From: Motilimonas eburnea
GTDB lineage: Bacteria; Pseudomonadota; Gammaproteobacteria; Enterobacterales; CBDFNC01
NCBI RefSeq assembly: GCF_021295345.1
Contig: NZ_JAIMJB010000014.1
Span: forward strand, 1-64,000
DNA length: 64,000 bases
Direction: 5' to 3'
Shown here: piece after piece, positions 1-64,000 of the stretch
How the letters are laid out: the number at the start of each line of letters is the position of its first letter
Numbering within the stretch: the first letter of the stretch is position 1
Program-made: the position numbers and the translations under genes
Notes under the pieces: model-generated
What the model was told of the DNA's origin: nothing
Databases searched by the model: none
The model's input: only the letters and a program-made list of their open reading frames with translations

Positions 1-1
1 T

Positions 2-166
2 CAGTTTCAAGCCAACACCATCAAAACCCGCCATGTTTTATCAATAACACGGCTCGCAAAAGAGGTGCTAAGACGGCGAGACCACCAAAGAAATTTCGCG
101 GATATACAGTGGGCAATCTGCGAATACATACGCGTGATCCATCAAACAGCGATGCTTAAATTATGA
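2..166 (+). pseudogene. 3' fragment of an unrecognised, probably transposase ORF
   Basis: Frame 2 is open from the window edge and ends at TGA 164-166. It encodes about 54 residues rich in R, K, H and Q (for example ITRLAKEVLRRRDHQRNFAD and a tail ending MLKL). The basic helical C-terminus and its position directly against an insertion sequence suggest the end of another transposase, but I cannot name the family. The 5' part lies outside the window. The stop falls at or next to the terminus of the IS3-family element, so the original C-terminus may have been replaced. It could also be a chance open frame. Confidence 0.35.
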
Positions 167-186
167 GGGGATCCGTCAGCACCTCA

Positions 187-1030
187 CTAAGCAATGTTCT
201 TTAGCTCAAATGTTTCAGGGCTGACATAGCCATTCGCACTATGCCTCCTCGTTTTATTGTAATCAACTTCAATATATTCAAATACCGCTTGGCGCATTGT
301 TTTTCGATCCATAATTGGCTCGCCATGAATCGCTTCTACTTTCAATGAGTGGAAGAAACTTTCGGCACATACGTTATCCCAACAATTCCCTTTTCGGCTC
401 ATGCTTTGTTGTAATTCATGCTTTTTCAGCAAATAACGAAAGTCCCCGGAGCAATATTGACTGCCGCGATCGCTATGAACAATAACGCCTTGTGGCCGCC
501 CTCTACGGAATATGGCCATCTTTAATGCATCACACACGAGATCGCCTTTCATGTGAGGACTCATTGACCAGCCAATCACTGCTCTCGAAAACAGGTCGAT
601 AATCACTGCTAAGTAAATCCAGCCTTCGCTAGTCCATAAATAGGTAATGTCCGTTACCCACTTCTGATTCGGTGCCGTGGCCGTGGCCGTAAAATCGCGC
701 TCAAGTAGATTGGGCGCAATGGGCAATTGATGATTGCTGTCCGTCGTCACCTTAAACTTACGAGTAGCCTTGGCGTCTCATGCTATCGCTGATCGTCTTA
801 ATACTCGCGGTTTGCTGTTTGTCTTCTAATTCAGCTTGGATACGAGTGGCGCCATAACGCTGCTTCGAATCAGCAAAAATCTGTTGTATTTGCTCATCCC
901 TGCGCAGTTGTTGCAATGCTCGCTGACTCGGAAGCTCACCGTATTTCAGCCAATGATAAAACCCACTTCGCGACACATTAAGCACCGAAGCCATGCGTGA
1001 CACCTTAAAATCTGCTTGGTGCATTTGCAT
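187..1030 (-). pseudogene. IS3-family OrfB transposase, frameshifted
   Basis: This is the DDE integrase-type half of an IS3 transposase. The N-terminal part (758-1030) has VSRSGFYHWLK and YGATRIQAELED and stops at MRRQGYS. The catalytic part (187-750) is in another frame and carries WVTDITYLW (first D), [10 protein letters not shown] (second D) and [10 protein letters not shown] (E). Just before 750 the second frame reads AKATRKFKV, the residues expected to follow MRRQG in relatives. The junction is therefore a short deletion, about 14 nt by family comparison, that shifts the frame. OrfB normally starts by -1 frameshifting from the end of orfA, and the -1 frame is open upstream of 1030. The copy is presumably unable to transpose alone. 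Confidence 0.85.
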
Positions 1031-1044
1031 GAATTTGAATCGTT

Positions 1045-1329
1045 TTATTTTTGATTCTTCGCGAAGTAGGTAGCCGCCTTTTTTAATATGGCTAAGTCCT
1101 CCGCTTGCTCGGCTAGTTGACGTTTTAGTTTGGCTACATCGGCAGCGAGTTCAGCTTCCCTTTGGCTCGAGCTTTTCTTTTGCTGTAGTTTGTTACGCCA
1201 ATCATAGATTTGCGATTCATAGATGCCTAGGTCTCTAGCGGCTGCTGCAACACCGATTTTGGCAGCTAGTTGAACGGCTTCTTGTTTAAATTCAGTGGTA
1301 TGGGTTTTACGTGGTTTATTTGTTTTCAT
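1045..1329 (-). CDS. IS3-family OrfA (helix-turn-helix, leucine zipper)
   Basis: 94 residues. The N-terminal HTH_Tnp_1-type region (TTEFKQEAVQLAAKIGVAAA, then RDLGIYESQIYDWRNK) binds the IS ends. The C-terminal heptad region (AELAADVAKLKRQLAEQ, then LAILKKAATYFAK) is the usual OrfA coiled coil. Both are typical of the IS3 family. It ends in an A-rich stretch (AATCAAAAATAA on the minus strand) from which the -1 frame continues into orfB. It is intact here, unlike orfB. The upstream 60 bp hold the terminal inverted repeat and presumably the IS promoter. Confidence 0.85.
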   Translation of the reverse strand: MKTNKPRKTHTTEFKQEAVQLAAKIGVAAAARDLGIYESQIYDWRNKLQQKKSSSQREAELAADVAKLKRQLAEQAEDLAILKKAATYFAKNQK

Positions 1330-1387
1330 AAGTACCTCAATGGTGATTGTACTTACTTAGTGGAGTGTCTAAAAGTAGTGGTAGGGA

Positions 1388-2611
1388 TCACTTTCTTAGG
1401 CAAGAAAAAATGTTCAACATACTACTTGCCATTTTTTCTCTACTGTAAGAGGCTGATGCTTCGACACTATTTTGAACTAAATCATTATACAAGGTTCTAT
1501 TTTTGTAAAGCTTGCATATGGCATCAGATATCTGCTTAACATTTTCGCTTTCGACGGTAATGCCACACTTTGAGTCATTAATGATTTTAGTCGCCTCGCC
1601 ATCGGGAACGCTCATCACGGTAGGAATCCCCATCCCCATACACTCAAATATCTTGGATGGAATAACAGTTCTAAACAAATCGCTATTAACTAAAGGAACC
1701 AACGATATATCACATAGTGACCATAGTCTTGGCATCATTTCCTTAGGCTGTCGATCAATCAAAACAACATTATTTAGCTGCTTCTCGCTCACTAGCTCCT
1801 CAACCATCCTTCTCGAGGCGCCACCGCCAGCAAAAATGAATCGAATGTTATCATGGTGCTTAAGCTTTTCAGCAACTGATACAATGTGTTCAAGTCCATG
1901 AGCCATACCATGAGTGCCGATATAGCCAGCCACAAACTTACCTTCTAAACCGTAACGAGCGACAAGTTCCTCGTCCTTAGACGTTACTGGTTGATACTTA
2001 TCTAGGTCGACACCGTTTAATACAACTTCGATCTTATCGCCGACGATCCCCCGCTCGATGAGATCACGTTTAAAGGAATTAGTTACCGAAACGATAGATG
2101 TAGCCCTTCGGTATAAGAAAAGTTCTATCTTTTCCAGTACCTTGATAGCCATACTGTCTTTCATTGCGCCCACCGCAGTAATCGACGCAGGCCAGATATC
2201 TCGTAGTTCAAAGACAAAAGGCTTACGCCTTATCGCAGAAAGCGCCCACCCGGCACAAGCGCAAAAGAACTGAGGAGACGTTGCAACGATGACATCAGGT
2301 TTCTTTTGGAATAAGCCTGCTATAAAGCCTGAAAGCATAAAAGACATATAGTCCAATATTCGCTTTACAAAGCCTTCATTCGCTGTGATATAAGTTTTAA
2401 CCCTGACGACTCGAATCCCATCCATATCTGATACCTGATAAAGCTTATTACTGAATCCAGGAAATACCTTTCCCTCTGGAAAGTTGGGGGCGCAAGTAAT
2501 AACCGTTACCTGACATCCTTTCTTCACCCAACGGTAAGCATGTTCATACGTTCTAGTTGCTGGAGCATTACCTTCAGGAGGGAAATTATCGGTAAGAAAT
2601 AAAATATGCAT
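1388..2611 (-). CDS. WbuB-like GT4 glycosyltransferase
   Basis: 407 residues with the GT4 two-Rossmann layout. The N-terminus (FLTDNFPPEGNAPATRTYEH) and the FELRDIWPAS block are typical of the WbuB group, some members of which transfer N-acetylfucosamine in O-antigen assembly. The donor-site region near residues 320-340 reads IPSKIFECMGMGIPTV. It acts on the cytoplasmic side of the inner membrane on the lipid-linked repeat unit. It is the last gene of the locus, 6 bp after the preceding glycosyltransferase. Its stop codon TGA (1388-1390) coincides with the terminal TGA of the IS, so the last residue or two may be altered. Length is close to family norm, so function is probably kept. Base composition is less AT-rich than the next genes upstream. 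Confidence 0.8.
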   Translation of the reverse strand: MHILFLTDNFPPEGNAPATRTYEHAYRWVKKGCQVTVITCAPNFPEGKVFPGFSNKLYQVSDMDGIRVVRVKTYITANEGFVKRILDYMSFMLSGFIAGLFQKKPDVIVATSPQFFCACAGWALSAIRRKPFVFELRDIWPASITAVGAMKDSMAIKVLEKIELFLYRRATSIVSVTNSFKRDLIERGIVGDKIEVVLNGVDLDKYQPVTSKDEELVARYGLEGKFVAGYIGTHGMAHGLEHIVSVAEKLKHHDNIRFIFAGGGASRRMVEELVSEKQLNNVVLIDRQPKEMMPRLWSLCDISLVPLVNSDLFRTVIPSKIFECMGMGIPTVMSVPDGEATKIINDSKCGITVESENVKQISDAICKLYKNRTLYNDLVQNSVEASASYSREKMASSMLNIFSCLRK

Positions 2612-2617
2612 ACAGAA

Positions 2618-3793
2618 CTACTTAGACTCTAGAATTTTTAGAATAGAAGACGCTACGGAATTTGGTGAATACTGTTCTAAAACAGAAAAGGAATCCCTAT
2701 TAGATATAAGTTCACTGAAATTTATTTTTGATTTTATATTTTGAAAAACGATGCAACGTTGAGAGTCTAGGATAAAGGTGGATACATCATCATGTAAATC
2801 TTGAACTAGAGCTAAAATAGGTAAGTTAGTTCCAAAATAGTCGTAAAGTTTACCTGGAATTTGTGATGTTCCCGCTGCATTACCTAAATAAAGTAATGCA
2901 TCTGATGATTTAAAGACATTGAGAACATCCTGAAGGCTAACCTCGCCATGATACTCTGAAAATGGGCAAGCCTCGATTAAATGTTTTTGCTCAACTGTAG
3001 CTCTTCCAAAAACATCTAAACTCACAATTACTGATGAATTACTATTAAAACACTCGATAGCTTCGAGAATTGGCTCAACATCACGACCATTGAGAACTCC
3101 TGTGTATGAGATCTTAAAAATGTGTTTTTGGGTAATATTTTTTTCAACTACACTGAAAAAATTTCGAGGGATATAATTAATTTTATCCAAGAGATAGGGG
3201 AATTTATCTTTCATTCTATTGGTTGTTGGCAAAGAAACATATCCTATATAATCAGCCCCGTTAAGTAGTTTTTCCTCAGCCAAATGAGCCCTTAACTTTA
3301 CAAAAAAGTTTTTTAAACCTATATCGTCAGCCCAGGGGTCACCCCAGATTTGTAGCCAACGAGTAGGAGTATTTTTAATAATTTTTCTAGCTACAAAATG
3401 AGAAGTTTTTGTATCTGAAGAACTAATAATAAGATCATAACCAGTAAAATATTCACTATTTATAGCACTTATCCACTTCTTATCAACCCCTGGGAAGTAA
3501 AGAAATTCTTTAATAACTTTTTTGAGGATGTTTGTTTTATGGACTGAGTTGCCTTCGTTTCGATATGTTGTAGGAATATAAGATGATATAAAACCGGAAT
3601 CAACCTCAATAACATTGATATCTTCATTTACGGAGGACATCAAGAAAGGGTCAAGTACCTCAGGAGGGAATTTGACAGTAAGAACACTAACGTCACACCC
3701 ATGTGACGATAGACCATTAGTTAAAGCAACATTTCTAATTGATGCTGAACATGACCTCTTTCGATATAGGCCAGCAATGTATAAAATCTTCAC
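2618..3793 (-). CDS. GT4-type glycosyltransferase
   Basis: 391 residues. The N-terminal motif MKILYIAGLYRKRSCSASIR and a C-terminal block with GTSQIPGKLYDYFGTNLPIL (the position where GT4 enzymes bind the nucleotide-sugar) mark a GT-B fold transferase. Donor and acceptor cannot be told from sequence. It starts 4 bp inside the end of the upstream gene, so translation is probably coupled. The DNA is very AT-rich, as in the neighbouring wzy and wzx, consistent with a horizontally exchanged serotype gene. Expected role: adds one sugar of the O-unit on the cytoplasmic membrane face. Confidence 0.7.
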   Translation of the reverse strand: MKILYIAGLYRKRSCSASIRNVALTNGLSSHGCDVSVLTVKFPPEVLDPFLMSSVNEDINVIEVDSGFISSYIPTTYRNEGNSVHKTNILKKVIKEFLYFPGVDKKWISAINSEYFTGYDLIISSSDTKTSHFVARKIIKNTPTRWLQIWGDPWADDIGLKNFFVKLRAHLAEEKLLNGADYIGYVSLPTTNRMKDKFPYLLDKINYIPRNFFSVVEKNITQKHIFKISYTGVLNGRDVEPILEAIECFNSNSSVIVSLDVFGRATVEQKHLIEACPFSEYHGEVSLQDVLNVFKSSDALLYLGNAAGTSQIPGKLYDYFGTNLPILALVQDLHDDVSTFILDSQRCIVFQNIKSKINFSELISNRDSFSVLEQYSPNSVASSILKILESK

Positions 3794-4917
3794 TTTCTAA
3801 CGACCTTATTATAGATACTTATCAAAGTAGGTTCATCAATGATTTTCCAATTATAGCATTCAGAAATAAACCTTATTCCATTGTGAGCCATATTGTAGTA
3901 GACAGTGGTATTAGAAAATATGGAAATTATATTATCAACTACTTTATCAGTGACATTCCTGCTGTCTAAGAATATACCAGCTTCTTCAGAAGCAATTAAG
4001 TCTACCCAGTTTTTAAAATCACTAGCAATAAAAGGTATACCAAGCATCATATATTCAAATAACTTGTTTGGATTTGTATCCTTGTAATCAGCTACATCAT
4101 CTAGCATAATAAGACCAAAGTGACAAGTAGCTGCAAAATTAAAGGCTTGAGATTGTGGGAGAGAGCCATTATAGGAAACGTTATCATACTTACTAACTCT
4201 TTCAATAATTTCATCTTGCGTCATAGAGTTAATCGTTGGGCCAATAAGGGTAAGTTGAGTTGGAATTTTTTTATTAAGTTTTTTAGTGAGTTCAAGCATA
4301 TTAGTTAACCCCCTGTCTTCACTCACCCCCCCAATATAAACTAACTTCATAACATTGCTATGACGATATTGTTTCGAAACAGCTAGATATTCATTGCTAT
4401 AAAGAGGCGAATTACCGACTAGAAAGGAGCGCTGATATTGACTCAATTGCTCTTTTTGCGTGACTATCGTAGCATCAAAAACCATAGTCAATAGCTTTTC
4501 TAAATAGAATACACTGCTCGCAGTAACCATACGAAGAGCTTTTGGAATCCAGTCTCTTAGTAGAATTTTCTTCTTAAAATTCTCATGAGTATCGTATATA
4601 ACTTTTTTACCAGATAATTTTAAAGCTAGGCCGATAATCAAACAATCAGGGTTATGGATGTGGTAAATGTCCGCATTGAACTTTAAAGCTTTAATAAATA
4701 TTTTGGGCTGGAAAAGGAACCTAGAAAGTCGGTTAGAATAATTTAATAAAAAAAGATTGACATCATTGTCAAAAACTTGCTCTGACTGGCCTGACCTACA
4801 AATTAATAAAAACTTTCCATCCGAGAAGGTATTTATGAGTGATGAAAGCTCTTTCTTAAATACTCTAATATCCTCCTGAGTATGTACCGGGCTGATTATA
4901 CAGATACGACATGACAT
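3790..4917 (-). CDS. GT4 family glycosyltransferase
   Basis: 375 residues. The start ISPVHTQEDIRVFKKE, the central HIHNPDCLIIGLALKLSGKK and IYDTHENFKKK, and the C-terminal NPNKLFEYMMLGIPFIASDF are characteristic of GT4 sugar transferases. The E of the NPNKLFEYM block is the expected donor-binding acid. No signal peptide or clear transmembrane helix is seen, so it is likely a peripheral cytoplasmic enzyme. It lies 18 bp after wzy and overlaps the next gene by 4 bp. Sugar specificity is unknown. Confidence 0.75.
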   Translation of the reverse strand: MSCRICIISPVHTQEDIRVFKKELSSLINTFSDGKFLLICRSGQSEQVFDNDVNLFLLNYSNRLSRFLFQPKIFIKALKFNADIYHIHNPDCLIIGLALKLSGKKVIYDTHENFKKKILLRDWIPKALRMVTASSVFYLEKLLTMVFDATIVTQKEQLSQYQRSFLVGNSPLYSNEYLAVSKQYRHSNVMKLVYIGGVSEDRGLTNMLELTKKLNKKIPTQLTLIGPTINSMTQDEIIERVSKYDNVSYNGSLPQSQAFNFAATCHFGLIMLDDVADYKDTNPNKLFEYMMLGIPFIASDFKNWVDLIASEEAGIFLDSRNVTDKVVDNIISIFSNTTVYYNMAHNGIRFISECYNWKIIDEPTLISIYNKVVRK

Positions 4918-4935
4918 AAAAAACCTCTAGAAATA

Positions 4936-6276
4936 TTAGCACTTCTTACTCCAAGATATTTTGGAGATTATAATAAAAAACAGTAAAGGCAGCCAATAAG
5001 CAGCTCGACCTAGAATGATAGATTTAATCTCTAAAGAGGTAAAAACCCCCATCATGAAAAAACCCGCCCAAACGAGTAGAACTCCATGAAAAGCTGTATC
5101 CCCCTTAATAAAGAAATTATCCAAGACAGCTAAAAACCAACCAAATATAAAAGAAACAAATACTACACCGAATATAGCAAACTGATAGTAACCATAGGTA
5201 AAAAGGTCAACAATAATTCCAGTACCAGGTGGTGGGGAAAAATTAAAGGTATTAAGTTTCGTTGGATTAACTGTATCTTGCCAAATTTCTTTCTCAATCC
5301 CACCAGGTAAAATCTCTAACATAGAAACTAATAGGTCTTGAAAATAGAGAATTCCAGTATCACCTGAAAGGGTAAAGCTATCGACCTTTAACAAATTAAC
5401 ATAAACATGAGATAGCTCTCTAGTCAAGCTTAAAGAAATTCGAAAAAAATCAGTTTTAAATGCTGCTTCTTCTCCAGATAAAAGGGTGAATATCTCATTC
5501 CCGAAGAGAGCTAAACTTAGACCAAGTAAAACGAATGGGAATAGTTTAACAATAGAGAATGTATTTCTATATGAAAGCCACCCAATAAATAACACTCCGA
5601 AGAAAACAACAACATTGGATCTCCCGGCATTCACAAGTAAAAAAACTATTGAAGCAATAAAAAAAACAAAAAAAAGAAATAAATCAGTTTTTTTGCGAGC
5701 ATGAAGAAATAGACAAAAGAAAAATATAGCAACAGACTGTACCAAAGGGTATATGTAGCGCAAAATAGTAAATGAAGAAGTCTCACCATCGTGTCGTCGA
5801 ATCAAACTAGCACTAACAATTGCCTCAGTAACTCCACCAAAACTATTAACATAAACAAAAAGAGCTAATAGTGAAAAACATCCGAATACATAACAAAACA
5901 ACCTAATATAGACAACATTAAAGCTATTGAAATAGTTTCTTTCTTTCACTGTTGATTTTGATTTAAAGAATAAAAAGTATGATACCACTACTGCCGTGTA
6001 GCCCAACAGTATAACAATTGATGTAAAGAGTGGATTATCAACTGAAAAGTCCGTCACAGCGATGTGTGCAGGAGTATAGTAAAAAGTTGTAGAAAAATAT
6101 GGATAGAGTGTAATGTACGCTATAGGTATTAGGCCCAAATATAAACCCAAAACAGAGTTGATAATAAAAAATGCATTCGCTTTTTTAGTTAAAGATGAAC
6201 GGTATATTTCCAAACAAACAGAAATAAAAATGATAACAAGATGTACACCAACTGCTAGCTCTTGATTTAAAGACAT
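4936..6276 (-). CDS. wzy: O-antigen polymerase (Wzy)
   Basis: 446 residues from the chosen ATG at 6276. The protein is almost entirely hydrophobic, with about ten or more predicted helices and a larger polar periplasmic loop near residues 290-375 (around SGDTGILYFQDLL and NFSPPPGTGI), the usual Wzy topology. Wzy sequences are poorly conserved, so the call rests on topology, very low GC and position beside wzx and glycosyltransferases. The open frame extends 30 codons further upstream, but that would overlap the asparagine-synthetase-like gene by about 80 bp. Starting at MSLNQELAV leaves a 7-bp gap. It would polymerise lipid-linked repeats in the periplasm under Wzz control. Confidence 0.75.
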   Translation of the reverse strand: MSLNQELAVGVHLVIIFISVCLEIYRSSLTKKANAFFIINSVLGLYLGLIPIAYITLYPYFSTTFYYTPAHIAVTDFSVDNPLFTSIVILLGYTAVVVSYFLFFKSKSTVKERNYFNSFNVVYIRLFCYVFGCFSLLALFVYVNSFGGVTEAIVSASLIRRHDGETSSFTILRYIYPLVQSVAIFFFCLFLHARKKTDLFLFFVFFIASIVFLLVNAGRSNVVVFFGVLFIGWLSYRNTFSIVKLFPFVLLGLSLALFGNEIFTLLSGEEAAFKTDFFRISLSLTRELSHVYVNLLKVDSFTLSGDTGILYFQDLLVSMLEILPGGIEKEIWQDTVNPTKLNTFNFSPPPGTGIIVDLFTYGYYQFAIFGVVFVSFIFGWFLAVLDNFFIKGDTAFHGVLLVWAGFFMMGVFTSLEIKSIILGRAAYWLPLLFFIIISKISWSKKC

Positions 6277-6283
6277 AAAATTA

Positions 6284-7990
6284 CTATTCAAAAACCTTCT
6301 TAGCTGAAAGAAGAGAGGCAACTTGGAGCTTATTAAGAGCACTTCCGTTATCGAAAAGTGCAGCAATATCCGATTTTAATTCACCATCCTGAAACAAAGA
6401 AATATTCTCATTATAGTAATCATCAATATATTTACTTAATGAGCGATTTTTTCTCAACCAATATTCATATGGATTCATATGCCTTTTAGAGTCAACACCT
6501 CTGTATTGGTAACCTGTAGTTTTATAAAATAAAATATTAAAAAACTGTGATATAGTAAACCTCTTCCCTTTGAAACAAATGGTTTTAGCTGCAATTTTTT
6601 CTCCCGTTTTCTCCCAAATATAATTAGCAGCGTTAGGGTGCCTTGCTTTTATCCATTCCTTATATAAATTATGTCCAAATCGAATTTCAGGTGGAATTTT
6701 CAAACAAGCTTCAAGAAAGTTTTTTTCATAAAAAGGAGAGAAGGTTTCAGTCTTTTCCTGAATTGGCTTAAGACCACAATTGATACCAGAAAATCCTCGA
6801 TTATAGAAATTAAAAAGCTCTTGATTGGGGTATTTATTAATGTCGATATTTACCTTATCAGAAAAAGTTTTGCTAAAAGCGCCATCGCCAGAAGCGATTC
6901 GTTTGTCAAAATCATCTGAACTATAATATGTCCCGAGAGCTACATCTCCTAGTTGTCCAGTATGTAATAAGCCAAATTTTTCGAAATTCAATAAGCTATA
7001 TATACTCAGGCCATGTGATAAACCATAATAAAGCACTTCTCCACCAGAAATATTAGTTACTTCATCCAAGTTTTTTAAGAAGCTTCCATTATCGAGGAAT
7101 TTGAATATCCATTCATGCTGTAAATCAGATGCAATTTTTTTGGCGATGGACTCATCTAAATAATCACTCTGGGAGAATGTAAAGTTAGTTTGGTCGATAT
7201 AACCTAGCTCATTAGCTACCATTGTGACCATTCTAGAATCGAGACCACCACTAAGACCCACCAGATGTGCGTAACCATATTCCTTATCTTTCTCAAACTG
7301 TAGCCTAACAGCAGTAGTAAAATACTCGTCAACTATATCAATTGCATCACGAAATGATATGGATGGGTCAGGATTATTGCAAAACCTAAAATAAGAGCTT
7401 TCAGTAAGCGAGTTAAAGTCTCGCTTTAAATAGCTTCCTGGTGATAACTTGGCTACGTTTTGAAAGAGGGTTTTCCCCTCTAAGGTGAAACCATATGATA
7501 GCAAACTATATGCAGACTCATCCTCAATCTTTAATTTTCTGTTGAACTGTGAGTTAAGAATTGTACGAAGTAAAGATATTTTGTTTGACAAAATAAAATC
7601 ATTATCTTTTAGGTAAAAATAAACAGCTTTACTTCCTATATGATCATTAAATGACATCAAAACTTGACTTTTTTTGCAAAAATATAGACCACTAAAAGAG
7701 CCATTAAACTTATCCCATAATAACTGCTCTGAAGTCATAGAGATCTGACTATTAACAAAACTTTCCCAAGAATCATAATTTTTGGATAAGCTTTTCTTAT
7801 TGAGAACAATACCCTCCAAAAAGAAAAAGTAATCTTCGCAATCAATAGTTATGCAATCATCAACAAACTTACTCTCACCATGTATACATAACAAGTAATC
7901 ACCAAATGAGAAAAGCTTAAATTCACTAAAATTAGAGATTTCAGTTGCCCCACGTGTTAGGTGATTAGAATATAAAGAGTATGTTATCAT
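6284..7990 (-). CDS. Asparagine-synthetase-like amidotransferase of the polysaccharide locus
   Basis: 568 residues. The C-terminal half holds the ATP pyrophosphatase P-loop SGGLDS (about residues 247-252) and the GQLGDVALGTYY block of the AsnB-type synthetase domain. The N-terminal half keeps the class II glutaminase fold by length and pattern (FNGSFSGLYF, FNDHIGSKAVYF). However, it begins MITYS and has no Cys2, the nucleophile of active class II glutaminases. It starts 2 bp after wzx. Homologues in O-antigen loci (WbpS type) are thought to amidate uronic acids. wecB and wecC in this operon would supply UDP-ManNAcA as a possible substrate. Function is an inference; ammonia may come from elsewhere. 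Confidence 0.7.
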   Translation of the reverse strand: MITYSLYSNHLTRGATEISNFSEFKLFSFGDYLLCIHGESKFVDDCITIDCEDYFFFLEGIVLNKKSLSKNYDSWESFVNSQISMTSEQLLWDKFNGSFSGLYFCKKSQVLMSFNDHIGSKAVYFYLKDNDFILSNKISLLRTILNSQFNRKLKIEDESAYSLLSYGFTLEGKTLFQNVAKLSPGSYLKRDFNSLTESSYFRFCNNPDPSISFRDAIDIVDEYFTTAVRLQFEKDKEYGYAHLVGLSGGLDSRMVTMVANELGYIDQTNFTFSQSDYLDESIAKKIASDLQHEWIFKFLDNGSFLKNLDEVTNISGGEVLYYGLSHGLSIYSLLNFEKFGLLHTGQLGDVALGTYYSSDDFDKRIASGDGAFSKTFSDKVNIDINKYPNQELFNFYNRGFSGINCGLKPIQEKTETFSPFYEKNFLEACLKIPPEIRFGHNLYKEWIKARHPNAANYIWEKTGEKIAAKTICFKGKRFTISQFFNILFYKTTGYQYRGVDSKRHMNPYEYWLRKNRSLSKYIDDYYNENISLFQDGELKSDIAALFDNGSALNKLQVASLLSAKKVFE

Positions 7991-7992
7991 GT

Positions 7993-9246
7993 TTAACCAA
8001 GCTTCTTTTTTAAAAAAAATAAGGATACGATACTGGATATGGAGATAGTTATTGTAGTTGCGATACTAGCTCCCTCAATACCATATTTTGGAATAAGAAT
8101 AAAATTCAAACCCATATTAACTATAGAGAAAAATATCGCAATACCAACATTAATATTTGCATAGCCCCTAGCACTTAAAATATTACCAATAGGAGTACGG
8201 ATTAAAAAGGAGAAAAGTAATGCGATAGAGAAATATTTTAGGCAATCACTTCCATTAATGTAGTTCTCACCAAAAATTGTATACAAAATAAATTCCGGAA
8301 TAAGAAGCAATGGAAGAACCATAATAGTGACAACCGGAAACATAACGAAAAAATATGATTTATAATATATCCTAACTTCTTTCTCGTTACACTTAGCTAT
8401 ATGGACAAAATCCGTCGTCATGTATACGGAAGGAATAAAGAGCAAACTAATAAAAACAAAACTAGCAGCACTAAAAATCCCAATATCACTTAATTCTTCA
8501 CCAAGAATAGATAACATAAAAGTGTCAGCAACGAGCATAAGTTGCGATGCGAGTGAACCTAATGCTACCACGAAACCATACTTTATATGATTAGAGTCCG
8601 CAAAGCCGAATCGTTTAAAGTAAGAAATCTTAATTAACCCTTTACAGTCAGACCAGAAAAAGCAGAGAAGAGAAACAGAAAAAATAGAAGACGATAAAAA
8701 CTGTGCTATAAAATAGCCTTCAGCATCGGCCTTAAAACTAACAAAAGATAAAATTACAAACAATGAAAATAACGAATAAAAAGAGTTGATTTTCGAAAAT
8801 AGTTTATTATCCTCACTTATTCTATAGTAGTTAAGAAAACAACCAAAGCAAAACAAAGAAAAGTAAGAAAAAAAAGCATATGTGAAGATAGTTGTACTAA
8901 AATAAAAGTTTGGAATGAATCTAGCTACTAAATACAACAAAAGAAACACAATCGGTAAAACGAATATTGCTGTTATTAAACACTTCAGTAGCAATAAGCT
9001 CTTTTTTGCTTTGGTTCTATGCTTGCTACCATAATAGAGCAAAGAATGATTTAAGCCTAAGCCAAGAAGAGGCAATGCAATCAAAAAGAAATTCTTATAT
9101 ATTGAGATTATTGCAAACTCTTCGATTGATACCAATCTAACAACTACTATTGATAAAATAAAGGCTAAAATTTTTACCAGAAGGCTTGATCCAAAAACCC
9201 AAGCACCACCTCTTTCAATGAAGCCTTTTATAAAGTTAAGACTCAT
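7993..9246 (-). CDS. wzx: Wzx-type O-unit flippase
   Basis: 417 residues with a regular run of about 12 hydrophobic helices and the N-terminal FIKGFIERGGAWVFGSSLLV / IVVVRLVSIEEFAIIS pattern of the polysaccharide transport (PST/MATE-like) family. It would move undecaprenyl-linked repeat units across the inner membrane. It overlaps the end of the upstream acetyltransferase by 11 bp and is followed after 2 bp by the asparagine-synthetase-like gene. Codon use is extremely AT-rich. Together with wzy and wzz it indicates the Wzy-dependent pathway rather than an ABC-transporter export route. Confidence 0.85.
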   Translation of the reverse strand: MSLNFIKGFIERGGAWVFGSSLLVKILAFILSIVVVRLVSIEEFAIISIYKNFFLIALPLLGLGLNHSLLYYGSKHRTKAKKSLLLLKCLITAIFVLPIVFLLLYLVARFIPNFYFSTTIFTYAFFSYFSLFCFGCFLNYYRISEDNKLFSKINSFYSLFSLFVILSFVSFKADAEGYFIAQFLSSSIFSVSLLCFFWSDCKGLIKISYFKRFGFADSNHIKYGFVVALGSLASQLMLVADTFMLSILGEELSDIGIFSAASFVFISLLFIPSVYMTTDFVHIAKCNEKEVRIYYKSYFFVMFPVVTIMVLPLLLIPEFILYTIFGENYINGSDCLKYFSIALLFSFLIRTPIGNILSARGYANINVGIAIFFSIVNMGLNFILIPKYGIEGASIATTITISISSIVSLFFLKKKLG

Positions 9247-9769
9247 TAGCTCTAACTTTCATTTCAATTGTTTTGTCAAAATTTTCAATATCTAACACAT
9301 CAATTTTCTCATTAGAAAATTGTTTTTTAAATCCGACTGGTGGTTCATATAAGGTATTTTTTTTTCGACATCTAGAGATATATTCTTCTACAGTACAAAC
9401 AAACTTCGCAGGGTTGCCCGCTACAACAGTTTTTGGTTCCACATTTTTCGTAACTACTGATCCGGCACCTATTATTGCATCATTCCCGATGTAGACTCCT
9501 GGGAGAACTATAGCTCCAGCACCTAAAAACACATTGTCTCCAATTTTAGTTTTTTCAACTCGATACAAACCACAATGTATATATAAACTTGCATCATGAG
9601 CTAATATGATCGAATTAGGAGCAGAAATAAAATTATCTCCAATTTCGACCTGAGATGGAACCAAACTATCTATTAAGCTATTGTGAAACTTTTTATTTCC
9701 AATTTTATATTTAACCCCTTCCTTTTTTCTATTAAAAAAAGCTTTAATTAACTTATTCACCAAACACAT
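9236..9769 (-). CDS. Left-handed beta-helix acetyltransferase
   Basis: 177 residues. Hexapeptide repeats are clear from about residue 40 to 120 (VEIGDNFISA, TKIGDNVFLGAGAIVLPG, VYIGNDAIIGAGSVV), followed by the KTVVAGNPAKFV turn typical of serine/sugar O-acetyltransferases of the LbH superfamily. It probably O- or N-acetylates a sugar of the repeat unit, or its precursor, using acetyl-CoA in the cytoplasm. It overlaps the upstream glycosyltransferase by 17 bp and wzx by 11 bp, so it is part of the same transcript. The exact acceptor is unknown. Confidence 0.8.
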   Translation of the reverse strand: MCLVNKLIKAFFNRKKEGVKYKIGNKKFHNSLIDSLVPSQVEIGDNFISAPNSIILAHDASLYIHCGLYRVEKTKIGDNVFLGAGAIVLPGVYIGNDAIIGAGSVVTKNVEPKTVVAGNPAKFVCTVEEYISRCRKKNTLYEPPVGFKKQFSNEKIDVLDIENFDKTIEMKVRANES

Positions 9770-10847
9770 CTCCCCACCCTTTAATACAATTTTCCCAGCT
9801 GCTAATTCTATAAATTACTTTAGCGTTTTTATCATCTCTTTCCTTTAAACTTTCAACGTCAAAAAGATAGCCAGCTATTGAGTCAATGCTGTCAACAAAT
9901 GTAATGTTAATTCCCTGATCAGTTAGCGTTGTGTAGTTTAACCATGAACCACAAATTACCTTGCTTCCTGCCATTATATGTTCTTGTAAAGCTCCAGATA
10001 TCGCATCAGTGGGTTGAATATTGATGAAGAAATCTGAACAGATTCTGAGTTTAGCAACTTCTTTTTCAGTCATGAATTCATCAAAAAACAAGCTATTTAT
10101 CCCATTTCCTTCGCATACAGACTTTAATTTTTCTAGGTATAACTCATCTCTTCCATAAGTAACAGGGAAAAGAAAAAATAACTTTTTAAAATCATATTCC
10201 GGTAGCGTATCTAGTAAAGCATGAATAAACTCTAAATGTCTTTGTCTTCTAGCCCCGTTATAACCTACTGCAATAGTAATCTTTTTATCACATATATCAA
10301 AGTACCGTTTAGCCTCGGATTTAGTGCTAGTATCTTTCCTTATTGCTTCTAAAGGTTCCAAGCCATATTTTATTATATTTACTTCAGTCTCTGTTAAAGC
10401 TTGAATTTTATTTTTTATGAATGAGGTTGCGCAGGTTATTTTACCGACCTTACTAAAAATGTTTATTTTTTCTTTTTCAGTAAGGTGTTGACCTAACAAA
10501 TCACTCCCCCATACTGAAGCGATGATTTTTTTATGCCTTAAAAAAGGTAAGCTGAGCAACTTAGAGTATAACGGCCTTAAAAACTGTAATGATATGTACT
10601 CATAACGGTGGCTTTTCGTAAGTAAAAAAGCGTAAACCCTTATTAATATATAGAGGACTTTGAACGTATTAAAAGTGAGACGAGGTGGTTTTATATCATA
10701 TATTTTATCGAAAAAAGTTTTTCCATCTTCTACTTTATAAAAAGAAATGACATCTACAGAATACTCTAAGTCTCTTCTCAAATATTTCGATAAGTGCTTA
10801 TTAAACTGATGGTTCCCATCACCGATTATTAGAATCCTTTTTTTCAT
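9753..10847 (-). CDS. Glycosyltransferase of the O-unit locus (GT-B, GT4-like)
   Basis: 364 residues. MKKRILIIGDGNHQFNKHLS at the N-terminus, SVWGSDLL near residue 115 and a C-terminal block with FFINIQPTDAISGALQEHIM suggest a divergent GT4-like enzyme. There is no transmembrane helix. It lies 3 bp after the nucleotidyltransferase gene and overlaps the following acetyltransferase by 17 bp. AT-rich, as expected of a serotype-specific gene. Donor and linkage cannot be deduced. Confidence 0.65.
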   Translation of the reverse strand: MKKRILIIGDGNHQFNKHLSKYLRRDLEYSVDVISFYKVEDGKTFFDKIYDIKPPRLTFNTFKVLYILIRVYAFLLTKSHRYEYISLQFLRPLYSKLLSLPFLRHKKIIASVWGSDLLGQHLTEKEKINIFSKVGKITCATSFIKNKIQALTETEVNIIKYGLEPLEAIRKDTSTKSEAKRYFDICDKKITIAVGYNGARRQRHLEFIHALLDTLPEYDFKKLFFLFPVTYGRDELYLEKLKSVCEGNGINSLFFDEFMTEKEVAKLRICSDFFINIQPTDAISGALQEHIMAGSKVICGSWLNYTTLTDQGINITFVDSIDSIAGYLFDVESLKERDDKNAKVIYRISSWENCIKGWGDVFGE

Positions 10848-10850
10848 CAG

Positions 10851-11936
10851 TTATAAACCTAAAAAGTTGAGATTAGGCTCTCCATCGAGCTGAGAAACTG
10901 ACTTTATATATTCTGGCCACTCACCGATATCAAGCCAAGATTTTTCACTTATTGGAAAAACACCTACACGCCCAGCGCGTCGTCGAACCTTCTCTATTAA
11001 ATCAGTAATGTGGTAAAACTGATCTTTAGGGATTTCATCAAGTAAGTGAGGCTCTAGTATATATACACCAGCATTTATCTTGAATGACAAATCCGGTTTT
11101 TCTTGCATACCTTCCAGTAGGCCATCTTTACCAGAGAGCACGGTACCATACGGTATTGAAATTTGTTTCATTGCTGCAACAAGCGTTATTTCATTTTTGT
11201 TTTCGACATGATAGCTATATAGTTCACTAAGATCTTGATCAATTAAAATATCACAGTTCGTTACATAGAAGGTGCTATTTAACTTTCCTTTTAATAGGCT
11301 GAGTGACCCCGCTGTACCCAAAGGCTCAGTCTCAGAAAAATATTCTATGGATTCTGACTCCCCGACACTCTCTAAATAATATTTTATCATTTCTTTTTTG
11401 TAATTAACCGATAGATAAAAGTCTTCAGTCCCGGCATTCTTGAAACGATGAATAATTTCTTCTAGTATCGTTTTTTCTCCAATCGGAACAAGAGGCTTAG
11501 GAATTACATTCGAGAGTGGTTTTAAGCGAGTTCCCTTTCCCCCAGCCATTACAACCACAGGAATATTATTCTTAGTCCTAGGATAAATCTCATCATTTTC
11601 AGCTACATCCTCCCAAAAAACCACTGAGTATAAGTCTCTATCCCCATTCAAAACAGGCATAAAATCGGCCCTCATAGAAGTCATAAGGGACTTTATTCTT
11701 TCATCCGAATCCTTAGTAGTTGCTGTTATTTTTTCATCTATCTTAATTTCACTTAACGTGTCATTTAGATTATGGCCTTTGATAATAGAACGCTGAATAT
11801 CACCTATACTAATTAAGGTTAGAAATTTTCCATATTCATCTTTTATTATTAACAATTTTTTTTTGATAGCATCCATCTTATTCAATGCCATCAGTAAACT
11901 ACAATTTGTGGAGATGCATAGATCGTCTATATTCAT
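10851..11936 (-). CDS. CBS-domain sugar-phosphate nucleotidyltransferase (PtmE-like)
   Basis: 361 residues. Two CBS repeats occupy about residues 1-115 (SIGDIQRSI and MRADFMPVLNGDRDLYSVV). They are followed by an NTP-transferase domain with the signature VVVMAGGKGTRLKPLS, then PKPLVPIGEKTILE, and later SWLDIGEWPEY. This layout is that of PtmE, the GlcN-1-phosphate guanylyltransferase of the Campylobacter legionaminic acid pathway, and of relatives in nonulosonate loci. It sits 2 bp after the NeuD-type acetyltransferase. No neuB, neuC or CMP-sugar synthetase is present, so it may activate a hexosamine as GDP-sugar for the adjacent dehydratase and aminotransferase. Confidence 0.75.
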   Translation of the reverse strand: MNIDDLCISTNCSLLMALNKMDAIKKKLLIIKDEYGKFLTLISIGDIQRSIIKGHNLNDTLSEIKIDEKITATTKDSDERIKSLMTSMRADFMPVLNGDRDLYSVVFWEDVAENDEIYPRTKNNIPVVVMAGGKGTRLKPLSNVIPKPLVPIGEKTILEEIIHRFKNAGTEDFYLSVNYKKEMIKYYLESVGESESIEYFSETEPLGTAGSLSLLKGKLNSTFYVTNCDILIDQDLSELYSYHVENKNEITLVAAMKQISIPYGTVLSGKDGLLEGMQEKPDLSFKINAGVYILEPHLLDEIPKDQFYHITDLIEKVRRRAGRVGVFPISEKSWLDIGEWPEYIKSVSQLDGEPNLNFLGL

Positions 11937-11938
11937 GG

Positions 11939-12526
11939 TTATTTTCTTACAAATATTGAGTTTGCTTTAACAAAATGCGAAGCAGGCACAGATACAGAGT
12001 TTACAACCACCGCCCCACTACCAATAAAAGATGAATGACCAATACAAGCACCTCCATTTACTATCGCTCCAGTAGATATATGGCAATCAGAATCAACAAA
12101 AGAATCGTGCTCGATCAACGCCTTACTATTAATAATACAATTTTCTTTTATTCGAGCATTTGCATTAATTAAAGCGTCATGCATCACTATTGTTCCTTGG
12201 CCAATTGAGGCAGAATTAGCTATGTATGCTCGACTAGAAACGACAGTGGCAAATTTACCTCCACACTTAGTAATTTCTATAAATAGTTTTCTTCGAGCCT
12301 TATTACTCTTTATATGACCGATAGTGATTAAAAAAAAGTAATCTTTTCTCACATACTTTAAAATATCGTTATCAGTTCCTAAAATTGGATACCCCAAAAC
12401 AGTCTTGCCAACATTTTGAGCGGTATCTAGAATCCCATGTATTTTGTATTTTGATTCACTCTCAATAACATCAATACACGAAACACAATGGCCACCGCCA
12501 CCAAGCAAGATGAGCTTTTTTTTCAT
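11939..12526 (-). CDS. NeuD/PglD-family sugar acetyltransferase
   Basis: 195 residues. The N-terminal Rossmann-like PglD domain starts KKKLILLGGGGHCVSCIDV, where GGGGH is the family signature. The second half is a left-handed beta-helix (IGQGTIVMHDALINANARIK, CIGHSSFIGSGAVVVNSVSV). PglD-type enzymes N-acetylate the 4-amino group of a UDP- or GDP-4-amino-4,6-dideoxy-GlcNAc. Its start codon overlaps the stop of the aminotransferase gene in a TGATG (12524-12528), so the two are translationally coupled, which supports consecutive steps. Expected product: a di-N-acetylbacillosamine-type nucleotide sugar. Confidence 0.8.
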   Translation of the reverse strand: MKKKLILLGGGGHCVSCIDVIESESKYKIHGILDTAQNVGKTVLGYPILGTDNDILKYVRKDYFFLITIGHIKSNKARRKLFIEITKCGGKFATVVSSRAYIANSASIGQGTIVMHDALINANARIKENCIINSKALIEHDSFVDSDCHISTGAIVNGGACIGHSSFIGSGAVVVNSVSVPASHFVKANSIFVRK

Positions 12527-13665
12527 CAGAATGGACTACTAGGTAAATTTATTAGATGCGCTTCAATAAATTCTGAATACTTAAGGTCACCGCGTAATGC
12601 ATTCTCATACATAGGTAATCTGTGCATTAGCTGCCAAATCGGCCGAGTCATCACACCTGAACCATTTGTGCTTGTAAGTACTTCTTCACGACTTACCTTA
12701 TCTGGACAAATGATCGCGTTTAACCAGTAGTTTGACTTTGCATACTCTGGTTCAGTGACAAGTTTAATATCTGTACCTTTGAAGAAACCGTCGTAGCTTT
12801 TTGCAAGTAGCCTCTTCTTCTTCAAATACTGTTCGATGACCTCCATCTGAGCACAACCTAGAGCGGCATTCAGGTTTGGCATACGGTAGTTGAAACCGGG
12901 TTCATCATGAAAGAACTCATAAGGGTGAGGCACTTTCGCTGTCGTTGTAACATGCTTAGTACGCGCACCTAATTCTTGAGTCTTACATAAAACCATACCA
13001 CCACCACCCGTGGTAATGATCTTATTACCATTGAAACTGACAGCACCAAAGTTACCTATAGTTCCCGTATGCTTGCCCTTATAGAAAGACCCTAGGCTTT
13101 CTGCAGCATCTTCAACTAAAGTAAGATTCCATTTTTGGCAAACAGCAACTAATTCATCAAGCTCTACTGGGTGGCCGAATGTGTGCATAGGCACAACAGC
13201 CTTAATTCGCTTACCGGTTGGTTTATGAATACAACCCGTTTCTGTTACCTCAGCGAACTCATTTAAAAAAGCCTCTACGGCTTTAGGACAAAGACCTAAA
13301 CTGACAGGAGAAACATCCACGAAAATCGGCTCTGCGCCCATATGGTAAAGAGCATTACAGGTTGCGACGAAAGTCAGTGCTTGCGTAATGACAAGATCAC
13401 CTCTTTGAACATCAGCCATGTACAATGCAGCATGCAATGCCGCCGTTCCATTTACTGTCGCTACCGCTTTAGCGGTAGCAGTGTAAGCTTCAATTTTTTT
13501 TTCAAAGTCATCAACAAACTTACCTACGCTAGAAACAAAAGTACTTTCAATCGTTTCCATTACGTAAGATTTTTCATTACCATCAAATTTTGGAGCATGT
13601 AATGGTATAAACTCGTTGGTTTTGTAAATATCTCTAACAAATTCAACTATAGATGTCGCGTTCAT
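12526..13665 (-). CDS. LegC-family PLP aminotransferase
   Basis: 379 residues of the DegT/DnrJ/EryC1/StrS family. VNGTAALHAALYMA, TFVATCNALYHMG, LVEDAAESLGS (Asp near 186) and FNGNKIITTGGGG (PLP lysine near 215) are visible. The EFIPLHAPKFDGNEKSYV N-terminus is the LegC subgroup signature. It would transaminate the 4-keto group of a nucleotide-linked 6-deoxy-4-keto-GlcNAc using glutamate. It follows the dehydratase by 12 bp and is coupled to the acetyltransferase downstream. From here to wecB the base composition returns to normal for this genome, so this gene marks one edge of the AT-rich cassette. Confidence 0.85.
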   Translation of the reverse strand: MNATSIVEFVRDIYKTNEFIPLHAPKFDGNEKSYVMETIESTFVSSVGKFVDDFEKKIEAYTATAKAVATVNGTAALHAALYMADVQRGDLVITQALTFVATCNALYHMGAEPIFVDVSPVSLGLCPKAVEAFLNEFAEVTETGCIHKPTGKRIKAVVPMHTFGHPVELDELVAVCQKWNLTLVEDAAESLGSFYKGKHTGTIGNFGAVSFNGNKIITTGGGGMVLCKTQELGARTKHVTTTAKVPHPYEFFHDEPGFNYRMPNLNAALGCAQMEVIEQYLKKKRLLAKSYDGFFKGTDIKLVTEPEYAKSNYWLNAIICPDKVSREEVLTSTNGSGVMTRPIWQLMHRLPMYENALRGDLKYSEFIEAHLINLPSSPF

Positions 13666-13677
13666 TACTTACTCCAC

Positions 13678-14874
13678 TTACATCTTACTATCGAGGTATT
13701 TGCCTGTTTCTTTGTGTCCAAAATCAGGGATCATAGTGAAGAACAATTTCACAATACCTTCTTTAGTCCAAGCTTGCTCACACTTCATCTCAGCAATACG
13801 CTTTTCAAACAAAGTAAGTAGCTCTTGCTCATAAAGAGGTTCATTTTTGATGATGCCCAAATTCTCAAATCGAGACATATCCAGCTCTTCTTTATCAGTA
13901 AAGAACTCTTCAAAGTCTTTCTCACCCGTTGTGTCACTCGCTGTAAACAAACATGGCCATTTACCCTGCTCTGGAAGTGTGTGTGCAAGTTGGCGGGCTT
14001 CTTCTTCTGTTTCACAAAGGTGAGGTTCAAAACCAAGTTGCTCTAAGTATTTCACCGCAATGTCGGCAAACGAAATAAGGTGTAGCGCTTCACTCAGTTT
14101 AGGGAAGAAAATGTCACGGTTTTCACCAAAGATGCAAGACATTAAACAAAGCTCACCCGATTCTTGAGGAGTTACAAAGTAGCGTTTAATGTCATTTGGC
14201 GCCACGATAGGCTGACGCTTTTGAATGCGCTGGTTAAACCCGTGAAGCAGCGAGCCATCAGAGAACGCAACGTTTGCAAAGCGGGCAGTCGAGATTGGCA
14301 TTTGCTCACTTTTACGCATTAAGAACATCTCCATAATACGCTTTGATGCCCCCATCATGTTGACTGGGTTTGCTGCTTTGTCTGTCGACACACAGAAGTA
14401 TTTTTTCGCACCAGCATCAATTGACTGCTGAATGGTTTTATCTGTATTAAACACATTCACATCAATCATGCGCATCAAGGTATATGGGTCTTTTTCACTT
14501 CTAACATGCTTAAGCGCAGATAAGTTCAATACATAGTCGAACTTACCGTCAGCTTTAATGAATGCGTCATATTCTAGAGAACCGATATCCAAAGCAAATG
14601 TTTGGAAATCACCATCAATGTAACCAAATGAACTACGGATATCTCGAACTAGTTCGACCATGTTGTTTTCACTGATATCAACAATATGCAATTTCTTCGG
14701 ATTACGTTTGAAGATTTCTTTAGTGACAGCTTGGCCAATTGAACCAGCTCCACCTAAAACAAGGAAACTTGATTCAGAAACAATGCGGGATAGAACTGCT
14801 TCATGACTTTCAATGTCTTTGGTGAATAAGGCTTCAGTACGGCCAATTAATGGCAAAATAGCATTCATTACCAA
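13678..14874 (-). CDS. Nucleotide-GlcNAc 4,6-dehydratase (PglF/LegB-like extended SDR)
   Basis: 398 residues. NAD-binding GGAGSIG at about 41-47, HIVDISENNMVELVRD, and the active-site segment VSTDKAANPVNMMGASK around 162-178. The classical YxxxK tyrosine is replaced by Met (MGASK), as in the soluble WbpM/PglF/FlaA1 dehydratases that use an S/T-M-K triad. There is no N-terminal membrane domain, unlike WbpM. It should convert UDP- or GDP-GlcNAc to the 4-keto-6-deoxy sugar for the LegC-type aminotransferase. It overlaps wecC by 7 bp. The exact nucleotide carrier is not determinable from sequence. Confidence 0.8.
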   Translation of the reverse strand: MVMNAILPLIGRTEALFTKDIESHEAVLSRIVSESSFLVLGGAGSIGQAVTKEIFKRNPKKLHIVDISENNMVELVRDIRSSFGYIDGDFQTFALDIGSLEYDAFIKADGKFDYVLNLSALKHVRSEKDPYTLMRMIDVNVFNTDKTIQQSIDAGAKKYFCVSTDKAANPVNMMGASKRIMEMFLMRKSEQMPISTARFANVAFSDGSLLHGFNQRIQKRQPIVAPNDIKRYFVTPQESGELCLMSCIFGENRDIFFPKLSEALHLISFADIAVKYLEQLGFEPHLCETEEEARQLAHTLPEQGKWPCLFTASDTTGEKDFEEFFTDKEELDMSRFENLGIIKNEPLYEQELLTLFEKRIAEMKCEQAWTKEGIVKLFFTMIPDFGHKETGKYLDSKM

Positions 14875-16133
14875 ATCCCCTTGGTATCAACTAAATATGC
14901 TGAATTGAGTGACTCCGCTTTAAATTCTTTATGATCAACGAGCATTACGTGGATGTCCGCAGTCGACTTTGCAACGTCAAAGCTCTGAAGCTCAACTTGC
15001 TCCAATGAACTTGGCAATTGGTGAATATTAGGTTCAACTGCAATTACTTTCCCTGTGTGGAAAGAAGCAATTTCATGTACTATTTGCATTGCAGGACTTT
15101 CACGCAAATCATCAATATCAGGTTTAAAAGCTAAGCCATAACATGCAATTGTGATTTCTTTTGCGGTCTTATCGCTATTTTCCTGTAAGAAATCCACAAT
15201 GGCCATTTTGGTTTTATCTACTACCCAGCCAGGCTTACTATCATTAACCTTACGAGCAGTATGTATAATCTGAGCTTCAATAGGCGTTTTTGAAACAATA
15301 AACCAAGGATCCACAGCTATACAATGGCCACCCACACCCGGTCCAGGCTGTAAAATGTTAATGCGTGGATGACGGTTAGCCAGCGAAATCAGTTCCCAAA
15401 CGTTAATATCTAGTTTGTCACAAATCAATGAAAGCTCATTGGCGAATGCGATTTGAACATCACGACAACTATTTTCTGTGAGTTTTGCCATTTCTGCAGT
15501 ACGTGCATTGGTAATAACACAATCACCTTGTACAAATGTCTTGTAAAGTTCTACTGAACGCGTTGAACATCTAGGTGACATACCACCGATGACACGGTCA
15601 TTTTCAACCAACTCTCGCACCACATGCCCAGGTAAAACACGCTCTGGACAGTGAGCTACATTAACATCCGCCTCATCACCAGCGTCTTGTGGGAAAGACA
15701 AATCCGCACGAGCAGTGGCGAGCCATTGCGCAACTTGCTCAGTTGCCCCAACTGGTGACGTTGATTCGAGAATAACTAAGTCACCTTTTTTCAATACTGG
15801 TGCGATAGCATTACAAGCTGACTCAATATAACCTAAATCAGGCTCTGGGATTTCACCTTCGTTACATGGCTTAAATGGCGTAGGAACAGCAATTAGAAAT
15901 GCATCAGCTGGCTCTGGCGTTGTTACCGCTTTTAGATACCCTTCGGTCACCGCAGCATGAACTATCATATCTAGATCAGGCTCTACGATATGTATTTTAC
16001 CTTGATTGATGGTATCAACTGCATGCTGGTTGACATCAACACCAATGACTTTTTTTTTGCGCGAAGCAAACATAGCGGCAGTCGGTAAGCCAATATATCC
16101 TAAGCCGATGACTGAAATTGTTTCAAATGACAT
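14868..16133 (-). CDS. wecC: UDP-N-acetyl-D-mannosamine dehydrogenase
   Basis: 421 residues. NAD-binding VIGLGYIGLPTAAMFA at the N-terminus, the ESTSPVGATEQ block, and the catalytic cysteine in GPGVGGHCIAVDPWF, all of the UDP-Glc/UDP-ManNAc dehydrogenase family. Length and the pairing with wecB identify the WecC branch. It oxidises UDP-ManNAc to UDP-ManNAcA, using two NAD. It lies 17 bp downstream of wecB. In this locus the product is likely an O-unit uronic acid, because the other enterobacterial common antigen genes are absent. Confidence 0.93.
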   Translation of the reverse strand: MSFETISVIGLGYIGLPTAAMFASRKKKVIGVDVNQHAVDTINQGKIHIVEPDLDMIVHAAVTEGYLKAVTTPEPADAFLIAVPTPFKPCNEGEIPEPDLGYIESACNAIAPVLKKGDLVILESTSPVGATEQVAQWLATARADLSFPQDAGDEADVNVAHCPERVLPGHVVRELVENDRVIGGMSPRCSTRSVELYKTFVQGDCVITNARTAEMAKLTENSCRDVQIAFANELSLICDKLDINVWELISLANRHPRINILQPGPGVGGHCIAVDPWFIVSKTPIEAQIIHTARKVNDSKPGWVVDKTKMAIVDFLQENSDKTAKEITIACYGLAFKPDIDDLRESPAMQIVHEIASFHTGKVIAVEPNIHQLPSSLEQVELQSFDVAKSTADIHVMLVDHKEFKAESLNSAYLVDTKGIW

Positions 16134-16150
16134 ACTTTTTCCTACAAAAC

Positions 16151-17275
16151 TTATTTAACTAATTCGTTCAAAATTCGTTGGCAAGCCGCGCCATCTCCGT
16201 ATGGATTATGGGCAAAACTCATTTCTTGATAAGCAGAATCATCGGTTAGTAATGTATTTAGGTTAGATACGATTTTTTCTATATCTGTCCCAACCAATTT
16301 AACGGTGCCTGCTTCCACAGCTTCTGGTCTTTCCGTAGTATCTCGCATAACAAGCACTGGCTTACCTAACGAGGGGGCTTCTTCTTGTATGCCGCCGGAG
16401 TCGGTTAAGATGATATGCGCTCGACTCATCAGATAAATAAACGGTAAATATTGCTGAGGCTCTATCAAATGGATGTTATCCACTCCACCTAAAATGCGGT
16501 TAACTGGCTCTCTTACATTTGGATTCAAGTGCATCGGATAAAGAATTTGAGTTTCAGGATGTGCTGTGGCTATTTGAGCTAATGCTTCACAGATCCGTTC
16601 AAAACCACCACCAAAACTTTCGCGGCGATGCCCTGTGACTAATATTAATTTTTTAGTTTCATCTAAGAAGGGAAATTGTGCAGCAAGTGTAGTCTTTAAA
16701 TCTTCGTCAGTCTCAATCTTCTGTTTGATCATCAACAAGGCATCAATAACAGTATTACCTGTGATTATGATATCTGCTGGATTGAAGTTTTCTTTGGTGA
16801 GGTTTTGTTTTGACGTTTCTGTAGGCGCAAAATGATATTTTGTTAACACCCCTGTTAAGCGACGATTTGCTTCCTCTGGCCACGGTGAATAAATGTTGCC
16901 CGTACGTAAGCCCGCCTCTACATGACCAACTTCTATTTGCTCATAATAAGCAGCTAAGCTCGCCGCGAATGTGGTCGCCGTATCACCGTGCACTAGGACC
17001 ACATCAGGTTTAAATTCTTGTAACACAGACTTAAGCTCCTTAATGATACTTGCCGTTACATCATTAAGAGTTTGCCCAGCCCTCATCAGGTTAAGATCAT
17101 AATCTGGTACAATCTCAAATAGCTCTAGCACTTGGTCCAGCATTTCACGGTGCTGAGCGGTCACACAGCACTTAGCATCAAAGCGTTGATCTAAATCTAA
17201 CGCATGGACTAAGGGAGCCATTTTTATGGCTTCAGGGCGAGTACCAAACACGATAAGTACTTTCTTTTTTGTCAT
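16151..17275 (-). CDS. wecB: UDP-N-acetylglucosamine 2-epimerase (non-hydrolysing)
   Basis: 374 residues, the normal WecB length. [62 protein letters not shown] and [19 protein letters not shown] are all present. It interconverts UDP-GlcNAc and UDP-ManNAc in the cytoplasm and feeds wecC directly downstream. The start is supported by AAGGAGTAGGCT just before the ATG. It is separated from wzz by 187 bp, so a secondary promoter ahead of it is possible but not clear from sequence. Confidence 0.95.
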
Positions 17276-17462
17276 AGCCTTAGCCTACTCCTTACATATT
17301 TTGTCTTTATTCGTATTAAACTATCTAGCTCAGCGCTTTAGCCATCTCCAATGTGCTATTGCCTACTATAGAAACGGAATTCTTTCTAAAGCCTTGATCG
17401 TTAAGTATCACTTTACACATAGCCCATGACATAAATCTTTTGGGAACATCATATGAACTTTG
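17276..17462. other. Intergenic gap wzz-wecB
   Basis: 187 bp with no ORF of note. On the minus strand it contains TATAGT at about 17375 without a convincing -35 box, and a good ribosome-binding site for wecB. No hairpin with a T-run was seen, so read-through from wzz is likely. Confidence 0.4.
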
Positions 17463-18434
17463 CTATTTTCTAAATAAATAGCATGCTAGGACAATAACAC
17501 AGCCAAGCATTCCACCTAGTAATGTTCCTATAACACATATCAGTGCTCGCCTTGGTTTACTCTTTTCTTCTGGTACGACTGCTGGATCAACTATTTTAAA
17601 TACATATTCATCTTGCACTTCAGCTAACATTCGGTTCTTTAGTTGCTCTTCAATCAACTGATAGAAAACACTTTTCATATCAGCAATGGTGGTATTTTGT
17701 AGTTGTCGCTCTAGGTAGTCGATATTACGCTGCGTATCGATCAACTCACGTTCTTTCATTACCTTATTTAGATCTTCTACAAGAAGTTCTACCCATTGTT
17801 TCGCCAAAGTAGGTGAGAGATATTCCGCCGAGACAGTGACTAAGCCACTCTCTTTATTCTGTACAGCAGTAATAATTGTTGAAAAAGCTTTATAAGCTTC
17901 CCAGTCAGATGGCTCAGGATTTTTGTTAGGTGTAACTTCACGTACCCACTCCATTCTTAATTCATCATAAATCTCTGAATTTAATAATAACTCACCACTA
18001 ATCGAATCCCACTTTTGCCCAGCGAATAGAGGCACTTTAAGCTCATTTTTGTTGATAAAGCGGGTTTGGAATTCACGTGATTTTAATACGGCTAAGGCTA
18101 GTTGGGTTTTATCGTCTTTTGCGCCACCAATATTAACCCCCGCTAAAGCTGCAAGTCCGCCTAGACCGCCTAGAGCGCTGCCGCCACTGTCCCCCGATGA
18201 AGGTGCAAGTAACACTTGAGCCTTGTAGTAGTTGGGCTGGTTAATAGCAAAGGCCACGGCACCAGCTGCAAAGATAATGGTACATAGGATGATTAGCCAT
18301 TTGCCTTTCCAAAGAGCGGCAAATAGTTCGCGTAGGTCGATTTCGTCATCGGTAGGTTGAGGTTGCTGCAGTTGTTGTAGCATCTCTGGGGTTAAGTAAA
18401 GCGGCGCTTGTGTTGGTTTGTTATCTATGGTCAT
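17463..18434 (-). CDS. wzz: Polysaccharide chain-length regulator (Wzz)
   Basis: 323 residues. An N-terminal cytosolic stretch (DDEIDLRELFAALWKGKW) precedes TM1 around 48-68 (IILCTIIFAAGAVAFAI). A periplasmic coiled domain follows, then the proline-rich VDPAVVPEEKSKPRRA motif before TM2 near the C-terminus. A Gly/Ala-rich loop (GGSALGGLGGLAALAGV) is typical of this PCP-1 group. There is no tyrosine-kinase domain. It sets the modal length of chains made by Wzy. It is downstream of the wza-like gene but separated from it by a 537-bp repeat-filled gap. Confidence 0.88.
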   Translation of the reverse strand: MTIDNKPTQAPLYLTPEMLQQLQQPQPTDDEIDLRELFAALWKGKWLIILCTIIFAAGAVAFAINQPNYYKAQVLLAPSSGDSGGSALGGLGGLAALAGVNIGGAKDDKTQLALAVLKSREFQTRFINKNELKVPLFAGQKWDSISGELLLNSEIYDELRMEWVREVTPNKNPEPSDWEAYKAFSTIITAVQNKESGLVTVSAEYLSPTLAKQWVELLVEDLNKVMKERELIDTQRNIDYLERQLQNTTIADMKSVFYQLIEEQLKNRMLAEVQDEYVFKIVDPAVVPEEKSKPRRALICVIGTLLGGMLGCVIVLACYLFRK

Positions 18435-18473
18435 GTTTGTTGTTCAAAGCCATTTGAAAGTAGTTGTGTTTTT

Positions 18474-18940
18474 GTAGGAGTACCAGTAATGGTGTGATTA
18501 ATTCTATGTCTATATCACTGCATTACTGCAGCTCCTACAAAGCTCATCTTTTATTAAGAGGGCATCTAGTTTGTGTGTTTGTGAGAGTATCAGAGATGGA
18601 GTGATAATTATTTGGCACCTGCACATCATCGCTGTATTCGGTTTGCCTTTTTTAGGCGATTTTTACATCGGAACAGTGAGTAAACCTCAATATTCGCGGC
18701 TTAAAAGCCGCTCCTACAGTAGTGCAATTCGCTCAAGATTGTGTTTATTAGTTCACTGAGCGAGTTTCTCTCACACAAGACTATATTTAGTTTGCATTTT
18801 TCTGTAGGAGCACCAGTAATGGTGCGAGCCATTCATCTTTTATCGCCGCATTACTGCGGCTCCCACAAGGCTAAAGCTCCAAATAGTCCAATGCGCGCTT
18901 TGTTCTTGTTGCTTATTCGGGGAGCGAGCTCCCCTCCCAC
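18474..18940. repeat. REP-like hairpin cluster A (wza-wzz gap)
   Basis: The 537-bp gap 18435-18971 carries no gene. It holds 25-bp units of head GTRGGA, 6-bp arm, 4-nt loop, 6-bp arm, GAT-like tail: + 18474-18498 (arm GTACCA, wobble pairs), - 18514-18538 (GCTGCA), - 18693-18717 (GCGGCT, loop TTTA), + 18804-18828 (GCACCA), - 18842-18866 (GCCGCA), - 18916-18940 (GGGGAG, loop CTCG). A decayed unit may lie around 18580-18605. Left and right arms are complementary in every unit although the sequence differs. The architecture matches Pseudomonas REPs with the same head. Confidence 0.85.
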
Positions 18941-18971
18941 AAGGTTCCGGCCCCGCACGGTTTGGGCTAGG

Positions 18972-21743
18972 TTAGTCTTTGATTGCGCTCCACGCGACAC
19001 CTAGCTGGTAAAGGATTTGAGTACCCGATGTCCACGCATCTAGCGCATCTAGGTAGTTGGTATCCATTGGCACCACTATGGTATCGCCCGGTTGCAGCGG
19101 CTCTTCCCCACGCTTAAACCAGTATGAATTGTTCGGCATCATGACAGAGCCATTGGCGCGGATCACGTAGATACGGTCGGTGTCGGCTTGTTTTTTCGGC
19201 CCACCCGTGGCATCGAGGTAATCTTTTACCGACATGCTGCTGTCGTAAATTTGCGACGATGGCATTTGTACATGGCCCATGACGGTGATCACGTTACGTT
19301 TAGGTGGCACGTAGATCTTATCGCCATTTTCCAGCATTACATTTTGTTGCTGATTGCCTTCGATTATTTGGTCTAGGTTTATCACCATGCGCCCAACCGG
19401 CTCTGCCACACCGAGCTGGTCAACTATCATCATGGCGTCACCCGCAGATGACGATGAAGATAGTGGGTTACTAGATGATTTGCGTCTAAAGGCCAAAGTA
19501 GACACTTCTTGGCGAAGCTGCTCATGTAAATAGGTCAGCTTTTGCGCTTCTTGTTGGCGTAAGGTTTCACGCGAGAATACCGCGCCTTGTGGATAAGCAA
19601 ACTCAGTTAACCCACCTGCGCGTTGAATGATATCGTTAATGGTATCGCCGCGAGAGAAGGTATAGCGGCCTGGAAACATGACTTCACCGCCCACTTCGAT
19701 GGATAAGTCTTCACGCCATTCCGCTCGGGTAAAGATGTTAATGCGGTCTTTACTTGCGAGGTATAGCGCGCTGCTCACATCGCCATTGAGTAAATGTTTG
19801 AGGTTCAAATCACGATGAACTAAGTTTGCCTTACCGCCCTGCTCTACCATACGCGTCATTTCTCCGCGCATTAAGTCAGCTGATTCTTTTAACCCACCGG
19901 CAGCGGCAATCAAATCCGCAAAGGTTTGCCCTTTTGCTAATGGGTAAACGCCAGGGAATTTCACTGCACCGCGAATTTCAACAATTTTCACCGGGGATGC
20001 TGGGCTGGATTGCGCCAATAGCTGCGCCACGATAGGTTGCAATAAACGTTCACGCACTTGTTGCGCTGAGCGAGTCAGTTCATTAGAGCTGTCCACTTCG
20101 CTTAGCTTTAAGCTTGCTTGATCTTGGATATTTAATTCTTCATCGGAAATTTGACCAATCTCGGCATTTTTAGCTTGCTCTAAGCGCTGTTGGCGTTCAC
20201 GTTGTTCTTCTTGTTTGGTTTGTTGAAAGTTGACTTTTTGCTGGGCGCTTTTGCTGCGGATATTCTCTAACTGCGCCGTGGTGGTTTTACTTTGTTGCGA
20301 CAACTCTTCTAAGCTAAAGCCCAAGTCTTTATTAAAAATCACCACCTGGTCACGCTTTTGCAAAACCGGATCATCCACTGAGCCTTTGGCCTTTAGCGCT
20401 TTACTCAAGTTAAACTGCAGGATCTCTACATCACCATTGAGGCTTTTTTCACGCACAATCAAGCCGTAGTTTAGATCGGCTTCTTTGGTGAGATCACGAG
20501 ACACATCGCCAACCAAGTGACTTAAACGGATACCTTGACGCCAAGGGTAAGCGCCGGGGCGAACTACCGAGCCAAGTAGCGCAATGGCATTGTTAAATTG
20601 TTTGGTCACTTCCGCTACTTTAATTCGGTCGCCTGCGCGAATGGTGAAGTTGCGATCTTTTGATTTGGTGTAATCTAAGTGAAAAATATCGGTACCGGAC
20701 TTGGTCGCACGAGCCACAATGATTTTTTGGCTATATGCACGCTCTGAAAGGCCACCCGCTGCACGGATCACATTGCCAAGCGGGGCAGTCTTTTTAAGTT
20801 CGTATATCGCGCGGCGACGCACCTCACCATCCACAACCACGGTTGCACCACGCGGGGCGATATAGATAGAGTCACCGTCTCGCAGACGGATATCGGCAGA
20901 AGTATCACCATTTAACAGCAAATCGTATAAATCAACATGGCGAATGATTTTACCGTCGCGCTTAACTTGAATGTTACGCAGCGAGCCCAGAGTATCAATC
21001 CCCCCTGCCGCACGAATGGCTTGCGTTACCGTTGATAGCGAGCTTAAAACATATGTTCCCGGCTTATAAGCATCACCCAATACAAACACTTGCATGGTGC
21101 GAATGTTGCCAAGACTCACGGTCACATCCACACCGATGACTTTACGCTGCACAAACTCGGTGATGGTTTTCTTCACTTGGTCAAAGCTTTGCCCCGCCAC
21201 ATTGACTGGGCCAAGCTTAGGAAAATCGATAGTGCCATCTCGGCCGACTTTAAAACTATGAGCTTCGTTATCCTTGCCGTAAACTTGTACTAGGAGCTCA
21301 TCACCTGGCCCCATGATGTAATTTGATGGCGCCGGCATATCACTTTGTGAAGGCGCCATACTGGTTGGCTCACCGGCAAACAAACTATAACCAAAAAGTT
21401 CTAACTCTTGGGTAGTGTCAAAACCTTTTAAGTCCATGTCCCGTTCGGGCTTGGCGTTGACTTCACGTTCATTAATGGTCGGCCCGGTTTGACTCTGTGT
21501 CTGCGTCGTCTGACCTTGTTGCAAGCTCGATAAATCAAACCCATATTGCTTAGCTAGTGCCTCTTGCTGCGCTTTTGGTAATGATTGAAATTGCGCAATT
21601 TGTGCAGGCGTTGGATTAGCCGCATGCAGCCAACCAGAAAATCCCGCACTTAATGCCATCAGCGAAAGGAATTTGCCCGCTTGGCTGAGTTGATAGCCTA
21701 ACTTCTTGCTTATTTTGGTTCGTTGAGTTCCATTAACTTGCAT
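18972..21743 (-). CDS. Wza-like polysaccharide export protein with multiple SLBB domains
   Basis: 923 residues, far longer than classical Wza (about 380). After a probable signal peptide (MALSAGFSGWLHAANP) come a Q-rich linker, a Poly_export domain (NYIMGPGDELLVQVYGKDNE, KVGRDGTIDFPKLGPVNVAG) and repeated SLBB beta-grasp domains (VFVLGDAYKPGTYVLSSL, VVDGEVRRRAIYEL, IRGAVKFPGVYPL, VGGEVMFPGRYTF, VMGHVQMPSSQIY). A charged coiled linker lies near 480-560. It would form or line the periplasmic/outer-membrane exit path. It starts 26 bp after the wzi-like gene. No Wzb/Wzc partner is present in the window. Confidence 0.85.
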   Translation of the reverse strand: MQVNGTQRTKISKKLGYQLSQAGKFLSLMALSAGFSGWLHAANPTPAQIAQFQSLPKAQQEALAKQYGFDLSSLQQGQTTQTQSQTGPTINEREVNAKPERDMDLKGFDTTQELELFGYSLFAGEPTSMAPSQSDMPAPSNYIMGPGDELLVQVYGKDNEAHSFKVGRDGTIDFPKLGPVNVAGQSFDQVKKTITEFVQRKVIGVDVTVSLGNIRTMQVFVLGDAYKPGTYVLSSLSTVTQAIRAAGGIDTLGSLRNIQVKRDGKIIRHVDLYDLLLNGDTSADIRLRDGDSIYIAPRGATVVVDGEVRRRAIYELKKTAPLGNVIRAAGGLSERAYSQKIIVARATKSGTDIFHLDYTKSKDRNFTIRAGDRIKVAEVTKQFNNAIALLGSVVRPGAYPWRQGIRLSHLVGDVSRDLTKEADLNYGLIVREKSLNGDVEILQFNLSKALKAKGSVDDPVLQKRDQVVIFNKDLGFSLEELSQQSKTTTAQLENIRSKSAQQKVNFQQTKQEEQRERQQRLEQAKNAEIGQISDEELNIQDQASLKLSEVDSSNELTRSAQQVRERLLQPIVAQLLAQSSPASPVKIVEIRGAVKFPGVYPLAKGQTFADLIAAAGGLKESADLMRGEMTRMVEQGGKANLVHRDLNLKHLLNGDVSSALYLASKDRINIFTRAEWREDLSIEVGGEVMFPGRYTFSRGDTINDIIQRAGGLTEFAYPQGAVFSRETLRQQEAQKLTYLHEQLRQEVSTLAFRRKSSSNPLSSSSSAGDAMMIVDQLGVAEPVGRMVINLDQIIEGNQQQNVMLENGDKIYVPPKRNVITVMGHVQMPSSQIYDSSMSVKDYLDATGGPKKQADTDRIYVIRANGSVMMPNNSYWFKRGEEPLQPGDTIVVPMDTNYLDALDAWTSGTQILYQLGVAWSAIKD

Positions 21744-21769
21744 TAACTAGAGTTCCGCTTGAGTCAAAA

Positions 21770-23101
21770 TTAAAATCGGTAGTCCCAACTGCTCGACAGT
21801 TGAACTTTATCTTGTTGCCAATCGGCATCACTGGCATGCAATGCCACACTGAACAGGCCATTAAATAATGGCAGGCGGTATTCAGTGGCAAGGCGCTGAT
21901 ACGATTGGCTGAATTTTTCATGGTGATAGAACAGGCTTATTTCATGGTTGTTGGCTAATTGCAGGTAGCCGCCCACCGAAGTCTGATCGGAAAGTGAGTT
22001 CAATTGAACAATTTTACCGCGCCCCAGCTCATCTAGCCCGGTCAGCATGGCGTTGAGCTCACGATTATCGGCCAGTGGGTTATGTCGATATTCCACCACA
22101 AAGCGGGCCAGTACATCCCCTACCATGGTTTGCCCATCAATGCCGACCAAGTAGGCATTCTGCTGGTCTAAATTATCATTAATACGGTATTGGCCGTAAA
22201 CACTTGGGGTGATAGCGAGCTGGCGGGCATGATTAACCCAAGGGGTTAAACGTAAATCAAGGGTCGTTTGGTGGCCTGTTTCTTGTTGTTTACCTAAGAT
22301 TTCTCGCCAAAGCCAACTTTGTCCGCGGTTATCACTGTGGCCATCGTAATATGCATGCGTCACCCCCAACTCTACTTGGGGCAAGGGGCGAGTCGCCAAG
22401 CGTGTTAGCCAACCTTTTTCCCAAGGGGATGCGTCTTCTAACCATGCCCCGCCTGTTTCAATGTAGATATTATCAATCACGGGTATTTGGTTGCGGCTAT
22501 AAGTGATGTAACCCGCTGGAGCCGGCTTGCCTTGTGGCATAAGTGCCAACGACGATTGCCAACCTGGCCCCCACCATTTGTGCAGAGCGCCGCCCACAAA
22601 AGAAAAATCACCTAAGTTAACCGCTAAAAAGCCACCATCCCAGTTCATTTCAGGGCTTTCGCCATGATAGTAGCCATAGTTAGCATTAGCACGAAAGGCA
22701 AAGCTGCGCTCTGTCATGCTGTATGAGCCTTCGGTTTGCCAACGGCTAACGTTATATTGACCAAAAGCACTGGGCGTGGCCGCCGTTGCCCCTTTTAATT
22801 TCACGCCCGATTGGCCGCGCATTAACTGCGCACTTTCTAAGGCGTGGCGCAAATGCATATAAGCTACACGCAGCTCTTTGGATAAAGTATGAGGCTGAGT
22901 TTGCTTTAGCTCTTGGCCTATCTCGCGCCAAGGCAAGGGAAAGGTGTTCACCGACGAAGTGATGATCCCGGCTTCTGCTAATCGCTGAAGATTGCTACGT
23001 AGGTATACGTCATCGGGTTCAAGCCAAGGTGAGGCTGCCGCAGACGTCGTAAACAAGCATAAAATAACCGCAGAGAATAAGCCGTTTTTCCACCAATCCA
23101 T
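21770..23101 (-). CDS. Capsule-assembly Wzi family outer membrane protein (copy 1)
   Basis: 443 residues from ATG 23101 (AGGTGATG lies upstream). A TTG 21 bp earlier is possible. Signal peptide GLFSAVILCLFTTSAAAS, then SPWLEPDDVYLRSNLQRLAEAG, the N-terminal pattern of Wzi-family proteins. An antiparallel beta-barrel follows and ends in the aromatic SSWDYRF, a classic outer-membrane C-terminus. Wzi anchors surface polysaccharide in capsulated bacteria; here it may act in retention or export. It is the first gene after the JUMPstart leader, so it should be the first gene under RfaH control. Confidence 0.8.
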   Translation of the reverse strand: MDWWKNGLFSAVILCLFTTSAAASPWLEPDDVYLRSNLQRLAEAGIITSSVNTFPLPWREIGQELKQTQPHTLSKELRVAYMHLRHALESAQLMRGQSGVKLKGATAATPSAFGQYNVSRWQTEGSYSMTERSFAFRANANYGYYHGESPEMNWDGGFLAVNLGDFSFVGGALHKWWGPGWQSSLALMPQGKPAPAGYITYSRNQIPVIDNIYIETGGAWLEDASPWEKGWLTRLATRPLPQVELGVTHAYYDGHSDNRGQSWLWREILGKQQETGHQTTLDLRLTPWVNHARQLAITPSVYGQYRINDNLDQQNAYLVGIDGQTMVGDVLARFVVEYRHNPLADNRELNAMLTGLDELGRGKIVQLNSLSDQTSVGGYLQLANNHEISLFYHHEKFSQSYQRLATEYRLPLFNGLFSVALHASDADWQQDKVQLSSSWDYRF

Positions 23102-23525
23102 GGAAATAACATCACCTAACAATGGACATTAAAGTATACCCGGTATTTTTGGCACGCTACCGCCCCTAAGTTGTAGCTCTTAGAGTGCTGTGCATCATGA
23201 TAATCGGGTTGTAAAAAGCGCTGCTAAGATGCCAGAAAGCGCTCAAAAACTCAAACTATTATCAGCAAGTTTGCGCCTTTTGAGGTATATCTGAGGCCAA
23301 GTGGTGATTTTAACAGCGAAGAGGATCTTACTATAAGCAGCGCGTCTAAAAACGCACAAAAGCATTTAAAAGGGAAATAACCTTATATCTAACTGATAAC
23401 ACAATCACACTCAATAAGAATCAGTCAAAATACTTTACAACCGAGCAACCTAGTCTATGCTATTTCATTCACAAAAACTTAATATTTGCGCCCTTGGTCA
23501 CCTCCATTATGGGGGGGATTCTGGC
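23102..23525. other. Leader and promoter region between rfaH and the polysaccharide operon
   Basis: About 420 bp without an ORF. Besides the JUMPstart, the minus strand has a possible promoter (TTGTGC, 18 bp, TATAGT, around 23343-23375). A pair of AGCGCT palindromes lies near 23218 and 23239. No clear T-tailed terminator for rfaH is seen, so rfaH transcripts may continue into the operon. Confidence 0.45.
23153..23190 (-). promoter_or_regulatory. JUMPstart leader with exact ops element (23154-23164)
   Basis: On the minus strand 23164-23154 reads GGCGGTAGCGT, the ops sequence that recruits RfaH to paused RNA polymerase. Just upstream the strand reads AGCTACAACTTAGG and CAGCACTCTAAG, which follow the enterobacterial JUMPstart pattern base by base with a few changes. 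The element ends about 50 bp before the wzi-like start codon, inside the expected transcribed leader. The rfaH gene itself lies just upstream. Confidence 0.9.
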
Positions 23526-24041
23526 TCACAAAGCTAAATCGCGATTAGCAATACTCACTTCATTTTCTTGGTTGAGCATCTTAATCAGTAGCATGGACCG
23601 CTCTACCCCATCAGACTTTTGAAAGATCCCTGTTAAGCCCTTGAAAGGGCCATAGCTAATTTCGACTTCTGTGCCCGCATCAGGTAACTGGCAACGAACG
23701 CCTAGGTGGTGTTGACCGCTTTTTAGCTCGGCGACTAAAGTTTCCGCTACCTTCATATAGGCGGCACCGCACTTAACAAAGTCGACCACGCCACGAGTGG
23801 ATCTCACTGCATTAAAGTTGCTGCTGCTGGTATCCAACAAAACAAATAAATAGGAAGGGAAGAGGGCTTCTTCGAGGCGGACTTTTTTCCCGCGACGGAT
23901 TTTTTCTACCTCAATTTGTGGAAAATAGCTTTCAATACCTTGATTGGCTAAATTCTCTTGAGCTCGACGCTCATCGCGCGCTTTGCAATAAAGCAAAAAC
24001 CACTGCTTGTTAGATTGAAGTTGGGGTTGTTGGCTGGACAT
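23526..24041 (-). CDS. rfaH: Transcription antiterminator RfaH
   Basis: 171 residues. The NusG-like N-terminal domain begins WFLLYCKARDERRAQENLANQG and contains YFPQIEVEKIRRGKKVRLEEALFPSYLFV. The C-terminal KOW segment reads GTEVEISYGPFKGLTGIFQKSDG. RfaH is the operon-specific NusG paralogue that binds ops DNA, suppresses pausing and Rho termination and recruits ribosomes. An exact ops sequence lies 360 bp downstream at the head of the polysaccharide locus, so the regulator sits beside its predicted target. Confident call, although other NusG-like paralogues (LoaP/UpxY type) also precede polysaccharide operons. Confidence 0.92.
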   Translation of the reverse strand: MSSQQPQLQSNKQWFLLYCKARDERRAQENLANQGIESYFPQIEVEKIRRGKKVRLEEALFPSYLFVLLDTSSSNFNAVRSTRGVVDFVKCGAAYMKVAETLVAELKSGQHHLGVRCQLPDAGTEVEISYGPFKGLTGIFQKSDGVERSMLLIKMLNQENEVSIANRDLAL

Positions 24042-24257
24042 GATGACTACCTGACAGCAGTGTTAATCTAACACATTAATATCTAAATGGTTATTACAAG
24101 TACACTCGAAAATCGCTTTACGCTTACGTGTTAACTCAATAATAAGGGCTGCAAATATACCAAATCTAGTCCGTAAATACTTGGGGTTTGCCCTGTTTTT
24201 CTAGTTTAACTGGCGCATTAATCACATTGGAATGTTTATCCCTTGTAACATAGCAGT

Positions 24258-24263
24258 TATAAT
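24258..24263 (+). promoter_or_regulatory. Candidate -10 box for the cytochrome c gene
   Basis: TATAAT at 24258-24263, with a weak -35 (TTTATC) 17 bp upstream. The 313-bp gap 24042-24354 also holds the divergent rfaH promoter, which I cannot place. No clear FNR or CRP site was recognised. Confidence 0.35.
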
Positions 24264-24354
24264 CTATGAAAATTCGAGCAATAATTGGGCGCCATGCCCT
24301 TATACAAAAACCGAAAAAGGAAGCCTGTTCAGGCGTGACAGATTGGAGCAAATC

Positions 24355-24795
24355 GTGAGTACACTTAAAGACTTATTAACATTACCTAAGCTAACCGTGG
24401 CAGCTTTTGCCTTGTTTTCAACACTCAGCTTTGCCAGCACAGCCGACATGTCTGATGAAGCGATTGCTGAGCGCATTAAGCCTGTGGGTGATGTGTACTT
24501 AGACGGTGAGCTACCCGATGTTGCACCTGCAACCACTGAAGTGGCGGATGCCGGCCCTCGTGATGGTGAAACCGTTTACAACACCAAATGTATGGCTTGT
24601 CACACCAGCGGAGCAGCGGGAGCACCGATTAAGGGTGACGCAGCAGCCTGGTCTGCACGTATCGCTCAAGGCAACGACACATTATACAAGCACGCAATCG
24701 AAGGTTTTAATGCCATGCCAGCCAAAGGGACGTGTATGGATTGTTCCGATGATGAGATCAAAGCCGCTGTTGATTTCATGATTAGCGGTCTGTAA
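24355..24795 (+). CDS. Cytochrome c5-like periplasmic c-type cytochrome
   Basis: 146 residues from GTG 24355, chosen because GGAG lies 6 bp upstream and a signal peptide follows at once (LTVAAFALFSTLSFAS). The open frame extends further upstream without a signal-like start. One haem-binding CMACH is followed by TSGAAGAPIKGD. The C-terminal GTCMDCSDDEIKAAVDFM carries the CxxC pair and helix typical of cytochrome c5. The distal haem ligand is probably the Met of FNAMPAKG. It should shuttle electrons in the periplasm. It is convergent with rep, and a repeat cluster fills the space between them. Confidence 0.88.
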   Translation: MSTLKDLLTLPKLTVAAFALFSTLSFASTADMSDEAIAERIKPVGDVYLDGELPDVAPATTEVADAGPRDGETVYNTKCMACHTSGAAGAPIKGDAAAWSARIAQGNDTLYKHAIEGFNAMPAKGTCMDCSDDEIKAAVDFMISGL

Positions 24796-24815
24796 GACTA
24801 AAATCTTTAGGGGCT

Positions 24816-24933
24816 GTAGCAGCACCAGTAATCTGTGGGAGCACCAGTAATGGTGCGATTTAGTCTCAAACTGTATCGCTGCATGACTGCAGCTCCCACA
24901 AAAGAACATCTCCCACAAGGCTGCAGCTCCCAC
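24816..24933. repeat. REP-like hairpin cluster B (cytochrome c5-rep gap)
   Basis: Full units: + 24835-24859 (arm GCACCA, loop GTAA) and - 24875-24899 (arm GCTGCA, loop GTCA), tails facing each other. Half-units lie outside: + 24816-24832 (head, left arm and loop only), - 24921-24933, plus a bare head at 24911-24916. The genes on both sides converge on this cluster. Confidence 0.85.
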
Positions 24934-24947
24934 AGAATTGATAGTGT

Positions 24948-26966
24948 TTAAGATTTCTTTAACAACACCCTTAAGTTAGCTATCCCCTTTTGTCCCTTCT
25001 CTTGCTTTTGTTCTTTGGTTTGCGTTTGCTGACCACTACGCTCCCACACGACATCATCTTGTGGTAATTCATGTAAGAAACGACTTGGCTCGGGACGAAT
25101 TGACTCACCGTATTGGCGTCGTTCTCGGCATAAGGTAAAGGTCAGTTCTTGCTGGGCTCGGGTGATGCCCACATAAGCCAAGCGCCGCTCCTCTTCGATA
25201 TTGTCTTCGTCTATGCTGGTTTGATGAGGTAAAAAACCTTCTTCCATACCCACCATAAACACGAAGGGGAACTCCAAGCCTTTGGAGGCATGTAAGGTCA
25301 TTAGCTGTACTTGGTCGGCTTCGTCTTCACCTTCGTTACGCTCCATCATGTCGCGCAGCATTAAGCGATTCACCACTTGAGGCAAGGTCATTGGCTCTTC
25401 TAGATCATCACCTGCCAACCAACCCGTTACCCAGCGAAATAGCTCGGAAACGTTTTTCATCCGCATTTCTGCGGCTTTTGGGCTGGGGCTGGTTTCGTAC
25501 AGCCAATCTTCATAATGAATATGGCGCACCATATCACGTACCGCCTCGGCAGCGTCACCACGCTGGGCTTGATCGTTTAGCTCAACTAGCCAACGGGTAA
25601 AACTGCGCACCGCTTGTAAGCCACGCCCCGTTAGGGTTTGCTCAAGACCAAGTTCAAAACTGGCCGCAAACAAGCTGATGTTGCGTAAATTAGCGTAATT
25701 ACCTAATTTTTCCAGCGTTGCAGGGCCAATTTCACGGCGAGGCACATTCACCACCCGTAAAAAGGCATTGTCGTCATCGTGATTGGCTAATAAGCGCAAA
25801 TACGCCAGCATGTCTTTAATTTCAACACGGGAGAAAAATGAGGTGCCACCGCTAATTTTGTAAGGAATGCGGTTGGTCATCATGGCTTTTTCTAACACCC
25901 GACTTTGATGGTTACCGCGATATAACACGGCATAATCCTTAAAGTTGGTGTTGTTCATAAACTTGTGGCCCATCAATTCTGCCACTACCCGCTCGGCTTC
26001 GTGCTCTTCATCCTTGGCATAAAGCACCCGCAGCGGCTCACCGTAATGCAGCTCACTAAACAGGGCTTTTTCGTATTCATGGGGGTTGTTGGCAATTAAA
26101 ATATTGGCCGATTTAAGAATGCGCTGGGTGGAGCGATAGTTCTGCTCTAGCTTTATCAAGCGTAAATTCGGGTAGTCGGTTTTCAATAGCACCAAGTTTT
26201 GCGGCCGTGCGCCGCGCCATGAATAAATGGATTGGTCGTCATCGCCCACCACGGTAAAACGCGCACGCTCGCCCACCAATAACTTCACTAACTCATATTG
26301 GCTGGTGTTGGTGTCTTGGTATTCGTCTACCAGCAGGTATTTAATTTTTTGCTGCCAACGGCTGCGTACTTCTTCTTTGTATTTCAGCAACATGGTCGGC
26401 ATTAAGATAAGATCATCGAAATCAAGGGCGTTATAGGCCGTCATGTGACGTTGATACTTATAATAAGCTTGCGCAAACAAAACCTCCTGCGCGCCGCGGG
26501 CAATCTTGATCGCTTGCGTTGGTAAGATCAGATCGTTTTTCCAGTTGGAAATTTGCGTGACCAATTGCGACAACAGATCTTTATCTTCTTTGAGTTCTTT
26601 TTCCGTCAGCTCTTTGAGCAGCGCTAATGAGTCTTGATCATCAAACAATGAAAAGCCCGGCTTAATGCCAATCACCTTATGCTCTTTGCGGATGATGTCT
26701 AAGCCTAGTGTATGAAAGGTCGAAACCATGACGCCCTTGGCCGACTTTTTACCTAAGGTTTGCGCGACCCGCTCTTTCATCTCACGGGCGGCTTTGTTAG
26801 TAAAGGTGACCGCCGCGATGGTTTTCGGATCGTACTGACACTGCTGCACCAGATAAGCAATTTTATTGGTGATCACCCGGGTTTTACCACTGCCCGCACC
26901 CGCCAATACGAGGCAAGGGCCAGAGATGTATTTTACCGCCTCATCTTGGCGTGGATTCATTTGCAT
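24948..26966 (-). CDS. rep: ATP-dependent DNA helicase Rep
   Basis: 672 residues, the normal Rep size. UvrD/Rep superfamily 1A motifs in order: [12 protein letters not shown] (Q motif), [14 protein letters not shown] (Walker A), [13 protein letters not shown] (Ia), LVDEYQDTN (II), [15 protein letters not shown] (III), [12 protein letters not shown] (IV), [17 protein letters not shown] (V) and [16 protein letters not shown] (VI). It is a 3'-5' helicase that removes proteins ahead of replication forks and aids restart. The [11 protein letters not shown] start matches relatives. The C-terminal tail ([17 protein letters not shown]) is charged and unstructured. Flanked by repeat clusters on both sides. 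Confidence 0.96.
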
Positions 26967-27010
26967 ATCTGCTTAACCTTAGATTTACACTTGGTAGAAA
27001 CACCTGCCCT

Positions 27011-27128
27011 GTGGGAGCAGCAGTACTGTGGGAGCTGTAGAACTGTGGGAGCCGCAGTAATGCGGCGATAATTATTAAGACCAAATCGCACCATTACTGG
27101 TGCTCCCACAAATTACTGCGGCTTCTAC
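27011..27128. repeat. REP-like hairpin cluster C (rep-miaE gap)
   Basis: Two half-units start at 27011 and 27028, followed by a full + unit at 27045-27069 (arm GCCGCA), so heads are spaced exactly 17 bp. A full - unit lies at 27085-27109 (arm GCACCA) and a - half-unit at 27113-27128. The stop codon of miaE (TAG, 27125-27127) is formed by the GTAG head of that last half-unit. Confidence 0.85.
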
Positions 27129-27889
27129 AAAACCGGCACACCACTATGGAATTTAAAGTCCGTATCTGGGCTGCGAATTAATTCAGCCTCTGCTTTACCT
27201 ATCAAGGCAACACGCTCAGTAATGTCATCAGGGGAGATTTGCTGTGCTAAGGTTAAGTAATCCTGATAATGGCGGGCTTCGGAGCGTAAAAGGGATACAT
27301 AAAACTTGTTCATGTCGTCATCGAGGTGCGGCGCTAGCTTAGCAAAACGCTCACAAGAGCGCGCCTCGATATAAGCGCCAATAATTAGTTTATCCACCAG
27401 CGCTTGTGGCTCATAACTGCGCACTTGTTTTAGCAATCCCTTGGCGTAGCGACCTGCGCGAATGTTCTCGTAAGGAATGCCACGCGCATCCATGATCTCT
27501 AGCACTTGATAAAAGTGGTGTAATTCTTCTTTGATTAACAGCACCATTTTATCGATCAAGTCTTGGCTATAGGGCGAATCGCTTTTCGCCATAATACTTT
27601 TCGAGATATTGCTCTTGCCTTTTAAGCTAGCGAGATCGCCTTTTTTGCGATAAGCAAAATCTTCATAGGGACCAAACCAATCCAACAAGGTTTGCGCACT
27701 TTCTGGGGTGACCGCATATTTACGGATCAAAAACATCGCTGATTGGCCCGCTTTAAGCTCACACATCAAGTGATCCAGCAGCAAGATCTTTAAATTCTCA
27801 GGCTTAATCGCTTCTTCTACCCACGCATCTGGGGTGGTGCATTGTAAGAATTGATGGATGGGCGCTAATAACTCTTCATTTTCGCTCAC
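27125..27889 (-). CDS. miaE: tRNA-(ms2io6A37) hydroxylase MiaE
   Basis: 254 residues from GTG 27889. GGAG lies about 6 bp upstream, and the longer open frame (to 27931) has no such site. Ferritin-like diiron protein: carboxylate and ExxH ligands are visible in HLMCELKAGQSAMFLIRKY, KEELHHFYQVLEIMD, ARSCERFAKLAPHLD and LRSEARHYQDYLTLA. It hydroxylates the isopentenyl group of ms2i6A at position 37 of tRNAs reading U-starting codons, using O2. The last codon and stop come from an adjacent repeat half-unit. Confidence 0.92.
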   Translation of the reverse strand: MSENEELLAPIHQFLQCTTPDAWVEEAIKPENLKILLLDHLMCELKAGQSAMFLIRKYAVTPESAQTLLDWFGPYEDFAYRKKGDLASLKGKSNISKSIMAKSDSPYSQDLIDKMVLLIKEELHHFYQVLEIMDARGIPYENIRAGRYAKGLLKQVRSYEPQALVDKLIIGAYIEARSCERFAKLAPHLDDDMNKFYVSLLRSEARHYQDYLTLAQQISPDDITERVALIGKAEAELIRSPDTDFKFHSGVPVL

Positions 27890-28092
27890 GGTACACTCCG
27901 ACGGGGTAAAAAATTGGCGCAAGATTATCATAATCTCACCCCTGTAGTGAAATGGTCAGCCCAGATCAAAACGTCTCGCACCTCTATCTTAGGATCATGC
28001 TAATGGCTGATAAATTACTGTTATAGATCACAAAATTGTCACACTTGGTGCTTACCATGCGCGCTGTTACTTAACCACAAGGATGTAAGCAG

Positions 28093-29244
28093 ATGAAGCT
28101 ACCAAAATTATTATTAGGCTCGTTAATCGGCCAATGCTTGATTGCTGGGTTGTTGGTGTTAACTTTTATTAAAGGGGCCAATAACTTGGAAGCGCAGCAG
28201 GATGATGTACAGCGTTACCAAGAGATCAAAGCAAAAATTGCTATCGATATAAAACAAACGGTGATCGACTACCTCAACACAGGTGATGCGACCATCTTAG
28301 CCAAGGCCGAAGCCCAGCTTGAAGTGTTAGAAAACTCACTGCGCCAAATCAACAACGATAAAACCGCCAGCATCATTTACCAAGTCGCCTTGCTACGCCT
28401 TGACCTTAGCCAAAAATACCGCGCCGCGGGTAAGCTAGGTAACAATGCGCAAGCGGTATTGGTCAACGCCGAGCGTGAATTAGCCGATAACATCAAATCA
28501 TTGGCTGAATACGGCGAAACCGGAATGGATATCAACCCAGGTGTGGCCATGCAATACCAAATGCTGGCGGCCGAAATGGCGCAAACAGCTCATGTGCTCA
28601 GTTTATTACGTAGCCAATATTTGGACAGCCGCAGCGAAACAACGCAAAGCAGTATCGCGTTTCAGCTAACCCAACTTAAGAACCAAGTGAAGCAAACCCA
28701 ATCCCTTGCTCCCCTTGGTTTAATGGAAGAAAGTCTCGACGTCGATGATTTCTTTGGTACCGATGAAGACGCAATCGCTAACGACAAGATCATCACCATC
28801 ACCGACAACTTAAATAGCTTAATTCAACGCTATCCCAAAGAAATTGACTACACACAGCAGCAGCTGGCACAAACCCACGTGCTAAAAGATGAGCTACTGA
28901 CTCGCACCAATCAGGTTGCCCTCAATGTTAAAGCCATTGAACATAGCCTGTTCGGAGTGAAATCCAATGCCTTTGTTAATACGCAATATACCTTGTATGC
29001 ACTGATTGCCATCTCGGTTATCTTGGCCCTTGCACACTTTATTAGCCAGCACCGCTTGTTCCTTCAGCCTTTGCAACAGTTTCATCAAGCTATTCGTAAA
29101 CAAGCAGAAAACGGTGGCGTATTCAGTATTGAACCGCAACGGTTTAAAGGGGATTTTAGCCAGATTGTCAGTGACTATAATCGCTTGGTTGAACAAACCA
29201 AAACCAAGATGTCGCGGTTAAAACTGCTGTATCAAACCACCTAG
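28093..29244 (+). CDS. Chemoreceptor-like membrane sensor without a signalling domain
   Basis: 383 residues. TM1 around 7-26 (LLLGSLIGQCLIAGLLVLTF), a long helical periplasmic region (about 27-295), TM2 around 298-320 (LYALIAISVILALAHFI), then a HAMP-like segment (LFLQPLQQFHQAIRKQAENGG, FSQIVSDYNRLVEQTKTKM). A methyl-accepting receptor would continue with a long coiled coil, but this protein stops 20 residues later at TAG 29242-29244, where a REP-like CTAGTGGGAA begins. The start is supported by AAGGATG upstream. It may be a truncated receptor or a stand-alone sensor; no kinase or regulator gene is adjacent. I do not recognise the ligand domain. Confidence 0.6.
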   Translation: MKLPKLLLGSLIGQCLIAGLLVLTFIKGANNLEAQQDDVQRYQEIKAKIAIDIKQTVIDYLNTGDATILAKAEAQLEVLENSLRQINNDKTASIIYQVALLRLDLSQKYRAAGKLGNNAQAVLVNAERELADNIKSLAEYGETGMDINPGVAMQYQMLAAEMAQTAHVLSLLRSQYLDSRSETTQSSIAFQLTQLKNQVKQTQSLAPLGLMEESLDVDDFFGTDEDAIANDKIITITDNLNSLIQRYPKEIDYTQQQLAQTHVLKDELLTRTNQVALNVKAIEHSLFGVKSNAFVNTQYTLYALIAISVILALAHFISQHRLFLQPLQQFHQAIRKQAENGGVFSIEPQRFKGDFSQIVSDYNRLVEQTKTKMSRLKLLYQTT

Positions 29245-29277
29245 TGGGAACTGAAGCCTTATGGCTGCTGCAATCCT

Positions 29278-29358
29278 GTGGGAGAAGTAACCCTGTGGGG
29301 CAGCAGTCATGCTGCGATAATTACTAAAACCACATCGCCCCATCACTGGGGCTCCCAC
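29278..29358. repeat. REP-like hairpin cluster D
   Basis: A half-unit starts at 29278 and a full + unit at 29295-29318 (arm GCAGCA, loop GTCA, one base short in the head), 17 bp apart. A full - unit lies at 29334-29358 (arm GCCCCA, loop GTGA). It occupies the gap between the sensor-like gene and the LysE-type gene, which point the same way. Confidence 0.82.
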
Positions 29359-29433
29359 AGGGATCTGGGATGATAAGCTTGCCGCCAGTATCAAAGTTAA
29401 CGATACTGGCATTTTTGGTTATGAGGCTTGCTT

Positions 29434-30102
29434 ATGTCCCTCGAGCTTTGGTTTACCCTGTTTCTGATTTGTTGCTTGGGGGCAATGAGCCCCGGCCCTA
29501 GCTTAGCCTTGGTCATGCGCAACACCCTCAATAGCGGCCGCCAAGGCGGTATTATCACCGCATTCAGCCATGCCTTGGGTGTGGGGGTATGGGCATTATT
29601 AAGTGTTTCAGGCGTGGCCTTGCTCATGGTCAATTCGCCGTTATTGTTTAACCTAGTCAAATTTAGCGGTGCGCTGTTTTTACTCTATTTGGGTTGGCAA
29701 ACCTGGCGCTGCGCAAAAAAACCAACCAATCCACCATCCCATCACACCCCAGCCGAAACGATTCAAACTCAGCCAAATCAAGTGGCGGAAAAAGTAATCA
29801 AGCCTTGGTCCGATGGTTTTCTGATGGCTCTGCTGAGCCCTAAGATAGCCTTGTTTTTTATCGCCTTGTTCAGCCAATTTATTAATGCAGACAACGCGCT
29901 GGTGAGCCAGGTGATCATCTTCCTCACCGTATCTGGGGTCGATTTTATTTGGTATTTACTGGTCGCTTGCGCCTTGGGACAGGCGCAGGTGCTCAACCTT
30001 TTGCAGCAAAAACAAACCTTAATTTCGGTCAGTACCGCACTGATACTGACCGTTTTTGCTTTATTTATGTTGCTGGATTCAAGCTATAGCTTGATAGCAT
30101 AG
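29434..30102 (+). CDS. LysE/RhtB-family amino acid exporter
   Basis: 222 residues from ATG 29434 (GAGG 7 bp upstream). The N-terminus MSLELWFTLFLICCLGAMSPGPSLALV holds the family hallmark SPGP. Six hydrophobic helices are apparent, with a hydrophilic loop near 95-125 (KKPTNPPSHHTPAETIQTQ) between helices 3 and 4. It would export an amino acid or derivative by proton exchange across the inner membrane. Substrate unknown. It stands alone and converges with a small unknown gene on the other strand, 8 bp away. Confidence 0.85.
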   Translation: MSLELWFTLFLICCLGAMSPGPSLALVMRNTLNSGRQGGIITAFSHALGVGVWALLSVSGVALLMVNSPLLFNLVKFSGALFLLYLGWQTWRCAKKPTNPPSHHTPAETIQTQPNQVAEKVIKPWSDGFLMALLSPKIALFFIALFSQFINADNALVSQVIIFLTVSGVDFIWYLLVACALGQAQVLNLLQQKQTLISVSTALILTVFALFMLLDSSYSLIA

Positions 30103-30110
30103 GTCAAACG

Positions 30111-30395
30111 CTAAACCGTTTCCGATTCACTTTGGCGCTTTTTATAAGGCTTTAAAAAACTGCCCTCAGGGGCGGGCTGGAATAAAAACTTCGGCTTCAC
30201 TGGCTTAATCACACTGCCATTGTTTATCCCAACAATAGAGTGAGTTAACGCCACCTTGGTTTTCATAAAAGAGCCTGTGGGTGGGGCATTTAATGCAGCA
30301 ATATCTTGTGGCTTGCCGCTTCTTGATAAACTTGGCGCTTTGTAGCCTCCCACTGATGCCGCAGCACCCGAGCTTCTAAAATAACTTTTAGCCAT
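30111..30395 (-). CDS. Small hypothetical protein with a repeated GSFMK-type motif
   Basis: 94 residues from ATG 30395, with GGGAG 8 bp upstream; the frame extends 18 codons further without a site. Not recognised. Composition is rich in K, S, P and G with no signal peptide or membrane helix. A short motif occurs twice: PPTGSFMK and APEGSFLK, separated by a stretch containing THSIVGINNGSVIK. The first 30 residues (SYFRSSGAAASVGGYKAPSL) are low-complexity. A good ribosome-binding site and normal codon use argue that it is a real gene. It probably has its own promoter in the long gap upstream. Confidence 0.6.
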   Translation of the reverse strand: MAKSYFRSSGAAASVGGYKAPSLSRSGKPQDIAALNAPPTGSFMKTKVALTHSIVGINNGSVIKPVKPKFLFQPAPEGSFLKPYKKRQSESETV

Positions 30396-30912
30396 TATTA
30401 TCTCCCTATATTGTTTGCACCCGTTGCTGTCAACCCACCTCGTCGTCACGCCTTAAATGACGTAATAAGACGCGCACCGAAGAGGTAAACCGCAATCTTG
30501 GTTGTCTAGGTGCCGATCTGACGTCTGCATCCTAATGTTGTGCATGATAATGTTGTGCTCAAAATTTGTTCAAAAAAGAACATATCCAGCCTAGCACCAT
30601 CTTGCACAAAAGTAAAAAAACACCAAAATTTACAGTAACTTAACAATTTAAAAACAAACTTATCTACGACCTAATGGAAACCAAGAAAACCTTGAAAATT
30701 TAAACACTAATCAAAATTCATTAAGCATAAACAAGTCAATTACAGGTTAAAAAGCGATCCTGAGGTCGATTTATTGTTAACAAGGCAACTTTTATTTAAC
30801 TGGCATTTATCGGCGTGTAATGTTAGCAAGTAACACATTTTAAATTATTATCTTGATAGTTTAAAACATACTTGAGTATGCTAACTTATCTAACCTGTTT
30901 GAGATCGTCCTT
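30396..30912. other. 517-bp AT-rich intergenic region upstream of the GH20 gene
   Basis: No ORF or repeat unit was found. It separates two divergent genes and therefore carries at least two promoters. Only the rightward one has a recognisable candidate (see the entry at 30853). Confidence 0.5.
30853..30882 (+). promoter_or_regulatory. Candidate promoter and overlapping palindrome for the GH20 gene
   Basis: TTGATA at 30853-30858 and TATGCT at 30877-30882 with an 18-bp spacer. A perfect palindrome, CATAC TTGA GTATG (30867-30880), overlaps the -10 box and could be an operator for a local repressor. Transcription would begin about 25 bp before the ATG. Confidence 0.45.
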
Positions 30913-32661
30913 ATGTCATTACGTCTTTTTCCTCAACCTAAATCTTGGCAACCTAGTGCGGGAGCATTTTCGCCGGCTCATCAATGGCAGCCTGATCAGA
31001 TAATACTGTCGACGCCAACGCCGACATGGCTGAAACTCAAGGAAAATTCCACACTACCTGCACAGGGTTATGAACTGACAATCCACCCTACAGGGGTCGA
31101 CATTCACTATGCTTGCCCACTGGCGAAGTTATATGCATTGCAAACCTTGCAACAGTTATGTCAGCAGTATCAAGCACTTCCATGCGGCACCATCACTGAC
31201 GCCCCCGATTACTCGGCTCGTGGTATCCTGCTCGATATCAGTCGCGATAAAATCCCAACGTTGGCACATCTTAAACAGCTTATCGATTTTTGGTCACTTT
31301 GTCGTATCAACCAGTTACAACTTTATACCGAGCACACCTTTGCTTGGCGTGAGCATCAGCGAGTATGGGCCAATAAATCGCCGGTGACGGCAGAGGAAAT
31401 ACAACAGATAGATGAATATTGCCAACAGCGCGGTATCGAATTGCTCATCAATGTCGCCACCTTTGGCCATATGGAGCGCTGGCTAGCTCACCCCGAATAC
31501 AAACATCTTGCCGAGCAAACCACCGGCTTTTATGACCAGCGCGGCGATTTTCGCCCCTTTTCATTTGGCTTGAATCCGTTAAGCCAGCAGTCAGTTGATT
31601 TTGTTAGCGGCCTGATTGATGAGCTGGTGCCCAACTTTAGCAGTAAAACCATCAATATAAACTTTGATGAAACCATGGACTTAGGGGTCGATGCCAGTAA
31701 AGCCGCCTGTGAAGCCAGCAGCAAGGGGCAAGTGTATGTCGATTACCTGAATAAGATCCTCACTCTCACCCAAGCCAAGGGACTGCACACGCAAATATTT
31801 AGCGACATGTTGTTTCAATACCCTGAGATTTTAAGCCAACTGCCCGCTAACCTCACCCTGCTTAACTGGGGCTATGAAGCAAATCATCCTTATGACGAAG
31901 AGCATCAGCAACTGGCTGCCACCGGCTTGCCGTTTCATGTCGTGGTATCCACCTGCTGTTTTGCTTCTATTTCAGGGCGTTGGGATAACGCCAAAACCCA
32001 TATGCTGCGCGCAGCCAAGTCAGGCCTCGCCTTTGGCGCCAGCGGTTATCATATTTCTGAATGGGGCGACATGGGCCATGCTCAGCAAGATATCTTTCCG
32101 TATGCCGGATATATTTATGGCGCCGCCTTAGCATGGGGCGTAGAAAAACATGCCGAGATGGATGTAGAGTATTGGCTTAACCATTTAATTTGCCATGACG
32201 AGCGCGCGGCCTATTGGGCGATTCGCTTGCAAAATATCTATCTTGATCTAGCTATCGAAACGCCTAATGCCTGTTTTCTTGGCCCATTATTGTTCGACCA
32301 AAAATTTCGCCGCCATTTGCGCCGCTCAAACAATTTGACCGAATCAGGTTTCGCCAACGCTCTGCAAGTGGTGCAAACGTGCCTTGATGAGCTAACAGCA
32401 GAGCATGATTCAGCATGGCGCCAACAATTGATCTTCACCGCTAAATTGCTACAACACGGGATCAAACTTGGCCAGCAAATGCTGCATCAACAAACCCGTG
32501 AAATAGAGCAGTTTACCCCCGCAAGCAAGGCCGAATTGGCCGCTCAACTTGAGCCATTATTGGAGCAATATCGCCAATTATGGCTGCAGTGTAACCGCAG
32601 CGGTGGATTACAAGACAGCACTGCTAGGCTTGAATACTTACACCAGCTTTATCGAGCATAA
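30913..32661 (+). CDS. GH20 family beta-N-acetylhexosaminidase
   Basis: 582 residues. The N-terminal GH20b-like domain leads into the TIM barrel: YSARGILLDISRDKIPTL, INQLQLYTEHTFAW, IELLINVATFGHME, and the catalytic region INFDETMDLG, where the D-E pair corresponds to the GH20 stabilising Asp and acid Glu. VVSTCCFASISGRWDN and GYHISEWGDMGH follow. There is no signal peptide, so it is probably cytosolic, cleaving imported GlcNAc- or GalNAc-containing oligosaccharides. No chitin-utilisation genes are adjacent; a small outer-membrane barrel gene follows. Confidence 0.8.
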   Translation: MSLRLFPQPKSWQPSAGAFSPAHQWQPDQIILSTPTPTWLKLKENSTLPAQGYELTIHPTGVDIHYACPLAKLYALQTLQQLCQQYQALPCGTITDAPDYSARGILLDISRDKIPTLAHLKQLIDFWSLCRINQLQLYTEHTFAWREHQRVWANKSPVTAEEIQQIDEYCQQRGIELLINVATFGHMERWLAHPEYKHLAEQTTGFYDQRGDFRPFSFGLNPLSQQSVDFVSGLIDELVPNFSSKTININFDETMDLGVDASKAACEASSKGQVYVDYLNKILTLTQAKGLHTQIFSDMLFQYPEILSQLPANLTLLNWGYEANHPYDEEHQQLAATGLPFHVVVSTCCFASISGRWDNAKTHMLRAAKSGLAFGASGYHISEWGDMGHAQQDIFPYAGYIYGAALAWGVEKHAEMDVEYWLNHLICHDERAAYWAIRLQNIYLDLAIETPNACFLGPLLFDQKFRRHLRRSNNLTESGFANALQVVQTCLDELTAEHDSAWRQQLIFTAKLLQHGIKLGQQMLHQQTREIEQFTPASKAELAAQLEPLLEQYRQLWLQCNRSGGLQDSTARLEYLHQLYRA

Positions 32662-32739
32662 ACAACATCAGAGTAAGCTTAGGTTCAGCAATTAAAGGCT
32701 AACATCGCCCCTTTATTGATTTTCTCACTGGGAGGCACG

Positions 32740-33276
32740 ATGCACAAAGCCAAAAAACTGAGCCTTGCTTTGCTCACTCTACCTGTTTCTGGGCTCTCTT
32801 TTGCTCAAAATAGTGCGGGGTTTAGTTACAGTCATATCGATCTAAAAGCGGGTTTAAGCCCCAGCGCATTAGAGCTCAATATCAGTAAACCTTTAACGCC
32901 TCAACTGGCTTTTATTGGTGGCTTTGGCTCCGAACTCGATAACGACTACCTTCTCGATGGCGGGGTGCGCTTTCACACGCCCATCAACGCCAGTATGGAT
33001 TTTATTCTCGACGGCAAGGCCAACCTCAGTGATAAGGGCAAGCATGCCAGTACTAACTGGGGGCTAGAAGTACTGGGAGGCGTTAGATTTGCCCCTGCCA
33101 ACAATATTGAACTCAATGCGCAAATTGGTATAGCCGATTACGGGTGGAGCAGCCAAACCAAAACACAACTGGGTGGCATGTACCAGCTGACCCCTAGCTT
33201 GTCGATTGGCGGTCAAGCCGAGTTTAATGGCTTTTATGGCGATCAAATGATGGTCATTGGTCGGCTTGCTTTTTAA
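32740..33276 (+). CDS. Small outer membrane beta-barrel protein, function unknown
   Basis: 178 residues from ATG 32740, preceded by GGGAGG. The earlier in-frame start at 32716 would place charged residues ahead of the signal. Signal peptide KKLSLALLTLPVSGLSFA with cleavage before QNSAG. Alternating strands of an 8-strand type barrel follow, ending in VIGRLAF, an outer-membrane terminal Phe. It resembles OmpW/OmpA-like small porins in size but I cannot assign a family. It may be co-transcribed with the GH20 gene 78 bp upstream. Confidence 0.6.
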   Translation: MHKAKKLSLALLTLPVSGLSFAQNSAGFSYSHIDLKAGLSPSALELNISKPLTPQLAFIGGFGSELDNDYLLDGGVRFHTPINASMDFILDGKANLSDKGKHASTNWGLEVLGGVRFAPANNIELNAQIGIADYGWSSQTKTQLGGMYQLTPSLSIGGQAEFNGFYGDQMMVIGRLAF

Positions 33277-33291
33277 TTCAAGTTTGCGGGA

Positions 33292-33396
33292 GTGGGAGCT
33301 GCAGTCATGCAGCGAAATTGTTAAACCTTAATCGCACCATAACTGGTGCTCCCACAAAATGCTGAAATCAAATCGCCCCATTACTGGGGCTCCCAC
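33292..33396. repeat. REP-like hairpin cluster E (barrel gene-livF gap)
   Basis: One + unit at 33292-33316 (arm GCTGCA, loop GTCA, tail GAA) and two - units at 33331-33355 (GCACCA, loop GTTA) and 33372-33396 (GCCCCA, loop GTAA). All three stems differ. The flanking genes converge, so the cluster may also act as a bidirectional transcript end. Confidence 0.85.
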
Positions 33397-33426
33397 AGCA
33401 TGGGAAACACCTACAACATGGGAAGC

Positions 33427-34131
33427 TTACCCACCAAGGTAAGCTTTACGCACTTCTTCGTTAGTCAGCAGGTTCGCTCCCGTATCTTCAAGCACTATTC
33501 GGCCGTTTTCGATAACATAACCGCGATCAGACAGACGTAGCGCCTGATTGGCGTTTTGCTCGACCAAGAACACGGTAATGCCACGCTCGCGCAGCTTTTC
33601 GATAATATCGAAAATTTGCTGAATGATGATGGGCGCTAACCCTAGCGATGGCTCATCAAGGAACAACAGCCTAGGTTTGCTCATTAAGGCGCGCCCCATT
33701 GCCAGCATTTGCTGCTCACCGCCCGACATGGTGCCGGCGCGTTGATGCTTACGCTCTAAGAGGCGCGGGAACAAGCTATAGACCTCTTGCTCCAAATGCG
33801 CAAACTCGGCCTTGTCATCCAAAAAGAAACCGCCCATGTGCAGGTTTTCTTCCACCGTCAGGCGAGCGAATATCCGCCGACCTTCTGGCACGATGGCAAT
33901 GTCTTTACGCATGATTTGCGAGGTCGATTGCAAATGGATAGGCTCGCCCTCAAATAAGATCTCCCCCTGGCTTGCCTTAGGGTCGCCGCATATCGTCATC
34001 AACAAGGTGGTTTTACCCGCGCCATTGGCCCCAATTAAACTGACGATTTCACCCTTGCCTACTTGGATATTAACGTCGTGTAGGGCTTGAATTTGGCCAT
34101 AATGGGCCGATACATTTCTCAGCTCTAACAT
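33427..34131 (-). CDS. livF: Branched-chain amino acid ABC transporter ATPase LivF
   Basis: 234 residues. Walker A GANGAGKTTLL, signature MSGGEQQMLAMGRAL, Walker B LLFLDEPSLGLAP and H-loop VFLVEQN. LENVSAHYG-type N-terminus ([20 protein letters not shown]) and length identify LivF. It is last in the liv operon; its ATG overlaps the livG stop by 1 bp. It pairs with LivG to power uptake through LivH/LivM. Confidence 0.93.
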   Translation of the reverse strand: MLELRNVSAHYGQIQALHDVNIQVGKGEIVSLIGANGAGKTTLLMTICGDPKASQGEILFEGEPIHLQSTSQIMRKDIAIVPEGRRIFARLTVEENLHMGGFFLDDKAEFAHLEQEVYSLFPRLLERKHQRAGTMSGGEQQMLAMGRALMSKPRLLFLDEPSLGLAPIIIQQIFDIIEKLRERGITVFLVEQNANQALRLSDRGYVIENGRIVLEDTGANLLTNEEVRKAYLGG

Positions 34132-34898
34132 TAAAACTCTCCAAGGTAAGCTTTGATCACATCTGGGTTAGATTGGATTTCTGCTGGCGTGCCATTGGCC
34201 AAGGGGCAGCCTTGGTTGACCACATATATCCGATCCGATATGCCCATCACTAGCTTCATATCATGCTCAATCAACAGCACCGAAATCTTATGCTGGTCAC
34301 GCAGCTCTACAATCAATTCATCCAGCTCGTCGGTTTCCGCAGGGTTTAAGCCAGCGGCCGGCTCATCCAACATCAATAAGCTAGGCTGAGTCATCATACA
34401 GCGAGCGATTTCCAAGCGGCGCTGCTGACCATAAGCCAGATTACCCGCTTGACGATTAGCAAACTCCGCCATGCCAAGGCGCTCAAGCCACACCGCGGCT
34501 TTTTCCAATCCCTCACGCTCCGATTGACGAAAACTTTTGGTTTTAAATAAACCAGACAAAAAGCCGGTATTCAGGTGACGATGCTGAGCCACGAGTAAGT
34601 TTTCCACTACCGTCATTTCTTTAAATAACCGCACATGTTGAAAGGTGCGCACCATGCCCTTGCGTGAAATCACATGACCGGGTAATTGCTGCACTGCTTC
34701 ACCGCGATAAATGACCTCACCCGCGGTGGGCTTGTAAAAGCCCGTTAAACAGTTAAATACCGTGGTTTTACCGGCGCCGTTGGGGCCTATCACAGATATA
34801 ATTTCACCTTCGTTAACATCGAGGGCCACGTTATTCACCGCTAATAAACCGCCAAAGCGCATGGTCAGGCCAGATACGTGTAACAACTGATTATCCAT
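34131..34898 (-). CDS. livG: Branched-chain amino acid ABC transporter ATPase LivG
   Basis: 255 residues. Walker [18 protein letters not shown], LivG-type insertion [21 protein letters not shown], signature [16 protein letters not shown], Walker [16 protein letters not shown]. It ends with the LivG-characteristic [11 protein letters not shown]. It overlaps livM by 8 bp. Inner-membrane associated subunit of the LIV uptake system. Confidence 0.94.
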
Positions 34899-36159
34899 TG
34901 CGCATCTCCATCTTCGGCCTTGTCATGGGCAGTAAACCTTGTGGGCGCCATACCATCATAAACACCATCATTAAACCAAACATCAACATGCGATATTCAT
35001 TAAATTCACGCGCCATCTCGGGCAAAATCGTCATGATAATGGCCGCCAAGATCACCCCAATTTGTGAGCCCATGCCACCCAATACGACAATGGCCAATAT
35101 AATCGCCGATTCGATAAAGGTGAATGATTCTGGACTGATAAAGCCTTGTCTGGCCGCAAAAAAACTGCCCGCAAAACCAGCAAAGGCCGCGCCAATGGTA
35201 AAGGCAGATAGCTTAATCAAGGTTGGGTTTAACCCCAAAGAGCGACAAGCAATTTCATCTTCACGCAGCGCTTCCCATGCGCGCCCTAACGGCATACGCA
35301 ACAGTCGGTTAATCACAAAAATGGTCAACACCACCAATAGCACCGCCGCCAGATAGACAAAAATCACCTTATAGGTCGAGTCGTAATCTATTCCAAAAAA
35401 ATCATGAAACAGGGTCACGCCTTCTTCCTTTGCACGGCGATTAAACTCAAGACCAAACAAGGTAGGTTTATCAATTTGGCTAATGCCATTGGGGCCGCCC
35501 GTTAGCTCGGTCATGTTGTTGAGCATAATCCGAATAATCTCACCAAACCCTAAGGTGACGATGGCCAGATAATCACCGCGAAGCCGCAATACCGGAAAGC
35601 CGAGTAAGAAGCCAAACAGTGCCGCGAAACCGCCAGCAATAGGTAAGGCCGTCCAAAAACCAACGCCAAAATAGGTGTTTAAAATGGCGTAGGTGTAAGC
35701 GCCCACGGCGTAAAAACCAACGTAACCTAAATCGAGTAAGCCCGCTAACCCCACTACCACGTTGAGGCCTAGGCCTAACATGACATAAATCAGGGTTAGG
35801 GTCGCTAAATCCACCGCGCCGCGCGAGGCGACAAACGGCCAAATTAACAGCCCAGCTAACGCGGCGATGGTGATAAAGCGATACAAGGTTGGCTTTTCTT
35901 CCGGTGCCGGTAACTTAAAGCCCGCATCTTGGCCTTTGGATTTAAGCTGACCAAACACGCGGCTAATGGGCGCTTTAAACAACTGAGTAAAAAACACCAG
36001 CAAGACACCGATAATCACCCAATTGGTGTGAGCGGTATCATTAAGAATAATGCGCAGGCCATCGGGTTGATTGTCTAGCTGCAAGCCCAGCAACCAGCTG
36101 GTTAAGATCAGCATCACCGCAGAGGCGATCAGCGCATCAATAAAGCTCGATTTGCTCAT
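34891..36159 (-). CDS. livM: Branched-chain amino acid ABC transporter permease LivM
   Basis: 422 residues with about ten membrane helices. The conserved core [36 protein letters not shown] and the EAA-like [17 protein letters not shown] are visible. The N-terminal extension (two helices before residue 100) is usual for LivM in gammaproteobacteria. It overlaps livH by 4 bp. Confidence 0.93.
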
Positions 36160-37082
36160 ACTTTTTCTACCTCCGGTTTACCTAAAATCCCCGTTGGCAT
36201 AAACAGCAACACAAAACACAGCAAGCCAAACGCTACCACGTCTTTGTATTCAGAGCTAAAATAGCCCGCGGTAATGGCTTCGGTGATACCTAACAATAAG
36301 CCACCCAACACCGCGCCGGGTATACTGCCAATGCCACCTAATACCGCAGCGGTAAAGGCTTTGAGCCCCGCCATAAAGCCAAGGTAAGGGTTGATCACGC
36401 CGTAATACATGCTCAGTAACACACCCGCTACTGCCGCCAGCGCAGCACCGATAACAAAGGTAATGGAAATCACCTTGTTAGTGTTGATGCCCAGTAAGTT
36501 CGCCATGCCTAAATCTTCGGCGCAAGCACGACAAGCGCGGCCCATTTTCGATTTAGAAATAAACGCGGTAAGCACCGACATGGAAATAAAGGTCACCACA
36601 AAGATGATCACCTGCATATAAGACAAGGTCACGTTAAAACCATCAACCGGCCCTATCACCCACCCACCTGAAATCAAGCTAGGCATGGCAATATCACGAG
36701 AGCCTTGAGCTAAACGGACAAAGTTTTGCAAAAAGATCGACATGCCGATGGCAGAGATCAGCGGGATCAATCGGTTACCGCCGCGCAGTGGTCGATAGGC
36801 TACCCGCTCGATACTCCAGCCATAGGCACTGGTGATCACAATACTTAAGGTAAAGGCGGCGATTAGCATTAGGGCTAAACTGTCAAAACCTAACATGGCC
36901 AAACCAGCAAGCACAAAAAAAGCAGCGTAGCTGCCTATCATATACACCTCGCCGTGAGCGAAGTTAATCATGCCGATAATGCCGTAAACCATGGTATAGC
37001 CAATGGCAATCAGAGCATAGGTACTGCCTATGGTGACGCCATTGAGGATCTGTTGAAGAAAATAGTAAAACTGCTCAGACAT
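36156..37082 (-). CDS. livH: Branched-chain amino acid ABC transporter permease LivH
   Basis: 308 residues. Typical start [20 protein letters not shown] and [20 protein letters not shown], the EAA-like region [20 protein letters not shown], and [19 protein letters not shown] near the end. It is the first permease gene of the operon, separated from the binding-protein gene by about 80 bp that contain a strong hairpin. Confidence 0.94.
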
Positions 37083-37103
37083 AATGTCCTCAACTTATAG
37101 CAG

Positions 37104-37128
37104 ACTCAGCCTGACATTCAGGCTGAGT
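37104..37128 (-). terminator. Perfect 11-bp hairpin between livK and livH
   Basis: ACTCAGCCTGA (37104-37114), loop CAT, TCAGGCTGAGT (37118-37128). There is no T-run on the minus strand after it, so it is more likely an mRNA-stabilising or attenuating hairpin than a full terminator. Such elements commonly let the binding protein be made in excess over the permease. Confidence 0.65.
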
Positions 37129-37162
37129 TATTAGGCAGGCATAACACCCGCCATCACGGTGA

Positions 37163-38281
37163 TTATTGGTTTTGCGTAGAGGTGCCGTCTTTGTGCCAAG
37201 TGAAGACACCAAACTCAAAGCCTTTTAAGTCACCCTTGCTGTCCCATTGTAGGTCGCCCATTACGGTTTGAGCCGTGTTAGCACGAAGGTACTCGGCTAG
37301 CTCAAATGGGTCTGTTTTACCGGCTTTCATGCCTTGGGCCATGGCTTGGATCGCCGCATAACCTGTCCACACAAATGGGCCGGTTGCGTCTTCACCTTTA
37401 GCAACGATGTGGTCTACAACGGCTTTGTTAGCAGGGTCTAGATCGTATTTCTTCGGTAAGGTAACCAATAAGCCTTCCGAGGCTTCACCCGCAATAGCAG
37501 AAATGTCTTTGTTACCCACGCCTTCTGGGCCCATGTAAGTGGCATTTAGGCCTTTTTCTTTTGATTGGCGCAGTAATAAGCCTAGCTCAGGGTGGTAGCC
37601 ACCGTAGTAAACAAAATCCACGTCGAGTTTTTTCAACTTAGCGATAATCGCCGAGAAGTCTTTATCGCCCGCCGTGATACCTTCAAACGCCACCACTGGA
37701 ATGTTAGCCGCTTCTAAGCCCGCCTTAACCGACGACGCAATGCCTTCACCGTATTGTTGTTTATCGTGGATCACCGCGACTTTTTTCGGTTTAACGGTAT
37801 TAATAATGTAGTTAGCCGCTGTTGGACCTTGGTCGCTATCTAAACCTATGGTGCGAAACACAAGTTCATAACCGCGGCTAGTGATTTCTGGACTGGTAGA
37901 AGCCGCGGTAATTAATAGAATACCTTCGTCTTCATAAATGTCGGATGCCGGCTGCGTAGCACTTGAACATAGATGACCCAGTACATATTGCGCGCCATCA
38001 TTTACGATCTTGTTGGCCACGGCCACCGCTTGTTTTGGATCACAAGCATCATCATAAATCACGGCTTCAAGTTGCTTGCCGTTAATGCCGCCCGCTTTAT
38101 TGATCATCTCAATGGCGGCATTACCACCGGTAAACTGCATATCACCATACTGCGCAACGGGGCCTGTTACTGGGCCTGCCATGGCAATTTTAATGGTGTC
38201 AGCGGCATGTGCTAATGTTGCGCTGCCTAATAATGCTAATGAAGCGGCCACACCTGCCGCTGTTTTTGTCCACTTGTTCAT
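37163..38281 (-). CDS. livK: Branched-chain amino acid binding protein (LivJ/LivK type)
   Basis: 372 residues from ATG 38281; GGAGAAGGG lies upstream, while the earlier start 27 bp away has none. Signal peptide [19 protein letters not shown], then [21 protein letters not shown], the type I periplasmic-binding fold of Leu/Ile/Val receptors. [16 protein letters not shown] and [15 protein letters not shown] are family features. It delivers ligand to LivHM. First gene of the liv operon. Confidence 0.92.
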
Positions 38282-38680
38282 GCAACCCTTCTCCGTCAAT
38301 GCTGTCATTTGTTTAAATGCGCTAAAATAAGTTCATCATTAACTTAGTTAGCTTTTTATTACTCATCCGTTTTAACACCATGAATAATAGTTGAACAAAC
38401 TCAACAACGTAAAATTTGTGTCGGATCAGATCTTTACCATCAAGATATTGCGTCACAGCAGTTACAGGTAACAGAATAAATAACTATATAAAGATGAAAT
38501 ATACTAGCAACATCTTGTTAACACCATTTCATCACAAGATAAAAAACCAAAAATAAAACTTTAGTCACAACTGAAATTTTATCGACTTCCAGTGCAGATT
38601 GTTAAATGCATAGACTCAAGCAGATGATATATTCATAGAATAGTCAATTTACAACCATTAACGCTATTAAGGTGGATAAG
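38282..38680. other. Divergent intergenic region livK / sugar-binding protein
   Basis: About 400 bp, AT-rich, no ORF, no REP unit. It must hold the promoters of both divergent genes. I could not identify a convincing -35/-10 pair or a clear Lrp-type site by eye. Confidence 0.4.
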
Positions 38681-39589
38681 GTGTGGCAGCGGTTCATTTC
38701 AATTTTTGCTTGCTTGATAGTCATCCCAACGGCTTTATCGTTAGGGCTGCAAGCTTGTTCTCCCACGCCAGTGAAAATCGCTTTAGTGGTACCGGATTTA
38801 ACCAACCCGTTTTTTCAAACCATGGCAAACTCGGCAACCCAGCACGCTAATGCCCGAGGCTATCAACTGATATTGATTAACAGTAAGGGCAGCAGCGACA
38901 ATGAATACAAGCAAATTGTGGCCGCCCATCAAGCCGGTGCCCAAGTGCTCTTATTGGTGCCAAGCAAAGCCGACAATTCGGTTAAAACCTTAGTCTATGC
39001 AAATCAGCACCACTGGCCTGTGATCAGCATAGATCGTAACGTTAATGGTGGAAAAGTGGCACAACATATCAGCAGTGATAATTACACAGGCGGTAAAATG
39101 GCGGGTGAATATCTACTGGCCTTAACCCAAAGACAAGGCAACCTGCTTGAGCTCACCGGGCCGATGGATATTTCCGTAAGCCAAGATCGCAGCCAAGGAT
39201 TTGCCGATGTACTGACGGCCTACCAACAACCCAGTAGCATTAAATCGGTTGCTAACTTTAATCAACTAAAAGCCCAGCAAATCACTGCCGCTATGCTTGA
39301 ACAACACCCCCACATTCGCGGTATTTTTGCCCATAATGATGAAATGGCATTGGGCGCAGCCGCCGCCATCGCCGCGCGGCCTTCACAACATCAGTCAATT
39401 GCCATTGTGGGCTTTGACGGCACGGCAAGTGCCTTGGCTGCCATGCAACAAGGGCATATCCATGCCACCTTGGTACAACAACCCGAAGCCATGATCACCA
39501 CAGCCATCAATAGCGCGGTAAACATTATTAATGGCGCGACACCAGCGCCCTATTTAAAAGTGCCCCTGCGCCTTGCTCAACACCATTAG
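38681..39589 (+). CDS. Orphan RbsB-like sugar-binding lipoprotein
   Basis: 302 residues from GTG 38681, preferred because AAGGTGG lies 6 bp upstream; GTG 38672 in the same frame is possible. Signal region FISIFACLIVIPTALSLGLQAC looks like a lipobox ending in Cys. The mature part is a type I periplasmic-binding protein of the ribose/galactose group (VKIALVVPDLTNPFFQTMAN, GAQVLLLVPSKAD, ISIDRNVNGG, GIFAHNDEMALGAAAAI, IAIVGFDGTASALAAM). No transporter ATPase, permease, kinase or LacI-type DNA-binding domain is adjacent. It may feed a distant transporter or act as a sensor subunit. Confidence 0.75.
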   Translation: MWQRFISIFACLIVIPTALSLGLQACSPTPVKIALVVPDLTNPFFQTMANSATQHANARGYQLILINSKGSSDNEYKQIVAAHQAGAQVLLLVPSKADNSVKTLVYANQHHWPVISIDRNVNGGKVAQHISSDNYTGGKMAGEYLLALTQRQGNLLELTGPMDISVSQDRSQGFADVLTAYQQPSSIKSVANFNQLKAQQITAAMLEQHPHIRGIFAHNDEMALGAAAAIAARPSQHQSIAIVGFDGTASALAAMQQGHIHATLVQQPEAMITTAINSAVNIINGATPAPYLKVPLRLAQHH

Positions 39590-39721
39590 GCGGCTTATTT
39601 CGAGTTCGGATTTATCGCAATTAGTGATAAACTTACCGCTTTTATGCCACTATTTTGGTGCTGTGTTTATTCATGAGCCGTAGATGCTCTACTAACGCCT
39701 TAATTTGAAATCTGAGACAGT

Positions 39722-40672
39722 ATGCAAACTGAATTTGATCCTAAAGCTCACAACCCCCAATTTCATTGGGGTATGCTCAAGCCTAAATATTGGGGCACTT
39801 GGTTAACCGTGTTGACCTTAACGGCAATTAGCTTATTACCTTTTGTTATTCGTCGCGGCTTAGTCTTTGTGCTGGTTAAGATTGCGATACGTTTAAACAG
39901 CAAAGCCAACAAGCGAGCCAGAGTGAATCTTGCTATGTGCTTTGCGGATAAATCCGAGCAAGAGCGCGAGCAAATTTTATTTAATAGCCTGATGGTGGGT
40001 GGCAACTACCTCTTTGCTTACCCCGGCTTAAGCATCCGCAGTAACCGCTGGCTAGAGCGCAATACCCAGTTATCGGGGTTAGAAAACCTAACCCAATATA
40101 CAGATAACAAACAAAGCGTGATTTTATTGGTGCCTCATACTTGGGCTTTAGATGTGCCAGGGGCTATCTTCGCATCACGGCAAATTCCCACCTCGGCCAT
40201 GGCAAAAAAACAAAAAAATGAAGTGATGGACTGGTTAATCAATCGTCAACGCATTCGCTACGGCGGTTATGTTTATGAACGAGCTCAGGGCATTAAACCG
40301 TTTTTACGCTCGGTTAAAAATGGCTATCTCGGTTACTATTTGCCCGATGAAGACTTGGGCGCAGAAAACAGTGTATTTGTCGATTTCTTTGCCACCGAAA
40401 AGGCCACCATCAAAGGCTTAGGTAAACTCTCTAAACTGACCAAAGCCAAAATTGTCCCTGTGTTTGCCATGATGAACTTAACCACAGGCAAATTTGAATT
40501 AGAAATCCAACCGGCATTATCGCCTTTTCCAACCGACAGCGAAGAGCAGGACGCTCGCATGATGAATGTGTGCATTGAAAATTACGTCAATCAACATCCC
40601 GAGCAATATATGTGGATTTTGCGGCTGTTAAAAACCCGCCCTAATGGCGAGCCCAATCCCTATAACTTGTGA
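39722..40672 (+). CDS. Lipid A late acyltransferase (LpxL/LpxM family)
   Basis: 316 residues. One membrane helix near 25-50 (WLTVLTLTAISLLPFVI), then the catalytic HxxxxD in VPHTWALD and a later block KNGYLGYYLPDEDLG with a VPVFAMMN strand. The MsbB/LpxM branch fits best (QFHWGMLKPKYWGTW start), which adds the last fatty acid to Kdo2-lipid A at the inner membrane. It heads a run of LPS genes, ending 7 bp before the ligase gene. Confidence 0.85.
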   Translation: MQTEFDPKAHNPQFHWGMLKPKYWGTWLTVLTLTAISLLPFVIRRGLVFVLVKIAIRLNSKANKRARVNLAMCFADKSEQEREQILFNSLMVGGNYLFAYPGLSIRSNRWLERNTQLSGLENLTQYTDNKQSVILLVPHTWALDVPGAIFASRQIPTSAMAKKQKNEVMDWLINRQRIRYGGYVYERAQGIKPFLRSVKNGYLGYYLPDEDLGAENSVFVDFFATEKATIKGLGKLSKLTKAKIVPVFAMMNLTTGKFELEIQPALSPFPTDSEEQDARMMNVCIENYVNQHPEQYMWILRLLKTRPNGEPNPYNL

Positions 40673-40679
40673 GTTTCTC

Positions 40680-41900
40680 ATGCTAAAAAACCTTGCTAAC
40701 GGTTTCATTTATTTGCCTTATGTATGGCTTTTTACAGGCCTTTTCTGGCTTAAGAATGGCCATAAAATCATGGCTGTGTTGGTTGCCATTGCTTGTCTTA
40801 TTGCGTGTATTTATCGCAGCCCACATGTCAGCCTAGATGCAATCAAGGGGCGGCTGTGTCATCCGTTTGTTTTACTAATACTGATATACACTGTTTTTGC
40901 TATTGCCTCCTACACGTCTTACGGTTACAGCTCGCGAGAAATGCGCGCCCTGATTGCCACTTGTGTACTTTTGGTGTTTGTGCCTCTAGATTGGACTCGC
41001 TGCAAGGCTTGGTTAGCGCCACTACTGATAGTGAGCAGTGTTGGCGCATTAGTCTATTTGCTGATTAACGTACATATCTTGCATCTAGGACGTGCGAGTT
41101 GGAGCATTAATGCCATCCCGTTCGCCACCTATTGCGCAGCGCTTGCCTTACTGGCTGGCGGTGGCTTACTTACCGCTCAGAATAGACAACAAAAAATATT
41201 CTTTGCGATCAGCTTTTGCTTAAGTGTGATTGCCGTATTTTATAGCCAAACTCGAGGTATTTGGCTTGCGCTGGGCGTAGCCCTCGTTATCTTGTTTGCT
41301 AATCAATTTCGCCATCTTAGGGTGTCTCGCCAAACCTTCATTGTCGTCGCCATTACTGGCGTACTCGCCTTAACCTTGATAGGACCAAAGGTATCCCAGC
41401 GCTACCAACAAACGGTGAAAGAATATCAAGCGATTCAAGGCGGCAATTACAATACATCAATTGGCCTGCGCTTTCAGATGTGGCAAGCCGCTGTTAAGCT
41501 GGCACCTATTTCCCCTATATTGGGACACGGTGATGATCACGCCAACCAACTCAGGGCCATGCATCAAGCCGATCAAGTATCGAGCCATTTAATTCGCTTT
41601 AACCCTGCTCATTACCACAATCAATTTTTGGATAAGCTCGTTAAAGGCGGGGGAGTTGGACTTGGGCTATTGATTACTTTATTGCTGCTGCCGGTGTGGC
41701 TAAGCCGAGGGCAACCTCAACATAAATTGGCACTCTGTTTATCAGCCTTATTCGCCCTCGCCAGCTTGACTGATGTTCCGTTCAACCATCCACAAATCGC
41801 GTATTTATACTTTATCGTCATGGCAATATTGCTCATTGGGGCTAATGAAAAATCGCCCGTTGGCTCCGGCCCTAAGCGCCAAGAGGCGAGCCATGCCTGA
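40680..41900 (+). CDS. waaL: O-antigen ligase (WaaL-like)
   Basis: 406 residues from ATG 40680. Multiple hydrophobic helices, then the large periplasmic loop of the Wzy_C/ligase family (YNTSIGLRFQMWQAAVKL, SPILGHGDDHANQLRAM) with the conserved histidine region PAHYHNQFLDKLVKGG. Position between the lipid A acyltransferase and core glycosyltransferases argues for WaaL rather than a polymerase, since wzy is in the other locus. It would join the O-chain to the lipid A core in the periplasm. It overlaps the next gene by 8 bp. Confidence 0.82.
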   Translation: MLKNLANGFIYLPYVWLFTGLFWLKNGHKIMAVLVAIACLIACIYRSPHVSLDAIKGRLCHPFVLLILIYTVFAIASYTSYGYSSREMRALIATCVLLVFVPLDWTRCKAWLAPLLIVSSVGALVYLLINVHILHLGRASWSINAIPFATYCAALALLAGGGLLTAQNRQQKIFFAISFCLSVIAVFYSQTRGIWLALGVALVILFANQFRHLRVSRQTFIVVAITGVLALTLIGPKVSQRYQQTVKEYQAIQGGNYNTSIGLRFQMWQAAVKLAPISPILGHGDDHANQLRAMHQADQVSSHLIRFNPAHYHNQFLDKLVKGGGVGLGLLITLLLLPVWLSRGQPQHKLALCLSALFALASLTDVPFNHPQIAYLYFIVMAILLIGANEKSPVGSGPKRQEASHA

Positions 41901-42651
41901 AATAGTCATCGTTAATCTGCCCCAGTCGAGCGAGCGCCGCGCGCAAATTTCAGCCCAACTCAATCGGCTCGGTTTGCCATTTCACTTTTTTTCCGCCATT
42001 GATGGTCGAACGCAAGGTAATCACCCATTAATGCAACACTACAATGCCAAGCTCAGTATTCAAGTTCGAGGTCGAAAGCTGAGCGCAGGCCAACTGGGCT
42101 GCTTTGCCAGCCACTACCTTTTGTGGCAAGAATGCGTCACCAAACAGCAAAGCATCATCGTTTTAGAAGATGATGCCATCGTCGATGATGAGAGATTTAA
42201 GGCGTTCTATCAGGTTTGCGATCAATTCCCAACACATATGGGCTTTATTCGCTTACATCAACACCGTCGAAAATCTTATCGCTCACAACGGATATTTGAA
42301 CAGCAACAGGTTTGCGTGGCACGCTTTAACAAAGGCCACATGGGCACCATAGGGTATTATTTAACGCCGACCGCCGCAGCCAGTTTGCTCAAACACGCCA
42401 ACACTTGGTACCTGCCCGTTGATATTTATATGGATCACTTTTGGATCCATAAAGTGGATAGCTACGGCCTTGAGCCGCCTTGCTTATGTCATGACGATGA
42501 GATTGAATCAGAGATCGGCTATAGCAAAAAACACAAACATTACACTCTCGCGCAAAAAGTCAGGCGTGAAATGTTTAACGGCTACAATCTGCTCGCTCGA
42601 CATATTCACAACCTTAAATTTTACTTTTGGCACCGAACACTAAGGAAATAA
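41893..42651 (+). CDS. GT25-family LPS glycosyltransferase
   Basis: 252 residues from ATG 41893 (AAGAGGCGAG upstream). IVNLPQSSERRAQISAQLNR and FFSAIDGRTQ at the N-terminus, GQLGCFASHYLLWQEC, and the IIVLEDDAIVDD acidic motif are those of GT25 (LgtB/Lex1/LpsA) enzymes, usually galactosyl- or glucosyltransferases of LPS outer core. The C-terminal basic tail (YNLLARHIHNLKFYFWHRTL) may bind the membrane. Overlap with the ligase gene implies one transcript. Confidence 0.85.
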   Translation: MPEIVIVNLPQSSERRAQISAQLNRLGLPFHFFSAIDGRTQGNHPLMQHYNAKLSIQVRGRKLSAGQLGCFASHYLLWQECVTKQQSIIVLEDDAIVDDERFKAFYQVCDQFPTHMGFIRLHQHRRKSYRSQRIFEQQQVCVARFNKGHMGTIGYYLTPTAAASLLKHANTWYLPVDIYMDHFWIHKVDSYGLEPPCLCHDDEIESEIGYSKKHKHYTLAQKVRREMFNGYNLLARHIHNLKFYFWHRTLRK

Positions 42652-42742
42652 GCCCTTTTTGTGCCACAATACTGAGCTTATAAAAATAGGCGTACATCGC
42701 CATCCAACTCACGAATTACACAAGCGGAACGTGGAACACAAT

Positions 42743-43123
42743 ATGAAAAAACTCGTCGTTGACTTAGATGGCACCATCACCTTAGCCGATACCAATGATT
42801 ACCCCAATGTCGCTCCCAATATGGCCGTGATCGAGCAACTAAGAAATTATAAAGCCCAAGGCTTTAGCATTTGCATTCATACGGCCCGTAATATGCGCAC
42901 CCATCAAGGCAATGTCGGCTTAATCAATATTCACACTTTGCCGATTATTACCGCTTGGCTGGATAAACATGATGTACCTTACGATGAAGTGACCGTGGGC
43001 AAACCTTGGTGTGGCCACGAAGGCTTTTACATTGATGACCGCTCCGTGCGCCCCAGTGAGTTTGCCAGCATGAGCTTCGAGGAAATTGAAGCCTTACTCG
43101 CCAAGGAAAAAGCATGTTCTTAA
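42743..43123 (+). CDS. HAD-superfamily phosphatase of the LPS/capsule type
   Basis: 126 residues from ATG 42743; the longer frame to 42659 lacks a site. VVDLDGTITLADTNDYPNV is the DxDGT catalytic motif; IHTARNMRTHQGNVG and the GFYIDDRSVRPSEF motif with paired Asp complete a small cap-less HAD fold. Homologues annotated as capsular biosynthesis phosphatases occur beside nucleotidyltransferase and kinase genes. It overlaps the next gene by 10 bp. Substrate unknown, likely a phosphorylated sugar, alditol or small amino-alcohol. Confidence 0.7.
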   Translation: MKKLVVDLDGTITLADTNDYPNVAPNMAVIEQLRNYKAQGFSICIHTARNMRTHQGNVGLINIHTLPIITAWLDKHDVPYDEVTVGKPWCGHEGFYIDDRSVRPSEFASMSFEEIEALLAKEKACS

Positions 43124-44706
43124 TTATGTCAGCGGCGTATATAAGCCAAGAGTTAGAATCGGAATTCGGTACTATTCCTCCGGCTTTTTTACCCCTTGGC
43201 AATAAACGCTTGTTTCAACATCAGGTGTTATCGGCGCCTATGGGTAAGCGCATTTATTTAAGTGTGCCCGAAAGCTACCAACTCAATCCTTTTGATCTAG
43301 CTTGGTTACAACAACATCAGGTAACGGTATTGCCCATACCCGATGGCATTTCACTGGGCGCTTCCTTAATATCGGCATTAAACCTAATGGGTCATGATCT
43401 TGACCAACCATTGAGTATTTTATTTGGCGATACCTTGATCCCAGCCTTACCTAACGGCGATGATATTGTAGCGATCAGCGAAGTAGAAAATAGCTATAAC
43501 TGGGCAGTGATCACCCATGATGAAACTGAGCTACTAAAAACCAATCAAGTGCGTAGCGAGCTCGACAGTACTAACGTGGTTAGTGGCTATTTCAAATGCA
43601 GCCAGCCCAAACAATTACTGCAATGCCTTATCAAAGCCCACTGGGACTTTAATGGCGGGATGAATTTATACCACCAAAAAGTCGGCCTCAATACCGTGAG
43701 AATTGAAAACTGGCTTGATTTTGGCCATGTTAATACCTATTACCGTTCCAAGGCCAAGTACACCACCCAGCGTGCCTTTAACGAACTGACCATTACTCCA
43801 AGATGGATTGAAAAATCCAGCCAGAAGAGCGTAAAAATTAGCGCCGAGGCCCATTGGTTCGAAAACCTGCCAGCTATGCTACGCACATTTACTCCGCAGT
43901 TTCTTGGCGCAAGACAAACACAAGATCCACCTAGCTGCGCCTATCGTTTAGAGTATTTGCATCATACCGCATTAAATGAGTTATATGTGTTTTCAGCCCT
44001 GCCCGATATGGTATGGCGACGCATCATTAATGGCTGCTTACATTTTGTCAGCGAATGTGAGCAGCATCCTGCTCCCGCACAGGCCCACAGCGCCCAGCTG
44101 AGCCAATTATTTAGCAATAAAACCGCTCAGCGTTTGCAGCAATATTGCAACGAGCAGCAGCTGGAACTGGGCAAACCTTGGCGCTATAACCAAGCCTTGT
44201 CTTTATCTTTAAACCAATTACAGCAATTCAGTGAAGCGCATTTACCTAAAACGGCGCGCCCTAGCTCGGTGATGCACGGCGATTTTTGCTTTAGCAATAT
44301 TTTGTACGATTTTCGTACCAACAGCATAAAAACCATCGATCCACGCGGCCTTAGCCCAGATGAGACCTTAACCATCTATGGTGATGTTCGTTACGATCTC
44401 GCCAAACTAAGCCACTCGATTATCGGCCTCTATGACTGGATCATCGGCGGCTATTTTGAGCTAGAGCTGGCCGACTATGAGATCCGTTTTGAGCCGCTGC
44501 AGCCCAAGGAGCTCAAAGCCACTCAACACTATTTTATGAGCCAAGTAGAAGCCCAGTTTGGCCTAAGTCGCGCCGAGCTCTATGCCATGCAAATTCAATT
44601 ATTCTTGTCTATGCTGCCACTTCACAGTGATGAGCCAAGACGTCAGCAAGCCTTAATGGCCAATGCGTTTCGCCTATACCAATTATTAACCGAGGAAACC
44701 TCATGA
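43114..44706 (+). CDS. Nucleotidyltransferase-like / APH-type kinase fusion
   Basis: 530 residues from ATG 43114 (AAGGAAAAAGC upstream). Residues 1-240 resemble a sugar-nucleotidyltransferase fold (FLPLGNKRLFQHQVL, LSILFGDTLIPALPNGDD, WLDFGHVNTYYRSK), but the usual GxGTR loop is absent or replaced by AAYISQELESEFGTIPPAFL. Residues 250-530 are an APH/choline-kinase-like domain with the catalytic loop VMHGDFCFSNIL and metal-binding IDPRG. The fusion suggests phosphorylation followed by nucleotide activation of an LPS substituent. Overlaps with genes on both sides tie it to the HAD phosphatase and the next nucleotidyltransferase. Exact substrate unknown. Confidence 0.65.
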   Translation: MFLIMSAAYISQELESEFGTIPPAFLPLGNKRLFQHQVLSAPMGKRIYLSVPESYQLNPFDLAWLQQHQVTVLPIPDGISLGASLISALNLMGHDLDQPLSILFGDTLIPALPNGDDIVAISEVENSYNWAVITHDETELLKTNQVRSELDSTNVVSGYFKCSQPKQLLQCLIKAHWDFNGGMNLYHQKVGLNTVRIENWLDFGHVNTYYRSKAKYTTQRAFNELTITPRWIEKSSQKSVKISAEAHWFENLPAMLRTFTPQFLGARQTQDPPSCAYRLEYLHHTALNELYVFSALPDMVWRRIINGCLHFVSECEQHPAPAQAHSAQLSQLFSNKTAQRLQQYCNEQQLELGKPWRYNQALSLSLNQLQQFSEAHLPKTARPSSVMHGDFCFSNILYDFRTNSIKTIDPRGLSPDETLTIYGDVRYDLAKLSHSIIGLYDWIIGGYFELELADYEIRFEPLQPKELKATQHYFMSQVEAQFGLSRAELYAMQIQLFLSMLPLHSDEPRRQQALMANAFRLYQLLTEETS

Positions 44707-45428
44707 TAGTGATCCCCATGGCAGGGCTAAGCTCTCGTTTTTTCAAAGCTGGTTACCAGCAGCCGAAATACATGTTAATGGCCCACGGTGAAACCCTTTT
44801 TGCTCATGCCGTTAACAGCTTTAAGGCCTACTTCGACAGCGAAACATTTTTATTTATCGTCCGCGATTTATATGAAACTAAAGCCTTTGTTACCGAGCAA
44901 GCGCAACAGTTAGGTATTAACCAATTTGAAATCGTTGAATTAACCCAAGCCACCCGCGGCCAAGCGGAAACCGTGACCTTAGGTTTAGAGCAGGTTAAGC
45001 ATCAAAATACGCCAATTACCATCTTTAACATAGATACCTTTCGACCTGGCTTTACCTTTCCTACTATTCAAAGCCAATGCGATGGTTACTTAGAAGTGTT
45101 TCAAGGTAGCGGTGATAACTGGTCATTTGCAAAGCCTGAGCAAGCCAACTCAACCAAGGTCGTGGAAACGGCAGAAAAGCGCCCGATTTCAGATCTTTGC
45201 AGCACGGGGCTGTATTATTTCGCTAACTGCCAAGACTATCTCGACGCCTATTATCATTACGCTAATTTGCCAAAAGAACAGTGGGATCAAGGCGAGCTGT
45301 ATATCGCCCCCTTATATAACTATCTGATTGAGCAAGGCCGTGACATTCATTATCATTTGATCCAGCGTGATGACGTCATTTTCTGCGGTGTGCCCGCCGA
45401 GTACGATGCCTTTTTAAGCCGAGATTAA
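44703..45428 (+). CDS. Small NTP-transferase (nucleotidyltransferase) of the core locus
   Basis: 241 residues. VIPMAGLSSRFFKAGYQQPKY carries the GxSSRF...K nucleotide-binding signature; FNIDTFRPGF is the metal-site Asp region and FCGVPAEYDAF the C-terminal substrate region. It starts in an ATGA overlap with the fusion gene (44703-44706), so it is translationally coupled. Together with the phosphatase and kinase it forms a three-gene module likely making an activated phospho-substituent. Confidence 0.7.
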   Translation: MIVIPMAGLSSRFFKAGYQQPKYMLMAHGETLFAHAVNSFKAYFDSETFLFIVRDLYETKAFVTEQAQQLGINQFEIVELTQATRGQAETVTLGLEQVKHQNTPITIFNIDTFRPGFTFPTIQSQCDGYLEVFQGSGDNWSFAKPEQANSTKVVETAEKRPISDLCSTGLYYFANCQDYLDAYYHYANLPKEQWDQGELYIAPLYNYLIEQGRDIHYHLIQRDDVIFCGVPAEYDAFLSRD

Positions 45429-45458
45429 GCTGCCAGTCAGTATCACAAAAGGAGCGCC

Positions 45459-46388
45459 ATGAGCCAGTTTGAACACATCAGTGTGGTGGTCCAAGGGCCG
45501 GTACAAAATAACTACCAAGGTCGTAGCCACCATGAAGAAGGGATCACCCAGCGTTGCTTAGCTAGCGTGCGTGAACACCTTCCTGGCGCCACCTTAATCC
45601 TATCCACTTGGCCAGAACAAGACCTCAACGGGTTAGAGTATGATCAACTGGTGATTAGCCCAGATCCGGGTAAAAACCAAGATGGTTACTGCCCCGATAA
45701 TTACTATCGCCAAATCACCTCGACCAAAGCCGGTCTAGCCAAGGTGACAACGCCTTATGCCGTTAAGCTGCGTAGCGATAACTTTCTGATTGGCAATCAA
45801 TTTGTTGAACTGCAACAAAGGTTTAATAAAACCAATCCAGCCGACCAAGTATTTGATGAAAAAGTAGTGATTAACGCTAACTTATTTCGCAAGTACTCTC
45901 GTGGCCATAAGGTGATCATGAGCCCGAGTGACTTTTTTTACTACGGCAAGACAGCGGATTTACAGCGCATTTGGCAACAGCCTGAGTTTTTAACCCAAGC
46001 TTTTGCCCAGCAATTAATTGACCTGAAAAATCATAGCCAGCAAAAGTATGCCCTAGAAGCAGAGCAGGTTTATTGCCAGATTTGGCTGAGAAGGCTCACT
46101 GAGCAAGCCCCGTTAATGGCCCATCGATTTGACTTTAACCAAGCCGACTTAGCCTTTTGGCAGCGCTTTTTAGCCTGCAACATCATCATCGCCGAACCAG
46201 AGCAAATGGGGCTAGGGCTGCGCAAAGCGTCTATTCGCAAATTTAAGCGGGCCAATGAATACAGTCATATTGATTGGTTAAAGTTGTATCAAGAGTATTG
46301 CGATCCCAATACTCATGTCCCATACCAATGGGAACAATTAAGGTTAATGGCGATACGCGCCATTAAACAATGCCGGCCAAAGCCTTAA
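45459..46388 (+). CDS. WavE-family LPS core protein (copy 1)
   Basis: 309 residues, with AAAGGAGC 7 bp before the ATG. ISVVVQGPVQNNYQG at the N-terminus, CLASVREHLPGATLILSTWP, EYDQLVISPDPG and TTPYAVKLRSDNFLIG define the WavE family first seen in the Vibrio cholerae LPS core (wav) locus. A GT-A-like glycosyltransferase role is presumed, the RSDN motif acting like the DxD. A paralogue with the same motifs lies at 48515-49534. Cytoplasmic, no membrane helix. Confidence 0.78.
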   Translation: MSQFEHISVVVQGPVQNNYQGRSHHEEGITQRCLASVREHLPGATLILSTWPEQDLNGLEYDQLVISPDPGKNQDGYCPDNYYRQITSTKAGLAKVTTPYAVKLRSDNFLIGNQFVELQQRFNKTNPADQVFDEKVVINANLFRKYSRGHKVIMSPSDFFYYGKTADLQRIWQQPEFLTQAFAQQLIDLKNHSQQKYALEAEQVYCQIWLRRLTEQAPLMAHRFDFNQADLAFWQRFLACNIIIAEPEQMGLGLRKASIRKFKRANEYSHIDWLKLYQEYCDPNTHVPYQWEQLRLMAIRAIKQCRPKP

Positions 46389-46443
46389 ACACATCACGCC
46401 GACTTAGCAAAATAAAAAGACTGAAAGAAGATTGTAGGAAAAC

Positions 46444-47523
46444 ATGAAAATACTGGTTGCTAGTTCATATCGCCATGCTTGGAACAGCGTGCGTCCCGAA
46501 GCGGAAATGTTCATTGAAATGGTGCGTCAAGGCCACACCGTCACACTCATGACACAGCCTGATTGCGAATATTTACCGCGCTTTAATGAACACGGTATTA
46601 AAACCATTGCGTGTTATCCGACTAAGAAAATTTGTCTCAAAACCATTAAGGCCATGCGCGCCGAGCTGCATCAAGGCGATTACGACATCGTCTACGCGTT
46701 TAATTCCAAAACCATCCCCAATGCCATTTTGGCCAGTATCGGCCATCGCGCTAAAGTGGTGCTGTATCGCGGCACCACAGGTGGCTTGTATCGACATGAT
46801 CCAACGGCTTATTTAACCCATTTAAGCCCTCGGGTTGATGGCATCGTTTGTGTTTCCAACGCCGTCACAGAAGATGTAAAACAACGGGTTTGGAAAAATA
46901 AAGACAATGTAGTGACCATTTACAAAGGCCACCAACTGGATTGGTACTTAGTGCCACCGGGCGATCGCAGTGAATTTAATCTGACAGATAACGACATCAT
47001 TGCCATGTGCGCCGCCCATGTGCGTCCAAGTAAAGGCATCGATGTATTAATCGAAGCAACTCACTACATCGATAACCCCAACTTTCACTTAATTTTAGCG
47101 GGCAGCGGCTTTGAGCCGTATTTTGACGCCATGAAAGCCAGCCCCATGGCAGATCGGATCCATTACATAGGTCATCGTAGTGATGTACCTTCATTAATGG
47201 CCATGGCCGATTTTCAGGTGCAACCCTCAAAAAGCGGTGAAGGCCTGCCGCGCACCATCATTGAAGCCATGGCTAATGGCACACCGTCTATCGTCACCAC
47301 TACGGGAGGCTCACCTGAGTTGGTAGATGATGGTAAAACCGGCTATATCGTCCCGACCAATGATGCTAAAGCCTTTGCTGCGGCAATGAGTAAGCTCATC
47401 GACGATCCGGCCAAAATTAAACAATTTAGCCAAGCGGCCAAGCATAAATTAGATACCGAAATTAACGCCAAGGAAACGGTGCGAAAGCATATCGAGTATT
47501 TCAATCGTTTACTGGCGCAATAA
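46444..47523 (+). CDS. GT4 family glycosyltransferase of the LPS core
   Basis: 359 residues, AGGAAAAC before the ATG. KILVASSYRHAWNSVRPEAE at the N-terminus, IVCVSNAVTEDVKQRV in the middle, and in the donor domain HVRPSKGIDVLIEA and VQPSKSGEGLPRTIIEAMANG, the canonical E(x7)E of GT4. It should transfer a sugar from a nucleotide donor to the LPS core. The lack of an internal signal peptide puts it in the cytoplasm. Confidence 0.85.
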   Translation: MKILVASSYRHAWNSVRPEAEMFIEMVRQGHTVTLMTQPDCEYLPRFNEHGIKTIACYPTKKICLKTIKAMRAELHQGDYDIVYAFNSKTIPNAILASIGHRAKVVLYRGTTGGLYRHDPTAYLTHLSPRVDGIVCVSNAVTEDVKQRVWKNKDNVVTIYKGHQLDWYLVPPGDRSEFNLTDNDIIAMCAAHVRPSKGIDVLIEATHYIDNPNFHLILAGSGFEPYFDAMKASPMADRIHYIGHRSDVPSLMAMADFQVQPSKSGEGLPRTIIEAMANGTPSIVTTTGGSPELVDDGKTGYIVPTNDAKAFAAAMSKLIDDPAKIKQFSQAAKHKLDTEINAKETVRKHIEYFNRLLAQ

Positions 47524-47537
47524 AATAGGTAGTGACC

Positions 47538-48485
47538 ATGGAACGGCATATTTTACATATACATGATCAAGCGCTGCCCCCGACACCAACCAGTGGTGGC
47601 TCTAATCGGTTAGTTGATTGGTTAGCCAAAGAACAAAGTTTACTCGGGCATATGGTGAGCGCATTATCGCCACAGGGCCATACTACACCTTACTATCAAC
47701 ATATCCTCGCTGATATTAAACAGCTGGATTTTCAGCAACTTTGCCAGCTGATTCCTGATTCTGTCACCGATATTGAATACCACGGAGGGCTAACTGCAGA
47801 GATAGCGCATCAACTTTGTCAGCGCTACCCTCGTTTTATTTCAGTGATCCATTCCACCTGCGGTAAAACATCCCCTAATCGCGTTTATGTTTCAGCATCA
47901 CATGCACGCCACCATGACGATCAACGCTTTATTTACAATGGTGTGCCAGTGGATGAAATTGAGTTTTCCGAAGATAAAAAGGATTATGCGCTCTTTTTAG
48001 CGAAGGTAAAACGCAGTAAAAAAGGGGTCCAAGATGCTATTGATATTGCCAAGCAAACCAAACACCCATTATTAATCGCCGGTGGCAGACGATTTGGTAG
48101 CCCAGAAACTTGGTTCCCTTGGCACCCTAGTATTAAGCCCCTTGGTTACATCAATGGGGCTCAAAAACAAACCATTATTAAACACGCTAAAGCCCTGTGG
48201 GTGCCGATACGCTGGGAAGAGCCATTTGGTTTAACCGTGGTTGAAGCCATGCTCGCGGGAACGCCTGTCATCGCATACAATAGAGGCGCGATGAAAGAGC
48301 TCATCCATCATGGCGTTTCTGGATTTGTGTGCGACACCAAAGCAGAATTTATAGATGCTCTCAATCTGGTTGATAAACTAGATCCAAAGATCATTCGCCA
48401 ACATGCGCTCGATAACTTTTCTGCCTTAAAAATGGCCACTGCGCATCTAGACATGCTCACACTCGCGGGCTCAGAGCCATGGTAA
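47538..48485 (+). CDS. GT4 family glycosyltransferase, shorter form
   Basis: 315 residues from ATG 47538; a GTG two codons upstream is also possible. HILHIHDQALPPTPTSGGSNRL, FISVIHSTCGK, YALFLAKVKRSKKGVQDAID and the donor block WEEPFGLTVVEAMLAGTPVIAY (E(x7)E) identify GT4. The first domain is shorter than in classical enzymes. It overlaps the upstream possible start of the second WavE gene. Confidence 0.82.
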   Translation: MERHILHIHDQALPPTPTSGGSNRLVDWLAKEQSLLGHMVSALSPQGHTTPYYQHILADIKQLDFQQLCQLIPDSVTDIEYHGGLTAEIAHQLCQRYPRFISVIHSTCGKTSPNRVYVSASHARHHDDQRFIYNGVPVDEIEFSEDKKDYALFLAKVKRSKKGVQDAIDIAKQTKHPLLIAGGRRFGSPETWFPWHPSIKPLGYINGAQKQTIIKHAKALWVPIRWEEPFGLTVVEAMLAGTPVIAYNRGAMKELIHHGVSGFVCDTKAEFIDALNLVDKLDPKIIRQHALDNFSALKMATAHLDMLTLAGSEPW

Positions 48486-48514
48486 GCACAACCCACACAT
48501 CGATAGGTAAAGTA

Positions 48515-49534
48515 ATGGACATGCGTGACATCACTGTGGTGGTACAAGGACCGGTACACAGTTATCAACAGCGAGCAATGGATGATAATATCACCAAACA
48601 ATGCCTCGCATCTGTGCGCCAATTTTTACCTAAGGCTCACATTATTTTGTCTACCTGGCCTGAACAAGATCTCAGTGGCTTGGATTATGATGAGCTCATC
48701 ATCAATCCAGATCCTGGCAGTAATATTCGTTATTACACCGATAAGCACAAGCCAAAAGGGCTGAATAATAACCGCCAGATCGTCTCTACCTTAAATGGGT
48801 TAAAGGCCGTTAAAACCAAATATGCGATCAAGCTTAGAAGTGATAACTACCTGACATCTGCTGAATTTGTAAACTTATTTAACCGTTACCAAACGCGTTG
48901 CGATGGCCCATCTGTCTTTAAACAACGCATTGTGATCCCAAACACCTTCAGCCGTAAGTATGCCAAAGGCTTACCTGTCGCGTTTCATCTTAGTGACTTT
49001 TTCTACTTTGGATTAACCGAAGATCTACTCAAGCTGTGGGATATTCCACTGCTAAAAAATTATGATCTTGAGGCCCAAGGTATACCTAGCCCCGGTTACC
49101 CTAACTATCCCATCGACTGCACCCAAATGTTCTGGCAAGAAGGCTTGAAGAACTTTACATTCAATACCCAGCTGGGCCACCTACATGATTTATCTCATGA
49201 TAAGTTACATCTAAGTGAACAATTTATCGCAAACAATTTGATCATTGCAGCCCCAGAGGAAATAGGCTTGGGTTTATGTGATAAATTTTTAGGTCAAGCG
49301 CGTGTGAACCGTGTGAGAGGAAAGAGCAGTTTTTATCAATTGAGCGATTGGCTTAACTTATATCGCCAATATTGCGATGCCCAACAACCAATGAAAGTAT
49401 CAGCAAGGCTACTTCTGTGGCTACAACGCTTAGTGTATGTCTACCCGGTGATGCTTGAAACCCGATTTAAACTAAAAAAGCGCCATCGGCGCTTCAACAA
49501 GAGGCTAAACCAAACGGACGACAGTTCAATTTAG
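48515..49534 (+). CDS. WavE-family LPS core protein (copy 2)
   Basis: 339 residues from ATG 48515, chosen because it places VVVQGPVHSY at the same distance from the start as in copy 1 and has AGGTAAAG upstream. An in-frame ATG at 48479 overlaps the GT4 stop. CLASVRQFLPKAHIILSTWP, DYDELIINPDPG and KTKYAIKLRSDNYLTS match copy 1 closely in order and spacing, so the two arose by duplication. The C-terminus ends in a basic tail (KKRHRRFNKRL). It probably adds a related sugar at another core position. Confidence 0.78.
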   Translation: MDMRDITVVVQGPVHSYQQRAMDDNITKQCLASVRQFLPKAHIILSTWPEQDLSGLDYDELIINPDPGSNIRYYTDKHKPKGLNNNRQIVSTLNGLKAVKTKYAIKLRSDNYLTSAEFVNLFNRYQTRCDGPSVFKQRIVIPNTFSRKYAKGLPVAFHLSDFFYFGLTEDLLKLWDIPLLKNYDLEAQGIPSPGYPNYPIDCTQMFWQEGLKNFTFNTQLGHLHDLSHDKLHLSEQFIANNLIIAAPEEIGLGLCDKFLGQARVNRVRGKSSFYQLSDWLNLYRQYCDAQQPMKVSARLLLWLQRLVYVYPVMLETRFKLKKRHRRFNKRLNQTDDSSI

Positions 49535-49547
49535 CTTTACAGGCATA

Positions 49548-50081
49548 TCAGAACCGATAACGCAGCGCCACCGTTCCCCAGACAAATAAGTCTTTGTTAT
49601 GGGTTAACTCGGGGTTCCAGTTATCACTGGTGTCGGTATCGGTCCAGTTAATGTCCGCCGCAATCGACAGGTTGTCATTGAGGTAGTATTGTAAACCACC
49701 ACCAACGCCATAGCCCCACGCCGAGGTTTCACGGTAATACCTTGCCGCCCCGCCGTAGCCATTAATTGCCCAGTTAGGGCTGAATTGATATTCAAAGTTA
49801 GCCACTCGCCACATCAGCAAGTTCCCTGAATCACCCCAACTGGCAATGTCTTTAACTAAAACATCAACCCCAGTACCCATGCTCCAATCTTGATTAATTT
49901 CTCGCATCACACCAAACTGCAAGGTTGGGCGTACTTTATTTTCTTCAATATCGATACCGCGTTGGCGATGATGCATGTAAGAGGCTCCCGCCCCGACATA
50001 AGGCCACCAACTTGCTAACGCCGACGAGCTGAACGTCATTAGCCCTAGTGCTAAAAGTCCGTATTTAGTTACCAATGCCAA
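49548..50081 (-). CDS. Small outer membrane beta-barrel protein next to Wzi copy 2
   Basis: 177 residues. Signal peptide KYGLLALGLMTFSSSALA, then SWWPYVGAGASYMHHR and alternating strands (WAINGYGGAARYYRETSAWG, GLQYYLNDNLSIAADINW) ending VALRYRF, an outer-membrane signature. The pattern is that of OmpA-like or OmpW-like 8-strand barrels. It starts 13 bp inside the end of the Wzi-family gene, so the two are co-translated and may form a pair. Function unknown. Confidence 0.6.
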   Translation of the reverse strand: MALVTKYGLLALGLMTFSSSALASWWPYVGAGASYMHHRQRGIDIEENKVRPTLQFGVMREINQDWSMGTGVDVLVKDIASWGDSGNLLMWRVANFEYQFSPNWAINGYGGAARYYRETSAWGYGVGGGLQYYLNDNLSIAADINWTDTDTSDNWNPELTHNKDLFVWGTVALRYRF

Positions 50082-51490
50082 TTTAGTTCCCCTCTAATAA
50101 AATCATCATCCAGAACCGTAGTACCGCCATAAATGCGATAGCCCCAGCTTTGCCCCGCTAGCTTACCGTAATATTTTAAATCTAATTCATGGGCCATTTT
50201 GTAATCATGCTTATAACCGCCGCCATCATATTGGTTATCCTGATTGCGATAGGTCAGCTCGTAGCGTTGCTCAGCGCCAGCTTGCCAACCTAGCTTAGCC
50301 ACATGAACCCGCGCCCCGACAGGATCGCCAAAATAACGATTATCCCCAGCCCAGCTGCCCATAGCGACGCCGTCATTGGTATACCCATTTTTAAACACGT
50401 GGTGTACATACCAAGCATGCATAAATTCGGTGTATTCATAAGTAAAAGAGAAGTTCGGACCTAAAAAGGCCTGTGGCATAAAGGGAATAAACAAACCCGC
50501 TGAAACAGCCAAATTGCCTAGGCGCGTCTTAGAGAAATTAACCGTGTCTTCACCGCCGTATTCGGCATAAATCGAAAAGGGGGTTTCACCTTGAAAGTTA
50601 ATCCGACTGGTGACAGAAGCGATTTGGTTATCGATGGAGTTACCATTTTGATCCTTAGTCGGATCCCAAAACGACTTGAGGATCTCTTTAACGGTGAGAT
50701 CACCATTATCAACTAACTGTTGAGTACGATTCACACCTATGGTCCAACCCGAAATGGGCTCAACACTCATATGAAAACCAAGTAAACCAGGTCGACCACT
50801 AATATCTTCACCATTCCAACGCATGCCATCGGTATGCTCTAAACGGCTAAAAAACACGTCGTATTTCAAGTTCCACAGTGACTCAAACGCCACGGGATTA
50901 GAAAAACCAATGGAGACAGAGGGTCTGGCATTGGTTGACAACAACATGGCTGACTCTTGAAAGGGCGAAAACCAATGCTCACGATAGCCGATATCAACTT
51001 GAAAGCTGTCCCACCCGATCACGACATAACTGTCGACCGGAATCGCCGTTTCGCCATCGTAGGCTAAACCACCTACCGACACCGCGGCGTATTCACTTGG
51101 GTTCCAAACACCCGTTGCCGCAACGCGAAAATTTGAATCTATTTTTTCGCCACGTGCATTGGGAATCACTTTACCGCCATCGGGTTTATTAGCACCGCCT
51201 GCCGCCACTTCAGCATAAGTGAAACTGTAATCCTGTTCATAACGCTGTAAACGGGTGTCAATAACACGAAACAAAGCCGGATGGCTTTGCTTAACTTGTT
51301 CTAAGTGCTGCCTCACTAATTTGACACTATAAGGTTTAGCTAAGGTAGGCATATTGGTGACAACACTGAGCTGTTCAATACGGCCGTTAAGGTAATCATC
51401 TTGCAGAGAAATAAAGGGGCTTGCCGCAGAAACACCAGCCGAAGCCAGTAATCCGAATAGGGGGACAAGGTACTGCCAATCCCGTTTCAT
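50069..51490 (-). CDS. Capsule-assembly Wzi family outer membrane protein (copy 2)
   Basis: 473 residues. Signal peptide YLVPLFGLLASAGVSAAS, then SPFISLQDDYLNGRIEQLSVV, the helical N-terminal region of Wzi-family proteins. Barrel strands follow (DSFQVDIGYREHWFSPFQES is a conserved block; FSFTYEYTEFMHAWYVHHVF). It ends in IRGELNWHW. The same family as the protein at 21770-23101 but clearly diverged. It is convergent with the LPS core genes. Confidence 0.78.
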   Translation of the reverse strand: MKRDWQYLVPLFGLLASAGVSAASPFISLQDDYLNGRIEQLSVVTNMPTLAKPYSVKLVRQHLEQVKQSHPALFRVIDTRLQRYEQDYSFTYAEVAAGGANKPDGGKVIPNARGEKIDSNFRVAATGVWNPSEYAAVSVGGLAYDGETAIPVDSYVVIGWDSFQVDIGYREHWFSPFQESAMLLSTNARPSVSIGFSNPVAFESLWNLKYDVFFSRLEHTDGMRWNGEDISGRPGLLGFHMSVEPISGWTIGVNRTQQLVDNGDLTVKEILKSFWDPTKDQNGNSIDNQIASVTSRINFQGETPFSIYAEYGGEDTVNFSKTRLGNLAVSAGLFIPFMPQAFLGPNFSFTYEYTEFMHAWYVHHVFKNGYTNDGVAMGSWAGDNRYFGDPVGARVHVAKLGWQAGAEQRYELTYRNQDNQYDGGGYKHDYKMAHELDLKYYGKLAGQSWGYRIYGGTTVLDDDFIRGELNWHW

Positions 51491-51615
51491 ACATCACCAA
51501 TCCATGAGAAAAAAATCAGTAGCAAAATATAATCTAAATCACGCGTCACAACAAGGAAACGGCGGATTATTGTCGGTAATCAGGTATATCTCGCTTCCCT
51601 TTACAATCTCTCTAT

Positions 51616-52389
51616 TTAACTTGGCTTTTTATGCTGTAACAGCCACAAGCCCATGTGTTTGTTGTAGTTAGCTTGGGCATAACTCATGGCGACAATAAAG
51701 CCGATGCTGCCGTCTAAAAAACCACGTCGAATAAAATAAATTAAAATAAAGGTCCACACGCCACCGAAAAATATCATTGGAAATGGGCGGGCTTTTTTGC
51801 CTTTACGATTGTACTTTTGGGCGCCAAGCCAAGCGTATTTCGCTGTCTTTTCAAGACCGTGGCCATAATCCCTTTGGGTATAGTGCAACAACAAACCGTT
51901 GAGTTTGCCTTTTTTGCCTTCAGCAGGCACCACGGTTTCATGCACTTCATCTAAGGTGTAACGCGCCCCTTCGCGCTGGAATAAACGCAGTACCGCACGA
52001 GCACTGCGGCCATATTTTAGGGTCTTGCCATATATCGTCACCCCCCAAGGCAAACGATAAGAAGTACAAGGGATGGTCTCTTGGGATAATAATGACAGCA
52101 AACTTTTTTGCATGGTTTCATCCAATGCTTCGTCGGCATCAATTGATAGCACCCAGTCACCCGTCGCTAAATCTAATGCGCGCTGCTTTTGTTTACCAAA
52201 TCCGGGCCAATCAGTGATGCTGACCTTGTCGGTGTAGCGCTGACAAATCGCCACCGTATCATCGGTTGAGCCACTGTCTAACACAATAATTTCATCGGCA
52301 ATGGGGGCGACGGATTGCAAACAACGCTCAACGCGGTCGGCTTCATTTTTCGTAATTAAGATAACGGATAAGCTGTGTTTTTTGCTCAT
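51616..52389 (-). CDS. GT2 glycosyltransferase, WaaE/KdtX-like
   Basis: 257 residues from ATG 52389 (GGAAG 9 bp upstream). SVILITKNEADRVERCLQSV, EIIVLDSGSTDDTVAIC, WVLSIDADEALDE (DxD) and YTLDEVHETVVP are the WaaE-type GT2 signatures; WaaE adds glucose to inner-core heptose in Klebsiella, Serratia and relatives. One or two membrane-associated helices near the C-terminus (IFFGGVWTFILIYFI). It starts 2 bp after the CDP-glycerol-transferase-like gene and is next to waaA, as in other gammaproteobacteria. Confidence 0.85.
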   Translation of the reverse strand: MSKKHSLSVILITKNEADRVERCLQSVAPIADEIIVLDSGSTDDTVAICQRYTDKVSITDWPGFGKQKQRALDLATGDWVLSIDADEALDETMQKSLLSLLSQETIPCTSYRLPWGVTIYGKTLKYGRSARAVLRLFQREGARYTLDEVHETVVPAEGKKGKLNGLLLHYTQRDYGHGLEKTAKYAWLGAQKYNRKGKKARPFPMIFFGGVWTFILIYFIRRGFLDGSIGFIVAMSYAQANYNKHMGLWLLQHKKPS

Positions 52390-52391
52390 GT

Positions 52392-53465
52392 TTAAATCTT
52401 CCAATAGCCCAATTTCTTGCGCATTTTTAAATGGCGGATAAGGTTGCTTGGTTTGGCTTTTAAATGAGATGTGCCTTTAGCTAATAATCCATCCACCGCG
52501 GCCAATACGCGCTCGCTGGAATGGCCATCACGATACGGGTGCAGTGACTCAGTATAATCGCGGATCCCTTGCATCAAGTCTGCAGGATGAGTCAGCGCCT
52601 CGGTTAAGGCAGGATGTACTTGATCTGTTTGGGTAATATTATAAAGATGCGGCCCCGGCATCTTATTGTTAAACGTGACCACCGGCTTTTGTAGCATTAA
52701 ATACATCAACACAATCGATGAGGTATCACACAGCATCACATCAGCCGCCGTTAGCAAGGGCAATACATTGTCGGTTTCAACAAATTGGGCATTGGGCATA
52801 CTGGCACATAATGCTTGATACATCTGCACCACTTCTGGCTCCATTTTTGGGTGGAACTGAATAAGCCAATGCCACTCCCCTGTAGCCATCAGGCCTTTTA
52901 CGGTATCAAACAAGGTGCGAGCACAAGAGATCTGCTTAGAAAAGGTGGAGCACATCAACACGGTTTTACGGCCATCTTGACTTAAATAGGGATTGTCAGC
53001 CATAGGCGTAAACAAAGGATCCAGCGCCGCCCAACCGGTTTCAACCACGTCAAAATGGCCATGTTGTTTGGCTAACTCTTGAAACCGCCCCGTGGTGCTC
53101 GGGCCTTGAGTGCAATATAAATCAAAGCAATTACGGATGGCAAAATGGCCCTTGTTACCTTCACTCTTGCGCTTGCCGGTATCAAAGCCATGAAATAAAG
53201 CGACTTTTAGTCCGGGAATAAAACTGGGCACCACGTTACCGGGGACAAACACCGCATCCGGCTGCCAAGCTATCACCTCCGCTACCGAATGCCAGCGTTG
53301 CTCGTTTGGCTTAAGGTGTTTAGGGTCAACTTCATTGCCTTCCAAAAACCAATAAACTTGATCGCCACGCGCCAAAATCGCCGTTTGCAAAGGGCGTAAC
53401 ATGGCATAGGCATAATTTTGCGCAATGTAAAATAGATAACGCTTAGTCGACAATCCCAGTTCCAC
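52392..53465 (-). CDS. CDP-glycerol glycerophosphotransferase-like protein
   Basis: 357 residues from GTG 53465; start uncertain. LFYIAQNYAYAMLRPLQTAI, VALFHGFDTGKRKSEG (HGxxxGKR), WHWLIQFHPKMEPE (the HPK of the family) and VMLCDTSSIVLMYLMLQKPVV (DxSS) are those of TagB/TagF-type enzymes. Here it may add glycerol phosphate or a related unit to the LPS inner core. No CDP-glycerol synthase (tagD) is seen in the window. Divergent from waaA. Confidence 0.78.
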   Translation of the reverse strand: MELGLSTKRYLFYIAQNYAYAMLRPLQTAILARGDQVYWFLEGNEVDPKHLKPNEQRWHSVAEVIAWQPDAVFVPGNVVPSFIPGLKVALFHGFDTGKRKSEGNKGHFAIRNCFDLYCTQGPSTTGRFQELAKQHGHFDVVETGWAALDPLFTPMADNPYLSQDGRKTVLMCSTFSKQISCARTLFDTVKGLMATGEWHWLIQFHPKMEPEVVQMYQALCASMPNAQFVETDNVLPLLTAADVMLCDTSSIVLMYLMLQKPVVTFNNKMPGPHLYNITQTDQVHPALTEALTHPADLMQGIRDYTESLHPYRDGHSSERVLAAVDGLLAKGTSHLKAKPSNLIRHLKMRKKLGYWKI

Positions 53466-53609
53466 CCTAACATTAAAAACTCAGCGCATAATAACAAAAA
53501 GCCGCCTATACCCAAACTAAGACGCACTGGATTTATGCCCGATGGCGTAGCAATTGATCCTATTTGCGCGCTAAAATCCTCTTTATTGCCAATACTTAGT
53601 GACACCGCC

Positions 53610-54893
53610 ATGCTTATCCGCCTGCTTTATACCTTGCTGATGTTAATCGCCAGTCCCTTTTTGCTCTTTGGTTTATACAAAAGTAAGCCCGGCAAACCTG
53701 CCTTTGGCAAACGTTGGCGCGAACACTTTGGTATAACTCCGCCACTGACCGATTCCCGTCCGGTGATTTGGCTGCATGCGGTATCCGTGGGCGAATCCAT
53801 TGCTGCTTTACCCGTATTAAAAGCCTTAGCCCAAACCTACCCGCAGTATCAACTGCTGGTCACCACCACCACCAGCACAGGCGCAGCGCAAATAGCCAAA
53901 CACAGCGATTGGCTTAGCCATCGATACATGCCCATCGACTTACCCATTTGCCTTAATCGATTTCTTCGCACTATTAAGCCGGAATGCTTACTGATCATGG
54001 AAACCGAGCTGTGGCCCAATACCTTGGCCTGCGCCAAGCAAGCTGGCTTGCCCATCGCGGTAATTAACGCGCGCTTGTCGGCGCGCTCGGCAAAGCGTTA
54101 TGGCCAAGTGCCATGGGCGTTTAATCAAATTGCCTGCCGATTAGATAAGCTATTTTGTGTGGCCCAAGATGACGCGCAGCGCTTTGCTCAATTAGGCATT
54201 AGCGAACGATCACTGACCGTCACCGGCTCGATTAAAAACGACATCCAAATAAGCAACACTGTGATTGAACAAGCTAACCACCTACGCCATCAGTTAGGCG
54301 AGCAACGTCCAGTGTGGGTCGCGGCCAGCACCCACAAGGGCGAAGATGAGCAAGTATTGGCTGCCTTTAACACCTTACTCAAGCAACTGCCACAGGCCTT
54401 ACTGATTTTGGTGCCGCGTCATCCCGAGCGCTTTGATGCCATGGCGCAGTTATGTGTCGATTCCGGTTTTAGCGTGCAGCGTCGCAGTGCTGGTTTTGAT
54501 ACTAATCAGACTTGTCAGGTGTATTTGGCCGATACCATGGGAGAAATGCTCGTCATGCTGGGCGCCAGCGACGCCGTATTTATGGGCGGCAGTTTAATTG
54601 GCGAAGCCGTGGGCGGCCACAATATGCTTGAGCCCGCCGCTCTTGCCAAGGCCACGATTACCGGCCCCAGCTATTACAATTTCACCGATATTGCCGAGCA
54701 ACTCATTCAGGCGCAAGGGTTATGGGTGTGTCACGACAGCCAGCAACTGGCCGAGCAAATGACACAACTTTTGCAAGATCAGGGTTTAAGGCAACAAGTC
54801 GGCCAAGCGGCGCTTAAGGTAGTACAACAAAACCAAGGCGCTGTCGCTAAAACCGTGCAAGAATTAGCACCTTTGTTAACCGCTCCCCCGTAG
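53610..54893 (+). CDS. waaA: Kdo transferase
   Basis: 427 residues from ATG 53610, the family length; the longer frame adds 25 unlikely residues. N-terminal membrane anchor (LLYTLLMLIASPFLLFGLY), then IWLHAVSVGESIAALPVLKAL, TTTSTGAAQIAK, ETELWPNTLACAKQAGLPI and VWVAASTHKGEDEQVL (GT30). It transfers Kdo from CMP-Kdo to lipid IVA. kdkA next door suggests a single, phosphorylated Kdo as in Haemophilus and Vibrio. The stop TAG (54891-54893) lies in the GTAG head of a REP-like unit. Confidence 0.95.
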   Translation: MLIRLLYTLLMLIASPFLLFGLYKSKPGKPAFGKRWREHFGITPPLTDSRPVIWLHAVSVGESIAALPVLKALAQTYPQYQLLVTTTTSTGAAQIAKHSDWLSHRYMPIDLPICLNRFLRTIKPECLLIMETELWPNTLACAKQAGLPIAVINARLSARSAKRYGQVPWAFNQIACRLDKLFCVAQDDAQRFAQLGISERSLTVTGSIKNDIQISNTVIEQANHLRHQLGEQRPVWVAASTHKGEDEQVLAAFNTLLKQLPQALLILVPRHPERFDAMAQLCVDSGFSVQRRSAGFDTNQTCQVYLADTMGEMLVMLGASDAVFMGGSLIGEAVGGHNMLEPAALAKATITGPSYYNFTDIAEQLIQAQGLWVCHDSQQLAEQMTQLLQDQGLRQQVGQAALKVVQQNQGAVAKTVQELAPLLTAPP

Positions 54894-55122
54894 GAGCACC
54901 AGTCATGGTGCGATTTAGTCTCTTTTGTGCCCCCCAGTGATGGGGCGATTTAACCCCCTTCTGTGGGAGCACCAGTCATGGTGCGATTTAGCCACCTTCT
55001 GTGGGAGCCCCAGTGATGGGGCGATTTAGCCACCTTCTGTGGGAGCATTAGTCATGGTGCGATTTGATCATATAGTTTATCGCTGCATTACTGCAGCTCC
55101 CACAAATGACTGCAGCTCCTAC
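54890..55122. repeat. REP-like hairpin cluster F (waaA-kdkA gap), 38-bp tandem
   Basis: Five + units: 54890-54914, about 54927-54949 (head degenerate), 54963-54987, 55001-55025, 55039-55063. Their arms alternate GCACCA, CCCC-type, GCACCA, GCCCCA, GCATTA. The last four are spaced 38 bp with a shared linker (TTTAGCCACCTTCT). One - unit follows at 55079-55103 (GCTGCA) and a - half-unit at 55107-55122. Largest cluster of the window; the flanking genes converge. Confidence 0.88.
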
Positions 55123-55134
55123 TAGACATTGTTT

Positions 55135-55839
55135 CTACGGGGTATGATACCCCTCTAGCAGGATCTGCCAATTAGCTTGATTAAAGTGAATATTACGTTT
55201 GGTCACTTCTTTATTAAATGAGCGCAGCAGCCTAGCTAAGTTGCCTTGCTGCCAGCCCTCACCTGTTTGCTGATAGCATTTATCAAAATCGATCAGCCAC
55301 ACTTGTTGCTGCTCATCAAGCAGGATGTTGTGTGAGTTTAGGTCAGTATGATTCACTTGCGCGCGATGCATTTGGGCGACGGTTTGCCCTATGCGATACC
55401 AAATATCATCGGCCAAGACTTGCTGACTCAATAAACCAACCAGATCTTGGCTGTGTGGGATCTTTTGCTGCAAGATATCGGCGCGATAGGTTAAACCTGA
55501 TTTGATCGCCCTTGCCGCAATAGGAGCTGGTACATTAACGCCCTGCTCATGTAGCTTTTGTAATAAGTTAAACTCTTGAAAACTGCGGGTCTTTTCCCAG
55601 CCAGTAAACCAATAGCTATCGGCAATCAATTTGCCAAATAGACCGCCGCGGCGATAATGACGCAGCGCCATTTCAGTATTTTCGCCTTTAACAAACCAAG
55701 TAGTCCCCCGACCCTGAGCCGAGCCAATCACCCGATTTTGCTGCTGCCAATAAGCAATATCAAAACAAGCAAGGGGATCTTCGCTCAATAACGCTTCGTT
55801 AAACCAAATTTTGCCATTGGCCAGATCTCGCTGTTGCAT
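55135..55839 (-). CDS. kdkA: Kdo 4-kinase KdkA
   Basis: 234 residues, the family length. GRGTTWFVKGENTEMALRHY with RRGGLFGKLIADSYWFTG, the catalytic loop VNHTDLNSHNILL (HTDLxxxN) and VWLIDFDKC (metal-binding DFD). It phosphorylates the Kdo of lipid A-Kdo using ATP in the cytoplasm, typical of species that carry one Kdo. Its start lies about 100 bp from the divergent GT9 gene. Confidence 0.93.
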   Translation of the reverse strand: MQQRDLANGKIWFNEALLSEDPLACFDIAYWQQQNRVIGSAQGRGTTWFVKGENTEMALRHYRRGGLFGKLIADSYWFTGWEKTRSFQEFNLLQKLHEQGVNVPAPIAARAIKSGLTYRADILQQKIPHSQDLVGLLSQQVLADDIWYRIGQTVAQMHRAQVNHTDLNSHNILLDEQQQVWLIDFDKCYQQTGEGWQQGNLARLLRSFNKEVTKRNIHFNQANWQILLEGYHTP

Positions 55840-55942
55840 CGGGTTTCCTTTTACACTTGTTGAAGCAGCCGTATTTTACAAATACCTGAGTGACCTGCAT
55901 AATTCTCGATTCTATCACGCGATTATGATTTGGGATCGGCTA

Positions 55943-56992
55943 ATGGCTTTATTTACCAGCGCACCTGCTTCTTTATGTATTTTACGTTTATCGGCCATTG
56001 GCGATGTTTGCCATGCCATCAGCGTAGTACAAGCCATTCAGGCCCATTGGCCCAGCACGCAAATCACTTGGGTTTGCGGTAAAATTGAAGCGCAATTACT
56101 GGCAGATTTGCCCGGAATTAAGCTGGTTGTGTTCGATAAGAAGCAAGGCTTTGCTGGCATGCGGCAAGTTTGGCAAACCTTAAAGGGGCAAAAATTCGAT
56201 GCTTTGTTGCACATGCAATTAGCCCTGCGCGCCAGCGCCTTGTCGTTAGGCATTAAAGCCAAATATCGGGTTGGCTTTAGTAAAGATCGCAGTAAGGAAG
56301 GTCAATGGCTGGTGACTAATCGCCACTTACCTAGCTCCAACAGCGTGCACGTAATGGATAATTTTGCCGACTTTGCTCGTTATATTGGCGTGCCTTTTAG
56401 TCAACCTCAATGGCATATTCCACTGAGTCAGGCCGATGTCGATTTTGCCACAGGCATTATCAAGGGCAACAAAACCTTAGTGATTTCCCCAGCCGCCAGC
56501 AAAGACGAGCGCAATTGGCTGACCGAGCGCTACGCCGCCATCGCTGACTATGCAAACGAACGCGGATTACAAGTGATCTTGTGTGGCTCACCCGCACCGA
56601 GGGAGCTCGAGCTCGCCGACGCCATTATCAAACTTTGCCAGCGCCCTGTTATCAATCTCACCGGAAAAACCTCGCTAAAACAATTGGCCGCCGTGCTAGC
56701 TGCAGCCGATGTTGTTATCGCACCCGACTCAGGCCCAGCCCATTTAGCCACCACCCAAGGCACGCCGGTGATCGGGCTTTATGGTCACAGCAATCCTAAA
56801 CGCACCGGCCCATATAACGATCTCGATAAGGTGGTCAGTGTGTATGAACAGCACGTGGTTGCCCAGCACAACAAACCGATTGAACAGCTAGCATGGGCGA
56901 CGCGGGTCAAGGGAGAGCATGTGATGCAAGATATCAGTGTTGATGCTGTTAAAGCGCAGCTCGATAAGCTCTCTCTGTGGGAGCTGCACTAA
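55943..56992 (+). CDS. GT9-family (heptosyltransferase-like) LPS glycosyltransferase
   Basis: 349 residues from ATG 55943; ATG 55925 is in frame and possible. SLCILRLSAIGDVCHAISVV, WVCGKIEAQLLADLPG, LVISPAASKDERNWLTERY and VIAPDSGPAHLATTQGTPVIGLYG are the classic heptosyltransferase (WaaC/F/Q) motifs. It adds heptose to Kdo or to the first heptose. The last five residues (LWELH) and the stop TAA are encoded by a REP-like half-unit, so the C-terminus has been rewritten by the repeat. Confidence 0.88.
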   Translation: MALFTSAPASLCILRLSAIGDVCHAISVVQAIQAHWPSTQITWVCGKIEAQLLADLPGIKLVVFDKKQGFAGMRQVWQTLKGQKFDALLHMQLALRASALSLGIKAKYRVGFSKDRSKEGQWLVTNRHLPSSNSVHVMDNFADFARYIGVPFSQPQWHIPLSQADVDFATGIIKGNKTLVISPAASKDERNWLTERYAAIADYANERGLQVILCGSPAPRELELADAIIKLCQRPVINLTGKTSLKQLAAVLAAADVVIAPDSGPAHLATTQGTPVIGLYGHSNPKRTGPYNDLDKVVSVYEQHVVAQHNKPIEQLAWATRVKGEHVMQDISVDAVKAQLDKLSLWELH

Positions 56993-57133
56993 TTTGTAGG
57001 AGCTGCACTAATTTGTGGGAGCTGCAGTCATTTGTGGGAGCTGCAGTCATGCAGCGATAAATGGGTCGACTAAATCGCCCCACCACTGGGGCTCCCACAA
57101 CAGAATTCATCGCACCATGACTGGTGCTCCTAC
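56977..57133. repeat. REP-like hairpin cluster G with three stacked half-units
   Basis: Half-units begin at 56977, 56996 and 57015 and a full + unit at 57034-57058 (arm GCTGCA), so heads are exactly 19 bp apart. Two - units follow: 57074-57098 (GCCCCA, loop GTGG) and 57109-57133 (GCACCA). The flanking genes converge; the first half-unit lies in the coding end of the GT9 gene, and the dehydrogenase stop is 3 bp from the last unit. Confidence 0.88.
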
Positions 57134-57136
57134 TAG

Positions 57137-58414
57137 CTACAACCGTGCGGTAACGATAGCACTATCGGAAATCCGCTTCACATCAAAGATCACGCAATTA
57201 TCTTTACTCATGGCATGGTAATCGCCCTCGGTCAGGGCAACGATTTCACGGTGCGGCACAGTCAATACCAGGGCATCATATTGTTCGGTTGGCAGTTGAT
57301 TCATCAGTTCAATGTCATAATAGCGCTTGGCCTCATCTGCATCGGCCCATGGATCATACACGCTCACTTCCACGTCCATGGTTTGCAACTCACGGATCAC
57401 ATCGATTACCTTGGTATTACGCAGGTCAGGGCAGTTTTCTTTAAAGGTGAGGCCCATAATAAGCACCTTAGATTGGCTCACTTGGATCTTTTGTTTAAGC
57501 ATTAAACGCACCACGCGATCGGCAATATAAATGCCCATTTCGTCGTTTAAGCGTCGTCCCGCTAAGATCATTTCGGGATGATAACCCAGCTCTTGCGCCT
57601 TATAGGTTAAGTAATAAGGGTCTACACCAATACAATGACCGCCCACCAAGCCCGGATGAAAATGCAAAAAATTCCACTTCGTCGCCGCGGCATCCAACAC
57701 CTCTTCGGTACTGATGCCAATCTTTTCAAAGATTAGTGCCAATTCGTTAATTAGGGCAATATTGACATCGCGCTGCGTATTCTCGATCACCTTAGCCGCC
57801 TCTGCCACCTTGATTGAACTGGCTTTATAAGTGCCAGCAGTGACCACCTTGGCATACATGGCATCGACAATCTCAGCAACATCTGGCGTAGAGCCTGATG
57901 TCACCTTAGTTATATTGGTTAGCGTATGAGACTTATCACCCGGATTAATGCGTTCGGGGCTGTAGCCACAGAAAAAATCTTCGTTAAACACCAACTCAGA
58001 GCCCTCTTCTAACAAGGGCACACAGACCTCTTCAGTGGCGCCAGGAAAAACAGTACTTTCATAAACCACAATATCGCCGCGCTTTAAAACACTGGCAACC
58101 GTGTGAGATGCGCCAGTCAAGGGAGACAAGTCGGGTTGATGGTGTTTATCTATCGGGGTGGGAACTGAAACAATAAAAAACTGGCAATCACGCATCGAGG
58201 TCGAGTCATGACTAAACTTCGCCGTGGTCGAGAGTAGCTGCTCGCGGGTCGCTTCAAGCGTGCGATCATGACCCTGCTGTAACTCCTCAACCCGCTGAGT
58301 GTTCACATCAAAGCCCACGGTATCAAAATGTTTAGCAAACTCTAGCACCAGAGGTAAGCCGACATAACCTAAGCCAAGCACGGCCACCTTAGTGGGCATT
58401 TGTAAAGTAGACAT
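57137..58414 (-). CDS. Nucleotide-sugar dehydrogenase (TviB/WbpO type)
   Basis: 425 residues. VAVLGLGYVGLPLVLEFAKHF with TVGFDVNTQRVEEL, YESTVFPGATEEVCVP, CGYSPERINPGD and the catalytic cysteine in GLVGGHCIGVDPYYL. The CGYSPERINPGDKSH block is that of the TviB/WbpO/WbpA branch, which oxidises UDP-GalNAc or UDP-GlcNAc to the uronic acid, and differs from the wecC in the O-antigen locus. It stands alone between core genes and housekeeping genes, so its product may feed either polysaccharide. Confidence 0.88.
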   Translation of the reverse strand: MSTLQMPTKVAVLGLGYVGLPLVLEFAKHFDTVGFDVNTQRVEELQQGHDRTLEATREQLLSTTAKFSHDSTSMRDCQFFIVSVPTPIDKHHQPDLSPLTGASHTVASVLKRGDIVVYESTVFPGATEEVCVPLLEEGSELVFNEDFFCGYSPERINPGDKSHTLTNITKVTSGSTPDVAEIVDAMYAKVVTAGTYKASSIKVAEAAKVIENTQRDVNIALINELALIFEKIGISTEEVLDAAATKWNFLHFHPGLVGGHCIGVDPYYLTYKAQELGYHPEMILAGRRLNDEMGIYIADRVVRLMLKQKIQVSQSKVLIMGLTFKENCPDLRNTKVIDVIRELQTMDVEVSVYDPWADADEAKRYYDIELMNQLPTEQYDALVLTVPHREIVALTEGDYHAMSKDNCVIFDVKRISDSAIVTARL

Positions 58415-58494
58415 ATTAACTCCCTGAAGACGATATTTCCCTTCAGAAAGCTTAGTACATGGCCACCAACTTAGGTGGCCCAGTTAAGACAAAG

Positions 58495-59472
58495 TTAGGG
58501 CAAAATGATTTCCGCTAAGCTGGCTGAACTCAGCGGGCTGCTTTCAGCACTGATCAATAACGTTCGGTCATTTTTCCAAATGATCCCTTCCCATTGTGCA
58601 TATTCAGGCAGTGGATAGTATTGCGATCGAGTTAAGTCAATTTTGCCACCCACCACATCAAATAACCAAATAAACGCATTACCGAAAATACGCCGCTTAC
58701 TGTAACCTAACAAGGCTAGGCGTCCAGTCGGCGCGTAATAATCAGCCGCTGTAATAAGGCCATTAACCGGCAAGGTTTGCATTGGACTTAAGGTTTGTGG
58801 TGTGACGCCAATCTCAGCTTGATACACTTGGGTTTGCAGGTCAGCCCAGTTTTTTGAGAATAACCAGAGTTTATCGTCAACCACCGTGATGGCTTCACAA
58901 TCATAGTTGTGTTCATAAGCGTCAAACGTACCTTGCTGGCCAGCAAAGCGAATATTGATGCGCTCACTGCTCAGCCTTGAGCCATTGGCAGCGACGTCTA
59001 TTTCATGCCAAGGTACCTGATAAATTTGGAATTTGTCGCGTTTTCCTGCGTTATTACCGCAATCAGCAATATATAAGTTGGCATCATCTTGAGCCAAAGA
59101 CTCCCAGTCATAATTAACTGCATCGGTCACTTTCAGCTTAGTTTCAACAAACTGGTTGCTCACATTAAGCTTATACAAAAACGCGCCGTCGCCACTGTCA
59201 TTAATGGTCCACAGTTTGCCATAACGCATGGCTAACCCTGAGGTTTCTTTCACCTCACTGGGCAAGGATGCCAACGGATTAAACTTAACTTGCGTATCCG
59301 TTAATGTATCGACCCTGAGCTGTGCATGGTCAGCAACGGCGACCTCAGCCTGGTCGCTTTCAAGATCAGTGGTAGTGGCTTCATGAGACTGCGAGAACGT
59401 ACTGCATCCGGTTAATAAGCTTGTCACGGTGAGTAATGACACGCCGAATAAGCCCGCTGGCTTCAATAACAC
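58495..59472 (-). CDS. Predicted lipoprotein with beta-propeller-like domain
   Basis: 325 residues. Lipoprotein signal (VSLLTVTSLLTGC, lipobox LTGC), an acidic low-complexity linker (QSHEATTTDLESDQAEVAV), then a repeat-like domain with LPSEVKETSGLAMRYGKLWT and NDSGDGAFLYKLN, NYDWESLAQDDANLYIADCG, YDCEAITVVDDKLWLFSK, ADYYAPTGRLALLGYSK and QWEGIIWKNDRTLLISAE. The layout resembles SdiA-regulated/esterase-like-phytase propellers. Anchored in the periplasm or outer membrane; function unknown. Confidence 0.6.
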   Translation of the reverse strand: MLLKPAGLFGVSLLTVTSLLTGCSTFSQSHEATTTDLESDQAEVAVADHAQLRVDTLTDTQVKFNPLASLPSEVKETSGLAMRYGKLWTINDSGDGAFLYKLNVSNQFVETKLKVTDAVNYDWESLAQDDANLYIADCGNNAGKRDKFQIYQVPWHEIDVAANGSRLSSERINIRFAGQQGTFDAYEHNYDCEAITVVDDKLWLFSKNWADLQTQVYQAEIGVTPQTLSPMQTLPVNGLITAADYYAPTGRLALLGYSKRRIFGNAFIWLFDVVGGKIDLTRSQYYPLPEYAQWEGIIWKNDRTLLISAESSPLSSASLAEIILP

Positions 59473-59556
59473 GATTAGCTTCCTTCTTATCTTATTATCT
59501 CGATTAAGTATAATGGTGCTGCTTTACAATTTTGCTGACAACTGGAACAAAACATC

Positions 59557-60036
59557 ATGACTGTACGCGTAATTTACCCTGGCACATTTGATCCTGTGAC
59601 TAATGGTCACATAGAACTCATCGAACGTGCCTGTAAAATGTTTGGATCTGTGATCATCAGCATAGCTGCCAGTCCAAGCAAGCAACCGCTATTTGACTTA
59701 AACCATCGGGTTAGCATGTTACAACAAGCTACACAGCATCTCGATAACGTGCAAATTATTGGCTTTACTGGATTATTGGCCGAGTTTGCCAAACAACAGC
59801 AAGCGCAAGTCTTGTTGCGTGGGGTGCGTGGCGGCAACGACTTTGATTACGAGCTACAGTTGGCTAACATGAACCGCAAGCTAAACCCTGAGCTAGAAAC
59901 CGTGATATTAACCCCTAGCCCAGAAAACTGTGCGATCTCATCGACCTTAGTGAAAGAAATTGCCAAACACGGTGGTGACGTTAAAGATCTTGTGCCCGCT
60001 CATGTTAAGCAAGCACTGGTTGAAAAACTCGGTTAA
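59557..60036 (+). CDS. coaD: Phosphopantetheine adenylyltransferase
   Basis: 159 residues. [19 protein letters not shown] (TxxH), [21 protein letters not shown] and the [16 protein letters not shown] motif identify CoaD. It makes dephospho-CoA from 4'-phosphopantetheine and ATP, the fourth step from pantothenate; coaBC at the window end supplies the preceding intermediates. It ends inside the stop of the convergent mutM at a GTTAAC palindrome (4-bp overlap). Confidence 0.97.
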
Positions 60037-60845
60037 CGCTGGCACTGCGGGCAAAATACCGTGCTGCGTTGACCCAATTTAACTTCTTGTAATGGCGTCT
60101 GGCACACTAAACAAGGCTGCCCCCCGCGGCCATAAACCGCGAGCTGCTGAACAAAATAGCCGGGCTTGCCGTCCGCCTTGGTAAAGTCTTTTAACGTGGT
60201 ACCGCCTTGGGCGATGGCTTCGGCCAGCACGGTTTTAATGTGCTGAGTCAGCGCTTGATAACGCGCTTTAGCGATATTGCCCGCGGCACGCTTCGGGTGA
60301 ATACCGCTGCGAAACAAGCTCTCATTGGCATAGATATTACCCACCCCTACCACATTGGCGTTATCCATAATAAACTGCTTCACTGCGGTTTTACGCCCGC
60401 GTGAGCGCTCGAATAAGCGATGTTCGTCAAAGTCATCGGTTAACGGCTCTGGACCAAGCTTGGCTAGCAAGGGATGCAATTGCGGCTCACCTTTAAGCCA
60501 CATACAGGCACCAAAACGGCGCGGGTCGTGCAAGCGCAGTAGCTGACCCGACGCAAACTCAATATCAATATGATCGTGTTTCTGCACCGGACTGCCCAGC
60601 GGCAGTACGCGTAAATTGCCCGACATACCTAAATGCAACATGATGGTGCCCACTTGCGTACGCAATAGCAGATATTTGGCGCGACGCTCGACGCGCTCAA
60701 CCACCTGGCCACAGGCCTCTTGGATGCTTTCAGGCACGGGCCAACGCAGCTGTGGCTGACGCACCACAATGTTGCTAATTTGCGCCCCCGTGACAAACGG
60801 CGCGATGCCTTGTCGACTGACTTCAACTTCGGGTAATTCAGGCAT
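60033..60845 (-). CDS. mutM: Formamidopyrimidine-DNA glycosylase
   Basis: 270 residues. [17 protein letters not shown] (Pro2 nucleophile and Glu3), [30 protein letters not shown] (H2TH motif) and the zinc finger [13 protein letters not shown]...FCPQCQR. It excises oxidised guanines. Complete. Shares its terminal 4 bp with convergent coaD. Confidence 0.97.
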
Positions 60846-60881
60846 TCATTAATCCATCTATTAAAAATGACTTATACGCAC

Positions 60882-61352
60882 TCATCGTGGCAATAGTTTA
60901 TGTATGGTGAGATCATCTAGCTTGAGTAACTGCGACTGCCAGTTACTGATCACTAAGCCATTATCTAACTGATACAGCACCAAACTAACAGGCTCATCAA
61001 TCCCTGCCATCCAAAATTGGTACTCTTGGCTAAACTGACTGACCGGTAATTGGCCTTCTGGTAGTTCTAGGGTTGCTAACGGCTGGGATAGCCACGCATC
61101 CATCATTTGTCCCAGTTGCTCGGGTGCCAGCCCGATATCAGGGCGGCTACGCCAACTGCGACCTATGCGCTCTATGGTGTAGTCGGGGCCTTGCATGGTC
61201 AAAATCATGCCTTGACTGGGCAGTAAGGTAGCTTGTTTTGGGGTACTATTTTCATCATGCAGCATCTTTTTGTGGCTGAAGTTAAAAATAAAAATCATCC
61301 CCAGCACGGCAAAAATAAGTACATTGTTCCATGCTTTTTTACTTAATTTCAT
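60882..61352 (-). CDS. Hypothetical single-pass membrane protein
   Basis: 156 residues. One N-terminal helix (NVLIFAVLGMIFIFNF), then a periplasm-facing soluble part with MILTMQGPDYTIERIGRSWRS, GLAPEQLGQMMDAWLSQPL and LVLYQLDNGLVISNWQSQLL. I do not recognise the family. It lies between mutM and rpmG on the same strand, 36 bp after (upstream of) mutM, and might be co-transcribed with it. Confidence 0.6.
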   Translation of the reverse strand: MKLSKKAWNNVLIFAVLGMIFIFNFSHKKMLHDENSTPKQATLLPSQGMILTMQGPDYTIERIGRSWRSRPDIGLAPEQLGQMMDAWLSQPLATLELPEGQLPVSQFSQEYQFWMAGIDEPVSLVLYQLDNGLVISNWQSQLLKLDDLTIHKLLPR

Positions 61353-61420
61353 CGCCTTTCTCCCTTACCCCTTTGCTGGCATCATAATCGAGCGAAGGCA
61401 AGATGCAAGAATTTCAGGCA

Positions 61421-61449
61421 TAAAAAAAGCCCAGCTAAGCTGGGCTTTT
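61421..61449 (-). terminator. Rho-independent terminator after rpmG
   Basis: Stem GCCCAGC (61429-61435), loop TAA, GCTGGGC (61439-61445). On the minus strand it is followed by seven T. A short T-run on the plus side means it could work in both directions. It closes the rpmB-rpmG transcript. Confidence 0.9.
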
Positions 61450-61466
61450 CAGAAGAGAAGAATCAA

Positions 61467-61637
61467 TTACTTGATTTTGCCTTCTTTGTACATAACGTGC
61501 TTGCGAACTACTGGATCAAACTTTTTGATCTCGAATTTCTCAGGCATGTTGCGCTTGTTCTTGTCAGTCGTGTAGAAGTGACCAGTACCAGCACTTGAGT
61601 TCAAACGAATTTTTTCGCGACCGCCTTTAGCTGCCAT
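61467..61637 (-). CDS. rpmG: 50S ribosomal protein L33
   Basis: 56 residues read directly from the minus strand: begins [20 protein letters not shown] and continues [17 protein letters not shown] to a GKIK C-terminus. It lacks the two CxxC pairs, so it is the zinc-free (C-) form usual in gammaproteobacteria. It starts 10 bp after rpmB, in the conserved rpmB-rpmG operon, and is followed by a strong terminator. Confidence 0.95.
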
Positions 61638-61647
61638 AATCTATCTC

Positions 61648-61884
61648 CTAAACCTTTTCACCACGGGCACGGATGTCAGCTAGCACTGCATCAATACCTT
61701 TTTTATCGATGATACGCATACCTTTAGTAGTAGTACGTAGTTTTACAAAGCGGTTTTCGCTTTCAACCCAAAAACGGTGTGTTTGTAGGTTAGGTAGAAA
61801 ACGGCGTCTTGTTCTGTTTTTCGCATGTGATACGTTGTTACCTACAGCTGGACGCTTACCGGTAACTTGACATACTCTTGACAT
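61648..61884 (-). CDS. rpmB: 50S ribosomal protein L28
   Basis: 78 residues from ATG 61884, the standard L28 length. [40 protein letters not shown] and [17 protein letters not shown] are all typical. The longer frame (five more codons) has no support. First gene of the rpmB-rpmG operon, driven by a good sigma-70 promoter at 61969-61997. Confidence 0.97.
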
Positions 61885-61968
61885 GTCACTCTTCTCCAAA
61901 TAAATCTTCTTGCTCGAGCAATATTAGTACCTCGTGTGGCCGTCGCCCGAGGCACTACGAGGGCGCAT

Positions 61969-61997
61969 TTTATACAGTAAAGCCCATACAAGATCAA
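61969..61997 (-). promoter_or_regulatory. Sigma-70 promoter of rpmB-rpmG
   Basis: On the minus strand TTGATC (61997-61992), a 17-bp spacer, TATAAA (61974-61969). Near-consensus with ideal spacing, 85 bp before the rpmB start. A GC-rich stretch follows the -10 box, as is common for ribosomal-protein promoters subject to stringent control. Confidence 0.7.
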
Positions 61998-62027
61998 CAC
62001 AATGTTCAAATATGGTCGAATTTTCGG

Positions 62028-62702
62028 CTAAATCCACCCTCTTTCAGCAAAAGAGGCGGTTTCTCCGTCACCCACCACTAAATGATCTAATACTCTCACA
62101 TCGATCAAGGCGAGGGCCGCGATCAGCCGTTCGGTGATCCGTCGATCGGCCTGGCTGGGCTCGCAAATTCCCGACGGGTGATTATGCACTAAAATAACCG
62201 CCGCTGCATTCGCTGTGAGTACTTGTTCCACCACAATGCGTGGATAAACATTGGCGCTGTCGATAGAGCCATGAAAAAGTTCAACAAAATTGAGCACTCT
62301 ATGCTGATTATCAAGCAGTAATGCGGCAAACACTTCATGGGTATAATCACGCATTTTGGCGGTTAAATATTGCCGTGTGGCCTGTGGGCTGGTCAGGGCG
62401 TCTTCTCGATATAGTTGTTCTGCTAAATAACGCCGGCAGATCTCGAGCACGGCCTGCAACTGCACGTATTTAGCCGTGCCCAAGCCCTTGCCTTGGCAAA
62501 ACTGCGCCTGCTGCGCCCCCAGAATCGCCCGCAACGAGCCAAAATCCGTTAACAAATGACGCGCCAGTTGCACCGCGTCTAAACCTGCGCACCCCGTGCG
62601 TAAAAAAATCGCCAACAGTTCCGCATCCGATAGCGCCTGCGCGCCTCTCTCAAGCAGTTTTTCACGCGGGCGCTCCGCCGCTGGCCATTGTTTAATGCTC
62701 AT
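62028..62702 (-). CDS. radC: RadC family JAB/MPN-domain protein
   Basis: 224 residues. N-terminal helix-hairpin-helix-like region ([39 protein letters not shown]) and the JAMM metal site [16 protein letters not shown] preceded by VFAALLLDN and an upstream Glu. The precise role of RadC is unsettled; it was once linked to DNA repair. Divergent from coaBC as in many gammaproteobacteria. Confidence 0.95.
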
Positions 62703-62821
62703 CTTTTCCCCTGTGCTTAGCTCAGCAATTCCTTAACTCTAGTCGAAGGCAATGATCCAAGTAGGGGAAATTGCCATTTAAGATGTGCTATCTTTGCGCT
62801 TTATTTTTTTGGGGCAAGACC

Positions 62822-64000
62822 ATGGATCTAACAAATAAAAAAATCCTAATCGGAGTATGTGGCGGCATCGCAGCCTACAAATGCGCAGAGCTGATCCGCA
62901 GGCTAAAAGATCATGGCGCGCAAGTGCGCGTGGTGATGACCAAGTCGGCGCAAGCCTTTATTACCCCGTTAACCTTGCAAGCCGTGTCAGGCAATCCGGT
63001 CTCCGATAGCCTGTTAGATCCTGCAGCAGAAGCGGGCATGGGCCATATCGAGCTGGCCAAATGGGCAGATTTAGTCTTAGTTGCGCCCGCCAGCGCCAAT
63101 ACCTTAGCGCGCATCAGCGCCGGCATTGCCGATGATTTATTATCCACCTTGTGCCTAGCCACGCCTGCCCCCATCGCCATTGCCCCTGCGATGAATCAGC
63201 AAATGTATTTAGCGCCCGCTACCCAATCTAACTTAACAACCTTAGCCCAGCGCGGTGTGATTATTTGGGGGCCAGCGCAAGGCGAGCAAGCTTGCGGCGA
63301 TGTAGGCCCGGGACGTATGTTAGAGCCAGCACAGCTGGTTGAGCTTTGTTTAACCCAGCTTAATCCCAACCAAGACCTTGCAGGTGTGAAAATATTGTTA
63401 ACCGCTGGCCCCACCCGTGAAGCCATCGATCCGGTGCGTTATTTGTCTAACCATAGCTCAGGCAAAATGGGCTATGCATTAGCGCAAGCGGCTCTGAATA
63501 TGGGCGCCAAGGTGACCCTTATCTCAGGTCCGGTTTATCTTAGTGCGCCAACAGGTGTTGAACTCGTCAAAGTAGACAGCGCATTAGAGATGCATCACGC
63601 GGCCACTTCACGCAGCGCCGAGCACGATATTTTCATCGGCTGCGCCGCGGTGGCGGATTATCGACCAGAATCGGTGGCAGCTAACAAAATCAAAAAAAGT
63701 AATGATGAGTTAGTCGTAAAAATGGTAAAAAATCCTGATATTCTTGCCGATATCGCCAATAGTACGCCACGACCATTTTGTGTCGGTTTTGCCGCCGAAA
63801 CCCAAGACGTTGAACATTACGCCAAAGATAAACTCGCGCGCAAAAACCTTGATTTGATTGCCGCTAACGACGTCGCTAAGGCCGGACAAGGCTTTAACGC
63901 CGAGCAAAACAGTTTGAGCGTATTTTCTAAACATGAGGTGAGCCAAATTGCCCTTGCCGATAAAGGCAAAGTGGCCGCCGAGCTACTCAAAATTGTCGCT
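62822..64000 (+). CDS. coaBC: Bifunctional CoaBC (phosphopantothenoylcysteine decarboxylase/synthetase), 3' end beyond window
   Basis: 393 codons are present, open to the window edge; perhaps ten residues are missing. CoaC part: [39 protein letters not shown] (flavoprotein) and APAMNQQMY (the conserved PxMNxxMW-type site). CoaB part: [20 protein letters not shown] and the VGFAAET region with KKNPDI-like KNPDILADI. It adds cysteine to phosphopantothenate and decarboxylates the product. GGGGC lies upstream of the ATG. Confidence 0.96.

Follow-up and report, generated by a model that had tools for sequence, protein, structure and literature searches.

A Phosphatase, Kinase-Fusion and Nucleotidyltransferase Module in an LPS-Core Locus of Motilimonas: Probable Route to Activated Fructose

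Introduction

What product is made by three overlapping genes, for a small phosphatase, a kinase fused to a nucleotidyltransferase-like domain and a compact nucleotidyltransferase, that lie among genes for the lipopolysaccharide (LPS) core? This question is raised by positions 42743–45428 of the window, by which we mean the whole stretch of 64,000 nucleotides of Motilimonas eburnea DNA analyzed here (contig NZ_JAIMJB010000014.1, positions 1 to 64,000). The three genes (HAD, FUS and NT in what follows) stand in a region that also encodes an MsbB-type acyltransferase, an O-antigen-ligase-like protein, GT25 and two WavE proteins. The Motilimonas genome carrying the window comprises 4.59 Mb.

In the literature searched, we found no explanation of the way in which fructose is activated by bacteria that incorporate it into capsules and LPS. 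We argue here that the three genes probably make activated D-fructose for the LPS core of Motilimonas, by a route parallel to heptose activation. Such a finding puts names to three assayable enzymes, suggests that kfoE, a gene used in chondroitin bioengineering, is named for a function that it does not have, and leads one to expect acid-labile fructose in many polysaccharides, some of which may have been analyzed with acid and the sugar missed.

The features discussed are the following:

42743..43123, + strand: HAD, predicted phosphatase of the EcbF/BcbF family, 126 aa (TIGR01689, motifs, PDB 1xpj)
43114..44706, + strand: FUS, nucleotidyltransferase-like domain plus predicted APH-type kinase, 530 aa (fold, motifs, KfoE homology)
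43114..43773, + strand: FUS residues 1–220, nucleotidyltransferase fold with GDT retained, catalytic Lys and GxSxR loop absent
43813..44703, + strand: FUS residues 234–530, predicted APH-type kinase, with HGDxCFSN (388–395) and DPRG (409–412)
44703..45428, + strand: NT, predicted compact nucleotidyltransferase, 241 aa (PDB 4evw match; loop, Lys and Asp present)
45459..46388, + strand: WavE 1, candidate transferase for the module product (PF07507, 335.8 bits)
48479..49534, + strand: WavE 2, second WavE paralogue (PF07507, 321.7 bits)

Results and Discussion

Domain Architecture of the Module

The HAD reading frame runs from 42659 to 43123 when taken from its first start codon; if the ATG at 42743 is used, the protein has 126 aa. 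HAD and FUS overlap by 10 bp, and FUS and NT by 4 bp. HAD matches the EcbF-BcbF model TIGR01689 at 216.5 bits (curated cut-off 162), with residues 1–125 of 126 aligned, as well as PDB 1xpj at 210 bits, and its DxDxT, K and DD residues are invariant in the alignment (89/89). NT matches PDB 4evw, titled V. cholerae RC9, at 367.7 bits, and nothing else among the PDB sequences at E ≤ 0.1; its residues G8, S10, R12, K22 and D111 are likewise invariant in all 89 aligned sequences.

The predicted structure of FUS, for which 57 of the 80 sequences at hand served as input, has a mean pLDDT of 93.4. In this model, the N-terminal domain (residues 1 to ~220) matches the fold of GlmU (Z 21.7) and 4evw (Z 19.1), and the 50 structure matches listed, which cover residues 1–237, are all nucleotidyltransferases, with Z between 18.6 and 21.7. 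Profile comparison of this domain with NT gives a weak match (probability 9%), and the claim for the N-terminal domain thus rests on its fold. The original prediction called this domain degenerate, and the alignments bear the word out: it lacks the GxSxR loop and the Lys found in NT, and has kept GDT. For the C-terminal part, the window protein scores 22.5 bits against PF01636, just below the gathering cut-off of 23.2, and the model matches 43 of the 57 FUS family members scanned at E ≤ 0.01. The signature of APH kinases consists of a catalytic HxDxxxxN motif and a metal-binding Asp, and the C-terminal part of FUS has both: H388, D390, N395 and D409 (motifs HGDFCFSN in the window and DPRG) are invariant in 88 of 88 aligned sequences. 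Structures of the aminoglycoside kinase APH(3′), 4h05 and 4feu, are among the fold matches of FUS. Reading frames, families and folds therefore agree with the original prediction of an overlapping HAD phosphatase, nucleotidyltransferase-like/APH-kinase fusion and compact nucleotidyltransferase in an LPS-core locus, the enzyme roles being predicted activities.

That prediction went on to compare the set with LicA/LicC, which would make the product a phosphocholine- or phosphoethanolamine-like substituent. The pairing of a kinase with a cytidylyltransferase-like protein fits this idea, and the N-terminal fold of FUS does resemble LicC (1jyl, Z 18.7); however, this match is one of many ties, LicD is absent among the nine window proteins scanned, and the literature on E. 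coli K4, discussed below, describes a capsule of chondroitin and fructose. Furthermore, the Choline_kinase Pfam model matches just 2 of 57 FUS members, weakly, and LicC is no close relative of NT, since 4evw is the sole PDB sequence match of the latter at E ≤ 0.1. The phosphocholine analogy thus found no backing, and we regard such a product as highly improbable.

Spread and Linkage of the Three Genes

Scanning species genomes gave at least 500 pattern matches, at least 472 of which encode a FUS relative, and the best 80 yielded 79 loci from Gammaproteobacteria, Alphaproteobacteria and Bacteroidota. In all 79 loci (from the best of at least 472 hits), HAD, FUS and NT lie on one strand and in that order, with HAD within 30 bp of FUS in 79/79 and NT within 30 bp of FUS in 76/79. 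The spacing exceptions are two loci with 2 kb and an inserted WavE gene before NT (L035, from Motilimonas cestriensis, and L097) and one with an apparent overlap of 71 bp, as judged by the first start codon (L100); in a further locus (L061), NT is truncated by the contig end.

Within the order, full FUS occurs in 23 of 295 genomes, with two further hits that are marginal (19 bits). All 21 genomes with HAD above the cut-off (two of which, G096 and G150, have matches with an internal stop) and all 22 genomes with NT at 240 bits or more fall within these 23. Against strict linkage, one genome (G078) has FUS and neither HAD nor NT. Another (G108) has HAD in broken pieces and FUS with one stop, and in G052 pieces of HAD, NT and WavE are left with no FUS, which is a decayed module. 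Distant NT relatives, at 86 bits or below, occur in G116, G148, G207 and G241, and in other places in G108. Co-occurrence, which had been put forward as one check on the three genes, holds in 79 of 79 loci, the exceptions among the 295 genomes of the order being those just listed. The original view of three coupled activities with one product, in an LPS-core context, is supported.

The same does not hold for the CDP-glycerol-transferase-like gene at 52392, which had been suggested to draw on a related activated substituent: it is not tied to the module, because 12 of the 80 loci, one of them the window, have its cluster in flanks of up to 10 kb, and because a gene resembling it by eye is found at a locus without FUS (L127, below). 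The gene itself matches PF04464 at 25.7 bits (cut-off 22.1) over just 64 of 367 profile positions, and also Epimerase_2, below cut-off.

E. coli K4 Links the Module to Fructose

Queried with the Xenorhabdus module, 127 of the 5426 genomes of E. coli showed partial matches at the DNA level. One of the loci (L121) encodes a chondroitin synthase of which residues 58–682 align end to end with PDB 2z86, with no mismatch seen; the title of the sister entry, 2z87, names chondroitin polymerase from E. coli strain K4. The gene order at this locus is chondroitin synthase, a 477-aa protein, HAD, FUS (split by IS1 in that strain), NT, a nucleotide-sugar dehydrogenase and GT2. The chondroitin synthase match and this gene content identify it, at the level of sequence, as the K4 capsule locus.

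Primers for deleting kfoE in E. coli K4 are printed in PMC7429809, and their arms match L121 and a second K4 capsule locus, L114, over 51 and 50 nt. In L114 the arms end at 11424 and start at 12993, which are the exact ends of FUS, so that KfoE of E. coli K4 is identified by its sequence as the FUS homologue. The K4 capsule is described as chondroitin with fructofuranose on GlcA. According to PMC7925653 and PMC7429809, deletion of kfoE gives non-fructosylated chondroitin; within the KfoE family, K4 is the only case for which a need in fructose addition is stated in print. In the literature, KfoE is named as the fructosyltransferase of K4 chondroitin, and PMC10609508 and PMC3673904 credit kfoE with fructosylation while leaving kfoB, kfoD and kfoG without assigned function. 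A strong polar effect of the deletion is unlikely, because the mutant goes on making the backbone although the gene for the dehydrogenase (kfoF by its place) lies downstream.

KfoE and its deletion phenotype are thus already known, and the original prediction, to which no described pathway with this exact set was known, is half right: the three enzymes together we did not find in the literature, while one of the genes is described, as K4 kfoE. Neither the three-enzyme module nor its spread nor the mismatch between name and domains of KfoE was found in searches that ran largely outside subscription journals and preprints, and none of CDP-fructose, GDP-fructose and fructose-2-phosphate was counted among the literature matches listed. 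We note that HAD, FUS and NT of the window match a K4 set that includes the gene needed for capsule fructose, and that the module therefore probably makes activated fructose.

Proposed Route to Nucleotide-Activated Fructose

The families, folds, motifs and linkage are established by computation, and published genetics in E. coli K4 establish that fructosylation needs the FUS homologue KfoE. We infer the substrate, the order of the steps, the nucleotide, WavE as the transferase and fructose as the product here. An APH-type kinase, a small phosphatase and a nucleotidyltransferase whose motifs are intact suggest, as the simplest route, one that runs parallel to heptose activation. In it, fructose 6-phosphate would be phosphorylated at its anomeric C2 hydroxyl by the APH kinase of FUS to give fructose 2,6-bisphosphate; APH-fold kinases acting on anomeric hydroxyls exist, methylthioribose kinase being an example. 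The HAD phosphatase would then take off the 6-phosphate, leaving fructose 2-phosphate, which NT would join to a nucleotide (CTP is a guess) to give a nucleotide-fructofuranose. A WavE-family transferase would place the fructose on the core, with KfoD-type transferases in this role elsewhere. The nucleotidyltransferase-like domain of FUS, which has lost the catalytic loop, would probably serve as a binding or scaffold domain.

The phosphatase could also act at another point, either on the polymer, after fructose 6-phosphate has been activated and transferred, or before the kinase, freeing fructose for phosphorylation at C2. PMC13276843 offers precedent from C. jejuni, where the capsule phosphatase Cj1435 acts on already attached serinol phosphate, making a late phosphatase step possible, and where ribose 5-phosphate is transferred before dephosphorylation. 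In the module, however, HAD is coupled to FUS and NT and not to the transferase genes. In addition, the FUS-less locus L127 (genome G256) encodes, beside WavE, an APH kinase that stands alone (27.1 bits against a cut-off of 23.2) and a protein in which NT appears to be fused to HAD, the HAD part giving weak hits. From sequence, this locus appears to hold these activities in another arrangement, which does without the degenerate domain, and the apparent fusion favors action of HAD before transfer. We therefore consider a different step order unlikely.

Extending the proposed route beyond the window, we see about equal grounds for and against reading the module as the missing fructose donor pathway of bacterial surface polysaccharides, with KfoE misnamed and WavE- and KfoD-type proteins as the true fructosyltransferases. 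On this reading it would be the first route to a nucleotide-activated ketofuranose via a ketose 2-phosphate, and would serve LPS cores, O-antigens and capsules in both Pseudomonadota and Bacteroidota.

Candidate Transferases

The PF07507 scores of the two WavE proteins compare with a cut-off of 27. The model of WavE 1 (pLDDT 93.7) matches glycosyltransferases with Z up to 11.2 and IspD-type nucleotidyltransferases with Z up to 10.4, so that its fold does not separate the two, and its Foldseek matches have TM below 0.42 in the 50 listed. The 477-aa protein of K4, which we call KfoD-type from its position in the locus, matches no Pfam or NCBIfam model and is annotated shorter in L114; its gene, kfoC and FUS (kfoE) occur in one identical set of 20 genomes among the 5426 of E. 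coli. A transferase role for the KfoD family is suggested by context and by an STW-type motif, seen by eye, in common with WavE. In profile comparisons no link emerged between the KfoD and WavE families; among the groups compared, only the one with the 456-aa protein of PCN033 joined WavE.

The WavE family is present in 60 of the 79 loci, the KfoD family alone in 8 and neither in 11, which makes 68/79 with one or the other (two loci with both counted once; L061 is cut by the contig end). Among E. coli and plasmid loci, 9 of 10 have a gene of either family, the exception being O20. Of the 295 genomes of the order, 12 of the 23 with FUS also have WavE, as do 4 of the 272 others, which are the decayed G052 and three genomes with other NT cassettes (G207, G241 and G256). 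Since WavE and KfoD families also adjoin other NT cassettes in L125, L126 and L129, they are not fructose-specific.

These observations bear on whether FUS/KfoE could itself be the fructosyltransferase, its nucleotidyltransferase-fold domain transferring fructose, with provision or adjustment of the donor left to the kinase, HAD and NT. The published name and deletion phenotype speak for this, as does a C. jejuni HS1.08 protein that is suggested in PMC11924219 both to activate and to transfer fructose; moreover, GT-A and nucleotidyltransferase folds are similar, and WavE scores against both. However, the listed fold matches of the N-terminal domain are nucleotidyltransferases throughout, and most loci, including those of E. 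coli and plasmids, have a separate WavE- or KfoD-family gene. Mean column identity is also higher in FUS (52%, 57 of 80 rows used) than in WavE (32%, 44 of 67), despite acceptors as unrelated as LPS core, chondroitin and O-antigens, as expected of a donor enzyme. Transfer by KfoE itself thus seems to us distinctly improbable.

Is the Product the Same at All Loci?

Evidence against a common product comes from the E. coli O78 (L117) and O20 (L115) O-antigen clusters, which carry the module. The O78 O-antigen is reported to consist of Man and GlcNAc, and that of O20 of Gal and ribofuranose, and fructose is not known from either. Loss of acid-labile fructofuranose may explain this, or else different loci make different products. 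Fructofuranose would not survive the mild acid with which O-polysaccharide is usually released, and both clusters seem, from a count of annotated genes, to hold more transferases than the repeats need. Ribofuranose, which the O20 structure suggests, was considered as well, but K4 argues against it as the general product.

If the family activated different small sugars by locus, other ketoses or furanoses among them, the product in the window need not be fructose. Besides the O78 and O20 structures, this would fit a quick tree in which FUS of O78, of the ABC-transporter clusters L116/L118, of PCN033 and of a plasmid capsule locus are placed apart from the clade that unites KfoE with the window, although as long branches, which makes their placement unsure. 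Against it, FUS of the window lies with KfoE and Vibrio, and also O20, in one 61-row clade (SH-aLRT 99). V. cholerae core LPS contains fructose, a statement for which the literature searches turned up no paper, and V. cholerae has NT (4evw). A product other than fructose in the window is distinctly improbable in our judgment, and activated fructose remains the preferred reading.

Comparison with Known Systems

In ADP- and GDP-heptose activation (HldE or HddA, GmhB, HddC), a kinase forms a bisphosphate, a phosphatase follows, and a nucleotidyltransferase completes the donor. The proposed route has the same logic, whereas the kinase of the module is APH-like and its HAD is of the EcbF/BcbF family; no HldE/HddA-type kinase, GmhB or other heptose-pathway model scored above cut-off for HAD, FUS or NT. 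LicA/LicC resembles the module in pairing a kinase with a compact nucleotidyltransferase; unlike it, the module has an extra phosphatase, no LicD in the nine proteins scanned, and neither LicC nor choline kinase as a close match in sequence. The C. jejuni HS1.08 gene is, like kfoE, genetically needed for capsule fructose according to PMC7901785, but encodes a single 849-aa protein in place of a three-gene module.

The kfo region 2 of E. coli K4 has the three genes in the same order and with the same kind of overlap (L114, L121), with identities to the window of 43.7% over 529 aa for FUS, 57.6% for HAD and 52.3% for NT (L114). Unlike in the window, an LPS-core locus with WavE genes, fructose is there placed on capsular chondroitin, and KfoE is published as a fructosyltransferase and not as an activation enzyme. 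In Vibrio (V. mimicus, L056), a wav-type LPS-core locus to which the literature consulted assigns no product has, like the window, the module followed by WavE, with identities of 55.4% for FUS, 75.4% for HAD and 68.0% for NT.

Rearranged and Incomplete Forms of the Module

FUS (the NT-like domain fused to an APH-type kinase) is separated from NT (the compact nucleotidyltransferase) by a 2-kb segment carrying a WavE-family candidate transferase gene in two relatives from the same genus as the window, L035 (11590-13655) and L097, and the locus has therefore been rearranged within the genus. Further loci in which the module differs in order or content are as follows:

L119:6908-14429 (E. coli PCN033), capsule locus, module order NT-HAD-FUS
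L127:5329-7262 (genome G256, contig C26), stand-alone APH kinase and 348-aa NT, adjoining WavE, no FUS
L124:8511-10082 (genome G078, contig C10), full-length FUS, solitary

The module of L119 (HAD being the EcbF/BcbF-family phosphatase) adjoins a 1157-aa protein with a Capsule_synth match and weak HAD matches. L127 is an LPS-core-like locus in which the C-terminus of the 348-aa NT is HAD-like by a weak match, such that its gene set has the predicted activities of the HAD-FUS-NT module, with the domains arranged differently. The solitary FUS of L124 lies among genes that, judged by eye, are apparently housekeeping genes, and neither HAD nor NT was found when sought across genome G078. FUS seems to be broken in L120 (E. 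coli MLI104K2), a WavE-containing cluster with wzm/wzt labelled O92. Small ORFs lie where FUS would be, with the FUS match limited to an 82-bp stretch; the NT position is occupied by a GT2-annotated gene.

Distant Relatives of NT

A second type of cassette was assigned from family models for L129 and one further protein only, and by eye for the remainder, in four loci:

L125:6909-14054
L126:7919-10942
L128:6484-9894
L129:7196-11229

It comprises a distant NT, a cupin-like protein, a phosphatase of the HAD-IA type and a phosphodiesterase-like "AHRG" protein, and three of these loci encode an additional NT; WavE- or KfoD-family genes adjoin it in L125, L126 and L129. Distant NT relatives are also encoded in 19 phage records (Synechococcus phage, e.g., MF351863), at 28.6-30.3% identity among the 10 matches listed, and some are annotated as phosphatase or HAD hydrolase.

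Integrity of kfoE and kfoC in K4-Type Loci

Match spans and annotation were used to read the integrity of kfoE, the FUS homologue, and of the chondroitin synthase gene kfoC in 20 E. coli K4-type loci. kfoE is disrupted in five (by IS1 in three and short deletions in two), and kfoC is short by one or two bases in 3/20; fructosylation may have been lost repeatedly in nature.
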